Of a DNA stretch of 64,000 nt, positions 1 to 64,000 are shown one piece after another. The position numbers and the translations under genes were made by a program. The notes under the pieces were generated by a model. The model did not search any database and had not been told where the DNA came from. It was given only the letters and a program-made list of their open reading frames with translations. The stretch is taken from positions 127,012-191,011 of the forward strand of contig KQ965733.1 in the NCBI GenBank assembly GCA_001574975.1, written 5' to 3'. Each line of letters starts with the position of its first letter. Position 1 is the first letter of the stretch. This DNA is from Gonapodya prolifera JEL478 (Eukaryota > Monoblepharomycota > Monoblepharidomycetes > Monoblepharidales > Gonapodyaceae).

Positions 1-339
1 TGCTTTAACGAAACAATCGTCGCAGGTGTAGTTTTGTACACATCTCATTTGTTCCCTGAATGAATATCGAATCATTTTCTGAACAAGTCCAAAACACCTA
101 TCGCCCGCCCGACATACAGCCTTCCTTGTTTAACCTCATTGTCTTCCCGGCGTGCACTGGCCATTCTTGATGCCATTTGTGCACAGCGTGCTTCAGATGT
201 ATGATTATGTTAACTTCCAGAATGTCGATTTTACTACAATGACCAAACTCTATGACACATACGAAGTTTATGGTTAAATATTTATATATCACGAGATATT
301 TTACAAGTTGTGGAAACGCAAGAGAAGCGTGTTGCCCAC
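1..339. other. No gene seen
   Basis: AT-rich stretch beyond the stop codon of the lyase gene, probably its 3' untranslated region and an intergenic spacer. No reading frame here shows family resemblance and no RNA gene is recognisable. Confidence 0.6.
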
Positions 340-2755
340 TCAAATCGTCTCTAACGCTTTCGAGAGCTTGTTCGCTCCTTCCTTTCCGATAGCCTTGGAC
401 ATGGTCTCCCTCATCTCGTCTTCCGTGCTCACGGTGAATCCGTCCGTGGGCGCCGCTTTGTAAATCGAGTCGAGGTATACCTTTGCCATCTCGGCTGCCA
501 CGGCCTTCTCGACAACGCTTCCCCCACCGTACACGACGGTGGTGTTTGACTTTGGCTTCTCACCTCTCGCCACGGCTGCCTTGCCCATCTCTCGCGCCGC
601 TTTGACTGCTTCCGCCGTATCAGCGAGGAGTTGGTCGACCGCACGAGCGGTGATCAGAGTGACACTGAAGTGGAGGGCAGAGGGGAGTTGGAGAGAGCCC
701 AAGTGCCAGCCGCGTTTGTTAAGGGTGTGGCCGACTTCGGAAATGTCGACGAGTGGGTCCACACTGCGCCATGCAACTACAGAGGCGATCGGGTTGCCCA
801 TCACCTGAATACCGGGGATTTTGTTCAATCTAGCGCAAAGTCGAGAGATTATCGTGAATACTCCATTTGCGTGGTGGCAAGATTATACGTACCCTTGGGC
901 AATCCTTCGAGCCGTGTTAACGATTTCCCTCGAGGAGTTGATGTAGCCGTCCTCTCCATTCTTCATCAAGACAGCCCAGCAACCGGCGATGAGGGCTCCT
1001 GGCCTCGATCCCAGCACACCGCTTTAAGTTAACAGCTCATGTAAGGAGAATGCTTGTCTTGGGAAAGGAAAGATCAGGTACTTACTGGCTTGCGTAAAGA
1101 CCGCCAGGCCATCCCGTCTCAACGGAGTATTGGTATCGGCGAAGTTCCGAGGATCTGTACAGGATCGTGGAGGTACCCTTTGGCGCGAAGCCATATTTGT
1201 GGGTGTCGCAAGAAATACCTGAGTGCAACCAACGTTTGTTGTCCAATCTGTCGAACCCCTTTCCTCGCTGCACTCACTTGTAACGCCTTCGACTTCAAAC
1301 CCGCCACCCCACCCGTGCTTCCCAGTCCATCCGAGGTCCTTTTTGAGCCCGTCTCCGAACCCAGCCTTGTCCATGAACGCGATGACAAATCCACCGAGGC
1401 AGGCATCGATATGGAGACCGATGCCGTACTTTTGAGCAAGTGCGCCCAGGGCGGGAATCGGGTCGCAGACACCGTAGGGGTAGTTGGGGAGAGAGCCGAA
1501 AATCTGCAAGGATCGCGTCGTTTAATGCGGTGCAAAGCTCATGCAAGAAACCCAGAACTTACTGCAATCGTGTTGCGATCAATGGCACGCTCCATGGCAC
1601 CGAGATCGACTTTTAGTGTGGTAGGGTCAATGTCAACCTTCCGAATTTGGACGCTGAAAAATTCCGTCGCCTGAGGTTCAGGAAAGGTGAACACTTTTGC
1701 ACGAGGACAGCTCAAAAGTACGATTCAAATCAACACGAACCTTTTGGACAGCTGGGTGCAGTGTAAGAGGGACAACGATGTTTGGCTTCGTGATGCCTTT
1801 CACATCCCGTGCCCAATCTCGGTACGCCTTCACAGCCATCAACAGACTTTCGGATCCGCCCGAAGTGAGCACACCCCCCGCATCAGGTGGCGCATTGACT
1901 GATAAGAATATGAACAGATAGATTTAGAATCAAAAAGTGAAATGATGATGAGGATATGAACGGATAGATTAGATATAAAACAGTGGATGATGTCAGAGAT
2001 CAGAACGTACACATATGGAGAACCATCGAGACCACTTCGGCCTCCATGGCACGAGTGGATTCAAAGAGAGATGGATGAAGAGGCTGCAGAATGTGCAGAT
2101 GGGCTACATTCGTAAGGGAATGTTGCCGCAATCGTTCCGAGACACAATTTCTTACGTTGGAGTGAATGAACATTTTCACAGCTTCAGCAGCGAGCTCTCT
2201 GCCCTCAATTTCTCCACTGTACACTCCCCCAGAAACTTTGCCATCATAAACCGTCGTCGAATCTCGAGATTTGTACTTCAAAAGCTCTGCTATGACTCGC
2301 TCTGCTCCCAGCCCCTTCGTAGGAAGCTGCGTGTAGTGTGTCAGAGACTGGTCAAATGCAGACGGTGCGACCTTTTGGGCGACACGGGCGGCGGCGGCGG
2401 AGACTGCAACTTCGAGTGGATCAGCTCGGCCAAATATGCGATAGAAGTATCTCCCAAGGGACTGTGTTGAAAAAAGGCGACAATGTGAGACTCGGAAGGA
2501 TTGATGGGAGACGGATCATGGTCTCACCAGAGGTAGCGTTTTGTAGGCATACAACACCGTTTCCCGGATTCCCCCGTGAGCAGTGACATAGTCGACCGCA
2601 TCCACTCCGTACTTGAGCAGAACGAGCTTGGGATGAAAAAGGACGTCGGACTTTTTCAACGTAACAATTGTGGGGCCGGGACAACCAACCCAGAATATGG
2701 CATCGCGGGCGATCCGGTAGCCCACGGAGTTGTAGAGGACAAGCGCTGACGACAT
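340..2755 (-). CDS. DPL1: Sphingosine-1-phosphate lyase
   Basis: Pyridoxal-phosphate enzyme of the ER membrane that cleaves sphingoid-base phosphates to a fatty aldehyde and phosphoethanolamine, the exit step of sphingolipid breakdown. Nine exons can be joined through eight GT-AG introns (about 830-892, 1022-1085, 1221-1277, 1504-1562, 1675-1738, 1905-2012, 2078-2146, 2463-2528). The joined protein, about 600 residues, follows the family from [17 protein letters not shown] through LTSGGSES, a [11 protein letters not shown] segment and the cofactor lysine in [13 protein letters not shown] to [10 protein letters not shown] and [16 protein letters not shown] at the C-terminus. I chose the ATG at 2755 ([13 protein letters not shown]); it precedes a weakly hydrophobic N-terminus as expected for a membrane-anchored enzyme. 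An in-frame extension to about 2860 is open but less likely. The C-terminal 40 residues are a charged tail without known motif. Family assignment is certain; the start is moderately sure. Confidence 0.95.
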
Positions 2756-3511
2756 TGCGGCTCTTGATGGGCTGCGGGGGTGGTGCAATGTATTGTGATA
2801 GATGTCGGCTCGCCGAGGATTGAGGATTTTAAGGAGCCGAGCAGAACTGCGCCCATCCACTGCCTGAAATTGGGCACCCGCACGAAAAAGCTTTAGCTCA
2901 TGCGGAAATGCATGCGGATGCAGTTCACAGCTATTTCATCATTGTGCATCTCCGTCGTAGCGGCGTGGCGTGTGGCAGTCATGTGGCACCCCGAGAAAGA
3001 AGGTCCGAGGATGGGGACACCGCGGAGACCGCAAAAAGGACATTTGGGACTCTACGGAACACCCATCTCGGAGCAGACAATTTGTCACTTCTCACACAAT
3101 TCTCACCGCCGCAGTCTCTCTAAAATATTAATCGACCAAAATGGCTCGTCGGTGTGCTCAGAATCCGTGCCCAAGCGCACCGAAGATTTGTCTTTTTTGA
3201 ACTATGCTGAACATTACACGAAACCAAGCAAATGTTATGTTCGCAATGTGATTTCCAAATTATGAATAAGAGCGACTCATCAGTAATTACTCATGAGAGT
3301 GACGGGCTTCCATTTCAATGCATGTTCTGTTCTGTGCCACAACCGGAAGCTCCGAACGCCAAGTGATTACCCCATATACTTCATCGCCGGTGCCTTTCCA
3401 CCATCCGTCTCGCGCATCTCATATGTAGTAGGAACAAAAATCCCCATCTCACCATCTCACCACCCTAGTTGCCACCCTCGCCACCCTCACAAATTACACC
3501 CGCCACATCTT
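2756..3511. other. Spacer upstream of the lyase gene
   Basis: Lies between the lyase start and the end of the SH3-receptor gene, both on the minus strand. It should hold the lyase promoter and the receptor gene's 3' untranslated region. The plus-strand frames here are C-rich simple sequence (about 3420-3660) without family resemblance. No clear TATA element or RNA gene seen. Confidence 0.5.
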
Positions 3512-6217
3512 TTACACCCCCCTCGTCTCTCCTTTCTGCTCCACGATCACCGTCTCCTGACTCCAGCTCTCCCTGTTCACACTCCCCACCTTCCCGCTCC
3601 CGCTCCCGTTTCCGTTTCCGTCCCATCCCGATCCTGCTCCAGCTCCTGTTCCGCCACTATACAACGCCCCACCACTGAACAACGCGTCCCGACTATCGCC
3701 CCCCGCCGAAGGGTGGCTCCTCAATGACCCGGACGCCCCCCGCACATCGCGCCGATACGACAAGACGCTAGAGGTCACGGGGTAAGCCCGCGACTCGAGG
3801 CGGTGCGCGGGCTGCTTGAAGGAGGGGATGACGTCGGCGAGGCGGAGCGTGTCACTGGGTGGGTGGGGAGAGGGTGTTCAGTGTCGGAAAGGGCTGAGGC
3901 ACGAACGTGGTGTGGTAACTTACAGAGGTCTGCGAAAGGGCGGGGGTCAAGTCAGTGCCGACCGCGGACGTGCAAAGGAAAGAACCACTTACAATACGCC
4001 GTACGCTCCAGTATCAAGCTGCATGAAGGAACAAACATGAGTAAGCTGGTGTGAGCCTCCAATCATGCACGGGTGCGGTGTCTCTACCCCCACCCCAAGT
4101 TGCAACACCAGCTACTCACGTTTTGACCCAAGCCCCATCCATCCCTAAACACAGACCGCACAAGGACCATGTTTCCAGGGAACACCGAGATCTCGTCCTC
4201 GCTCATTGCATTGTACTGTAAGCAAGACGTGGGTTGTATGGGCAAAGGACGTGTTTAGGTCGGGGTGGGCAGTACCAGTGGCAGGAGAGGGAGGAAGGGC
4301 GATATGAGTTTCTTCAAACCGAACACAAAAGGCATCCATGCACGACGAACCTTGACCATAGCCACGAAGGGGTCGCCTTGGAACTCGACGTTGGGCTGGT
4401 CAAGAAGCCCCATGTGACCGGCGACGCGGACAAAGAACCACTGCAGCGGAAAGGGTGAGTGGTGAGAATTAGTCGGACGGTGGTGAGGTGGAGGTGGAGT
4501 ACTTACGTGGGGCTGCGAATTGGTGTAAATGTGATCGAACGGAAAGAGGATATGTTTGGTGAGCGTCGCGTCAAGCAACCATAGAACAAAAGCATATCAC
4601 AGCGGCACTACTCACAGTTACCACACCGCTTTGGACGCCCGACGTCGCACTGTACCCGCCCACAGACCCCGCGATAACGGCCGAGCCCACGCCCACGCCG
4701 GGCAGGGGTTGGCTGATGAGGTTTGGCGAGGCCGGCGCGAGGTTGGGCGTTGGTGGGAGGAACGGGCTGGCGGTTAAAGGCGCGGTGAGCACAAAGCAGA
4801 GCCAGAAGACGCGGTGGAATGGCGAGTGTACGAACTTGGTGGGAGCGGGGGAGCCCGGAGGTCCTGTCAGGGCGGGGGGGAGGGGAACGGGGTTTTCTTT
4901 GGGTTGGGAAGGGGAGCTTTTCGTGCGGACGTGTGCGAGGGTTATGTGGCGTCCTCCGCACACAGGGCTAATGGGAAGCAGGACCCACCTTTGACCGCGA
5001 CGACGGGCGAGCAGGCCCGCTCCGACGAGAATTGCGAGCAAGGCTGCACAGCCCGCCACACCACCGGCGATTGCCCCGATGGGAGGTGAGGACGACGAGT
5101 CTGTGGCGACCACCGGGGAGAGCGGGACGGATGTGGTGGTGGGAGTGGAGGCAGCGGAGGAACCGGAGGAACCGGAGGAACCGGGAGCAGAAGAGATGAC
5201 TGAGGTGAGTGTGACAACAGTGGTGAGGGCGGAAGTCGTTGCCACGGAAGAGTCGGAGAGTGTGGAGGTGACGCTGGATCCTGAAGCGGAAGGGTCAGCG
5301 GTGGAGGCGGCTGGGGGTGGGGCGGCTGACCCTGGGATTGGTGCCGCCGAGGTTGCCGGTGGAGGGGGTACAGCGGTTGGAGGGGGTGGGGCGGTGGATG
5401 GTGGTGGTGGGGTCGGCGGTGATGGGGTAGGAGATGGCGCCTGCGAGCTCTGTGAGCAGCACGCCGTGTTTGATTGGCAGACGGTTTGTCCCGCGGGGCA
5501 GGTGCAGGTTCCGGATGTGCAGACGAACGGCGGCGAGCATGCGGTTCCACCGACGTTGTTTGCGTTTGACACGCAGGTGTTTGAGCCGTAGCCGCCGCAG
5601 CAGAATTGTACGTTGTTCACTGTGCAGGGAGTGTAGGACGACGTGCATTCTGCGAAGGGGAATGAGTGGGCGAAGGGGGAGTGTAGGGCGATGTGCATTC
5701 CGTGAAGGGGAATGAGAGGGCAAAGGGGAGTAACAAGGCGTAAAAGTGTGGAAAGTGACCTCTAGAGAGGAGTTTCAGACTCACGGAAGACACACATCCC
5801 GCCCACGCAGTTATTGGATCCGCCATAAACTCTAGTGATCCCGCACGAGTTCCCGCACGACCCGCAGTTGGCCCACTGTGAGATGTAACAAAGCAAAAAG
5901 AGACAGGATTAAGATGTGTTCGAACTCGTGGACCGATGCAGTGGACGCGCAACGGAAACGTACCGTGTTGGACAAGTCCGTGCATTGTCCGGTGCAGTTT
6001 GCAGCCGTTCCGCCTCCGCAGCACGCGAAAGAGGCAGTGCAGGTTGCAGCGGAGGACTGGCGTGGGATGAGAGAGAGTGCCAAGAGGAGACCAATGGCTT
6101 CTGTGGGCGGGGAGTTGAGGAAGCAGGGAGATGGCAAGGGAGAGCGGAGAAGAGACGCTGATTGGACGGAAGCGCGCGACGAGAAGAAGCAGCCCACTGA
6201 CCGCGCAGATTTCGCAT
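3512..6217 (-). CDS. Cys-rich single-pass membrane protein with cytoplasmic SH3 domain
   Basis: Receptor-like surface protein; ligand unknown. Model on the minus strand: 16-base first exon (6202-6217), then 5964-6100, about 5784-5875, 4989-5649, about 4615-4776, 4507-4512, about 4357-4441, 4120-4215, 3993-4018, 3924-3929 and 3514-3854. The first join gives a signal peptide (MRNLREAIGLLLALSLIP). The ectodomain is Cys-rich with a WANCGSCGNSC motif, then a Ser/Pro/Thr stalk, then a membrane span (IAGGVAGCAALLAILVGAG) and a basic stop-transfer RRR. The cytoplasmic part has a Pro-rich linker and an SH3 domain: AMVKYNAMSEDEISVFPG, DGWGLGQN and GVLPLDTLR. The conserved SH3 proline is encoded by a 6-base microexon. 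A Gly/Ser-rich tail follows. Membrane proteins that end in an SH3 domain are known in fungi (Sho1 is one design), so a link to actin or MAP-kinase signalling is plausible, but that is inference. The two microexons need transcript proof. Confidence 0.8.
5628..5728. repeat. 50-base tandem duplication over a 3' splice site
   Basis: Two copies with a period of 50 bases (5628-5677 and 5678-5728). The first contains the acceptor and the start of the Cys-rich exon of the SH3-receptor gene (acceptor CT on the plus strand at 5650-5651). The second copy lies inside the intron; at the matching position the plus strand reads CC, so the AG is lost. Confidence 0.8.
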
Positions 6218-7104
6218 TGCTGCTGTCGCGGGCTGCGTGTGTGATTCCGAAAATGCTCTCAGTGCAACCGCCTTTTCTGTGGTCACCTGCCCTCAGGTGG
6301 TCCTCCAGGTTGCAACCTTCCCTCTTTTCCGTGTAGAATGAAACCAAGCACGCATTTTCTCAGTGACAGTGATAGATACGTCTGTGCTTTTCAGGCCGAT
6401 TTACAGTGGGCAGAAGCTCATGTTCTCTCCATGCCAACCTAACAATCTCCATCGCATGATTTCATAAGCAGGATCCGCCTGGACGTCGTTAGTGTGTGAT
6501 CACTGAGCAACAAGAACAATATCTTTGTAACAAAGAAGCACATGCCGGCATGGTTAGCAGCATTCACAAACGGGGAATGAACATCACCACTTTCCACAAA
6601 GCAGCGACCGCCAGTTAATACTCAGCAGTCTCCGTCGTCAACACAGTACTCGAAATCTCACATACACCTCGGGAGCACCCGCCAACAAAGAAACCGTGTT
6701 CGACTTGGAGTTATCCTAATTAAATTTGAAACCCGTCGCTGTTGCAGCACGGTGGGGCGATGCTTGCTAACATATTCTTATCCACGTCAGCAGGACAGTA
6801 GATTTGTGTCTTTTGTGATGATCTGTTCTTCAGAAAAGTCGCCGACTTGGATTTGGATATATGTTGCGAGACTTGTCGACGTATTTTCCATTCGTATAAC
6901 TGGATGTACTCACATATACTTCCTGATCAAGTGGCTGCGCGTGGTAGCGTCCCAATATATTAGGGTTTATTTATGTTTGACTGCTTTGCCAAGCACTTCT
7001 TACGCCGGAAGTATCGGGGAAATTGCCGATATTGCATATAAAGCCAATCCCCCCACCCCCCGCACTCCCGACTACTCCACCTCCGTACTGCACTCCCGCC
7101 GCAA
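6218..7104. other. Divergent promoter region
   Basis: About 890 bases between the starts of the SH3-receptor gene (minus) and the ABCG gene (plus). No credible coding frame. It should hold both promoters; the only element I would name is the TATA-like site listed separately. Confidence 0.5.
7037..7042 (+). promoter_or_regulatory. TATA-like element before the ABCG gene
   Basis: TATAAA followed at once by GCCAATC, about 65 bases before the ATG at 7105. Position and sequence fit a core promoter, but such strings also occur by chance. Confidence 0.35.
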
Positions 7105-9553
7105 ATGTCGAGCGAAAGCACCGTCATCGACCTGACTCCGCTCAAGGAGGACAATGACGAGGTATGCAAATGCCACACTCGTCGGTGTCGCCGACCGATC
7201 CCCCCAATCGTCGGCACTCACCCACTTTTCTCTTTCCTCGACACAAAGACCGTAGAGAAGAAGCGCTCCACACTCCGATGGACCGATCTGACGTACACAG
7301 TCACCGATAAAACAGGATTGGAAAAGTCGATCCTCCACAGTGTTTCCGGAGTGGCACGGAGTGGTGAGCACTTTCTGAGATTAAATCGCACTTCCTGGCA
7401 TCCAATCGTTGTGTGAATAGGTGAAATGATTGCACTCATGGGCGGATCTGGGTCGGGGGTAAGTCCGCGCAGGTACTTGGTACTTCATTCCCGCGCCTTT
7501 CTCATTTTCCTTTTACTTCAGAAAACAACGCTCCTCAACATCTTGAGCGGTCGTTTTGCCGAGGGCGCTCTGGACGGAGAAATTCTTTTCAATTCGAAGA
7601 AGAGGGATCACAAACAATGGCCGTGGCTGTACGGTTTCGTCGAGCAATTGGATTGCTTCTTTGGAGACCTCACCGTCGCAGAGACGCTCGAGTACAGCGC
7701 CAGCTTCAAGATCAAGGACGCATCGCCGGCGGAGAGGAGGAAACGAGTGGACGATGTCATGCAGCAGGTACGCGCGTGTCTCTGAGCTTTGACTGCGTCA
7801 CGGTCTCATCTGCTTCGACAGCTTGGCTTGACCGTCTGCAAAGACGTCATCATTGGCAACCCTGAACGATTCACAAAGGGTATCTCCACCGGACAGAAGA
7901 AGCGTCTCGCCATCGCAGTGTCGATGCTCAACAACCCTGAAATACTCTTCCTCGACGAGGTATGTCGAGACTCGAAACAACTTATTCACCGCCTCCTCCT
8001 CTAATCTCGACTGCCACATCTAGCCCACCTCCGGTCTCGACAGTTTCACCGCCATGAACACCGTCCAATACCTGCGCGACATCACTTCCCGCGAGGGTAA
8101 AATCTGCATCATGTCGATCCACCAACCGCGCGAAAACATTCTCGAGCTCTTCGACAAGATCATCATCCTCTCGCAGGGCCACGTCGTGTTCGCCGGAACC
8201 GTCGGCGCCGCGCAGGACCATTTCGCAAAGCTCGGGTTCCCCACGCCCGACAAGGTCAACCCCTCGGACTACTGGCTCGACATTTGCACGCCCGACCCGC
8301 GAACCCCCGAGCTCGAGAAGGAAAGCGCGGAGAGGATCGAGAAGTTTGCGGCGGCGTGGCATGACAGTGATGGGAAGAAGGGCTTGTCGCGAATGGGTGG
8401 GTTGTTGGCTGTTGCTTGTGAGAGTTTTGCTGGTGTGGTGTGCTTATGACGTCGCACCCTCGCATGATAGCGACGAGAGCGTCCATGATCAAGAACGTGA
8501 CGGACGACCTTGAAACATCACTGGCGCTTAACGCCTTTGCCGAGTATCTTGTTCTCCTGAGACTTTCGTGGCTACTGTTGATTCGGGACAAACTTCTCAT
8601 CGGGGTGCGAGGTAAGCTATCGTCTGAGTAAGTCTTCAACCTTTGCATCGTTCACTGATACAATACCTGATGTCAGTTAATGGTGCCGTATCTACCATTC
8701 TCGTGTTTTCTGTTATCTTTTGGAGACTGGAAACTGAAAAGCTTAATGGGATTACAAACTTGCAAGTGTCTGAAAGGCATCTTACTTCTACTCCGGTGAT
8801 CAAACTCTGCTCCTTGTCCTTTCTTCACTCCCAAACAGCTTCGGGTTCATGTTCTTCTACCTGTGCGGTCTCTCCTTCATCTCAGCAACCGTTCCTATTC
8901 CCGTTTTTCTCGAGAACCGCCTTACCATTAAACGAGAGCGCGCGGCGTTCATGTACAGGGCTTCGACCATGTTTTTTGCCAGGTTCACAGTGTGGGGTAT
9001 CTTCCTCGGTCTCTTCTCTGTGATTGACGGACTCGTCTACTGGGGCACAGTGGGAGTCCAGAACCCTGGTCATTTCATCCTCGCTGGAATGCAATTTGCG
9101 TAAGTTCGCTTTCGTTCATAGAAATAAAACGGTACGGTGAAGCTCACTTCGCCTCCTTTTTACAGAATGTACTTTGTCATTTGCGCTCTCGCAATGGGCG
9201 CTTTAATCCCGCACATGGGAGCCGCCGTCATCGTCATGGCCGTCACCATGATTCTCCCCGCATCAATGTTCTCGGGTGCCTTCGACAGCGTCAACAAACT
9301 CATCCCGTGGACCAAGCTGCTGGATCCCGAGCAATACACGATGTGCATGATCGGGCAAGGTTGGTTCGGACCGGACTTTCCCCTCGCTGTGGAGCTTGTT
9401 CCTGGCGTCAATGCGAGGACAAATCCCGACGCTTGCTACATCAAAAGTTACTGGGGTAACTTTGGAATGGGTTTTGTTTTCTGGATCTTTGCACTTGCTT
9501 TCGGAGTTTGGGCGCTCCACATTGGTACAAGAACCAAGCACCGGTTGTCATAG
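7105..9553 (+). CDS. ABCG-family half-transporter
   Basis: ATP-driven membrane exporter of the ABCG (White/Adp1-like) type, with the nucleotide-binding domain first and six membrane spans after it; substrate unknown. Ten exons. Walker A (GGSGSGKTT) is split by the intron at 7459-7521; Walker B plus D-loop is LFLDEPTSGLD around 7945-8045, also split by an intron; the H-loop is IMSIHQPR near 8110. The ABC signature reads ISTGQKKRL rather than the usual SGGE/QRKR, so its second residue is T. The membrane half (about 8560-9550) runs from LRLSWLLLIRDK to a C-terminus ending in RTKHRLS. One intron (8762-8838) is best read as GC-AG with donor GCAAGT, because only that join keeps ITNFFGFMFFYL in frame. 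The exon join near 8400-8470 is the least certain. Length, about 640 residues, is normal for a half-transporter, which would act as a dimer. Confidence 0.9.
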
Positions 9554-10299
9554 AGTTCCTATAAAACAAACGACATTTCTTTCCTGCGAACCCTTGTCAT
9601 TCACTCATTATGTTAAACGAAACCAACACTAAAATGTATTCAACTATATATGTCAATCGGAAACGGTTTGTTGTTTGCTGCATGCTGAAATAACATTCAT
9701 CCTCCAAAAGTACTGATTTGTTCGTGGAACTATGAATGAGGGGATTTTGTAATTTACAGTGACAATCTCCAACAGGCACACTGTTGACTGTTGACGTAGG
9801 TGCATCTCTCATTGGAGACTGACATCCCCCACATCTTTAATTTTTCACGTGAACAAACCCCATTTGTGGCCTCTCAACAAGAGGCGAGAAAGATGAATCG
9901 TCAGAAATGCAGTGTATTTTTTGGGGGTGTCCGGTCATCGTACACTCGAAACTTCGTTGCGACTACATCGAAACATGTCGGAATCACAAGTCCTCACGAG
10001 GAAGCGAGATGTGTCCAACGTCCGCGCAGTTAGCTTATGTCCATTTTCCTGAACCACCAACTTCCTTCATGCCCACCGACGTGTGACATTCATAGGTGCA
10101 CCACAGTGCAAGATCAACATCCGCTGCATCGCATGGGCCACTAGTCCCCAGCCACCCGATTGCAACGTTTCTCACTTGTCAGCTTGATCGTGACGGCCGA
10201 CTCAAACCTCCGCTTGGTATCCCGACAGTATGGTATCATCTCAGCATCCAAAACACTTCAACATATGCCCGCCTCCCTTCTCGCCTTCTACCTCGACTC
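9554..10299. other. Intergenic spacer
   Basis: Tail-to-tail spacer between the ABCG gene and the bL34m gene. I see no supported gene, RNA or repeat; short frames present have no family features. Confidence 0.5.
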
Positions 10300-10731
10300 T
10301 TAATGAGAGAGGTACTTGCGCCCCTTCATACTCCTCCTGAGAAGAATCTTTCTTCCCCCCACTGTGCGTTTCCGGCGCAGGAAACCAAATGTGCGTTTAC
10401 GTTTGAGATTGTTTGGCTGGTACGTGTTCCCGCGGGTGTTGCAACGGATTTGGGCGAGAGCGTGAGGGGTGGGTGAGGGGAAGATAGGTGTGGGCGATGT
10501 CGACGTGGAAGGAAGGTGTGCGAGAGGCGTGCGAGGTGACAGGAAGGGGACAAACGACGGAGATGGGGAGGAGGACGAGCGGAGGGCGAGACGATGCGAG
10601 AGGGTTGAGGTGAGGAATGACCGAGAAGTGGAAGGGGTTGATTGGAAGGAGGATTGAGGGAGGACGGGTGGCAAAGAAACGGAGGTTGCGACGGAGAGTG
10701 CCCGGGAGAGGAGAAGATGAGATCGATTCAT
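10300..10731 (-). CDS. MRPL34: Mitochondrial ribosomal protein bL34m
   Basis: Small protein of the mitochondrial large ribosomal subunit. A single uninterrupted frame of 143 codons from the ATG at 10731 ([13 protein letters not shown]). The last 45 residues carry the bL34 signature: [19 protein letters not shown], then a basic [15 protein letters not shown] stretch and KGRKYLSH at the very end. Everything before it is Ser/Thr/Arg-rich and acid-poor, as expected for a mitochondrial targeting presequence, although at about 95 residues it is long. The frame stays open further upstream to 10821, but no ATG there improves the presequence. The start is 178 bases from the start of the divergent Ras-GEF gene, so the two probably share a promoter region. 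Confidence 0.9.
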
Positions 10732-10909
10732 TGTGGTGAAGCACGGAAAGATGTGTGTCGATGCAAGGCAATGAAACACCTTTTTTACCAAATATCGTGG
10801 CACCAGTAATCGCGCGTGCACAGGGCTTCAGCGATTGGGTCAGAGCAGAGAGCAGAGAGAGCGTGAGCGTGCGAGCAGAGCAAAGACGGATGGGAAAAGA
10901 GAGAGCAGA

Positions 10910-13900
10910 ATGAAGAAGCTGTTTGGACTCGGGTGCGTGATGGCGACAGGATGGGGGAGACAAGAGTGGATGAGACACGGGGATTTGGAGCGAGGGAGGA
11001 TGGAGAAGATGGAGAGGGACGAGACAATGGAAAGAGTGATGGAGGAGAGACGCGGACTGCGGAGATGCATGAGCTCACTGACACGCGTGCTCGTTACCCC
11101 ATTTGAACTCTGCAACACCAAATTTGAATTCACACGCACAGAGACAAGCAGCGCAAGGACAAGGACAAGGACGCCAAGGACGGAAAGGACAGATCACAGT
11201 CGCAGCTGCCGTCGCCATCTACACCTCTGCCTGTGTCGTCGCCAGTGTCGCACTCTCCCGTGTCCCCGCCCTCGTCGTTGCCCTCTTTGCACTCGCCTAT
11301 CGCAGCTCACATTTCCCCAGCATCTGCTCACGCGAAAACCGTCTCGTCTGCGTCCGCTCACAACCAACTGTCTCCACCCCCTCTCCCGTCTCACTCAACG
11401 CAACAGCAAGCAGCCCAATCAAATGAGCCGATTCTTCCGGGTCCACTTCCTCAGGGGAGGCGAATTCTCGAGATGTGCATGGTGCGTGCTGCCTATGTCT
11501 CCTTCCACCTGAACACCTTGCCAAGAACACTTCAACCCAAACCCACCCCACCTTCTCGCTTCTGCACCCACACAGACCGGCGAACTCCACCACCTCTACT
11601 CCCACTCTTCATCCTTCCGCCTCCTCCTTCCTTTCTCCCTCTCACGCCCCATCGACGCCCTCCTCAACACTCCCCTCCACCTAGCGTGCGCCAACGACGA
11701 CCTCCCCCTTGTCGCGCTCCTCCTGCGCTCCGGCGCAGACCCTGAAGCCAAAAACCGCGCTGGTGGCACCCCGTACGCCGTCGCGAGAGCAGCCGGGTTC
11801 GTCATGTGCGCCGACCTGGTCAGGAAACACTCCAAACCCGCTACCAGACCCGCCGGGACGGCGTCGTCGTCCTCCTCTCACCCGAACCACGCAGGTGCAA
11901 CAATATCGCGTGCGGAGAAACGCCGCTCGGCCGCAATGAGCCTCATGCTCGGAACCATGTTCACCAATCCGGACGACGAGCCCGCGGCGACATCAGGGCG
12001 CCGTAGACGCACGGACACGGGAGGGTCCAGAGACGCGGTCCCAGGACAGAGCGGGGTGTACTCTGGCAAAAGATCTCTCGACGGAGTTCACCATAGTGAT
12101 CACGGTGGCGGGAAAGGGTCACTAGAATGGAAAGGCTCTTTTGACGGATCTCACGGACAATCGAAACCCTCACGCGACGCTACTGACCTCGACCTGCGCA
12201 AGAAGCGAGCCGAATCTGGCGGCTCCATGCCCCTCCTCCGCACCACCTCATCCACACACTCCCTCCATCCTGCCCCATCCACCACCACAGGGCACCCACC
12301 TACCACCAACACCTCAGACCCTTCCCGCGCTGTTTCCGTCAAGTCCCGCCCCGGTGCGCACCCCCACCTCTCCGCAGCCACCTCCACGGCATCTCTCGCC
12401 ATCGACTCAGACGAAGACGTTCACCGCCGGTCCGCCCTCCTCAGCGGGTCCCGTATCGACCTCTCGCTCACCCATGGGACCTCACCTTCCCAAATAGATC
12501 CCTCTGCCCAACGCCGCCCCGAAAAAGATCCCCACTCCCACTCTATACCGCGGCTTCGAGACACCCCGCCACCCCCTGCCCTCCCCAAGGGCCCACCAGC
12601 CCTCTCCGCAGCCGTCGGGGCGCCCAACATGGCCGTCCACGTCGTCACGTCGAGTTACACGCACGACCCCACCCTGCCGCTTCCCACGTTCGCGTTCCCC
12701 CGACGGCTTGTTCCGACATGGGACGCCGCACGTCTGGGACGCAAACGTGCACTGGCACTCGCCATGGAGGCGCGCCCCGGGTCAATCAACGCGACGTGTC
12801 CCCGCACGGGCGCTACGCCGCTCATGAAGGCCGCGTGGGCGGGGCACGCCGGAGTCGTTAGGGCCCTTTTGGCCAGGGGGGCAGACCCCGCACGGGTTGA
12901 CAAGTGGGGCTTTGGCGCTCTTGTGTGGGCATGTCTAGGCGGTCACTCGGCGTGTGCAAAGGAGATTCTTACCACGGGTGGGCCTGGCGCCAACCCGAAC
13001 GGGGTCTGGGGTGGCTGGTGGAGGGTGACTGCCGAGGACGGCAAGAGCGCTCGCAGAGTTTGCGTCCGGGTGACCCCATTGGTGGCCGCGGCGTACTCGG
13101 GGAGTGCAGATACTGTAGAAGTCCTGCTCGACGCGGGGGCTGACGTGGACGCCAGGGTGGGGCCAGGGAGAGGTGCTACGGCAGTCACGGTGGCCGCGTG
13201 GATGGTTAAGGAGGATGTGGTTAAGTGTTTGGTGGAGAGGGGGGCCCGGGTAGAGGGAGGGGCGGGAGAGTGGTTGCATAAGGGGGTCATTTATATGAAG
13301 AATAAAGCGGCAGAGGGGAACGCTTTCATTGATCAGGAAGGTGCTGTGATACCTATTGGAGCGCAGGTAAAGGGCGGGGCGGTTGGGGTTGACTCCGGCA
13401 AGAGGAAGGAATTGATGGAGAAGCTGAACTATTTCGACGCGCAGGAGGGTGAGCTCGTCAGGAAGCTGGACAAGCTTCTCAGTGATGCGAGCGGGGGAAG
13501 AGCGGAGACCAGAATCGGGGACAAGAAAGGTGGTGCGAATGTGGGAAGTAAGGTAGTAAAGAATGGCAAGGACGCTGTAGAAGGTGCGGACGGGAAGGAT
13601 GTGATCCGGAGAAAGTCAGGGATGATGACGCTGGGGAGACGGACTGCCGAGAAGCTTAAACATGGATTAAACCTGGAGGTGGGTAGGTCGCAGGTGTTTG
13701 GGTCGATTCTAGGTCTGATCAAAAACCTTTTTGCTGAACCCCTCATCCTTCGCAGAGCCTTGGTAATCAAACGGACCTCCTTGTGCACCTCATCCACCGT
13801 ATTCCGGACAAGGGCACAGAGTTGGACGTACTGTGCCTGAAGGTCTACCAGAGCGTGATCCAGTTGGTAATGTCGGCGAACAAGAACACAAAACATCATT

Positions 13901-16900
13901 TTGTGGCTATCGTGGCGAGCGCTATCCTGAACGCCGGGGAGATCGTGAGAGAGATAGAGAAGATCGAACCACGGGAATTCTTGGCCTCCCCTGGAATCAC
14001 TGCAGCGGGAACCAACCCCTCTGCGACCGCATCCAAGAGCTCTCCGACCACCCCCGCTCTCCTGCCCTCCGATGGGAGCATTATCATCGTGGTGAATCCG
14101 AACCTACCAGCACCTGCGACCATTGGGACACATGAGGTCCCCCTATTTGCGCTGACTGAGTCTCGCGGGATCATGCGGTCTCTCATGACAGGGCTTCGGG
14201 ACGACTGTCCTAAGAGGGTCATGTACGCAACCAAGATCGCCGTCGGGGTGTGGCCGCCACCGAACGCGATTGCGGAAATGATTCAGGCGGCAACCGACTT
14301 GGCGAGGGTGGCGAGGAGGCTGGCTGATGTTGCGAATACGACGGGACATTGGCTGCCGAATAAGAAACTGGAGTTGAATGTGAGTAAGGGACTCCACAAT
14401 GGGCAAAAAGACTCCTCGCGGCGAATTTTGGATGGACTGATAATGGAATTCGTGATATGTGCTCGGGGCAATGTTGGTGTTTTGAGTGGCTCGGGTTTCA
14501 CGAATGTTTTTCCCCCCCCTGAAAATTAGGTGACACCTTTCGAAGATTCCAGCGATGCCGCGGAGCCCCAAGACCGTGCACTGAAGACGTTTGACTACAA
14601 TGAGTACAAGCGACGTAACGAGCTCAAAGCGATCGAGGCCATGTCCAAGTCTTACGACTCTCGTGCTTCAGCGGACACTTTGTCACCCGCCAATGTTGAT
14701 CCAAATCAGGACTTTTTCAACGCCATCGAGGCCCACAAAAAACAGTTTGCTGTCGCCGTCCAGGAGCTGGCTTCGGCGCAGCAGAACGGTCGCAAAGACC
14801 AGTATGCTACCTTGGCTTCATCTGTACACGCAAACGTGGACGCGCTGCTGGATGAGGTGAACAAGTTCGATCTGCTGACAGACTTCTCCAGCGACATCGT
14901 CATCACCAAGGAGGACTCGGAGCAGTTGGGTCTGGCGCTCGCTGTGCCAAAGTTTCCCGCACCGCTCAAGCCACTGTGGGTTCAATGCCTACAAGAAGCC
15001 ATGAACGCCATCGATACTCTAGTTGTCAAGGCCAAGCTTGCGAGCGGGGTATGGCCGCCGCCGACAGCCGCGACGGAAATGATCAAGGCGACCATACCAT
15101 GTGTGGTTGCTGTAAAGAAGCTGGTTGTGTTGACCAGAGAGGCCACGACGAAGATTCGGAAAACCACGAGCGAAGATCGAAAGAAGAAGGAAGAATGGCG
15201 GCGGCAGTGGCAGCAGAATGAACGGGTCAAGAAAATGTTCCAGATGTTGGAGAACCAGTTTTGGGAAAAGCAGGTACAGAAGTGTTTGTTAATGCACGCG
15301 TTTCAATAATGATACGTTTATCCCCGCAGGAGCAAGACAAGGAGAATGTGTCCGATGGAGATGTGGCGTTAAATCTCACGAAAGAAGAGGAAGAAATCCT
15401 CAAGGACAGCCAGGAAGGCCTGGTCGTTGAAATGAACGCGGGAACAGGGAAGGAGATCACCAAAGGTGGCAAGCTCGCAAAGCTCGTGGAGTGCTTGACA
15501 GGACACAAATTACCTGGTGCGTTTTACGAGGAATTGATCTGCAGACCCTGGGGAGAGAGCGTTTGATAACTCCCACTTTCATCAGATTTGGAGTTCAACA
15601 GCACCTTCCTTATGACGCACCACTCGTTCACCACCTCGCGCGAACTTCTGGAGCTAATCATCAGAAGATATGATATTACTCCGCCATACGGTCTCAGCCA
15701 AAAAAGCTTCGATGTGTTTTTGAATAAGAAGATTCTCCCGATCCGAATTCGGTGTGTAGTGAGCGAGCGTAGCGATTTTTGCTCGGATTATGTTGAACTG
15801 GTTTGGTTTGTGACCCCAATCACCTACTAGATGTTGCATTGCACTCAAAGATTGGATATCCGAATACTTTGACGAAGACTGGGCGGACGACGAGCTGTTG
15901 GTGCTTAGGTTTCGGGAGTTCGTGGAGAAGCGAGTAGCGTCCGATTTTCAGAAGTGGTCGCAACCACTTTTGAATCTCTTAAACGAGAAGGTGATTTGTC
16001 GAAGTCTTTCTCACGTCCAAATACTTGCAACGGCGCTCCTATCAACCTTGACGGCCTTCACATTCACAGCTACAGGGAAATGCATCACCAAAAAAGCCCC
16101 AGGCAGTACCAGCCGTGCTCTCCCCTGAACTTCCCTTGACACCCAAGCATATTACAAATCCAACCCAGTTGACCAGTTTTCTGAAATCGAATCCCTCCAG
16201 CTTTCTCGAAATTGAACCACTTGAGATGGCGCGCCAGGTCACTCTGGTTGAATTCGAGTACTATCGTGCAGTCCGGCCAAATGAATGCCTGGATCAGATT
16301 TGGGGCGAGCGCCGGATGACAGAGAAACTTGAGGCAGGGTTGATAAAAGTGTTTCGCAAGGGTGACGTGTCCAGTCCCCACATTTCGAAAATGATCAATC
16401 ACACCAACAATGTGAGCATCTCGAATGTTTGTATACGATATCTTCTGACGTGACGCGTTTGGGGTCATCGAAGTTAACTACATGGGTTGCTTCCTGTGTC
16501 GTGAATAATGAGAACATCAAGGATCGGGTGAACATGATGCGTTACTTTGCCCAATTTGCAGTGGTGAGTCAATTTGATCGTGTGGAGATTGAAGTGTTTT
16601 AATGACGGACGTGACTCTGGAGGCCTGCATCGACTGTAACAACTTTAATGGAGCCACGGCCGTTGTCGCTGGCCTGACAATGTCGCCTGTGACACGACTT
16701 CACAAAACGTGGGAGGTAGCTTGCTCTGCTTGTGAGGTCGCTTTAGCTGTGACTCAATCCCCGCTTGGTGCAGCTCTTTCGGGAGAAACATGCGAAGCTC
16801 GCTGAACAATATGACCAAATCAGGGAAGTTGTAAGTCCCAAGGGGCAGTATTCGAACTACCGTAAGGCCTTGAAGGCATTGCAGCCACCAGTGCTACCAT

Positions 16901-17323
16901 TTCTGGGTGGGTCGTATCATCTCCTTCACTGCAACCTGCAAAACTAAATCAAAAGTCCTGCAAGGTGTTTATCTTACTGACTTGACGTTTGTCGAACTTG
17001 GTAATCAGGATTTTCTGCCAGAATCGCACCTGATCAATTTCGACAAGCGCCGCAAAGCAGCACAGATTGTACGAGAAATCCTTCAGCATCAAAGTGTTCC
17101 ATTCTCTCATCGACCAGTTACTCAACTCCAAGAGTTCTTGCAGAGTCTAGGTCATTCCAAGGAGAGGCTTACGATGGGAGAGGATCTGTCATTGTGTGAT
17201 TATGGGCAAGTACTCTTTACCCAAGATGAACTCTACGATCGTTCTCTGGAGGTGGAACCAAAAGAGGAGTCTTCCTCAGAAGAAGATGACGAGGTTGATG
17301 ACGAGGTAGAGAATGGAGCTTAA
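10910..17323 (+). CDS. Ankyrin-repeat Ras guanine nucleotide exchange factor
   Basis: Cdc25-type exchange factor expected to load a Ras-family GTPase with GTP at the plasma membrane; about 1,780 residues in 13 exons. Exon 1 is only 23 bases (10910-10932, MKKLFGLG); splicing to 11142 continues with a Lys/Asp-rich and Ser/Pro-rich region. Ankyrin repeats follow: NTPLHLACANDDLPLVALLL near 11675, and a cluster at about 12780-13250 (GATPLMKAAWAGHAGVVRAL, LVAAAYSGSADTVEVLL). From 13756 to about 15190 lies a helical region holding two copies of a module centred on GVWPPP (14245-14262 and 15046-15063). A REM domain (LVECLTGHKLP, FNSTFLMTHHSFTT) spans about 15480-15990, and the catalytic RasGEF domain about 16190-17150 (ARQVTLVEFEYYRAVRP, LTTWVASCVV, CNNFNGATAVVAGL, YLTDLTFVELGN). 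An acidic tail ends the protein. No SH3 domain is present, unlike yeast Cdc25. The helical region resembles no family I can name. It ends 33 bases from the convergent glucosidase gene. Confidence 0.9.
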
Positions 17324-17356
17324 TTTATTGTCGCGAGACGACTTTGTGTATTTATT

Positions 17357-20300
17357 CTACCATACAAATGTGATGGCCCAGGAGCCATCACCAATGGTCA
17401 CATTGTGGGGCACTTTCAATGCTATGCCCCCGCCTTCCGACTTCCACGTCAGATCCCCAACAGGCTCCCCAGATCGCAAAAGTACCACCTGCCGTAAGCC
17501 ACTCCTCAGACCAGCGAAAACCACACGTTCGATACGGACGTGAGATGGCGCAAACGAGTCGGTCGCTACAGATCCAGGCAGTTCGACGACTGACTGCATT
17601 TCTCTTGCGATATTGACGGATTGGGAAAAGAGCTTTTCGCCGTCAAAAATAAACCGTCGGAGGACGTAGGCGCCGCGACCCCTATACTCGAAGCTTTCCC
17701 CATCATCAGCATAAAGCAATCCGGAGGCAGTACCCTTTGTGTACGTAATCTCGGATGTGAGTCGTTGAAAGTGAATGCCAATAAATTGAACTTACTGCTT
17801 GATTAAGAGATACAATCAAGGTGTATGGATCTCGGGACATTAACGTGGAGCTCCTGCGGGCTCTTTCACGGCGCGGAACAATATGGCCACCACGAAGAAG
17901 CACAGGTATTTTGTCCAGGGGCGTCGAGATTGTCGCGAACTTTGGTGACAACAAGTTCCGACTCACAACCGTGAAAGTATCATAGTCATACCACACCTAG
18001 ACCAGAAACTGAGTCAGTCAAAGTAATCCGTTCACAACGAGCTACATTCCTCACCTCATTCTCTGGTAAATAAACCGCAACACTGGACAAATCCTTTGCT
18101 ACAACGGGTTTGATCATCAGGGCGGAGCCAACCATGTACTGATCTTCCATTACAAACACGGATTCATCATCTGGAAACTCAATCACCATTGCTCGCATGA
18201 CCGGTACGCCTGTGATATGTGCTTCGAAAAACAAAGTATACCAATACGGGAGAAGCCGATATCGCTCTTGAATAGCTTTGCGGACAAGGCTCGTTGTAGG
18301 TTCGCCGAATACCCAGGGTTCCTTGCGTTTCGCGTCTATGTGAGAATGTCCTCGGAAAAAAGGCTGGTATGCACCAGCTTGAAACCATCTGGCATAGAGG
18401 TCTGGTTCGGGATTGCCGAAGAACCCTCCCACGTCAGCTATTGGGCAGTGTGAACAGTCATTTCGTAAAACAAAGATGGAATACCTTCATACCTCCGGAA
18501 AATGTAATCCCAGCGACATTCAGTGAAAGCATCATCGGAAGTGAGGCTGCAAGGTGTTCCCAGTTCGCCTGTACGTAGATCTCGTTGAAATACAAATTCG
18601 GAGCAACCTCCCCAAGAATTTCCGCTCACGGCGTTGTCTCCAGTCCAAATAGCTCCGTACCGCTGCGTTCCTGCGAAAAAACTTCGCGACAATATGAAAG
18701 GTCGGCGCGTCCCTTTGCTCCGAGCAAGAAGTCCCTCATAGGTTGCGATATTCTAGCTCAAGTAAGATACGTGAAATTTTCCCCATTGGAGCCTGAGAGG
18801 AGAAAAACACTTTAGTACCTGAAGAAATCCATATATGTTGTGCACCGCACGGTGCTCAACACTGTTCTCATGGAGAACATCTTTCGGTGCGGTTATCTCT
18901 GGCCCCGTGAACACTGAGGGTTCGTTCATGTCAATCCAGGTCCATAATGTATCCGTGGAACCCTGTTTTCATCGTTACCAGTCACGTTGAATCATCGTCG
19001 AGGTTAAGAGGCGATATAGTGGGAAATGGACGATTTATTCCACAGGCATACCTGATATTTGTCCAGCGCGTACTGACTCGCCCACCATTTTCGTGTTGCG
19101 TCCTTTAGAAAATCGGGCCAAACAGAGCTCCCCGGCCAGCACCATCCATCAAACTCGCTCTGATCTTTGTTCACGATTTGTAGTCCCTGTTCATTCGCCT
19201 CCTGATAAAGGAAATACCCCGTATCCTTTTTGACGTGTGGATCAGTTATAGTGACCATCTTACGGCCTTTGACAGAGAGCTTTTCGAGCATATCATGCGG
19301 GTTTGGAAACTTGACAGAATCCCAAGTGAAATACTTCTTCGCATCCGTGTGCTCAATGTCGAGCCACAAAACGTCCATGGGAATGTCATGCTTGTCAAAG
19401 TTGCCATCCACCTCGTTCACGTCCTTTTCGTCGATGTAATTCCACCTGCATTGGTGGTACGCAATAGCAAACATTTGTGGCAAGGCGGCTGTCCCTGTAA
19501 GCTTTCCATACTGTCGAAAGAAGGATGACCAGGTGGGTCCCGAAAACAAAACGAGGTCCAGAGGGCCGGATTCCGTCATAAAATGGGCTCGTGATGATGG
19601 AATGGAGTCAAATGGATTTGGTTCCCGTTCAGTCTGAGGTTCATCAGAATGTGCCCCATCTCCAGGGGCTGCGTTTGTGCTCTCATTTGTAGGTGATAGT
19701 CCAGGGATCAAACGAGAAAGCAAATATTTCGAGAGGGGGCTCTGCTTAATAACTTCAGGAATGTAACCGGAAACAGATGATAATGCACTTCGCACAGTTG
19801 CTCTGACTTGCGACAGCTGATAGGGTTGGATTGAAAATGATTTTGAGGTGAGCTTCAGTGAATGAGACACCCAGGACAGAAAGTTACCGTCTTCTTCTCT
19901 ATGGTCCCCTTTTCAATGTCCACCCACATCTCTGCGGAGCTGAGCAAGAGAGCGCCTCCAGTCCAACCTTTGCGGTGACCAACTACCAGGGGCACTATTC
20001 CGTACAGTGCCATGGGGTTGTCAAGCTCATACTCGAATACGTCAGCGTTGTATCCGCGGAAGGGCTCGCTGTACTCAGCTTTGTCCCCACTTGAACCACA
20101 GATGCAGGAGTCACGATAAATGCACTCGCTCCATAAAAGTCTACAACACATACCGCGTGGTCTTGAGTGAGAGAGATGAGGCGTGTTCAGGTAAACCATA
20201 CAATTGGAGCACATTTGGGAATGTCACGTCAACCCCAAAGGACTCGGGACCTTCAAACAAAAATAAGATCAATATGTCATGGAATATCGCAAGGCTACGC

Positions 20301-21187
20301 ACCATAGGGTTTGGAGTCAGGCTTGCCGTTGAACGATTCTTGCTTTGGATCTTTCTCTAACTTTTCCTTCAATGTTGGCTCCAGATCGAGTCCGTCCCAT
20401 GGCCATCGCAATTGAGTGTCAGCTGGGCTTCCGGGTGCCATTTGGCGATGCTCGAAGTTAAAGTATCCGCGCTCGTTCACAGACATCACAGTCTCCCCAG
20501 CAACAATCAGGTCAACGCGAAGTGGTGAAGCTACTATTGCAAGTTTTCGGTCCGACTCTGTGGCTCCAAGTTCGAATTCGAAAACCTCTTGCTTTGATGC
20601 TCCACCAACTGTTGGTGTATCATCAGGGGTTTCGGTGACGATTCTCCGAACATTCTTCGTCCGGATTGGACCAGCTGGGCCAGCGGCCAATGCAAAGTGA
20701 CCAAGCTCATCCCATCGCGCGGGAGCACTGGACACTTTCTCCTTCATCCTCACACGAATTACATCACCATCATAAAGCGGATGTATCTCAAGTCCCAGAA
20801 TTCCGCTAGTTCTGACATTGACAACTTCTCCAGTTATGATCCCACTGTCGGTATTTAGGGACAGTGACGCTGGTACGAGATGATATGGGGATCCGAAATC
20901 GGTGGACGAAACCAAGTCGGCGTATGCCCGTTGGCGGGTGCAGAAAGACGATTGGTCACATCGTTTGAAGTCTTCTCGTTTTACACCGAGAACAAGGGCC
21001 GGTAGAACGAAAATGAGGCCAATGATGGCGATAAGTGTTCGACGTTTGGTGTCGTCGTGGTGATATCCTGGGGGTTTGCAAGATTGACGCGGACGAACGA
21101 AGAAAACGATCAAGATGGTTAATCTCACAATGAATTCATTGCTGATTGGTCATGATTGACTCACGACTTACTTTCTCGAACAACCAT
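17357..21187 (-). CDS. ROT2: Glucosidase II, catalytic alpha subunit (GH31)
   Basis: ER-lumen alpha-glucosidase that removes the two inner glucoses from N-glycans and so drives calnexin-type quality control; it works with a beta subunit not seen here. The first coding exon is 16 bases (21172-21187); joining it to 21067 gives MVVRERYHHDD and a signal-anchor (TLIAIIGLIFVLPALVLGV) before the family motif VKREDFKRCDQSSFCTR. GH31 landmarks follow in order: WLDIEH, ITDPHVKKDTGY, WCWPGSSVWPDF, the nucleophile aspartate in WTWIDMNEPSVF, RPFILSRSFFAGTQRYGAIW, the acid/base region FSGADVGGFFGNPEPDLYARW and GAYQPFFRGHSH. Small exons around 18440-18660 restore TGDNA-ANWEHLAASLPMML and SLNVAGITFSGADVGG. 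The usual NDMNEPSVF reads IDMNEPSVF here, with the nucleophile kept. Between residues near 19640 and 19810 there is a 60-residue Ser/Pro/Glu-rich insert not expected in the family. Length, about 970, is normal. Confidence 0.95.
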
Positions 21188-21316
21188 GTTTGTCGCAGCT
21201 TGCAGCCTTTCGCAACACAAGCCTGCAGATGGAACAACTACCCCAACAAATTCAATTCAAAAATCAAACATTATTAAACTATAATGTAAGAACATGCAAC
21301 ATAAGATTCAAAAGTC

Positions 21317-23087
21317 CTATCGCTGCAACATCCAGTGCCTTCCATCCCACCGCCATCGGCCATCAGGAGTTGTCAGTGGTGGGATCTCCTCTGCGCCGTA
21401 AGCTGACGCGTAAACAGTGTCGATTTCGTCGGCGGATCCCGCCATACGGCGGCGCTCCTCAATGTATACCCTTTCTGGTGGGTTACGAGGAGGGTCCAAA
21501 TCATGGGAGGGAGGCAGTGTTGGAGGATCCCGCCCGACCATCACTCCGTTCGCAGCACTCGGAGGAGGTCGCCGCACTCCTGATGTTTGCATAGGCATCC
21601 GGACTCGACGAACCATGTGGGATCCATCCACATCGTAGGGAACGTATATTGTCCTGCCGTCACCTCCAATTCGGTAAGAGTGCCCGTTATCTCCGCGAAC
21701 ATTGTCTTGCACTCCCAGAGGACCAGATGACGGTCCGGCACCATATCCTGAACCAATGCTGGGATACATCTCATGCATTCCATCAGTCTGATAAGATTGT
21801 TCCCGATAAAGCGGGGCATATGATTGTATCCGTCCATGATCACCCGTGCGCGGATGTTGTTGAAAGAGCATCGTCGCTTTAAGACCTAGCCCCGCTGGTC
21901 CTCCACTGGTCTCGTATTCAGGATAGTCGTACAGTTCCCGGGCATCCTCACCCACCCAAGAGTCCGAATCATTTGTCCGTCGATCAAATGACCACGACGG
22001 CGTGGCGGGCATAACCCCGCTACTAGCCGGTGGAGAGGGTGGTATCTTTCCGTTGCCCGAAAACTCAGCATATGTGAGTAGAGCACCGTTGGCCTTTGGA
22101 ACATCGCCATCCGCCAAAATAGCAATTGGCCGTGTCCCATCTTTGGAGGCCGCTCGCTTAGCCGGAGTTGCTTCCTCACCCGGGATCGTGTCGGGAATGA
22201 AGGTGACCTCTGGAACCGAAGATTTCCGTTGAACTTCTATCAATCTTCGGAGAGGGGAAGGTTTTATTTCTTGACTGAAACCCTTCGCAACTTCGGGAAC
22301 ATCATGCGGTCTCGGTAATGTCGAAGATGGAGACTTTGGCCTGCGGTCGTCCCCAAAAGGTGACCGTGCTCCATGCCAGAAGTCCATCAGGTCGGGTGCA
22401 GATGGCTTCGTTGTGTGCAACGTGATGGTGGGTAGTTGAGCGGGGCCGACTTTTCGGAAAATCCCAATTCCGCGGACCCATGTGTAGAAAAGTACAATGA
22501 CGAGAAGTAGGAGGATGCCAGCTTATTTGACAGAGGAAACATTATTGATTGGTAAATCCGTGGTAACACGCTCAAGACTCACTGAGGACTGGGAAAACAA
22601 AAACCCAGACGGGCAATGTCGTACGTGTATTTGGCAGCGAGCAAAACCCACTGTAACAGTACGTATTTGAGACGCACTGAGAGTTTGTCAGGCAAGGAGA
22701 GTCAACAGATCCCAGGGCGACGCAGGTTGCCGAAAGCTCGTCACAGTAGGATGACCGGTCAAATGTTCCGTCTTGCCGTGCACGAACACAGTCCTCATCC
22801 AGAGTACATGCAAGCCCGATAGAAGAGCTATCCGAATCGGAAATCACACCAGGAACCGCAGTCCTGTTTACAATCCCAGACGACGATTGTCGGGATAATA
22901 AGTGAGGACTAAAAGCGCTCTCCGATGGAGGATGTCGTCGGTGACCCTCTGCGGTTGCCACCGAAATACGACCTGAACTGGTGAGGAGGAGCCCTCCAAG
23001 CCAAAGGTCCCTTCTTCGTCTCGCTCCTAACGCATATTCCCTCGTTTCTAGTCTTTCCTTTGCGTTAAGACCTCCCCTTCGTCGCAT
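21317..23087 (-). CDS. Cys-rich single-pass membrane protein, unknown function
   Basis: Two exons join across a short intron at about 22520-22582. The N-terminus has a long basic stretch before a hydrophobic segment (RRRRDLWLGGLLL), read as a signal peptide with an extended n-region. The ectodomain carries about ten cysteines in a compact module (CTLDEDCVRARQDG, SSYCDELSATCVALG, CLTNSQCVSNTYCYSGFC) resembling small disulfide-knot domains of surface proteins. The membrane span is created across the intron: PVWVFVFPVL joined to TGILLLLVIVLFYTWV. The cytoplasmic tail of about 370 residues is disordered and rich in Pro, Ser, Arg and Tyr, ending in RWRWDGRHWMLQR. I recognise no family. It sits 130 bases from the glucosidase start and 80 bases from the end of the GatB gene. 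Confidence 0.75.
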
Positions 23088-23167
23088 CCTCCGAATGTCT
23101 GCAGGGGTAAATGAATCTGTGGAAGACCCTTATCCTTTTTTTTGGCATAATTTCATAACACAAAATT

Positions 23168-25230
23168 CTATTCGACACCGAGCCTTTTCCTTACTAACGC
23201 ATCGACAACTTTCGGGTTATATTTTCGGTTAGTTCTTTGCTGAATAGTACCAACGAAAAAGCCAATGAGAGAATGTCGTTGTTTGTTAACGATCAAGTCG
23301 ATCTTATCCTGATTGGAACGGAATAATTCGTCACAGAGGAGGTCGAGCTCATCACCAGTCGACTCTTGCATCAGCGCAAGCTCCCGTGCGACGTCTTGTA
23401 CAGATTGACTATTGGAGAGCGGCTTGTCGAGCAAACGCTGCAAAAGGTATTTTCCGGATAGATCTGCAATTTTTGCCAGAAGAGGAGGCGAGGTGCGAAA
23501 CAAAGAAAGTACTAGATGTTCGAATTGGGTATGCTCACTTGAGATGGACTCATCCTTCACCAACTTGATCACCTCGGCCAACATATCCACACCAAACGAT
23601 TTCTCTCGCAGACTTTTAGTAGTTGGGTCCGAGCGAAGGTGCGAAAAGACTGGGCCAACGATCCAATTGGCGGATGTCTCCGCATCACCGCTCAACATTT
23701 TGGTCAACCTTTCAAAGACGTCGGTACTTCCCGGTTCATTAACCAATAAAGACGCAATGTATGGTGATAGAGAGTAAGGAGGCTGTGTCAGACGGAGTCG
23801 AAGGTCGTCAGGCAATTCTGGGAGTGACGCTCGGCAACGTGCGATGAAATGCTACTTAAACGTAAGATTGAGTGCATTGTCTTTAAGGTGTATAACCTTC
23901 CAAGCTTACCTCCGATAAGAGTACAGGTGGGAGATCAGGATCTGGTATGTATCTGTATTCTCGTGCTGATTCTTTGTTACGTTGAGGAACCGTTGTCTCG
24001 GTGAAGGGGTCGAATCCACGAGTCTCTGGAACAATTGAGCCTCCTCGCTCGATTTCTGATATTTGCCGTGAAATTTCGTGTTCTGGTCCAAAAAAAAAAA
24101 AAAAATTATGAACTTTGATCCTTTTCATCAAAAGTAAACAAGAGCCGCACCTATCGCCTTCCCCACTGATTTGATCGAGTTCAAATTCTTCACTTCGCAC
24201 CTAGTGCCCAAGGTCGAACCTTCCTCCTCTGCTCTCCCAACAGACACGTTCACGTCACACCGAAGTGAGCCATCCTCGAATCCCCCTTCCGCGAGCACTC
24301 CGATGTGGTCGAGAAGGAGAAACATCTTGCGAACAAACGAAGTAGCCTCTGTAGAAGATCTTTGCGGTGGTCTTGAACCCAGTCAATTGGTACGTCGAAA
24401 AGTACTAACCTCATGTCTGGGCCTGTAACGATTTCAATGAGTCCCGCCCCAGCTCGGTTCAGATCTACGAGGACATCGTTCTCCGTATCTCCTTCGAGAC
24501 TCTTTCCGGTATCTTGCTCGATCTGAACTTGTTGAATGGAAACCGTCCGGGAACCGTCCTTGAGTCCGTCTGCATCTCCCAGGATTAGTTTACCATTAAC
24601 CGCTAGCGGGGCTGAGGTTCCAATTTTAACAGAGCTTGCGAGAGCTCAGAACAACTTCTCACCAAAGTGCTGCGTGATTTGATATCCTTGTGGAAGATCA
24701 TTGTAGAAATAGTGCTTCCTATCAAAAGCGGACTTCGCGCTGATTGCACAGCCCAGAGCAAGCGACGCCCTTAAGGCTTGCGCCAAGCAGTGGGGATTTA
24801 GACGCTTTGATGAAATCGATGACAACCACAAACATGCTTTTGAGGCGATCTCAACGCACCGGAAGTGTACCAGGAAAGGCTGCATCGAACGGGGTTACAT
24901 TTTCATTCACTTCGGCATGAGCAGAAAATGGAGCGCCTGGAAAACGGTGAATGATCGCTGAGAACATCTGTGCTCATTCATCCACCTACCGGAGAACAAC
25001 TTTTGTCCAGATCGTATTTGGCAGTGCAGCTCCAAGCCAATGGTCGCACGCCATCCTGTTTCCATTCCATTCCAATGATTTGCGGGTTCGCCATCGAAAA
25101 ATGAAACCTTGAGTGGAGACCTTTCTGTAACGTAGTAATGTCTGCCACTGGCGCCATTCACTGCGGATGGCGCAGCACAGAGAGCGAAAGATTGGATATG
25201 CAGCAACCTTTCTTTGAATCGGTAAAGCAT
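23168..25230 (-). CDS. PET112: Mitochondrial glutamyl-tRNA(Gln) amidotransferase subunit B
   Basis: Part of the GatCAB-type complex that converts Glu-tRNA(Gln) to Gln-tRNA(Gln) in mitochondria; subunit B binds the tRNA and activates the glutamate. The start at 25230 ([18 protein letters not shown]) begins a basic, amphipathic presequence, which fits mitochondrial import. Seven or eight exons give the expected order: [101 protein letters not shown], then YIPDPDLPP. The C-terminal 215 residues are the helical tRNA-binding tail (GatB/YqeY type). The intron before [12 protein letters not shown] has an acceptor preceded by a 16-base T tract on the coding strand. The join near 24356-24420 was the hardest and rests on phase alone. 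Confidence 0.93.
24090..24105. repeat. 16-base A tract inside a GatB intron
   Basis: Uninterrupted A run on the plus strand, T run on the coding strand, ending a few bases before the AG of the intron. It serves as an unusually pure polypyrimidine tract and is prone to slippage. Confidence 0.7.
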
Positions 25231-25398
25231 CGATAGGCTTTGGTCTCAATCTTTTGTGGGCATTGAGTGCATTGACAGAACACAACCCTTGTTTCTATCG
25301 TTCCACTGGTCTTTCCTTTTGCAACGAGGAACGAGTGTATTCTACTTCAAAGTAATAAAACTAACATTTCCATGCAAATTGGAAATTAGCTAGAAACC

Positions 25399-28300
25399 TC
25401 AAAACAGAGAAACCTGGAGCAAACTTTCACGTTCCTCCGGCGTGAGGTCCTTCAACAAACTCGCGATGCCTTCCAACACTGCCGAACGATCCGACTTAAA
25501 CAGGTTCTTGATTTCCGCTTTCGAGGCCTCTTTACGCAAAACTGCGAGCCTCCTTTCAAGTTTGCTTCCCTTAAATCCTTCGATCCATTTCGCAGCATCA
25601 ATGTCCTCCGCATCGAAATACCCAGAGCCCGATGAATTGGCGTTGCCGTGGTCCTGCGAGTACCACTTTTTGATGTACTCTAGGGCATCTTGCCTCGCGA
25701 GGTCATTCCGGATTCGCCTGATCTGTGACACGAGACCTTCTTCCAAGGTTCGTCTCTTCACACGCCAGTAGAAGTATCGGCGAGAGTCCTTCCAGTCTAC
25801 AATACCCCGAATGACGCCCTTTGCCCACATCCGCTTCGGTTTGTCGTGCAGGTCGGCAAAGTGAAGCGCAACTTGGTGATATGACGGAAGGAGTTTCTTT
25901 TCACGAGATTGGTAGTCGGAGAGGAGCTGCTTGACCTGCGCTTGGTCTGTAGGCGAAGACTGATCACCATCCTTGACTTTCTTCGTCGCAACCGTTGCCT
26001 CGCGCTTAAGCTGCGCATATCCAGAGTCCAATCGCTCCATAGTTGAGAGCAGGTGGTGTTTGCGGAATTTGATCTCCACTGTGCCTTCAGGCTCAAGAAC
26101 ACCACCACGTGCATTCGTCTCGGCATACATTTCCATGTAGTCGGGATTGATCATGGGGTCAAGCACAACCCATGCACCTCCCCTCAGCTCTCCGATCACA
26201 TACACGAACACTGGCTGCCTGTAGTTGCGGAGTGCGTCCACAATGTATGAGCCGTACTTCAATATCCCCTTCAAGAGGTCGTTCTGTCCTCCGGAAAACC
26301 CGCGCCAATTCGCGAATATGAGAAGAGGCAATTGTTCTCCATAGTTGAAGTCGTTTATAGCTTGAGCTGTTTTGAATGCTGATTCGGGCAGCCAGACTTG
26401 TGGTGCACAAGAAAGGATGGACTCGGTCGACTCGGGGTTTCCGGGGTCGGCGGGCCACGTCTCCTGAATCTGTCGCATCTCGACAGACACCACACCCATC
26501 GGAATGCCTGAACATAACGGGGAAAAAAAGTCAAGTTGCGCTCATTGTTAAGGAATGGACATCTGGCTCACCTCCAAGTCGAGCGCGACCAACTACCACA
26601 CCTGGAGACCATCCTCCAAGAGTCTCGGTCCATGAACCTCGGTCAAAGATACCAGAGGTCCAATGATCAGCTTCTTCCACACCCGCAATGAAATGCCGGG
26701 GATCGTAAGGTGTCGATGGGACTGTGAACTCGACTTCTCGCGTGATTGGATCAGGTTGCACAAGGAGTTCTGGAAGTTCTGCGCCAACCTCTTTGGGGAC
26801 GTACGAGAGCCAGTTGATCAATTGGGTGACACCGTCGAGGTCGTTCTGAGCGGTGAGGTGAGAAATTCCGTTTTTGTACATGATTTGAGTTCCTCCCAGT
26901 TGCAAATTGGAGCTGTAAACTTCTCGACCGAGTACTTTGTTGAGGGCAGATGACCCAGTGAGAATGATAGGTTGACCTTCAACCTGAACTGTTCGTTGTC
27001 CCAAACGGACCAAGTACGCTCCAATACCTAAAATGAGAGTCAAGAGCCGCTCGAATACTTCAATAGTTGAACGATACTAACCGACGGAGCGCGCGGTGAC
27101 AAGTGTCGCTGTGAAAATTTCCTTGTATGCCTGCGAGGTTTCCCCAGCAATCATTCCTGAACCTTGAAGGTTCTCGACTATTTGGGAGGTACGTTCGTTA
27201 TATTTTCATGAAGCTCCCCGTTCGCAAGATACGTACCACCTAATCCATGTTGTTTCCCGACAATCTCGGTAATCTTGAACCTAGTTTCTCCATTTTCTTC
27301 AATTGCTTCCGTGAACACTGGAAGAGTGCCGCTGGAGTCGCGAAGGTTGACAACATCTTGTTGGGTCAAGTAGATGTACTTGAATCCTTTCGAAGGGTCG
27401 TTTGGATCATTCCACGCGATTTTGAAGCGAGCTTGAATCTCATCTGCCAGTCTGCCAGGAGGACATAGTTAGCTAACTAACCGAGAAAACCATCCAGGGG
27501 CTATCTTACCCTATGCGTGCGCCAGAGTTGGCGGACAAGTAGAGTCGTGGTAGTCCTTTAGACCGCGCCAGCTGTGAAGCCTTGAAGAACAAAAGGTCTT
27601 CGTCTGGACCAAAAGATCCTGTTTGAACCGTGATGTCATTCGCAATTACGACAACCTTGCGTCCTTCTGGGTGCTCGGGAGTGAAGAGTTCCAAAATCCA
27701 TGCAACCATTCCAATGGAGTTGGAGCCTATACATAAAGGCGTGATACGGTCGAGCTCTTGAAAGAGGTTAAGGTTCAGGATTCTTACCAGGGTCCCGATA
27801 CACTTCTGTAAGATCATTCTTTGCATCGAGCGCCAATTCCGTGTAGCTAAGGAAGTTTGAAGGAACGGACGTGCCAGGATTTCTCTTGGCATGTTTGTTC
27901 CAAATACTCTGAAGGGCTTGTCTGAATATGCCAGGGAAGTCGTACACGAATGTAGTACCCAAAAGATGCGCCTGCGAGTAAGTGAACAGGTTAGGAGGCT
28001 GTGGAAAGAAATTTACAGGTTACACCCACCTTATGCCTGCGGTCTGCAAGTGGTTCCTTTGTTTGATGCAAAGAGTACACGGGTTGCTTGTGTCGCGACT
28101 CTGGGGGAGTGGTGGGGGATTCCAGGAGCCAAATACCCTCCGGACTGAGCACTTCCTTGTACTTCTCAATTTTAATGGTGTAGCCGGTTGCATTATGAAT
28201 GAAAAATCGCATCGGGAAAGGAGGATGCGAACGATCCGAGGGTTGGATGACAAAGCGGAGTTCGGCGTCTGTAAACCGTGATCGGAAAAGTCGAGTGCCA

Positions 28301-31300
28301 TTGCGAATGGTCAGGCTCCTGAGTGCTTTCTCAACATCTGAGATTTCCAGGACAAAGGTGGGGATATAATTAATAAAGATATGATTGCAATCCGTGCTTG
28401 ATTGAAGCTCCGCCGAAAGGACGTCGAGAGTGTCGAGCGCATCGGTCACAACACGATCACCTTCGGATGCCAAGAAGTCCGCAGTTTTAATGTCAGATCC
28501 AAGCTCGCCCGGCTGAACAAGTGCGCGTACGAAGAATCGAGTGTCCGAAGGGTTCTCGCGCCCAGCTCCCAAGTAAATGTGCATCCGCCTATTGTCACTG
28601 TACGCAGGCTTGAGCGTGAAGTTCGCCATTCGGCGAAGCTCCAGCTGGTAAGCCAGCGCAGGTTCAATGTGTCGAATGATTTGATCTTCGCGGAAGTCAA
28701 AGAGTTGCTTGAAAGTGAAGTACCTGCACAAAATTGCGTGATATTCATATTTAAAAGAATCTGGGTAACACTTTAAAATACTCACTTAGGCGCTCGCGAC
28801 TCCTCTGCAACGAGGAATGTGATACGGCGTACATCTCGATCGTTCAGCAATGCTCGGTTCCTTGCGATTAGCGCTCCGAGATCCTTCACAATCTCGTCAT
28901 CCTCCACATTCTTCCACACTGTACCATCCAGTGCAATATTGGCTACGTTCACGCTGGTGACCGAGTTCGTCTGGGAAGGTGTTACAGGAGTCAAGTTAAG
29001 TCCAACAATATCGGAATTGGAGGATATCCTGGTGGCAGGGCGCCCCAAGTCGGATTTCAGAGCTTCGAGGACGAGGTGAACGTTCTTTTCCAAGTCATCT
29101 AATGACGAGAAAGCAGCGAAGGCACCCTGACGGTTTACTTCACCGGCACCAGGTTCTTTTTCGTAGTGTCTGTCGTCAGTATCCCTCAAGTGGTCACGGA
29201 GATTGAAGGACCAGGTGAAGACTGGCGTTCCATCCAGATCCACGTTCGCAGACTCCTTGACTTCGTACGCATTCACGTACGTGTGGAAAACGTAGGTGTA
29301 GTACGCTGCCTGTCGCATGTTGACATCCGGGTGGTAGAAGAATGATGTCAAAACATCCAAGATAGAGTAGTTTGCGTTGATGAGATCAACGAGGTCGGAG
29401 CTACGAATGTGTACACTTGAATGAGGCACCGGTGAACCATCGTCCGAACGGCCGTTGGCAACTGGGATGATTGCTTTACTGAGTTTCGCCTCAATCGCAG
29501 CATAACGCTCCCGGTATGTCGGTAGTGTGGTGTAAATTAGCAATTCTCTCGCACGTAAAGCAACCTTCGTCGCAGTTGGGGATGTGAGACCGGCTAAGTT
29601 CTTGAGAATGGGAGCAAACGCGATCCTCCAAGCCTCTCCGTCGTAGTCTGATCGAACGTGGTCCAGAATTGTGGTCACAATGTCGTTGCGGGATGCCACC
29701 TTGGAGTGAGCAAGAGCCACCGAAACAACCTTGCCGAGTTCGTTTTTGTGATCCAAACGGTACCGATCCAACGTGTCGTTCTCTCCCTTCTCCCTGTCGA
29801 ACAACTTCTCGATTTGGAAGAATCTATCCAGAAGGTCTGCGAGAACGCTCCTCTCATGTCCTTTCAAGCCACTTCGGTATCGTTTCAAGATCGCAATAAC
29901 TGGGCTCATTTGTGCGTCGAATGCATCCGCATCAGGACCGGTGGATGGCCTCGCTTTCTCGACTTCCGCTTCCATCTTGGCTACCTTCTCTGCAACGGGC
30001 CCGCTCTCCCACTTAAGAGCTAGTATGCCTGCCAGACTGGATTCCAGACCAGGCGGGATGCGACCAACCAAATTTGAGAGAACCTCCTGGAGTTCCGATT
30101 TCGGGAGTGCGGGTTCTCGACAAACTTCAGTGATAGCGCGGAAGTCTTGATTCTTCCCCTCGTAATTCTCGTAGCCGTCCAAAACATTCTCGATGTTATT
30201 CTTGAGACGACGGAACCGTTGGTGAGGTTTGGACCCAGGAACCTGGGGGGGCCTTGAGAACAATGTGAGTTACAAGAACGTCCCAGAAGTATTGTAAGAA
30301 AATTTACCCGAATGATAAAACACCATCAAATTGCAATGCGGACTTCACTGCACTTGGATCGTCCAGCTTCAGGACAGCGAGAATATCTCCCGCCAAAATG
30401 GGTTGTCCAGGTTGTTTCGTAAGAGAAACAAACCCCGATGACGTTGCTGAAAGTGACATGATCATTTTCATCACCTCGATCTCGGCAAAGTTATCGCCTT
30501 GATTCAGATGAGCACCATCCTAATGATAAGAACATATTAAGTTTCATCAACAAAACCACGAGCAAACACAGTTAACCCACCTCAACGAGATATCGAACTA
30601 ACTTTCCGGGAGACACCGTGCGAAGTTTCGTTGGGTCGTTCTCCTTCTCAAGTATTGCGACCCGCCCATCAATCGTCAAGCTCGTCTGATGAGACTCCTC
30701 GTTCAAGTAGGTAATGTGCGTCTTTGTGTCGAGTAATATGAGGCAACCACCATCTGCTATCCTCCGTGCAACAACTTCAGTGCTTGAAGTTCCAGTGTGC
30801 ACGAAGTAATTTTCCGGACCGACTTTCGAAACATTGAACTTGAATCGAACTCCATCGTATATGAAATCCACGTTTACGGCGGTCTGGAGGAGTGACTTAG
30901 GAGGCATCTGTCCTTTTGCAAGGACTTTCAAGTATTCCGCCATGTTCTTCTCGAAGACTCCAACCCCTTTGCTAACAGCGCCGCCGATGGCAACCACCAG
31001 TGCGTCGGGCTTCTCCACTTGGATGCGGTTTGCGATGAGACCGTCCAACCAGCCAGTGTTGACTCTATTCTCAGCGAACTCTTCGTTTTCCAGAAGTGTG
31101 ATGAGGTAATCGACAGTGGTACGAAAGTCTCCGCGGATAGAAAGCTCCTTGAGAGCGACGATCATGTTCTTGCGAGACTGAGGGCGCGTTTCACCGTATG
31201 AAAAAATGTGACCGAACTGGGAATCAGCATACTCGTGGATACCACCACTGGAATTTACAGAGAAATATCCTTCGACGAGACAGTCAGTATCAAGTGAGAT

Positions 31301-33186
31301 AAGTGCGTCAACTCCAACTTACCCCAAACATTGGTGGAACTCCTGAAATTTAGCTCAGAGACTTTGCCCGAGTTTGGTTTGAAACCTGCCTCGGGATTTT
31401 CCGCGGTGATTCGACATGCGATGACGTGTCCTTTTGGACTTGGTTTTCTTTGGGTTTGGTGTGAAAGAGGTGTTGTGAAGTCGAAATCGATATCGGATGT
31501 GTCGTAAGGGTTGAGTCCGTAGAGGACACGAATGTCCTTGATGCACGAAAGGGGGATACCCATTGCAACTTGAAGTTGCGCGGCAGGGATGTTGACTCCG
31601 GTGACCTAAAGGTTACAGTCCTGGTTTGGAACAAGCCCGAAAAGAGTCGCAAATCGTCTTCAATTACCATTTCCGTGGTTGGATGCTCCACCTGTAATCG
31701 CGGGTTCAACTCCAGGAAACTGTAAGTCTTGTTGTTGAAATCGTAGAGATATTCGACCGTTCCGGCATTCTGGTATCCGACGAGTCGGGCAAGTCGCACT
31801 GCTGCTCGCTCCATTGCTTCGCGAACGTCTTGTTCGGCAACAGTTACGGGGGCTTCTTCGATGATCTTTTGGTGTCTGCGCTGGACGGAACAATCTCGAC
31901 CGAAAAGGGATATGGCGTTTCCATAGTGGTCGGCGAGTAGTTGCACCTCCAAGTGGCGAGCGTTTGACATCATCTGTAACACACTGGTGAGCTTGTTTAC
32001 ATACAGGAGAGATGAAAGTCGTACCCACCTTCATGATGAAAATGGGACTTCCAGGGACCTCTTTCTTAACTTGCTCGAAGAGATTCTGGAATTGGTCCTC
32101 GTCTGTGACTTTTCGAATACCTTTGCCGCCACCTCCCTCGCTAGCTTTAATCATGACAGGGAAGCCGATTCTCTTCGCGTGCTGCAGCCCCGTTGCGGCA
32201 TCTTTGACGGTAGCTTGATCCATAATATCGTCTGGTATCACGAGAACTCCTTGCTCATCACGAACCTCCGGAACAGTAATTCCAACGCCGTTCCAGTCAA
32301 TGCATGGCACATCAGCAGTCTGAGCGACCACAGTTGACGCGATTTTATCGCCCAGAGTGCGCATCGCGTTTGCCGGGGGGCCAATGAAGACGATTTTCGA
32401 CTTTGTGGCTCCAAGCTTCTCGACAAGTTTCGGATTCTCGGAAGCGTGTCCCCAACCCGCCCATACGGCCTGAAGCGAAATGTGACGCAACTTAGGCAAC
32501 AGTAAAATAATCACAACATTGAGATGTTGATACCGTACCTGAGCGCCAGTCCGCTCGGCAATGTCAACAATGAGGTCAACGTTCGCGTAGTTGTTGTTGT
32601 TGCTGCCACCAGGAACTTCAACATACTGATCCGCCATTCGAATGTATTCGGCGTTGGCCGCAATATCTTGAGGCTGAACAGGAGAGGTTGAGTCAAAGTG
32701 TACTCGTTAATCGAACACAATCCCGCAACTCACCGTCGCCATCACTGTAAATTGAATCGCTCTTTCGTCTCCGAACTCCGTGTAAGCCCATTTACGGACA
32801 GATCGAATCTCCTTCACGGCAGCCACGCCGTTGTTAGCTGTAAATGAGGTGTTGAACGAATGTGAATCATATACCTCAACTGAAGGGGCTAGCAAGCAAA
32901 AGAACTCACCAATGAGCACCTTTGTGATGGGAGTGTGCCCTCTTTGACGAGCAACAAAGTCCTGGACGGTGGTGCTGCCCGATGTCCAACGACTAACGCC
33001 TGGTTCCCAGACAACCATATCAATCAACAACCCATATTCAACGACTAGCACGGCAAAAACATTGTCACCGTTACTCACCTTCGGTGGCCATTCGCTTTCT
33101 AGCTTCCAGGGACTCCAATTGAGCGATCGACAGACGCCTCCGAGTGAAGGACGATGGGTCGACGGCGAGAGACTTGTTCGTCGCCA
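25399..33186 (-). CDS. ACC1: Acetyl-CoA carboxylase, multifunctional
   Basis: Biotin enzyme making malonyl-CoA, the committed step of fatty-acid synthesis, in the cytosol. Start ATG at 33186 ([11 protein letters not shown]), first exon to about 33075. In order: biotin carboxylase ([55 protein letters not shown], the ATP-binding [11 protein letters not shown] near 32110-32130, [17 protein letters not shown] near 31690-31730); biotin carrier with [10 protein letters not shown] at about 30460; a long central region (about 28020-30240); and carboxyltransferase ([26 protein letters not shown] at 27510-27590, given here as [12 protein letters not shown] and [55 protein letters not shown]). The last exon ends with a helical tail to LLQVSLF. 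Around 13 introns interrupt the gene. Total is about 2,240 residues, the usual fungal length. All key motifs are intact. Cytosolic rather than mitochondrial placement is inferred from the lack of a basic presequence. Confidence 0.96.
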
Positions 33187-33828
33187 TCGCTCAGTCAACG
33201 GCAATGGAAATTATCTTGCGAGAAGTTCCGATCTCGAGGTGATATTGTCTGTGTGCGTGCTCTCCTCGACTGATGAAATGATTGAATCACGACGAACCAA
33301 CAGCCCAATTGGTAACAGGTCGAGAAATTCATGGAAATGCCATTGAGGGAGGAAGATGCGGGCACAGGGAAGATGTGATTTCAACGATACGGTGAGACAA
33401 TCACTCGCGACAATGATACAATCGGTCTCGACGATCACGTACCAATCCCAGAGTGTGACTCAAGAGCAGTGAAGACGATGCAGAGGACTTCCTTTCCAAT
33501 TGCTCTCGTATGGTACGAGATCGTCGAAACTTTTGGGCGGTGGAAGGCCTTCGAAAAGATTCTAAAGGTATAATCGGGCCGGGTGAGACGACTTGACGTG
33601 ATGGCGGTTTTTGGGGACGGGGTAAAATCAAAACCCGTCCCGATGAGAGGGCCAAACACCCATTTTCACGTCAGCACAAGTGAGGTTAGCAGGTCGCAAA
33701 TTTTTAAAAACGTCAGTTTTTCGAGACGTTGTCAGGTCACAGATTTTGAAAAGCGTTCCATTATTTTCACTCTCAATTTCAAAGCGACGCAAAACAACAA
33801 AGATGAAATGCTCCCGGCACTAGTTGTT
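33187..33828. other. Upstream region of the acetyl-CoA carboxylase gene
   Basis: 640 bases between the carboxylase start and the stop of the Bli-3-like gene, both on the minus strand. No supported gene. It holds two imperfect 23-base direct repeats (33691-33713 and 33734-33756, both beginning AGGTC and ending in an A-rich core), 43 bases apart start to start, which could be regulatory. Confidence 0.5.
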
Positions 33829-34870
33829 TCAAGTATCAACTCTCCTGGCAGCTTCAAGATCCGAAGCATCGAGCTGTCTTATGGCCTGGACTTTGGGTAC
33901 GTTGCCCGTCACCGCCCCTTTCGCGAGCTCCCAAAGCACAAGTGGCGTGGTTCTATCCTGGATAGCTGTGAAAATGAAACCACTATCAGGAATGGTGAAG
34001 AAAGTGAAACACGGAAGCAGAAAAATATACCGTAGTGAACTGAAGTGGCTTGAACGAAAATAAGAGAAATGCGAGGGTCTATCGAATCGAGGGAGAGTTC
34101 ATTGTCCCAACGAAGGGCCGCACGACAACTCTCACCGTCCGGTCCACCGTCATGAACATTGTCACCGAGATCGTTGAACCAAGTGGCGATATTCGTGTTC
34201 CAAAGCTTCCTTATCATTTCCCTGTCGTCAACCTTTGTCGCTGTTCCGGACACCGAAACCCAGTCGCGATTGTTCTGCCTGAAGTCTGTGAATGGGGAAG
34301 ACCGTTATTAACCGGCCTCATCCCCAACTCGAAGTAAAAAGGGCTCTTACATCCCAGGTTGACGTGGTTGTCGAACGATAAATCGTCGAATTTGTTTGTG
34401 AGGTTGTTTGCTGAGGAGACATCGAGACATCATTGTTAAGTGAGAAGAAAGCGTTGCTTTTGAAGCAGAAGCAGAGCTTGCATTCCCATCTCCACACTCG
34501 CTGTCACTCCCTGCCTGTTACTCACCTGCAAACCAGAGATCGGCCCCAGCAATCTAAAACCAGGCGTCAGAATTTACTGTCCTTGAAACGTCCATGAACC
34601 GTTACTTACTCTCGCTTGCGTTGCCATTGGTCTGGAGGCCAGTTCTCCGGAGGACGACCTCGTCGTGAACATGCAGACATCGATCCCATCAATAAGCTGG
34701 TACAAGTCCTGGGGTGGAGCGAGTGGGTGGGCGATGTAGTTGTTGCGATGTGACGCACGACACAAAGAAGAGGCAGCTGCGCCTACGTCGAGCTTCTTGC
34801 CCACGGTAGTCGCTGTGTCCAAGTTGGCGTCCTTGGCGGTGGCGGGCTGATCTTCGGAAGAGGCGAGCAT
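33829..34870 (-). CDS. Bli-3-like pyridoxamine-phosphate-oxidase-fold protein
   Basis: Member of the general-stress/Bli-3 branch of the flavin-binding split-barrel fold; fungal relatives are induced by light or stress and bind FMN or a similar cofactor, but the reaction is unknown. Start ATG at 34870. Six exons give DLYQLIDGIDVCMFTTRS, ELASRPMATQAR, IAGADLWFA, NNLTNKFDDLSFDNHVNLG, NRDWVSVSGTATKVDD, LWNTNIATWFNDLGD, DGGPDDPRISLIFVQATS and a last exon reading AIQDRTTPLVLWELAKGAV to a stop at 33829. These motifs match Bli-3 through the whole length, with correct phases at every join. Length is about 215 residues. The start lies 103 bases from the start of the divergent TUDOR gene, so a shared promoter is likely. 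Confidence 0.88.
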
Positions 34871-34973
34871 GGTGGTGTGTTTGAAAACGATTTCGCCGCC
34901 GATCGGCCTTTTTATGTCCTCAAAACTCAGCGTCTGTGACGTCAGCACAACATCAAAACCATCAAACCATCAG

Positions 34974-35413
34974 ATGTCCGATTCTATAAAGCCAGGCGAC
35001 TACGTGGGCACAAAGTATCGCGGTGAGCGTTATGCATAGTTCCCTGGAAGGAGGGGCTTTTGAGAAACCACGTGATCGGCTACAAAGGTGGCACCCGTCA
35101 AGGTATCGTGCAAGAGATTAAGGACGGCAAGGTAGTGTTCAAGGACCAGCATGGACACGGTGAGCAGAATATCGTCTTGTCGTCGACGGGATCAGTTACA
35201 ATCTATTTAAACATGTCACTCGCTCGATAGTGGTCGCTCACAAGCCCTCGACGCTGGCTGTCGACCCAGACCGTAGCGTGGAGCACAAGAAGGACCCGGA
35301 GAGTGCGAAGGAAGAGATGAGGGAAGAGTGGCGGGAGGAAATTGCTGCAAAGGTACGAATCGTGAATCCGCTTTTTGACCAACTGGGATTTTGACTGAGA
35401 GCGATAGAAATAA
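34974..35413 (+). CDS. Hypervirulence-associated TUDOR-domain protein
   Basis: Small 82-residue protein of the HVA1/TUDOR-like family (Pfam 'hypervirulence associated proteins TUDOR domain'); the molecular role is not settled. Four exons: 34974-35022, 35088-35159, 35231-35352 and a final exon of only six coding bases including the stop (35408-35413). The domain reads KPGDYVGTKYRGG, TRQGIVQEIKDGKVVF and VVAHKPSTLAVDPDR, with the GD, the G-T-V strand and the HKP motif typical of the family. The tail is charged and helical (KEEMREEWREEIAAKK). The last intron could instead read through, but the stop follows within a few codons either way. Confidence 0.85.
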
Positions 35414-35691
35414 GTGTGAAGAAGACGTGCTGGGATACAGTTTCGTAGTTGCGCTCGAGACTTGAGAGCCTATTATTAAGAAACAAACAGAATCACTCGA
35501 CAAAGCGACGTATGCGACATGTGCCCCGTTTCTCCCCCTCCCTCCCCCCTCCATTCTTGCCTGCGCATGCATGGGGAACTAAGAGAGAAGCCATTGCCCA
35601 AAAGTGCTTGACATCACTCACATTGCGTATCACCAACGGCCAGTCGTCGTCTCGCTTATACGCCTATCGATGACATCGTCACCTAAGTCAA

Positions 35692-36632
35692 TCAGGCATC
35701 CGCACGACCTGCGAAAGCAGGCTGCCAAGTGCCACGTGCCACGATAAAACGAGTGAATAATTGTCTCGGGCGCCACTCAAGGACTTGACGGTATTGCGCC
35801 ACCACTCACTATTCAACGAAAAAAAGAGTGTACCCATGACGTACCCGTGCACGATCATGGCGAGCGTTGTCGTGTAGAGTCGTGGACACGTCTCGCGGCA
35901 TGCGTCGGCGGCGTGCATGAGCCATGCGGTGCCCAGACGCAAGGACGGTGCCCCCGATGAAGGAGACGACTGAGAGACCGCCAAAGAAAAGACCCCAGCT
36001 GGTACGGGAATGTCCATGGGTTGTTTGTTGTATCAGGATGTGCGTGAAAGTGCCAGAGGTCTTGAATATTTACATTCGCCTTACAGTCTCTGTGGACATA
36101 TATCGTCTCGGTCCCCGTGGTGTAGGTTGTATAAAGCCCACCACACCCTATTGTTCTTGAAGTTGTTCGGGAGTTTGGGATGGTCCTCGTCGAGCACTGC
36201 GCAAACCATTTCGCTGTTACGGCGAAAAAGGGGACGCAGGACGCAAGTGTGCAAAAGGAGATGAGGAACGTGCGGAGCGGGTATGCGTCGCACGACATTT
36301 CCTCCTTTGTGAGAACTAGCGTCGCTGTAAGGACCCAGATAGGAACGAGCTGCCACAAGGAAGGAGTGTGAAACATTCAAGTCTCACGTTAAAGCAACAT
36401 TCCAGGACGAGGCAACCACATTCGGCAACGGAGCATAGGCATACAGTGACGGTTTCCACGCTGGCTTCGCGGGATTCTTCTCCTGTCGATTTACAGCTGA
36501 TGGTGGAGTGGTGTTGGGGTTGTATACTTGGACAGCGAGCGTTTCGACGGCCGGCGCTGGCTGGGGCAAGGGTTCAAGCACGACGACTTCCGCCGTGCAT
36601 TCCGATGTTTGTTCCGTTGTTTGATCGGCCAT
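35692..36632 (-). CDS. Putative multi-pass membrane protein, exon model unresolved
   Basis: Unknown family. The ATG at 36632 begins a Thr/Glu/Pro-rich N-terminus (MADQTTEQTSECTAEV). Downstream, minus-strand frames show membrane-type segments: LVPIWVLTATLVLT, TFLISFCTLASCVPFF, then in another frame NNRVWWALYNLHH and GLFFGGLSVVSFIGG, and again in the first frame LYTTTLAMIVHGYVMGTLFF. One intron (about 36016-36088) keeps either frame pair consistent, but no good splice site explains a change from the first frame to the second and back. A terminal join at about 35707-35800 gives a stop at 35692. Either one of the frame pairs is spurious, or two compensating frame changes exist in the gene or assembly. 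The coding strand itself is fairly safe; the protein is not. Confidence 0.45.
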
Positions 36633-36921
36633 CTTGCAAGTAACAATACGATCCAGGAAGCAAAAGATTTGACTTCCCTTGCTTCATTGTGTTTGCCTAC
36701 AGTCGCGTGCCGTGGACGCAGGATTCGTGCTGGAGTTGAGTGGGATCGACACATGTCAGCTGATGGTTGAGTTGGTTTGCCCGCATTGAGATGCTTGAAC
36801 AGGAGGAGCAAGATACGGGGAGACTCCAGCAAAGGGAGATGTGGATAAGAGTTAAACATATATATCGCCGCAGAGATACATGTGATCCTTCGTCCCGGCA
36901 CGGCTAAAATAGTACTAGCCA

Positions 36922-39900
36922 ATGGCAACTGGTGACGAAGCAGCAAACACAGAGACAGGCCGACGAGCAGAGCGGAAAACGGGTGAGTGATCGGGCTGCA
37001 GGCGAGGAGGAGAGAGCGAAACACGGGTGACTCAGCGGAGGGGTATTGGATGGAGATGCAAAGATGATGAGGTCAGGGAAACCTAGAAACAGAGCTTTGA
37101 ACAATGGATTCGCTACGTCCTTGTGCAGATGCGCGCGTGAATGCCACTGATTCGCCTTGTTTTGCTCTTCAGTTGCCGCAACCTCGCGAGGAGGATCGAT
37201 CGACGGCACTACACCGACTTCCGCATCCCCTGCGACACCATCTGCAACGGCTGCAACATCGTCCTCATCTGTATCTGCGTCCGCTTTCAAGGCCGCTCTC
37301 GTGCAGCGCAGGTCGTCGCTGTCGACAAACCATTCGCAGTCGGCTGCATCATCACCCGCAAACTCACCCGCCAACTCTCCAGCCCCACCAACTCCACCTT
37401 TACTACCCGCAACACCTACGCACGCTGAACCCGCATCCGTATCCCGCTCTCCCTCGCTCCTCTCGTCGCTGCTCTCGCAAGCACACATCACCGCCGGTCG
37501 GGCAGTCGACGCTTTCAACACGCTAGGAATGCCCGTCGCATCTGTCCCCCCTTCCCAACTTCAACCTGCGGAGACCACTCCATCTCTCCCAGTCGACTCG
37601 GCCACCGCCCACATTCTTCCCGACTCCAACCTCGTCTCGTCCCTCCCATCCGAACCACCCTCCCTCCACATCTCGTCCGACTCCAGTACAGTCTCCACTC
37701 CGCCGAGCTCCCACGACTCGGCCTCTCTGCCGCGCCGAGGTCCCATCCCGCTCGTCGTTGTCTCCCGCACGCTCACCAACGACCCGTCGAGGGAAGCTTC
37801 AGTGCGTGCAGTTACGGCACCTGGCGCCGAAACCCCGTCGCCATCACCTTCACCGTCCCCGTCCCCGTCATCTTCTCTCCAACCCACGCCGGCGCCGCCT
37901 CCCCAGAAACGAGCTCCCCCAGATGATTCCGGACCCGTTGTAACCATTCTCGACGACGGTTTATCATCGCCACCTATCAGGGCCTCCTCACCCCGGCCAA
38001 GGGCGACCAAGGACGAGAAGGATGCGCTGCAACGCTTCCAGATTTCTGCTGATCAGAGCGAAGGACAGGTGCGTTGGTCGCTCGTGGCCACGGGGGGTTA
38101 CAAAGAGCGAAACAACGATGCCAAGTGAACCGTGTGCTTCCATTTTATTAGCCACCGGCTTCCTCGCACCTCACAAAGGACTCCGCCTCACTACAGCCCT
38201 CCTCCCCACCCGCACCGGCACCCCTCGCGCAAGCAGCGCCCGCCCACCGCGCGCACTCGGGCCTCATCCTTCCCTTTTTCCACCGCGACGCGTCACCGAC
38301 GCCCTCCATCGACCCCTCCGATCCCTCCGCCTCGGCCCTACTGTCCGCGTCCCGTGCCCACCGCCGCTCAAAGTCCTGGTCGCTCTCCTTCGTCAAGCGC
38401 GGGAGGTCCCGGTCGCGGGGGCCCGACGCCAACTCAGGTCGGGACGCAGGATCAGGAGCAGGAGCAGGCGAAGCTCAGGCCGCGACGGAAGCGGGCGCCG
38501 GCATGCGCACCCAGACCGCAACCACGAGCCTTCCGAATCTCCGGTCCGCGATCGGGGGCCAGGCAGGAGCGCATCCCGACGCAGAGTCGTCCTCCGCTCC
38601 CGGGTCGGTCCTGTTAGAGAGCGCCGAGGGCTCGGCCCGCTCGATTGGTCTTCGGATGGTGTCCGACTCGGCTCTCGGGAAGACTTCTGGGGGCTCCAAA
38701 GAACGCGCCGAGTCTCTGGACCGCGGGCGTGGCCGGTCAAAGGCCCGCGGGGTCCGCGAAGCTCTGCACAAGGGCCTCGAGGCGGCGCAGAAGGCCGTGA
38801 GCAGGAGAGGAAGTAGGAGGGGGAGCGTGGACAAAGACGTGGACAAGGGCAAGGACGAGACAGATGGAGAAAGGCAAGGAAGGGATTGGGACGGGAAGGG
38901 GAAGCGCAGGAGAAGTGGCAGCGCAGGAAGCGTAGCTTCAGGTGAGTTCGTTACTGATCAATGTCCTTGCTGGTGGTTGATATGTGATTCACCCAACGGT
39001 GTTTTTACTCTCCAGTGGTATCCCGACCGTTGAAAGATGGTGTTCCCGCCCCCGTGATCCCGGAGCCCACCATTGCGTCGCCCTCCCCGATTTTATCTGC
39101 ACACAAACCGCCAAGCTCTGCCTCTGGGAGTTCCGACTCTCCTGTGCTGAGCGACCCCCGCGCAGCCACCTTGCCTCTTCCCCGGGGCCATCAATCACAC
39201 CTAGCATCGGCGCCCATCGTTCGCTCTGCCTCTGTGCCGTCCTCCACCAGCGACTCTCCAGGCCCATTATCTGGTCCACCATCGGTCCACCCGGAACCCC
39301 CTTCAGCCTCCTCAAGCCCCTCGCTGACATCGTCCCCTCTCCCCCTGCGGCCTCCCAGCCCGGCGCCCAGCACGGCATCGCGCGTGAGTGCGACGTGGCC
39401 GCGTAAAGCGACGATCACGCATCCCCCAGATCATCCAGAGCGTGCGGTGGTGACGTACGCAAGCGCGCACAGGAATAAAGAGTTCCATGCGTTGTTTGGG
39501 CAGTCAGGGATACATTCAGGGGAGGTGCTGGTTGATCATTACTCGGTCAGTTACTACAAGGAAGGTGAGTAAGGAAAAAGCCGGTCGCAATGTGTTGAGA
39601 TTTTGAACGCTTGTCGACCGCCTCCGCTTAGCGTACCTTCCTATGACGGGTCGCATGTATATCGCAGAGCGCCACGTTTGCTTCTGGAGCATGTTTATGG
39701 AGAGGGTGAGTCATGCTGAGCAGGATCCATATATGTAACAAACGTGTCACCATTTTACTTGCAGCTTGTTGTTGACTTTTCCGAGGTGAGGGCATTGGAG
39801 AAAAAGTTTACGGCGTTCGTGGTGCCGAATGCAATTGAGATCAGCATGACGGACGGAACAGTGAGTACGCCGAGACCTACTCTTATCTTTGGGATTCAAG

Positions 39901-41609
39901 TCAGAAGTACTTTGCTGACGAAATTTCGCCTGCTGATGTCTGACGCCCAAACCCTCTCGTAACCACCGATCTGCCTTTGAACAACGCACCGTTGCCATTT
40001 GAAACAGAATCACTTCTTTGCTGGCTTCGCCACGTTTCCCCTGCGTGACCAAGCGTTCGATGTGCTTGAATCTACCATCCGTCGCTTCCGAGAGCACCTC
40101 ATTGCGGACGAGGACAGCGATGGAAGCAGCGTGTCTGCGCTTGAAGACAGTACAGACGCCGAGGATGACGACATCGCGGGGGCGGTTGAACCGGGGAATT
40201 CGTCGAGTGAAGGGAGCGAGGAAGAGAAGGAGAAGGACAAAAAGGTGCCTTTTCGGAGTGGTGATGCAGAACCAGCTGTCGGGCAGGTGCATGCGCAGGC
40301 GCAAGGGTTGTCTGGTAAATCGAGCGAAGCCGCAGCGGTGGCATCTACAGTGCAGGCGGTTTCCGTAGCGGCGAGCGGGGTGGCTTCTGTGCCAGCCACA
40401 CAGGCTCTGGCAGCTGCAAGCGCGAATAATGCGGCTGGCTCACTGACTGTTCGGCGGCCATCATCGTTCCGCACGGGTGACTCTGGTGACCTCGATGGAT
40501 CCCCAACAGAAGACGGGGAGAGACAGAGCTTGATGAGCAAAGTGTCGAGTGTGAAAAAGCTGCTGACGGGGGCGAGACCGGAAAGATCGTCGAGGGACGC
40601 GGTCACATTCGACAAAGAGTTGCCAAAGAAGTCAAAGCGGAAGAAACGCAAGAGCGAATCCAACGGAGGAGCGGATGGAGCCGATCTGAGTGCATTTCCG
40701 GCACCCTCTTCGTGTGCGTGCACAGACCATGATACAGCGGCGCTTAAGTGGGACTTGACTCTGCCAGTGTCGCTTCCCCGGTTGTTTAACAAGATTTTTG
40801 GACCGGGCTCTGAGGAGCTCGGCAGGACACTCATTGAAGACCGCCGCCAATTCCGAGACTTTCACCAGACCCAAGCTTGGACCCCCACGAATGGCAATGG
40901 CTCATTCGGAACATTACTCGAGGGTTCCAAGCGAAACTTTGAGTGGATCGTACCCCTTGCCGGTCCGATTGGGCCAAACAAAACACGCAACCTCCAGGAA
41001 GAGCTGATTGTGCGGGCGTCGGACTCCTTTGTGACTGTGCGATTAACTGGAAACGTGCCGGACGTTCCCGGTGGAGATACTTTTCGCAACGTCGCAACAG
41101 TTTGTCTGATGCACAGCAAACCTTTGCGCAAGCCTGGTGGCAAAGCAGTTGCGCAGACACGGATTCGGATCTCTGCAATGGTGAATTTCATCAAATCTTC
41201 GTGGGTCAAGAGTCTTATTGAGTCCAATAGCTTGGGGGGACTGAAAGCCCATTACAATGACTTGGAGGTGATTTTGAAGGAGTGGCTGGAGAAGGAACCC
41301 GAGCCTGAAGTGCAGGTTGGGGGAAAGGATGTCGAGGTGGAGGAGCGCGCTCCCGTGGTGTCCGTCCCCAGCGAGGTGTTGGCTCCACCTGTGAAGGAGC
41401 GTTTCGGCGAGAAGCTTACTTCTCGCCTATCGGGTATTTTGGGGTTGTTTGGAAAGCTGCTCACGGCGAAGAACGTCTCCACGGTTCTTCTATACCTGGC
41501 GGTCGTCGCTCATTTCTTTTTACTGTGGAAGCTTGTCGCGGTGCTGGTCGATATTCGAGATCTTTTGAAAGACGCTAATGTCCTACCAAAACTACATTTG
41601 GACAGTTAG
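36922..41609 (+). CDS. GRAM/VASt-domain sterol-transfer protein (LAM/Ysp2/GRAMD1 type)
   Basis: ER-anchored protein that moves sterol at membrane contact sites in its family. Seven exons: 36922-36982, 37173-38068, about 38194-38941, 39015-39565, about 39632-39709, about 39765-39860 and about 40009-41609; about 1,350 residues. The first 700 residues are Ser/Pro/Thr-rich and likely disordered, with basic patches. The GRAM domain follows (KEFHALFGQSG, EVLVDHYSVSYYKE, YLPMTGRMYIAERHVCFW, FFAGFATFPLRDQAFDVL). After another Ser-rich linker comes the VASt sterol-binding domain (LPRLFNKIFGPGSEELGRTL, ETQAWTP-like FHQTQAWTP, RISAMVNFIKSSWVKSLIES). A single membrane span sits near the end (VSTVLLYLAVVAHFFLLWKL), followed by about 25 lumenal or cytosolic residues. 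Domain order matches Lam6/GRAMD1. The first exon join (KT-VAATSRGG) was chosen because donor, acceptor and phase agree and no ATG lies in frame within exon 2. Confidence 0.9.
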
Positions 41610-42112
41610 ACATGTAAATTTCCAGTTTCTGCATTTTCTAATGAAGGTTTTTGCGAAGTTACGGTTATTTTATTGGAGAATGCTTAATGCCTTCAATTCA
41701 AAAAGTCAGCTCCATACAAATAAAGCGATGCTGAGAGGAACAAGGAAAGTTGGTGAGCGGCGGGTTTCAATGACCAAAGCCCGGCGAATTACTCTAGGTC
41801 TTTTCAACGAGGTAACCCACCCCTATATCAACCCAAACCCATCGGCCACTCTTTCAACTGCCACAGGTTGAACACTGTGAGTTGGGGTCGGGCGCACGAT
41901 CTGACGTGGAAATCTTTGGGAATTGACCGCCGATGGCAGTCCATCTCAATTGCAACGCCGGGATTCCCACACGAGCTCACGGGCGCTGGAAATGAGATCT
42001 CACCGGACAAAAAGGGACGATGCTTGCCGCGAGCAGTCCATTATTGGAAAATCGTCGTTCTATTGGCCATCGTACTCATCACCGTTCATCACCTCATCAG
42101 CATCGTAACAAT
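41610..42112. other. Intergenic spacer
   Basis: Tail of the sterol-transfer gene and promoter of the hydroxyacid oxidase gene. AT-rich in its first 150 bases; no supported gene or RNA. Confidence 0.5.
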
Positions 42113-43934
42113 ATGTCTGGCAAACTACAACCCACACCAGAGTTTTTAGAATGGGAGGCCAACTTCATGCCCGTGTGCGTGAATGACCTTGTGGGTGTGT
42201 TCGGGCGTTGATAGCTCCACTATTGTCCTTAACGCTGCCATGACAGATTCCTTACTGCGAACGGAGGTTGAAGCCTGCCTTCTGGGAGCACATTCGCGAT
42301 GGTGCGATGGACGGCGAAACCAACAGGAACAACGTGGACGTTGTGAGTCTCTTTGTCCTTGTCGTAGCATCTGGTGTCAATTGACTGACTGACCCACGTC
42401 CGATCGTTCACCCCTGCAGTACAAGAAAATCCGGATTCGCCCGCGAGTGCTTCGTGATGTCTCTAACATTGACACCACCGTTAAGTTCTTTGGCCACACT
42501 TGTACGTGTTCTCTGCCGATCCGATGCGGACAATGTGGTGATGGTCTCATTCTCCTTGTGATTGGTAGTCGCTAGCCCAATTGGCTTGTCGCCCACTGGT
42601 TCCGTTCAAATGTGCCACCCCGAAGGGGAGAAAGTTTTTGCCCGTACTGTTGCGAAAATGGTAAGTGGAGAGACATCCTTTCGCTCTTCAAACATTCTCT
42701 GATCGTATTTCTTCCAGAACCAAGCCTACGTGAGTTACCCCATGACCTCTTTTGATAACAGCCTTATTTCTTATCTCGGAGTCTCGAACCAAACACCAGA
42801 TGTGTTCAACGGCCACCACGGTTTCGCTCGAAGATGTTGCCGCGGAGGCTCGCGGCGTTCCCGACTACCCATTCGCCAAGACCGCGCACATCCCGAACCT
42901 TTTTTTCCAACTCTATGTCTTTGGTGACAAGAAGGTGACCGAGGCGCTCGTTAAGCGTGCTGAACGGGAGGGCTACACCGCGATGGTTGTGACTGTGGAC
43001 ACCCCCCGCCTGGGTCGTCGCCTGACGCTTATTCGACGCCCTGGAGAGCTCGGCAAGCGCGTGTGGGCCAACTTTGAAACCAAGGATTCGGACCCGACCA
43101 AGTTTGCCAACAAGGGCGGCAACCTTGGTCTGAGCTCCAACTTCTCGGACACGCTCAACTGGGACTCGGACATTAAATGGCTTCGGAGCATTACTAAGCT
43201 ACCGATTGTTTTGAAGGGTATCATGAGCGGAGAGGTGGGGTCGATTCTTGGCATCTGTTTGATGGAAGATTGTGATCTAACTCAACATTCAATTCATTCA
43301 TTCCAGGACGCTGAATTGGCCATCAAAGCGGGCGTAGACGGTATCTACGTGAGTCATTTTCGAACTGACGGAACCCCTCGAGTGTCGATTTTAATGGTCT
43401 TCTGTGGCGTTAGGTTTCAAACCACGGTGGTCGCCAGCTCGACACCATCCCAGCCACTCTCGAGGTGTTGCCCGAGATTGCCCGTGTTGCCAAGGGCAAG
43501 ATCCCAATCATGTTTGGTGAGTGTTTGTTCGCAAACGGCACTCAAAAGAAGCCCTCGCTCAGGCATATTCTATTCAGACGGAGGTGTCAGAAAGGGCACT
43601 GATGTTTTCAAGGCCCTTGCTCTTGGTGCTGAGTATGTGTTTCTGAAGTTTGTTCGTTGTGTTACACTGATGATAACCTCGCAAACTGCAGCTACGTTTT
43701 CATCGGCCGTCCAGCACTGTACGGTCTCACCTGGAACGGAGAGGAAGGTATCGAGCAAGTGTTGAAGTGAGTAATGTGCCGCGTCTTGCAATTGTCCGGT
43801 GTGTGTCTGACAGACTTGTTCGAAGCTGGCTCAACGAGGAACTGCGACTTGCCATGGTTCTTGCTGGTACCACATCCATCAAGGACATCTCAAAGGCTTT
43901 CGTGAGGCATGAGAGCGAGTACTGGAAGCTCTAG
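42113..43934 (+). CDS. FMN-dependent 2-hydroxyacid oxidase/dehydrogenase
   Basis: TIM-barrel flavoprotein of the glycolate oxidase/L-lactate dehydrogenase family, oxidising an L-2-hydroxyacid; substrate not fixed by sequence. There is no cytochrome b5 domain, so it is not a flavocytochrome b2. About ten exons, one of them a 12-base microexon (42718-42729, coding NQAY). Motifs: IRIRPRVLRDVSNIDTT, FASPIGLSPTGSVQMCHPEG, TATTVSLEDVAAEA, LFFQLYVFGD, VVTVDTPRLGRR, the active-site lysine in LPIVLKGI, the catalytic His/Arg in VSNHGGRQLD, the FMN phosphate site FDGGVRKGTDVFKALALGA and FIGRPALYGLTW. The N-terminal region aligns as FWEHIRDGAMD where plant glycolate oxidase has VYDYYASGAED, so the substrate-binding Tyr24 appears to be His, if that exon is right. 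No peroxisomal SKL-type end: the protein ends in EYWKL. Length about 385. Confidence 0.9.
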
Positions 43935-44521
43935 AGCAATTTATTATCAACTCTGAATTATCAATGAATGTGTGGCTATGCAAATAGAATTATTGTACAA
44001 CATCATTTTGCATTCCTCGTCCAACTCTCTGCAACTCGTTTGCGAATCCAGGGGACAGTAAACACGTGATAAAGCAAACACTCTTCAGATGGCAACATCC
44101 GTGGTTAAAACAACGCTCAGCCGCTTCGCACATCAAAACCACAGTTTGACGTACACTAAGGAAACAAAGGAGGTGGATGTGCGAACGAGCTTGTCACCCT
44201 CCGGACGCCCGCACGCGCGCACACGCAGATATGTAATGACAGTTGTCTGCAAAATAAAAGACGTTTCTCAATAGTATGCTCCAAAAGATTGAGGACACAA
44301 TTTAGCACCCGAGATGTCGATGTGCGCGCACCACACCTGCTTGCCACGTTACCTTGACATTCCTGCTTGCAGATTATACTTCCACTTTCCATTTCAGTTC
44401 GGCAGCTTCATACTCCCTTGGCCGGCAGATGTATTTTTGCCGAACCCGCGTGACCGCAGTAACGTGAAGACCACCACAATGAATTCGGCAGCGCACTGAG
44501 AAAAGATACGAGGAGGCAGCG
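43935..44521. other. Intergenic spacer
   Basis: About 590 bases between two plus-strand genes; should contain the 3' end of the oxidase gene and the promoter of the SMG5-like gene. No supported coding frame or RNA. Confidence 0.5.
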
Positions 44522-47500
44522 ATGGGCGACGACAGGACAAAGATCAACGCGACGGCAGTGCTGCGGTGGGTGCACGGGGGGGGCAGCATGGGCGAGGCCT
44601 CCACTCACACTCACTCCTCACTCTGCACCCACGCGGCAACTGCAGCGACATCGCGCGCGAGGAGGCAGCGCTCAAGGATTTCGAGACACGGGCGCGCGCT
44701 GGCGGGCAGGGCAGGAAGGGCGGCAGCGGCGAGGACGGGGCTCTTGCACAGCAGATCTACGACAGCAGATGCATGTGGGTGGGCGGGGCGGTCGCTCTCT
44801 CCTCGCGCAGTCGAATGCACCGCTCACACACTCGCGTGCCACCCCCGAACAGCCTCGAGGCGCTGTACGAGGACGTCATTCTCAGCGACCCGCACACGGC
44901 GGACATGAGGGGTATCGAGGACAGACTGTGGACCGTGGTGTTCTACGCGCGCGTCGACGAGCTGAGAGCCGTCATCAAGAGCGTGCGTGGTGCCGCGCTG
45001 CCCCTGTGCCTCTGCCACCTTACCCATCTCCCATCGAAACCCGAAACCCCCGTCCCAACCAGAAACGCTCCAACCCCACCACCGCAACGCTCCTCCTGCA
45101 CGACCACATCGCCCACGCGTCTGCCTTCTACCAATTACTCATCCACTCTGTGCGCACCCGCGCAGCCATCCAGGGTGACATGCACTCCCTTGTTCGCGCC
45201 GCAGTCGACAGATTCGTGCGGGACCTTCCCGCTCAGACTCAGACGGCCTCAGCCTCAACCATCGCAATCGCAATCGCCCAGCCCGCGTCCTCGCTACCAG
45301 CAAGCACGCCCTCGCCACCTCACCAGCACATCATGGCAGTCGCGTCCCGCCAGCAACGACATCCGCACGACCTCGCACTCGATACCATTCACAGGTCGCT
45401 CATATACCTCGGAGATCTCGGTGCGTATGAATCGGGGGATGCAGGCTGAAGAGCGATGATATGGCAGGGAGAGTGGAGCGCCAAAGGCTGAGGAGACCGG
45501 CCAAGTGTCGGCAGGCAAGGAGCGTGTTCTCTCGTGACCTGGATGGAAAGCATGGAAGGTCAAGGAGTCCACCAGAGGCAAAGCATGAAGACGCGGGGCG
45601 TACATTGACCCCAAGTTGCTTGGTGCGCAGAGCTCCCAGAGGAGTGGAGCGGGGGCGACGCAACCCTACGGGGGCCTTACTTCGAGCGATAGAGCGCAAA
45701 CAGACGGGATCAAAAGTACGGGTGATTAATAGGACGAGCGTGTCAGCAAAGTCGTGGGAGGCGGACTAGAGGAACGTATCAAAGACGCTACGGCGGTCCT
45801 CAAGTGCACAGGAATGAGGGCCTTGAGTCCGATTCTGACGCAACAGGAGTCAGGCAAGACGCAACAGAGCGGGAGTGTTTCTCACGGGACATGGACGACG
45901 ACACAGCAATTTTCATAACCAGAAACGGGAGCACTGGCCAAACACTCCGCTATTTGAGCCGTCCACCGGCACCACGTCACAACACAGCTAACCCGGTTTC
46001 ACTCCTTCCTCCGACACCCGACACCCCGACACCCCCACAGCCCGTTACCGCCTCCTCACCCCCCTTCCCTCCCCCGGCCCCGGTGCCCCGGCGGCACCCA
46101 CCCCCCTCGCCGACCGCGACTGGTACGTCCCGCGAGCGCTGTACCGCCGCGCCCTCCTGGTGAAGCCTGGCAGCGCCAAGGCGTGCGCGCAGCTGGCGAT
46201 TGTGGCGGGGTATGGCGGCGTTGATTGGGATGTGGCGTATTGGAATGCCGTGGGGTGAGTCTGTGGGGGTGGGGTTAGTGGGATGAGGCATCTGTTCGAG
46301 CTCAATTGTCACACCTATCCCAACCCAGCGCCACCATGCCCCACGCCCCGACCCAAGCCCGCGACAACCTCAAGGCGTTTTACCTCAACAACGGCCAGCG
46401 TCTGATCGACTTGTCCAACGGGGAGTGAGTTGTGCCTTACGTGGGCCGTTCGATGTCGAGGTCGTTTCGCATTCTTACGCTCCGTCCCACCTTCCCCGGC
46501 GCGGTCACGACAACCCCAACCTCCGACGTCAAATCTTAGAATGTCAGAAGATGGCGCTGTGTCGCGACTGCTGAACGTGCATAGAGCGCTCGTGTACTAC
46601 AACTTGACGCCTGCAGAGTGGGTTGACGCTGAAGTTCTTTGGTCTTCTTACTTGGGCTGATGTCACTCTTTCCTCTCCTCTTCTGCCCCCCCAACCGCCG
46701 CCACCACCACACCCCACCCCAAACCTGTTCCGCGCGAACCATAGAGAAATCCGGCTTCTGCACGACTCCGCCAGTCCCGCCCTAGACCACCTCGTGCTCA
46801 CTACCACGCCCGACACCGTGTACGATCGCGCCATGGCCCTTAAGAAGGTCCTCGTACCGCTGTTATTGGCGGTAGGAGAACTCAGCGCGAGGTTCAAGGT
46901 CGAGAGTGTGTGTCTCTTTTGCGTTGGGGTTTGGTGGGGAGAAGAGCTCTGGTTGATCGTTGTTGTGTTTTGTTTCTCCTCTTTATTTGCACGCGTGCCC
47001 AACATCTCCACCAAACCCGCCTACCACCATCCTCGCACCGCCGCAAACAGCCCAAGTCTCTATCAAGCAAACCATCCGCAACCTCGAATCCATGACCGTA
47101 TGTCTCATCTTCCGGGCGCTTGAGCTGTGCATGCATGTCGTGTCTTCCTTTCCCTCCCTCCTCGCCGCACTCGAGGGCTCTCTGGACCTCGAAGGTCCAG
47201 ACGCCATGGCCGTGGACGGGAACGAGGTTGCCGAGAACTCCGCGGCAATGCTCGAGATGCTGGTTCCCGTCTCCGTCGTGTCTACTTGGATGATGGCAGA
47301 GGGGAACGCAGAGACTGTGCAGGCCGCGCAAGGGTATACGGGGTGGGTGGGGGAGGCAGGAAAGGATGGAGGGTTGGTGGCAAAGGTGAGACTGGTTGGG
47401 AGTCGGGGTGGTTATGACCTCGACATTTTTGTCGTTGGGACGTTATTTCCTGCACCACAGTGTCGCATCTCCTTCTTCAAATCTCTCGCCGCGCTGCTCA

Positions 47501-48604
47501 ACAGCTTCCCTGTAACGTACCTTGCGCCCGAGATGGACGACCGTGTCCCCGAGGACGTGGACTTCCTGGGCAGCGGGCAGTTTCTGTCATACTATGCAAA
47601 GGGTTCCTCCGAGAGCCTTACCCGCATCCTCGTCGAAGACGGCACTATACCAGAGGGCGCCAGCAGGGACAACCTCGAGCGCAGGCTCGTGCGGATTCAG
47701 GCGATGGCGTCTAGGCTCTGTGCGGAGGAGGTGAGTGGCTTGATCGAATGATCTTGTGTTGGTTGCCTATCAACGTGTGTGTGTACTTGCGGGGCTATCA
47801 GAAGTACGAGCTGAAGTATGACACTCAAGAGCATAAATTGGTTGTCTTGGACGAAGACGCACGGGTGAGCTGAAATGCCAATGCGGCGCTCTTCCAAGCT
47901 TGCTAAAATTTGATCCGTCCCCATCAGCGACAAGTCTTCGCGAAACTCTCCCGGCGTCTCGCGACCGAGTACCTCCGCAACCAAGTGGATGAATTGGAGC
48001 GCGAGATCGCGAAGGAACCCGTCCTGGCGGTTGTGGCGACGGATGTGTTTGTGAGCCACTTGCCGAGGGTGCGCAGGTGGATGGCGAACAAGAAAATGGT
48101 TGTTGTGCTATCTACCTCTGGTGAGTTGTTCCCACGCAAAGCTGTCGTGGTGGTGTTAACCGAGATCTGGTGACCTTTTCAGTCATTGATGACTTGGACT
48201 TACTCAAAAAGGGTTCGGAGAAGAAGAATGCCACTGCCCGTGAGGCGATCCGACTTATTGAACAGCGGCTCGTGCTGCTGCAGTCGGGCCACCCCTGGGC
48301 GGGTATGAGAGCCCAAAAGCCCGAGGAGACCGCAGCCCTCGAGTGGAAGTTTCCCCTTGGACAACCATACACGACGGTCGACGGAGAGCAAGTGAAAGTC
48401 GTGCCGAGACGGTATCGGGGCGCTCTTGGGTGCACTGCCTGGTTCATTGCGAATTATGGTAGCTCGGGGTCTTTGCGGGAACATTCAAAGGGCCTTCGCG
48501 TGGCGTTGGTGACGGACGATGTGGACCTGGCTCATTTTGCAAATGGGCTGGCTCTTTCGAACACTAGCACACTAGATTTTGAAAAGGAGCTAATGCAAAG
48601 TTGA
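44522..48604 (+). CDS. SMG5: SMG5-like nonsense-mediated decay factor (14-3-3-like/TPR plus PIN)
   Basis: Member of the SMG5/SMG6/SMG7/EST1 group, which binds phosphorylated UPF1 and leads faulty mRNAs to decay. Start at 44522 (MGDDRTKINATAVLR). The N-terminal helical region includes LYEDVILSDPHTADMRGIED and, across a 620-base intron (45421-46040), the group signature SLIYLGDL-ARYRLL; then TPR-like helices RALYRRALLVKPGSAKACAQ and THE-type DNLKAFYLNNGQRL. A middle part has MALKKVLVPLLLAVGELSA, CRISFFKSLAALLNSFP and PEDVDFLGSGQF. The C-terminal PIN domain (about 47930-48560) reads VVATDVFVSHLPRVRRW, STSVIDDLDLLKKG, EAIRLIEQRL and VALVTDDVDLAHFANGLAL. The VIDxLDLLKK and HLP-x-R strings are closer to human SMG5 than SMG6. 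The acidic residue expected in the middle of the SMG6 active site (NDD motif) is not found, arguing against nuclease activity. About 14 exons; those at 45420-47100 are less certain. Confidence 0.82.
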
Positions 48605-48657
48605 TGAACCAATGGAAAACTTGTTCACTATTATATACACAACTGTTCGCAAATTTA

Positions 48658-51097
48658 CTACATGTCCATCTCAACGTGATCTTCATCATGAACTTGCTGC
48701 TGTTGTTGTTGCGGTGCTGAAATTCTCAGTCTTGGTGGTACCAACGCTGGCAGCTCGAGTTTAGCTAAAATGCTTAGCGCTTCGATCGTGATACCAGGGT
48801 TTCCATCCAAGTTGACCATGCTGAGCTTCGTGAATGAATGGAGATTCCTCAGACCCTCATCCGTAATACGAGTGCGTGACAGGTTAAGCTTCTTACACAC
48901 TCGCTGGGAAGGGTGGACAGTGTCACAAGCAGGAAAGAAAAAGCCGTTCGTTCTCATACTTACAGCGAATGGTGCATCCGCGACCATGGAGAGAAAATTG
49001 TCATCAACCTTGGTTGCAGAGACCGAGAGAGATGTCACGGAAGGAAGGTTTCTCAGAAGCTCTGCCATCGGAGTGCTCTCGATTTGAGGAAGTCGGTCGA
49101 GATCCAAATCCTCAACGTGAGCAAGTCCTGCAAAAAAAACATGGTAGTATCATTTCGCGAATGTTGTCCACCCGGTCAAACGCATACGCACGACCCAGGA
49201 ACTTGAAACCTTCATTTGTGACATTCTTGCAACCAGCCAAGGCCAATCTTTCGAGACTATTCGCGAGTCCAGCGATCGACATCAAACCCTCGTCTGTCAC
49301 GTTTGCCATCTCTAAATTCAATTCCCTAATGGGAAGTGGCATTCTCGCCATTTCTCGGAGCACTTCATCGCAGTTGACCTCTTTGGTAGGGAAATTAAAA
49401 GCCCTTAAATGCTTGAGTGTCTGAAGGACGATCCGAATACCCGCAACAGACACCGCGTGACATTCCGAGATTTCTAGTTCTTCCAGATTAACCAGTCCAG
49501 CTATCACTTTCCTTAGGTCGTCATCAGAAATCATTGTCCTTCTGAGAGAAAGGGATCTTATATGTTTGAATTGATAGGAGGCGAACGGTGTCAAAGGTGA
49601 AGCAAGTTTCGTGGATGACAACGACAGGGTAACGAGATTTGGTAAACCTCACAATGCAAGGTTTAGGCTTCAATATCTCTCTTAGTCGTTTATTCACTCA
49701 CTCACTCACCATGTAAATCACTGAAAATAGTCGTTCCGCCCACGCCAGCACACCCCGCCAATATCAACGTATCAATCTTCGTGCTTCCAGAGGCAATTAT
49801 GCGCAAGCCTTTGTTTGTGACTTTCGTTGCCGAGAGATTGAGATACTTTAATTCAGGCATACGGGCGATACTCGTGGACGCGCCATCAGTAATGCGGCTA
49901 TGACAAAGGGGGTGTAAAAAAAAAATAAATAAAAAGGAGAGATTAAACATACCATGAGCTCAAGTCAAGATGTTGTAAGCTTCGGAGGGGTTCAAGCGCC
50001 ACGACTCCAGCATCCGTAATAAAGGAGCATCCTCTCAACGAAACCCTCACGGTGCTTTCCCAGAACCACGTGCCGATACTCTGAAGTAACCCGTCGGTCG
50101 ACAACGCATAACCATCCAAGTCCCATTTTCCGACGCCGGCTTTTCTCAGTCTCCTCACGGTAAGCCCGTCAAGCCGTTTCGTTTTTGCAAGCTCGCTCAC
50201 GAGAAGGTCCGCCACGTCGCCTTGTAATGAATTCGCGCCAGCAAAAAGACGGTCGGGAAGAGATGGATTCGCAAGTAGGGAGCAACACGATTGAAGACAG
50301 AGAACGCGTAGACCTAAAACAGGGCGTCTAACGGTATCACGGATTGAGGATCCCACAGGATTGGTGCTTTTGGTGGTGAGCGACGAGAGAAAGTTCAAAG
50401 CAAGAGCCCGTCGAGTTGCAGAGTCCTCCGGTAGCGTTCCGGTCTCCGTGTCGGTCGTGACAGGATTATTACTCGTGACATCGTCGGTTATCCGTCTCCC
50501 TTGTCCAACGAATGGTGTAACCACTTGAGTTCGTATCCCTGTCGGGTACATTCCTTGGGGTCCAGCAATATTGCCCCCCTCAAAAGGCCTATATCGTGGT
50601 TGCGTCGCACCTCTCTGTGCTGACTCTTCATCATGCATTTCAGTATCTTGGTCATCGTCAATGGTGGGGTTGTTCTGTGTGCTCGACTCCTGCACGGGGT
50701 TGGAGTCCGCTACAAGTGGTTTGACCACGGTAAGCGATGCGCTAGGGGTCAGTCCTGCTTCTGCAATCGACCTCGTATCATCGCGTGCAAATGTCCGATG
50801 GGGGAAAGGTTGGATAAGGGAGATGTCACTAGACCCGCAAGACTGTTGCACCAGCTCATACAAATCCCTCAGTGTTGTGTCATAGGAAAGTTTATGACGT
50901 ATCTGTGCACCATCAAGAAGGCGGACCTGAAGTACGGCAACGCTGTTTGGGGACGATAAAGGTTGCGGTGACTCCTCCACTGTTCGTGGCTGTTGCCGAG
51001 TATTCGCGGCACGACGACGTTTCTCTTCTTTGTCTTCTTGGATTGCAGCTAGTATCCTCGCTTTCTCCTCCCTTTCGGACTTCTTCCACTTGTTCAT
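48658..51097 (-). CDS. UBX-domain protein with C-terminal leucine-rich repeats
   Basis: The N-terminal third has a charged helix (KWKKSEREEKARILAAIQED) followed by a UBX domain: AVLQVRLLDGAQIRHKLSYD, TLRDLYELVQQS, LIQPFPHRTF, GLTPSASLTVVKP. UBX domains bind the N-domain of Cdc48/p97. After a disordered linker come cysteine-containing leucine-rich repeats of the F-box/AMN1 kind: VSLRGCSFITDAGVVAL, LQHLDLSSCRITDGAST, LKYLNLSATKVTNKGLR, LEELEISECHAVSVAGI, LERLALAGCKNVTNEGFKFL, KLNLSRTRITDEGL. The gene ends with a Gln-rich, acidic tail. At least five exons. The ATG at 51097 is conservative: the frame is open upstream, and exons near 51180-51360 (for example beginning MDGEPEQPS at 51361) may belong to it. 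Likely role: Cdc48 adaptor with an LRR substrate-binding surface (inference). No F-box is visible. Confidence 0.8.
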
Positions 51098-51482
51098 TTG
51101 CTCGAGCTGGCTTTGGGGGATTTGAGATTAATTCAATTGTTTCCCTGCATTTCCCCCTTATCTCCTGTCTTACATCTTTTCGGAGAGCATCTTGGTATCA
51201 GAGGGAGGTACTTTGAACCGTGACTTCACCCTCTGCTCAAAGCAAGTGTGTGTTTCAGTTTCGAACACAAAGTCGTACGGCGGGATGAGTCAAAAACCAA
51301 CCGTATCATCAGATCCTCTTCCGTCCCCAACGTCCGAAGGTTGTTCTGGTTCTCCATCCATCGTTTTGGAGCAAGTCGACCGGCAAATGCAATGAACGGT
51401 TGTCCACAGCAGCAGCTTTGGAGCTTCACTTCATGGAGCTTCACATCTTATATTAACTATATTATACGAGTCCACTAGCCCA

Positions 51483-54400
51483 TTATACGACACCTTCTTC
51501 TTCATCCTTGATAACGCTAACAGCGCCGTCGCGGGTGTTGGGGGTTTTGGGGTTTTTGAGTATCCTATTCAACTGCGATGAAAACCTTGAGAACTCACAT
51601 CGAACGGAGATGCTCCTTGTAAGCACGAATGTCGTCTTCCCAGGGTTCGACTTTCTCATCCTGGACGATCCAGATCTCTTGCGCGACTTGCTCAATCAAT
51701 CTAAAGTCATGGGACACGAGAATGACACCGCCGTCGAAGGCGTTGATTGCTTCCGCTAGTGCATCGATAGTTTCAATATCTAAATGGTTGGTCTGAACGA
51801 AAAAAGGCAAGGACAATGTAAAGTCCAATCAGCGCTTTCATGTAGGCTCGTCTCAGGGTGACTCACAGGTTCATCCAGTAAAAGCATGTGTGGTGTGGTC
51901 AGAGCGAGCCACGCAAATACCACCCTGCAGCCCTTGTGAGAGCCATACCCGTGGATCCATGTACATCAAACTCACCTCCGCCTCTGTCCATCAGATATTT
52001 GTGACATGGGCACAACCTGACTTTTACCCGTCAGGCCATATTTGCCAACGATATTTCTCATCGCCTGTTCCTTGTAAAGTGCATTGCCATCCTCGTCCTT
52101 GAAACTAGCGCAGAGATACTGGACAGCGGATAACGAAAGATCAAGTTGATCCGTCAGGTGTTGATGAAAACGAGCAATGCGAAGGTGGTGGTGTTTGCGA
52201 ATTTCGCCGGATGTTGGTTGGACTAAACGGGAACCATTTAAGATCCTGGAGGAAACAATGGTAATAAACACCTCTCACCTTCGCCAACCATTAACTTCAG
52301 TAGTGTTGATTTTCCGGCACCGCTGATAAAAGAAAACGGTTCAATTTAAAGAAACGTAATCACAAAGGAATCACCACCCACTTTGGACCAACTAGCGCAA
52401 TTCGTGATTCTAAATCCACTCCGAAAGTGACGTCTTTGAACAATACTCTCGATTTCCCTGGATAATTAAACGAAATATCACGGAACTGCAACACCTGTTG
52501 TCGATATCGACCTTAATCTGCCATCTTCGAGTCAATTACGGAGAATCGGAGAATCAGCTCACTGGAGGCGCTAAACCACCGCCACAATCGTTAAAGCGGA
52601 ATGAAACGGCTTTTTCTTGGACCAGCTCATCTTTGACATCTTCAAGCTTCTCGGTTTTCTTGACCATCGCTTTCTCCTTCTGTTTGGCCTGCTTTGCAAC
52701 TTTTTGACCCAGACGCGCGACAGTGTCTTGCATCTTCGAGAGCTGCTTTTCAGCCGCCTTGGCCTTCTTGGTCAAAGTAGCGTCCTTCTGGGCGCGCACG
52801 ACGACAAATGTATCATAATCACCATTATAATAGTCGAGCTTACGATTATGCAAATGCATAATGTCTGTGCAAACCTATACATAGTCTTAGGACCAGGCCA
52901 ACAGCGTTCGTTTAACCCACAATGTCCACTTACCCCATTGAGGAAATCCTGAGAGTGAGAAACTAATAAAACTGTGTGGCTGTACTTCTTCAGGTACTCC
53001 TCCAGCCAAACACACGCTCCCAAGTCCAAATGGTTTGTCTGGACGTGATGGGTGTTAGAGACGCCCATAATGCTGACGTCATATGGAAGCTCACCGGTTC
53101 GTCCAATAGAAGCAGAGTTGGTTTGACGAACAGAGCTCGCGCGAGAGCGATACGCATCCTCCATCCACCGGAAAATTCCCGTGTCTTCATTTGTTGCATC
53201 TCAGGGCTAAAGCCCAAACCATGGAGGACCTCTGGCAGCGATTTAACAATTTTGATTTCGAAAAGTTCAAACGACATGATCTAAAACAATCCGCCCACCT
53301 TTCGCTCTTCTTTCAGCGGTGCCGACGTCCAGTTCGTTGATACGGTCATTTATAGCTTCAAATCTCGGGGTCTCGCTCCCTCCATCCTGGTCCAAGAGCT
53401 CCTCAAGCTCTTGCTCTAGTGCTTCCTTTTCCCTAACCACGATATCCACCACTGCTTCTACTGCTGTCATGTCTGTGGGATCAAACTCGCGGTCCAGCAG
53501 GTATATGTCAATTGCGTTCTGTATCGGAACCTCTCGATTTCCCAACGTTTTCAGCAACGTGGATTTACCTGGTATAATGCAAAAGTTAGATTGTGCACAA
53601 CCTCAAAAGGGACAGTTCAGCGCACCTGCCCCGTTCACACCGAGAAGACCATATCGCCGTCCGTGAGCCAATTTGAGCGTTCCATCTTTAATGAGGTTCG
53701 TTCCCCAGGCAGCAAGGGAAAAGTTGTCGATAATAATATCCTTGCTTGTATCATCGCTGACAAGTGATCCAGTCGCCGTGATGTGTGTTGTAGAAGATTG
53801 GAAAGTGCCATCTGCTTGCTGCTCGGAAACCACACCTCGCCCGACAGTGCGTCGACTGGCAGCCTCAAACACAGCAACCGTCTTCGTGACCCGCGCCTGC
53901 GATGCCATCTCGTCACCATCAAGTCCCATACCGAGATCCGCGCCGGAAACCGCGGTCTTTTTCGGGTTAGCGTCCTTCTTTGGGGGAGCAGCTTCGGGCG
54001 CCTTGGCGTCGGAGATGGTTAAATTGCTGACTTTACCCAAGAGTTCTTCTAAAGTACCACCACCAGATTTTTCCCCTTTCTCAGGCTTGTCGACCGCCTT
54101 TTGTCTCCAAGATGCTTTCCCTTTGCCTGATTTTTTGGGTTTCGTGGTGTCAGGAACGGTACTGGTATCCTCCCCGGCAGTAGCCCCAGATTTTGAACTT
54201 TCATCGATATCCATGTCATCGAGTGTTTTCTCAGCTGGCTCGGGAAGTTCTATTTCGACGACCTCTTCCTCGGAAGGATCACGATGACGTTTCGACGACT
54301 CCTTACGCTTACGAGGCTTGGACATTTCCTCGCTGGCCTCCTCATCAAGGGGCGCTTCGCTGTCCTCCACAGGCTTTTTAGATTTCTTCTTTTTCGGTCG

Positions 54401-56134
54401 AGGCTCTTCAACATCAGCTGTCGCCTCATTAACGGAAGTGTCGTCGAGGGGTGTTTCATCAACCTGTTTGGACTTCTTCTTCTTGCGCCGGACTGTCTCC
54501 ACTTCTTCGGCCGCTTCAACGTCTTCAACTGCGGCAGGTTCTTCCGCGTCCTTTGCAGCTTTCTTGCTTTTCTTCTTATGAGATCGCTCTTCCCCAAGTT
54601 CCCCAGCGTCGATTTCCGCAGGTGCGTCTTCAGAAGTTCCTCGGGATTTAGACTTCTTCTTTTTTGGCGGATCGGCAAATACAGCGGCGACCTCTTCGTC
54701 CACCGCATCCGCAAAACGTGCCGTCTTCGATGTTTTGCCCGACTTTTTGGGCTTTTCCACGACTTCTGGTTCCTCTTCTTCAACAACTTCTGGAGGTGCC
54801 CGCACCTTCTTTCCATTTCGCCGTTTCGATTCGACTTCGGCAGCTTCTTCCTCCTCATCGTCGAGGCTGGCACCTCTCCTCCGGGACTGCTCAAGTAACT
54901 GAAATCCCGAGGGTCCCGACCTTGGGCTGGTCGAACCTGGAGACCTGGAGAGTAACTTCTCCTTCAATTTTCGGTCCTTTGCGCGATGGTCTTCCTTGCG
55001 CCAGCTCTGCTCTTCATCCTCGTCCGGTAAACGTTGTTCCTCGACATTATTTTCGTCGTCGGAGTCGTTCTCCGAATCCTTTTCTTCTTCGTCCTCGCCA
55101 TTTTCTTCTTGCACCTTCACAGGAATCCATTTTCCCTTGATCTTCTTCCCCCGGGAAGTGATGACACTTCGCGAGATTCCTGGACTTCCTCCTTCAGCTT
55201 CGTCTTCCAGCCCATTGGTCTGCGGACCACCCGAGCGCACCTTCTTCTTTTTTCCTGAACTACCATCTCCTTCCTGCGGGACAGCGTCGGAGGCTGGAGA
55301 GGCTGCGCTCGCCTCCGGCTCGACGTTCAATCCTTTGCCTCCTTTGCCTTGCTTTTTGTTTTGACCGCCTGACTTCTTCGCTGCCTCGGCTGCCAAGGCA
55401 GCCTCTTCTTCTGCAAGGAGCTGCTTGGCGGACTTCTTCGGTTGCTCTGTAGGTTTAACAAAAGATGATGTTTTGCGACACGGCGAGCCGGTCCGACATC
55501 CCACTCGCCTTGGACTTCGGCATCCTCGTCCACGTGTCCTTTCTTGCCCCGTTTCTTTTTTCCTTTCCCTATGGCTTCGTCGTCCACCGGTTCTTCTGAT
55601 TTGGAACTCTTTCCAACCTTCTTGTTCCCCCGTTTTCCTCTGTCGTCCTCCTCATCCTCCTCCTTGCTCCGCGCCTTTCCGTTTGCAGTTGGTTTGGCTG
55701 GCGTTTTCGATTTATCTTCGCCAGAGTCGCTCCCTGATCACAAGACACTATACTTGAAACACCACGAAACGATCATGAAGGCGAATGGACTACCGCTTAC
55801 CATATGAATTCTTTGATTTCGATTTCGATTTCTTCTTCGGCTTCTCGTCTTCATCATCGGACTCGACTTTCGGTTTGGAAGGTTTGTTTGACTCCACAGG
55901 AACTGGAATGTCCTCCTCCTTTTCTGAGCCCTCATCCTCGTCTCCATCGACATCCATGTCGTCCCCCATTCCGTTGAGAAGAGCGAAAACGTTGACTTTG
56001 GGCTTGGAGCGAGGAGCGAAATCATCGTCGTCAACCAATGGGGAGCTTTTCGATCCTTTCTTTAATGCAGCAGGCCCAAGCACTTTATCATCGTCCAGAC
56101 CGCGGGTCGCTTTCTTCGACGCACGCTTGCTCAT
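51483..56134 (-). CDS. ARB1: ABCF2/Arb1-type ATPase with long charged N-terminal extension
   Basis: Soluble ATPase with two nucleotide-binding domains and no membrane spans; ABCF2/Arb1 proteins act in ribosome biogenesis. NBD1: Walker [13 protein letters not shown] (split by an intron near 53570-53625), signature [15 protein letters not shown], Walker [33 protein letters not shown], and [10 protein letters not shown]. The linker ([16 protein letters not shown]) and NBD2 follow: [30 protein letters not shown], signature [52 protein letters not shown]. These strings match ABCF2 rather than Gcn20 or ABCF1. Ahead of NBD1 lie about 750 residues of alternating acidic blocks and KKKKSK-type basic blocks, starting [16 protein letters not shown] and including [18 protein letters not shown], which recalls the ABCF1 N-terminus. 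Yeast Arb1 has no such extension. One uninterrupted exon (53630 to about 55450) carries both the charged region and the start of NBD1, so it is one gene. Confidence 0.9.
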
Positions 56135-56297
56135 CGGAAGCGGAAGCGCGTTTATGGAAAAAAGATAGTACTGTGGCCACTCACTGCTTCAGGGCAGTCA
56201 CGGCGGCTGAACTTTTTGGTGCCCGTTGAACAAAGCAGCCGCCAAGGCTTACCTTGAACTCTTTCCTCTCTTCCCTTCTCACTTTCACTTGCCTGCG

Positions 56298-58104
56298 ATG
56301 CGGTCGCTAGCTGCGATTGCCGTCCTTGCGCTCGCTGGGTTCTCCTGGGCGGCGCAGACCCAGCCACCCACTTGGGATCCTGCAAATGTCCCAGGTACTT
56401 GTCGCTTTGTTGTCGCGGGCACTGCTGCAGTCACTCGTAACTGAGATCCTATCGTTTCGAAGCCTGCGAGAGCATGAAAGTCTCTTTTGCTTCCCTCAAC
56501 CCGTCCGACCTCGCCGTCACTCGTTCACAATTCACCGGACAAACCTTTGTGAATGAGGAAGAAACAAACAACGTTGCCTTGAACAACGGAAACTTGGAAA
56601 TCAAGATTACGAAGGGCGGACTCAACACATTTAATCGATCTCAGGGAGTGGGCGCCACCGTTACCTGGAACAGAATGTTCAAAACCGGTCGCGTTTGCAT
56701 ACGTGCGAAAGCTGCGAAAGGAGGAGGGATTGTGACTGCTTTCTTCACCGTGAGGTTCCAACGCTTTGCTTCGGTACTGACCGACATCAACATATTTTCC
56801 GTTATAGATTGCGAAAGATTTACCTCAAGGTGATGAAATCGATGTGGAGTGGGTTGGTATGTATCTCTGCTCGCTCCCTTTACCACACTCTTTTCGTTTT
56901 TAACTGGAACTAATTTTCAGGCAAGGACATGGCACGAGTTCAAAGCGCGTACTACAAGGGTGGTGTTGCCGACTATTGCAACGGAGGCTACCACGAAAGT
57001 GAGTTTTGGACACTTTCATCGAATGTCGTCATGTTTTGACCTCGGACCCATATCCAGTCCCAGGCGGAGACGCGTCGGCGGATTTCCACGAATACTGTAT
57101 CGAACGGTGCAACGACTGGTTTGCGTGGTACGTGGACGGTCAAAACCGCCGAACTGTCTATCGAACGGACAACTGCGACGCAAACTGGCTCGGCGCAGAT
57201 CAAATTCTCGTCGTCGGGGAGCTCTGGGACGGAGGCAGTGGGAACCCTGGTACTGCGTTGTGGTCTGGGGGTCCGACCGGTAAGTCCTGCTCTCTTTAAG
57301 CTTGCGAAACGATGAGAAGAAAATGTTGCGTCCAAACAGATTGGAGCGACCCGAACAACCCGAACTACAAAATGACTATCAGCGACTTCAGCGCTCAGTG
57401 CGGATGCGACGGTTTCACAAAGCCACCTCAACCCGATTTCAGTGAGTGTGTGCTTGCATCTTCTTGTGAACGCGACGAAACGTTTAACCCCCCAAAAAGA
57501 TACTATTGCTTGCGAAAATTTGCCCGGGGATGTTGACCCTTTCACTGGCGGTGACCTGCCCCCCAAACCTGTCGTACCAGTTCCTGGTGAGCACCTGTGG
57601 ATCGACTGGATTGACAGATTCTTGTAATACTCATACAATTTACCGTTGCAAAGGTCCTGGTTGCTGGCTTCCTACGTGGCACTACAAGAACCTCACCTGT
57701 CACGCTGTTCCTAACTGGACGGCGCCCGATACCGCAGTTTGCGACCACGGCACACGGTTCTACAATTCCAATGCCTCCGTTCCAAACCCGGTACCCTACA
57801 CACCACTGACATCATATTCGATGTTGTCCACAGCGACGCCGCTGCCTGGATCTGGAGCGCCTTCATCGAATGCATCAAAAACGGGCGCGTCGGTGTCCTC
57901 CACAACGGGATCGTCGTCAGCCACTCCAGCGGCTGGTGCAGGATCTCAGGGTACTGTGACCACGAAAGGTGGTGGAGTTGCTCGTTTGAGTGCAATGGGC
58001 CGGACGGTGAGTTTTGACGTGATGACAAATTTGTGCCACCTTAGCATTGTTTCCTCGCCAAGGTTCTTGCTGCATTGACCTTCTTATTGGTTCTTATTAT
58101 TTAA
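56298..58104 (+). CDS. CRH-type GH16 cell-wall transglycosylase, GPI-anchored
   Basis: Secreted enzyme of the Crh/UTR2 group that joins chitin to beta-glucan in the fungal wall. Signal peptide MRSLAAIAVLALAGFSWA from the ATG at 56298. The GH16 domain runs through NGNLEIKITKGGLNTF, VCIRAKAAKGGGIVTAFF, the catalytic GDEIDVEWVG (E-x-D-x-E), YYKGGVADYCNGGYHE, a DFHEYCIERCNDWFAWYVDG strand and ALWSGGPTDWSDP. After it come a Cys-rich segment, a Ser/Thr-rich stretch and a C-terminal hydrophobic end (VLAALTFLLVLII, stop 58102-58104) preceded by small residues, a good GPI-attachment signal. Nine or ten exons; the join between exon 1 (to about 56393) and the second exon (from about 56463) is the least certain. 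No CBM18 chitin-binding domain is seen, unlike yeast Crr1. Shares a 163-base promoter region with the divergent ABCF gene. Confidence 0.9.
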
Positions 58105-58183
58105 ACAAACGAGTGTAGCCATGCGCAGGCGCAGTGATTTATTTCAAATACACGCGTACGCTTTCCGAATATGTCTTCTCCAT

Positions 58184-59925
58184 TCATGTCCGTTGCCGCT
58201 TCGCATCGGGGCCCTCTTGTCCTGGCGGACCTCGGATGTTGCCAGGAATGGGCGGCATTGGTGGCATTGGGAAGGGAGGCGGTCGACCAAGAGTTGGCAT
58301 CGGTGGAAGGGCATAACTTGGCATTGGCGGCAGTCCAGGCATGGGAGGCCGGCCCCCAGGTGGAGGCATACCAGGGGGAGGTCCAAGAGGTCGGCCAGGA
58401 GGAATACCAGGAAGCGCTGGCATAGGAGGTGGAGGAAATGCAGGGGGTCGTCCAGGAAAGGAAGGAAGAGCCGGGGGCGCGAAAGATAAAGGACGAGATG
58501 GAGGTATGTCGTCGTCCTATGGAATATAGTTGCCATTCTCAGTGAAATATTCAAGCACCTGGAGAACAGGCACATCGTTAATCACCATTTCCATTTCACC
58601 CTCGTCGTCACCGACGTCTGGTGCTGCTGCCGAGTCTCCGTAAAGCCCTGTTTCACCCTTGCGCACCAGCGACATTCGCTGCAGATCCATTAAGGATTTG
58701 GGAAGCGGGAGAGAAATCAGGTCGTCCGCATCAGTAAACTGCACGGAAAAGAGTACAATAAGGGCCATGTGAGGGGGAACCGAAGTTGCAAACGGACATA
58801 CCTCGACGGTTTCCACGATGACGAAGTCCTGCCAGTCTATCTGGTTGAATGCAACTACAGCACAGAGCATGTGTGACAGTAGGACCCCGCGAATGAATAT
58901 CGGAACACTCACCTCTTTCTGCCTCCTCTTCCTCCTCTTTTTTCCGCTTGTTCTCCTCCTGATAGGTCTTCCACTTTACCCGCTTCATACAACGTTCCAA
59001 TACTGCGAATCTATCATTTCTATTTTGTTCCAGTTTGGCCAATGCTTGCTTAGGTGGGACGAGAACTTTGGTGTATTGTTCAACGAGCTTCGTAAAATAG
59101 GGAAACAACGAATGGGTGGGGCGAAGGAAGTCGAATTGGTAGTTGCGGGATTCACGTTGGGCGAGATTGGCCATGAAGTTGCGACCGTTTCGAGCAACAA
59201 ACTGAGCAGTAAGCTTCAGGATGTCCCTAGAGTATCAATGGTGAATTACTGCACCTTGCAAGACAACAGCTCACTTACAGGTCCTGCGCAGATATTGCAG
59301 GCATTTCCACAACGAATTCATATGGTGGTGGCTCAACTGGTATGGCTTCTTCAGCTTTTCCCCCACCCGTTCGGTTCTCCACTCCAGCATCCTCGCGCTG
59401 CATTGTAAGGTTAAGCCCATGTGAAGCACGGCTAAAACGTCCCCACGCACATGCGTCTCTTCGGTCCTGTCTGCGTTTCCTTCTTTTACTTCCTGGATTC
59501 TGTGCTGGTAGTATGCATGATATGGGTCCACCGGGTTGAGGAAAGCGAATTTGGGGTTGAACTTTTCGTTCTCTCTTATCTACGAGTCATGATTCAATTT
59601 CGATGATTGGTTGCACATTTCGGTGCCAATAACGTGAGATTCATAGTTTTGAAGACATCTAGCAGTGAAGACACTCACTTTCTCCTCGAATTGCGGTGCA
59701 TTCCGAGCGACAAACGCCGCTGTCTTGTCCACAATATCTAATTTCGTTTGCAACGCCGAGTAAAACGAAGATAGTGGTGAACGACCAACATCTGCTGCGC
59801 GAAGTGGAGCACCACCCACTCCGAATCTCCGGGGGTGGAATGATGTACCCGCGCGAAAAAGGAGTCGATTGCGTGCCCGGGGCGACCTCCTGCTCCTGCC
59901 CTGCACCGTTCATTGGGATATCCAT
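58184..59925 (-). CDS. SF3A1: Splicing factor 3A subunit 1 (Prp21)
   Basis: Subunit of SF3a in the U2 snRNP, needed for prespliceosome assembly. Start ATG at 59925 (MDIPMNGAGQEQE). SURP1: IIPPPEIRNIVDKTAAFVAR joined over an intron, NAPQFEEKIRENEKFNPKF, FLNPVDPYHAYYQHRI. SURP2: PPPYEFVVEMPAISAQDL, LDILKLTAQFVARNGRNFM, NYQFDFLRPTHSLFPYF. The Prp21-like region continues KLVEQYTKVLVPPK, MKRVKWKTYQEENK and AFNQIDWQDFVIVETVE. The C-terminus is a Pro/Met/Gly-rich segment ending GPDAKRQRT. The ubiquitin-like domain that closes animal SF3A1 is missing and no downstream exon is apparent within the 79 bases before the convergent CRH gene; yeast Prp21 also lacks it. The splice at 58530-58578 could use either of two donors. 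Confidence 0.93.
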
Positions 59926-60104
59926 GCCTGAATGAGCGGGTTTGGAAAATGGGTCCGATTTTATCACAACAGTAGAGTGTGATAATTGTAACGACAGCTT
60001 TCCTTTCCCCCCTCCTTCTTTTCTTGGGCACAATAAATATCTATGAATACACGAAACACATAATTTCATTTATGATACGTGATGACGCTACACCTCAACA
60101 AGTG

Positions 60105-63100
60105 TCAGTGACTTCCTAAAAGCTTGGCAGCTTCTTGGACTCCCGCAACAGTCCCGCCCCCTGCCTGCCCACCAGCCCAGGCCGCCAAGAGAAACTGACC
60201 CACACCTACACCCGGGGCACCAGCGCTTGCCTGTGTCGCAGCTGCACCACCAGTGTTCGGCATTCCGGCACTAACATTTACACCCACACTGTTATCTCCC
60301 ACCCCAGCCCCGGTGACATTTGAGGCGCTCACGTTCCCTCCCAAGCCAGTTCCTGAAACTCCGCTGGCATTGGCGCCCGACCCAGCACCAGCCAAGTTAC
60401 CCGCCGCAACGTTAGCAGTCCCTCCGGCGCCTTGGCTCATGAGCCCCGACGCACCCCCGGTCACGGCACTTTGTGTCGTAGCGCCTCCAGCAGCTGCACC
60501 GCCTGCTGCACTAGCACCTCCCGCACCGCCAACAGAACCTGCCGCAGTGGCTCCAGCCGCGCCAGCAACCCCACCGGCAGTTGCTGCGATGCTTCCTCCT
60601 GTGAGAAGAGTCACGCCTCCAATGCTAAAAAAAAGCGAAGAGGAATCTTTAGTTTGGCTGATAGCGATCTGTGATCACCAGAGAGGAAACGTACGCGCCA
60701 GCATTCACTCCGACTACCACTGCCCCGATGACGAGCGCCGTGCCTGCCACGGCGCCAATTGTTGCACCTGCAATTACTGCGGCTGTTGGTCCTGAAGATG
60801 TCACGTTGCCATCGCGGGCCGCTGGTGGCACGATTGATTGAGTCGTTGAGTTTCCCGGTGTCGCTGTTGTGGAGATAAAGAACTCTTGGAAATCAACGAG
60901 ATGCAGAACTCCCACTTGAACCCTCACTTGTTAATGTGCGCTGATTAAAATTGGCGGTTGTCACGGGGACAGCCTTTGTGAACTTTCCGGTGCTAGTTGT
61001 CCCGTTGAAGGGTGGGATCGCGGTCAGTGTTGGCGACTGCAAAGTGATCTCAGCGGCTGTCAGTGCCGGCGCGATCGTGGTTGAGGCCACTAATGGAAAG
61101 GAAAGTGTGGTTTCGTTGCTGGGTGGAGGAACAGTTGTCATCAGTGAGAGAACAGGCGTTGTGGTCGGCTCCTGTAAAGGTGCAGTTGTTGTAACAGGGG
61201 GCATATTGGTGGCGCTTGGTGGTGCGGCTGCCCTGTTTGTTTTTAGATCAACGCAAAGTATAACAACGCAGATGCACCACACAGCTCAGCCCATTCGCTC
61301 ACGTGGCCGTTGCGGTCTGGGTTTCTGACGGCATTTGAATCGGGGGAGTTTCTGTTGTTGTAGTACTTTGACTTCATGGTTCGTTGATGAAGCGATGACA
61401 AGCAGTAAATGATGTGAAAATAAAAAGGTTTCCCACCTGGTCGAAGTGGGTGTCTGTGATGTTGTTGTACCCTCACTATGCATTAAATGGGGTCGTCAAT
61501 CAAAGCGCAGGGAGAAGTGTAGGCCTCTTGCCTCACGTTATGGTTAATTGTGTCTCAGTCGTCATTCTGTGGATCATGGTATATGAGCACTGAATGTTCT
61601 ACATCCCTTCAAGCGAGCACTTACGATGTGGTGGTCGTTGGGGTAATTGTCATTGAGGATGTTGTGGAAGGTGTGAACGACGTGGTTGATCTTTGGCAGA
61701 TATATTAAGGTTTAAGCGCAGAAGGGCGGATGCACAAAACAATTTTTTTCTCACGTTGTGGTGGGCGTAGTAGTTGACGTGGTCGTGCTTTGACTCCACG
61801 ATTCGTTGGTGAGGACAAAAAAAAAAAAGATGTCGAGCAGGTGCCCGAACAACCAATCAGCTCTTTCTTCTTTCCTCCCAGGAAATCACGCGAGAGCTCC
61901 CACCTGGTGGTCGACGATGTCAGGGTCTGGGTCTGTGTCATTGTTGTCGTCGTCGCGGTCTCGCTAAAGGCATGTCAACAAATGCCAAACAGCAGCCATT
62001 ACGATTCCGTGCGTCAGTCAGAGGCTTCACGACATCGTGGCAATAAGTGAAGAGGAAGACTCTTACGTCGTGCTCGTGAGTGTCTCGGTCGTGACACTGC
62101 GTGCGTTGCCACAGGTGTTGCAAAAAAATCGAAACCAGGCGCACGTGAGAAAACAAGTGTCACAAAAACGGGCGTTGGGTCGTCATACCTGGTCGTTGAA
62201 GACGTCTCTGACGTTGTAGCGGTGGTCGTAGGTGTCTCTGATGTTGTCGCAGTGGTCTGTGTGAAAGAAATCATTGAGGATTTGAAACTGGGCGGCAGGC
62301 GACAACGGCATCACCACAAATCATACTTACAGTTGTTGTGACAGCGAGCCTTCTTTCCACAATGTACCCTTCTACCAAAAGTTCGCTTCCAGGTTGAGGG
62401 TCGCACGCAAGGTCGTTCAGACTGCCGTCGTTATTGTACCTTCAAGAAATCGTTCACTTGTTATCCCAAGAAGCCTGGCAAACGTGGAGCTCCAAACGGT
62501 CCGAAAGGAAACTCACATGATGACACACTGCTCCACTCCATTGACGTTGTTGGGCTCGTTCGGAGTGAAGACAACCGCCGCATACGTGCTGTTCCAAACA
62601 ACCTCACTGACGGCATAGCTTGCGGAAGAGAAGAATGATCGATCTCCCTAATGGTACCACAGGTGTTATTTTGGACGGTCAAAATTTCTCTCTCTGGAAA
62701 CGTGCTGAACTAGCAAGAAACCCACACTTTGCCCGACGCTGTCAATGCCAACCCAGGAACTGCCCAACAAAAGCAGAGGCTTGAAATAAATTCACTGACG
62801 CACGGATGGTCTACTCACATAATGCTCATGTCTGAGATGACGCTAAACACAGCCGCTTGGTCGGCAGGGGACTGTATTCTGACGAGTTCCGCCTTGGAGT
62901 TTTGGTATAAAAATTGAAATGAATACCAGCACAAGTAATGCCAAGCAAGCGACTGGCAGCAAACCTGATATATCAACGCCGCATTTGCAACCGCCTCAAA
63001 CCAATTGAGAGTCGCTGGTGCTCGCACAAATCTCACAGCTCTGCCGTTGACGATTGTGAAACCATTTGTAGCAGCATCGGAGGGAGTACTTTTGCAATAA

Positions 63101-64000
63101 AATGGGTTGGTAGGTCAGTTAAAGACTAATGACTTTGAGCCCAAGCGCATAATACTGCATACATGTATTCAGCAGGAGGGACGATCCCAATTTGGGAGCC
63201 TCCGGTTTCTGCAAGTGTGGCCGTGCATATGCTTCCGTTGGTTGAAACTGTGCCGCCACGCGCAAGGCACCACGCTGAAGTCACACCACCACTAACTGTT
63301 GCGGTGGTAGGGGTCGCAGATGTGGTGGTGTAAGTGGTGCTTTTACTTCAAGATCCATTGGTGAGGGGGAAAGACGCAAGCAGGCGCCCAAACATCCAAT
63401 CAGCTCTTTCTTCTTTACTCCTTGGAAAAACGCGAGAGCTCCCACCTGGTCGTCGACGATGTCAGTGTCTGGGTTTCCGTGGTGGTTTCTGTGGAAGTTT
63501 GAGTCTCGGTGGACGTTGGTGTCTCGGTGACACTGCGTGCAACGCCAAAAGTGTTGCAAGAGATCGAAACCAGGTGCATGTGTGAACACAAGTGCCACAA
63601 AAATGGCCGCTAGGTCACCATACCTGGTCGTTGAAGACGTCTGCGTCATCGTGGTCTCGCTACGGGGTATGTCAACACATGCAAACGGCAGGCCATGAGA
63701 GATTTCGCGTGAGTCAGTCAGGGACCTCACGACATCAAACTCGCGTGGCAACAAGCGGAGAGTAAGATTCTTACGTTGTGCTCGCGGATGTCTCGGTCGT
63801 GACACTGCGTGCGTTGCCACAAGCGTCGCAAAGGTAATCGGAACACCGAAAATTGTAAGGCGCGGATTAAAGAGTTGAGTGACAGTAAGAAAACATATGC
63901 GAGAGAAAGGGGGGCCGTTAAGTCCGTACCCGGTCGTTGAACTTCTCTGCGTCGTCTCGGTCGTTGCGGTCGCTCTGTACCCATTGACGTCATGTGATAG
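60105..64000 (-). CDS. C-type lectin mucin-like membrane protein, 5' end outside window
   Basis: Surface protein whose N-terminus lies beyond 64000. Read on the minus strand from the right edge: short Ser/Thr-rich exons (for example 63773-63805, 63624-63655, 63437-63540), then an exon (63163-63339) leading to a C-type lectin domain on exons 62965-63088, 62819-62892, 62726-62759, 62517-62647 and 62331-62439. The lectin shows NGRAVRFVRAPATLNWFEAV, ELVRIQSPADQAAVFSVI, SWVGIDSVGQ, the calcium/sugar motif EPNN, EQCVIM, LNDLACD and GYIVE. EPN suggests mannose-type binding in animals. Next is another run of Ser/Thr exons (about 61340-62265), a stretch with NETTLSFPLVASTTIAPA, a hydrophobic Gly/Ala segment (VIAGATIGAVAGTALVIGAV) read as a membrane span, and a very Gly/Ala-rich C-terminus ending KLLGSH (stop at 60105). 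The lectin call is firm; the count and edges of the small stalk exons are approximate. Confidence 0.78.
61840..62220. repeat. Stalk exon-intron cassette, copy 1
   Basis: Block of coding and intron sequence of the lectin mucin that recurs at 63380-63832. Matching landmarks include CCAATCAGCTCTTTCTTCTTT, here given as its first 20 bases, at about 61852; GTCGACGATGTCAG near 61910; GTCTCGCTA near 61960; GACACTGCGTGCGTTGCCAC near 62092; and CATACCTGGTCGTTGAAGAC near 62187. Similarity covers introns as well as exons. Confidence 0.75.
63380..63832. repeat. Stalk exon-intron cassette, copy 2
   Basis: Second copy, on the other side of the lectin domain. The same landmarks occur near 63396 (CCAATCAGCTC), 63452, 63654, 63802 and 63622, so the sub-blocks are present in a partly different order, with one (GACACTGCGTGC) present twice (about 63529 and 63802), as expected from tandem duplication with unequal exchange. 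Confidence 0.75.

Follow-up and report, generated by a model that had tools for sequence, protein, structure and literature searches.

Six bases, ACCTCT, lie between two short introns near the end of a minus-strand gene of Gonapodya prolifera JEL478, and the locus raises the question of whether so small a segment is an exon and, if it is, whether its inclusion is routine or serves as a switch. The window, the whole stretch of DNA that was analysed (64 kb), reads CGCAG/ACCTCT/GTAAGT on the minus strand at 3934-3918 (slashes mark splice junctions). The upstream intron (intron A, 3992-3930, 63 bases) opens with the donor GTATT/GTAAGT, and the downstream intron (intron B, 3923-3855, 69 bases) closes with the acceptor CCCAG/TGACACG. 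Joining 4018-3993, ACCTCT (3929-3924) and 3854-3512 gives LDTGAYGVLPLDTLRLADV, which is open until the stop codon at 3514-3512. With ACCTCT included the translation is YGVLPLDTLRLADV, reading YGVLPLDTLR and open to this stop; with ACCTCT skipped it reads YGVFDTLR and the frame is likewise open to the same codon, since six is divisible by three. Retention of either intron gives in-frame stops. A preliminary description of this DNA had placed the hexamer between two introns, one of 63 and one of 69 bases, each with a good donor and acceptor, and had reported both readings as in frame; its coordinates, lengths and readings are all correct, and both reading frames are borne out by the spliced translations. 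By a coding microexon we mean an exon of at most 15 bases between two spliceosomal introns, conserved in place and coding in relatives; here the exon has six bases, the flanking introns (63 and 69 bases) are of the GT-AG type, and ten paralogues have an in-frame six-base exon. The window gene is laid out as follows.

3512..3854, minus strand: last coding exon, stop codon included, with the SH3 domain end (DTLRLADV) and the tail, from the spliced reading
3855..3923, minus strand: intron B, 69 bases, phase 2, commoner in the family than intron A, from splice sites and family alignment
3924..3929, minus strand: predicted six-base microexon ACCTCT, giving the end of a Leu codon, Pro and the start of a Leu codon in G-V-L-P-L; shared, in position and phase, by 10 paralogues
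3930..3992, minus strand: intron A, 63 bases, phase 2, found in 16 of 62 aligned family rows
3993..4018, minus strand: 26-base exon, LDTGAYGV plus two bases; length 26 in 16 of 16 rows with intron A
4019..4119, minus strand: intron, 101 bases, phase 0, preceding the 26-base exon
4120..4215, minus strand: exon, 96 bases, SH3 domain start (YNAMSEDE to GQN)
4216..4350, minus strand: intron, 135 bases
4351..4440, minus strand: exon, 90 bases, WFFVRVAG to FVAMVK; also 90 bases in the paralogue L041
4441..4506, minus strand: intron, 66 bases
4507..4512, minus strand: predicted second six-base microexon CCCCAC (Pro-His); CCTCAC there in L041 and GCGCAC in L040
4513..4615, minus strand: intron, 103 bases, donor ACT/GTGAGT
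4616..6130, minus strand: upstream portion of the same gene, limits approximate, translation judged by eye

Three exons of fewer than 30 bases (two of six bases and one of 26) thus occur in the last part of the gene, and both the second six-base exon and the 26-base exon (4018-3993) were absent from the preliminary description. Judged by eye, the translation of 4616..6130 contains a likely signal peptide, a Cys-rich part, a Pro/Ser-rich stalk and a hydrophobic segment, from which a membrane receptor is a plausible product; a Pfam search of 5000-5761, within this upstream part, matched no family. An ABC transporter gene adjoins on the plus strand (7417-8449; ABC_tran and ABC2_membrane_7 matches). 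The minus-strand gene at 340-2760 presumably resembles sphingosine-1-phosphate lyase, and a Pfam search of the reading at 340-882 matched nothing.

The fungus's own genome (47.6 Mb, 207 contigs) contains a chitin synthase match (PF03142, 590.6 bits) and the flagellar-transport protein IFT57, a pair that suggests a flagellated (zoosporic) fungus; PF03142 also gives hits in 4 bacterial control genomes, so the weight lies on how long and strong the match is. A search of this genome with 60 residues of the window gene's SH3 domain yielded at least 149 matches, a large expansion of SH3 proteins. Of these places 72 were read (L039-L068, L069, L070, L086, L087 and 38 short stretches). The places were read with a purpose-written, intron-aware aligner whose splice consensus was set by the author and whose query or profile includes the window gene. 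Both introns, with an in-frame six-base exon between them at the same place and phase, were found in 11 of the 72 places, the window gene counted, a share that is overstated because the batches making up the 38 stretches were mostly picked for matches ending before the proline; among the 30 best matches the six-base exon is present in four, again including the window gene. Intron B occurs without intron A in 37 places, intron A without intron B in four, and neither in ten, two of which (L063 and L097) are gapped in the alignment at this spot. The remainder comprises one odd case (L093), one decayed place (L110) and eight in the class 'unresolved'. L112 (intron B only) and L110 (decayed) were assigned by hand, as were the eight unresolved stretches (L092, L102, L116, L117, L119, L120, L122 and L124), and the 62 aligned rows used below omit these ten places.

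The hexamer itself varies among the eleven genes: ACCTCT in the window gene and L041, CCCTCT in L053, CCCACT in L067, TCCTGT in L089 and L091, and CCCTGT in L090, L096, L100, L105 and L109. The products read GVLPLD, GMFPLD, GIFPLD or GAFPVD, all of the form L/F-P-L/V. In these genes intron A measures 63-112 bases and intron B 60-74 bases; across the family the modelled introns have a median of 71 bases (n = 144, range 42-241). Strong splice sites flank the exon in most of the eleven, the window gene among them; L067 has a weak acceptor (AAG; score -2.31) and L089 a weak upstream donor (GTTAGT; 0.67). L093 (C91:114650-115110) does not follow the pattern: an exon of six bases would put the sequence out of frame there, and only one of four bases, CCCA, followed by a poor donor, keeps it open, perhaps because of damage to the gene or a shift of its donor. 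Its columns in the 62-row alignment were adjusted manually, the aligner itself having located the proline and intron A there. L110 has lost good splice sites. In L094, L095, L103 and L123, which have intron A without intron B, the six bases are joined to the downstream exon; L123 carries a stop within the domain. A search of viral contigs for relatives of the family confirmed none, and the accessible parts of the literature on chytrid microexons and chytrid transmembrane SH3 domain proteins contained nothing on this SH3 family.

Both fixed residues of the G-x-x-P core of SH3 domains, G and P, occur in each of the 62 aligned rows, and the window gene has this core only when the microexon is included. 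Against Pfam, the spliced protein with the microexon scores 25.6 bits for SH3_9 (E 1.1e-5) and 21.0 bits for SH3_1 (E 2.5e-4), each below its curated cut-off (30 and 22.9, respectively). The best match among sequences of solved structures is nebulette (E 9.8e-5), with other solved SH3 domains at higher E. The microexon proline falls on the P of nebulette GMLPANY and, in the other of the two top-scoring alignments to solved structures, on the P of GIFPSDY. These alignments and the 62 rows support the preliminary claim that ACCTCT supplies the conserved SH3 proline. On sequence grounds the product carries a putative SH3 domain, which would have the SH3 fold and bind proline-rich ligands.

Two other ways of splicing this region can be judged by the same comparisons. 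The first would remove a single 138-base intron (3992-3855) whole, making the hexamer intronic noise and the product YGVFDTLR. The frame is indeed open, and the Pfam scores without ACCTCT (SH3_9 23.3 bits, SH3_1 19.8, both below the cut-offs) are lower by just 1.2 to 2.3 bits; however, such splicing would delete a residue found in all 62 aligned rows and would leave the same exon in ten paralogues unaccounted for, which makes it extremely improbable. The second would join 3993 to an alternative acceptor, CCTCAG, within intron B (exon from about 3893), giving GVFPFRH followed by a stop and hence a truncated SH3 protein. This version, scored as a peptide derived by hand from the sequence, has a canonical GVFP and the highest Pfam scores of the three (SH3_9 28.2 bits, SH3_1 24.8), but it loses the D-x-L strand and the tail, which the aligned paralogues keep, and by eye L041 has no such acceptor at that place. 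The chance that this acceptor is the one used is close to negligible.

That the six bases are code rather than a chance match follows several lines. All 62 aligned family rows encode the proline. With a profile built only from relatives lacking intron A, 16 of the 4096 possible hexamers score at least as well as that of the window gene; across the 12 genes so scored, L093 among them, 8 to 40 of 4096 do as well as the gene's own. The nearest paralogue, L041, reads TTTCAG/ACCTCT/GTAAGT at the homologous place, and nine further paralogues have an in-frame six-base exon found by the aligner with no hand edits. Counting both strands, the 64-kb window contains six matches to the pattern YAG-N6-GTRAGT, of which two fall within the window gene, and simple arithmetic from this density predicts a chance occurrence in well under 1% of 138-base stretches. 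The other occurrences have six-base segments starting at 22588, 31716, 38936 and 58918. No internal microexon candidate was found in 79 introns of relatives with intron B only, a weak control because just nine of the 79 are long enough (at least 92 bases) under its rule. Genome-wide, CGCAG-N(2-30)-GTAAGT shows no excess (431 sites vs 732 in the reversed control), with five of spacing 6 among the matches listed, so that the six-base spacing is not enriched as such.

Comparison with L041 separates the exon from its surroundings. In the core, 44 of 51 residues are identical, and over 99 codons dS is about 1.08 and dN about 0.109. With 300 shuffles each, intron A aligns to its counterpart with a score of -1.5 (shuffle mean -5.6, maximum 4.0), intron B with 3.5 (mean -4.4, maximum 5.5; about 2.5 s.d. 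above the mean) and the 101-base intron with -9.0 (mean -9.1, maximum 5.0), the similarity of intron A and of the 101-base intron thus lying within the shuffle range. Since the core is conserved and the introns stand near shuffle level, the exon has been kept while the introns drift.

The exact string AGACCTCTGTAAGT is found at five places in the genome, namely the window gene, L041, C63 (L128), C8 (L127) and C122; with one mismatch allowed there are 32 places vs 39 for the reversed control. The C63 copy (L128, C63:61920-62380) was not counted as an extra case: both microexons are present and most of the SH3 exon is missing, and it seems to be an incomplete, nearly identical duplicate of the terminal part of the L041 gene. 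The C8 place was rejected as an SH3 relative on an unconvincing alignment (14.5). Outside the SH3 family, C8:669542 carries TGATGTAG/ACCTCT/GTAAGT at locus position ~244, with a possible donor upstream, AGCAGAC/GTAAGT, which may mark another microexon or be chance.

Further upstream in the window gene, the minus strand at 4517-4501 reads CGCAG/CCCCAC/GTAAGT, the six bases being 4512-4507. Joined in frame, CCCCAC gives VQSGVVT-PH-WF, just ahead of the WFF motif; L041 has CCTCAC and reads VQNSVVS-PH-WF, and L040 has GCGCAC (Ala-His). The His is present in 26 of 26 rows whose alignment reaches this position. CCCCAC is thus probably a second case of the ACCTCT kind in the same gene.

Two introns exactly six bases apart isolate the bases for the end of Leu, Pro and the start of Leu as an exon of their own, and ACCTCT is in our view a coding microexon present in all, or almost all, mature transcripts (probability about 0.88). 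The proline is encoded in 62 of 62 rows, in many of them by the same codons within ordinary exons, and inclusion is therefore most likely routine. Each of the short introns would be recognized as a unit and the two removed one after the other, so that the mature mRNA would carry the G-x-x-P motif completing the SH3 domain. Given how short the modelled family introns are, such recognition would be the natural route, and the special recognition of tiny exons seen in animals need not apply here.

The preliminary description had proposed that inclusion switches the ligand-binding surface on and off, the six bases being skipped under some conditions, with loss of L-P and an SH3 surface disabled or retuned. 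Skipping does leave the frame intact, and there is precedent in the available text of two reports. ITSN1 microexon 20 is a regulated, neuron-specific exon that likewise lies within an SH3 domain, SH3A, but it adds an optional five-residue insert in the n-Src loop, whereas ACCTCT encodes two residues of an invariant core (PMC3645719). The Xlr2 microexon of Trichoderma virens, also fungal and also required for a complete domain, has 20 bases and a glucose regulation shown by RNA, whereas the window exon is predicted from sequence (PMC11121469). A regulated exon would be expected to encode an optional residue; the proline is instead encoded in every aligned row and fused into ordinary exons in many relatives, the Pfam scores drop only slightly on skipping, and strong splice sites border the exon in the window gene and the majority of the eleven, a pattern that its routine use would produce. 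The proposed switch finds no support in these results, and regulated skipping is unlikely.

As to origin, the L-P-L codons close the upstream exon in relatives without intron A and open the downstream exon in relatives without intron B, and the microexon is therefore a by-product of introns lying six bases apart. Another intron, 26 exon bases upstream, accompanies intron A in 16 of 16 rows and is present in 5 of the remaining 46 (Fisher p 7.4e-11, for related genes that are not independent), and this constant pairing suggests shared descent. A tree built from only 48 columns implies four changes for intron A, and the AU test does not reject a topology that unites the 16 intron A rows (p-AU 0.152); the group labels of the tree still place L093 among the six-base exons, which leaves the intron A tests unchanged. 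Intron A may have arisen, once or more often, next to intron B, the commoner of the two, or both introns may be ancestral, with one lost in other lineages.

Exons of this size have been described before, as far as the available parts of the following reports go. P450 genes of Phanerochaete chrysosporium contain exons down to 6 bp (two amino acids), for which alternative splicing was proposed (PMC1184071). They resemble the present case in exon size, membership of a multigene family and a fungal host with small introns, and differ in gene family and fungal group; here, moreover, the comparison of relatives that have each intron with those that lack it speaks for simple inclusion. The RNA-confirmed one-base exon of Fusarium CYP621A is another tiny fungal exon in a conserved motif, inferred through relatives that include an intronless gene, but it has one base rather than six, its omission breaks the frame and it is backed by RNA reads (PMC12940212). 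For the one-base exon of Arabidopsis APC11, the introns were argued to be removed successively, each as a unit (PMC4674806). APC11 and the small plant microexons are conserved, coding, mostly included and fused into neighbouring exons in some relatives, and differ in being from plants, in resting on RNA evidence and, for most of the others, in size (PMC4674806, PMC8831610). The ACCTCT exon resembles the constitutive ones among the known cases. Six-base exons and one one-base exon are thus already known in fungi; what is new is a family whose intron-bearing and intron-lacking relatives can be compared in one genome.

It is very unlikely that the six-base exon has been retained in a fungal surface SH3 subfamily because its inclusion is jointly controlled; if it were, one splicing change could arm or disarm many receptors together. 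With routine inclusion as the preferred reading, the family constitutes a natural experiment, in which the same two codons stand alone where both introns are present and form part of a normal exon where intron A, intron B or both are missing. It allows tests of how splicing proceeds across six bases in a genome of short introns, how frequently exons of this size are overlooked and by what steps they appear and are lost. Gene prediction that discards tiny exons would leave a damaged SH3 core in at least 11 proteins.
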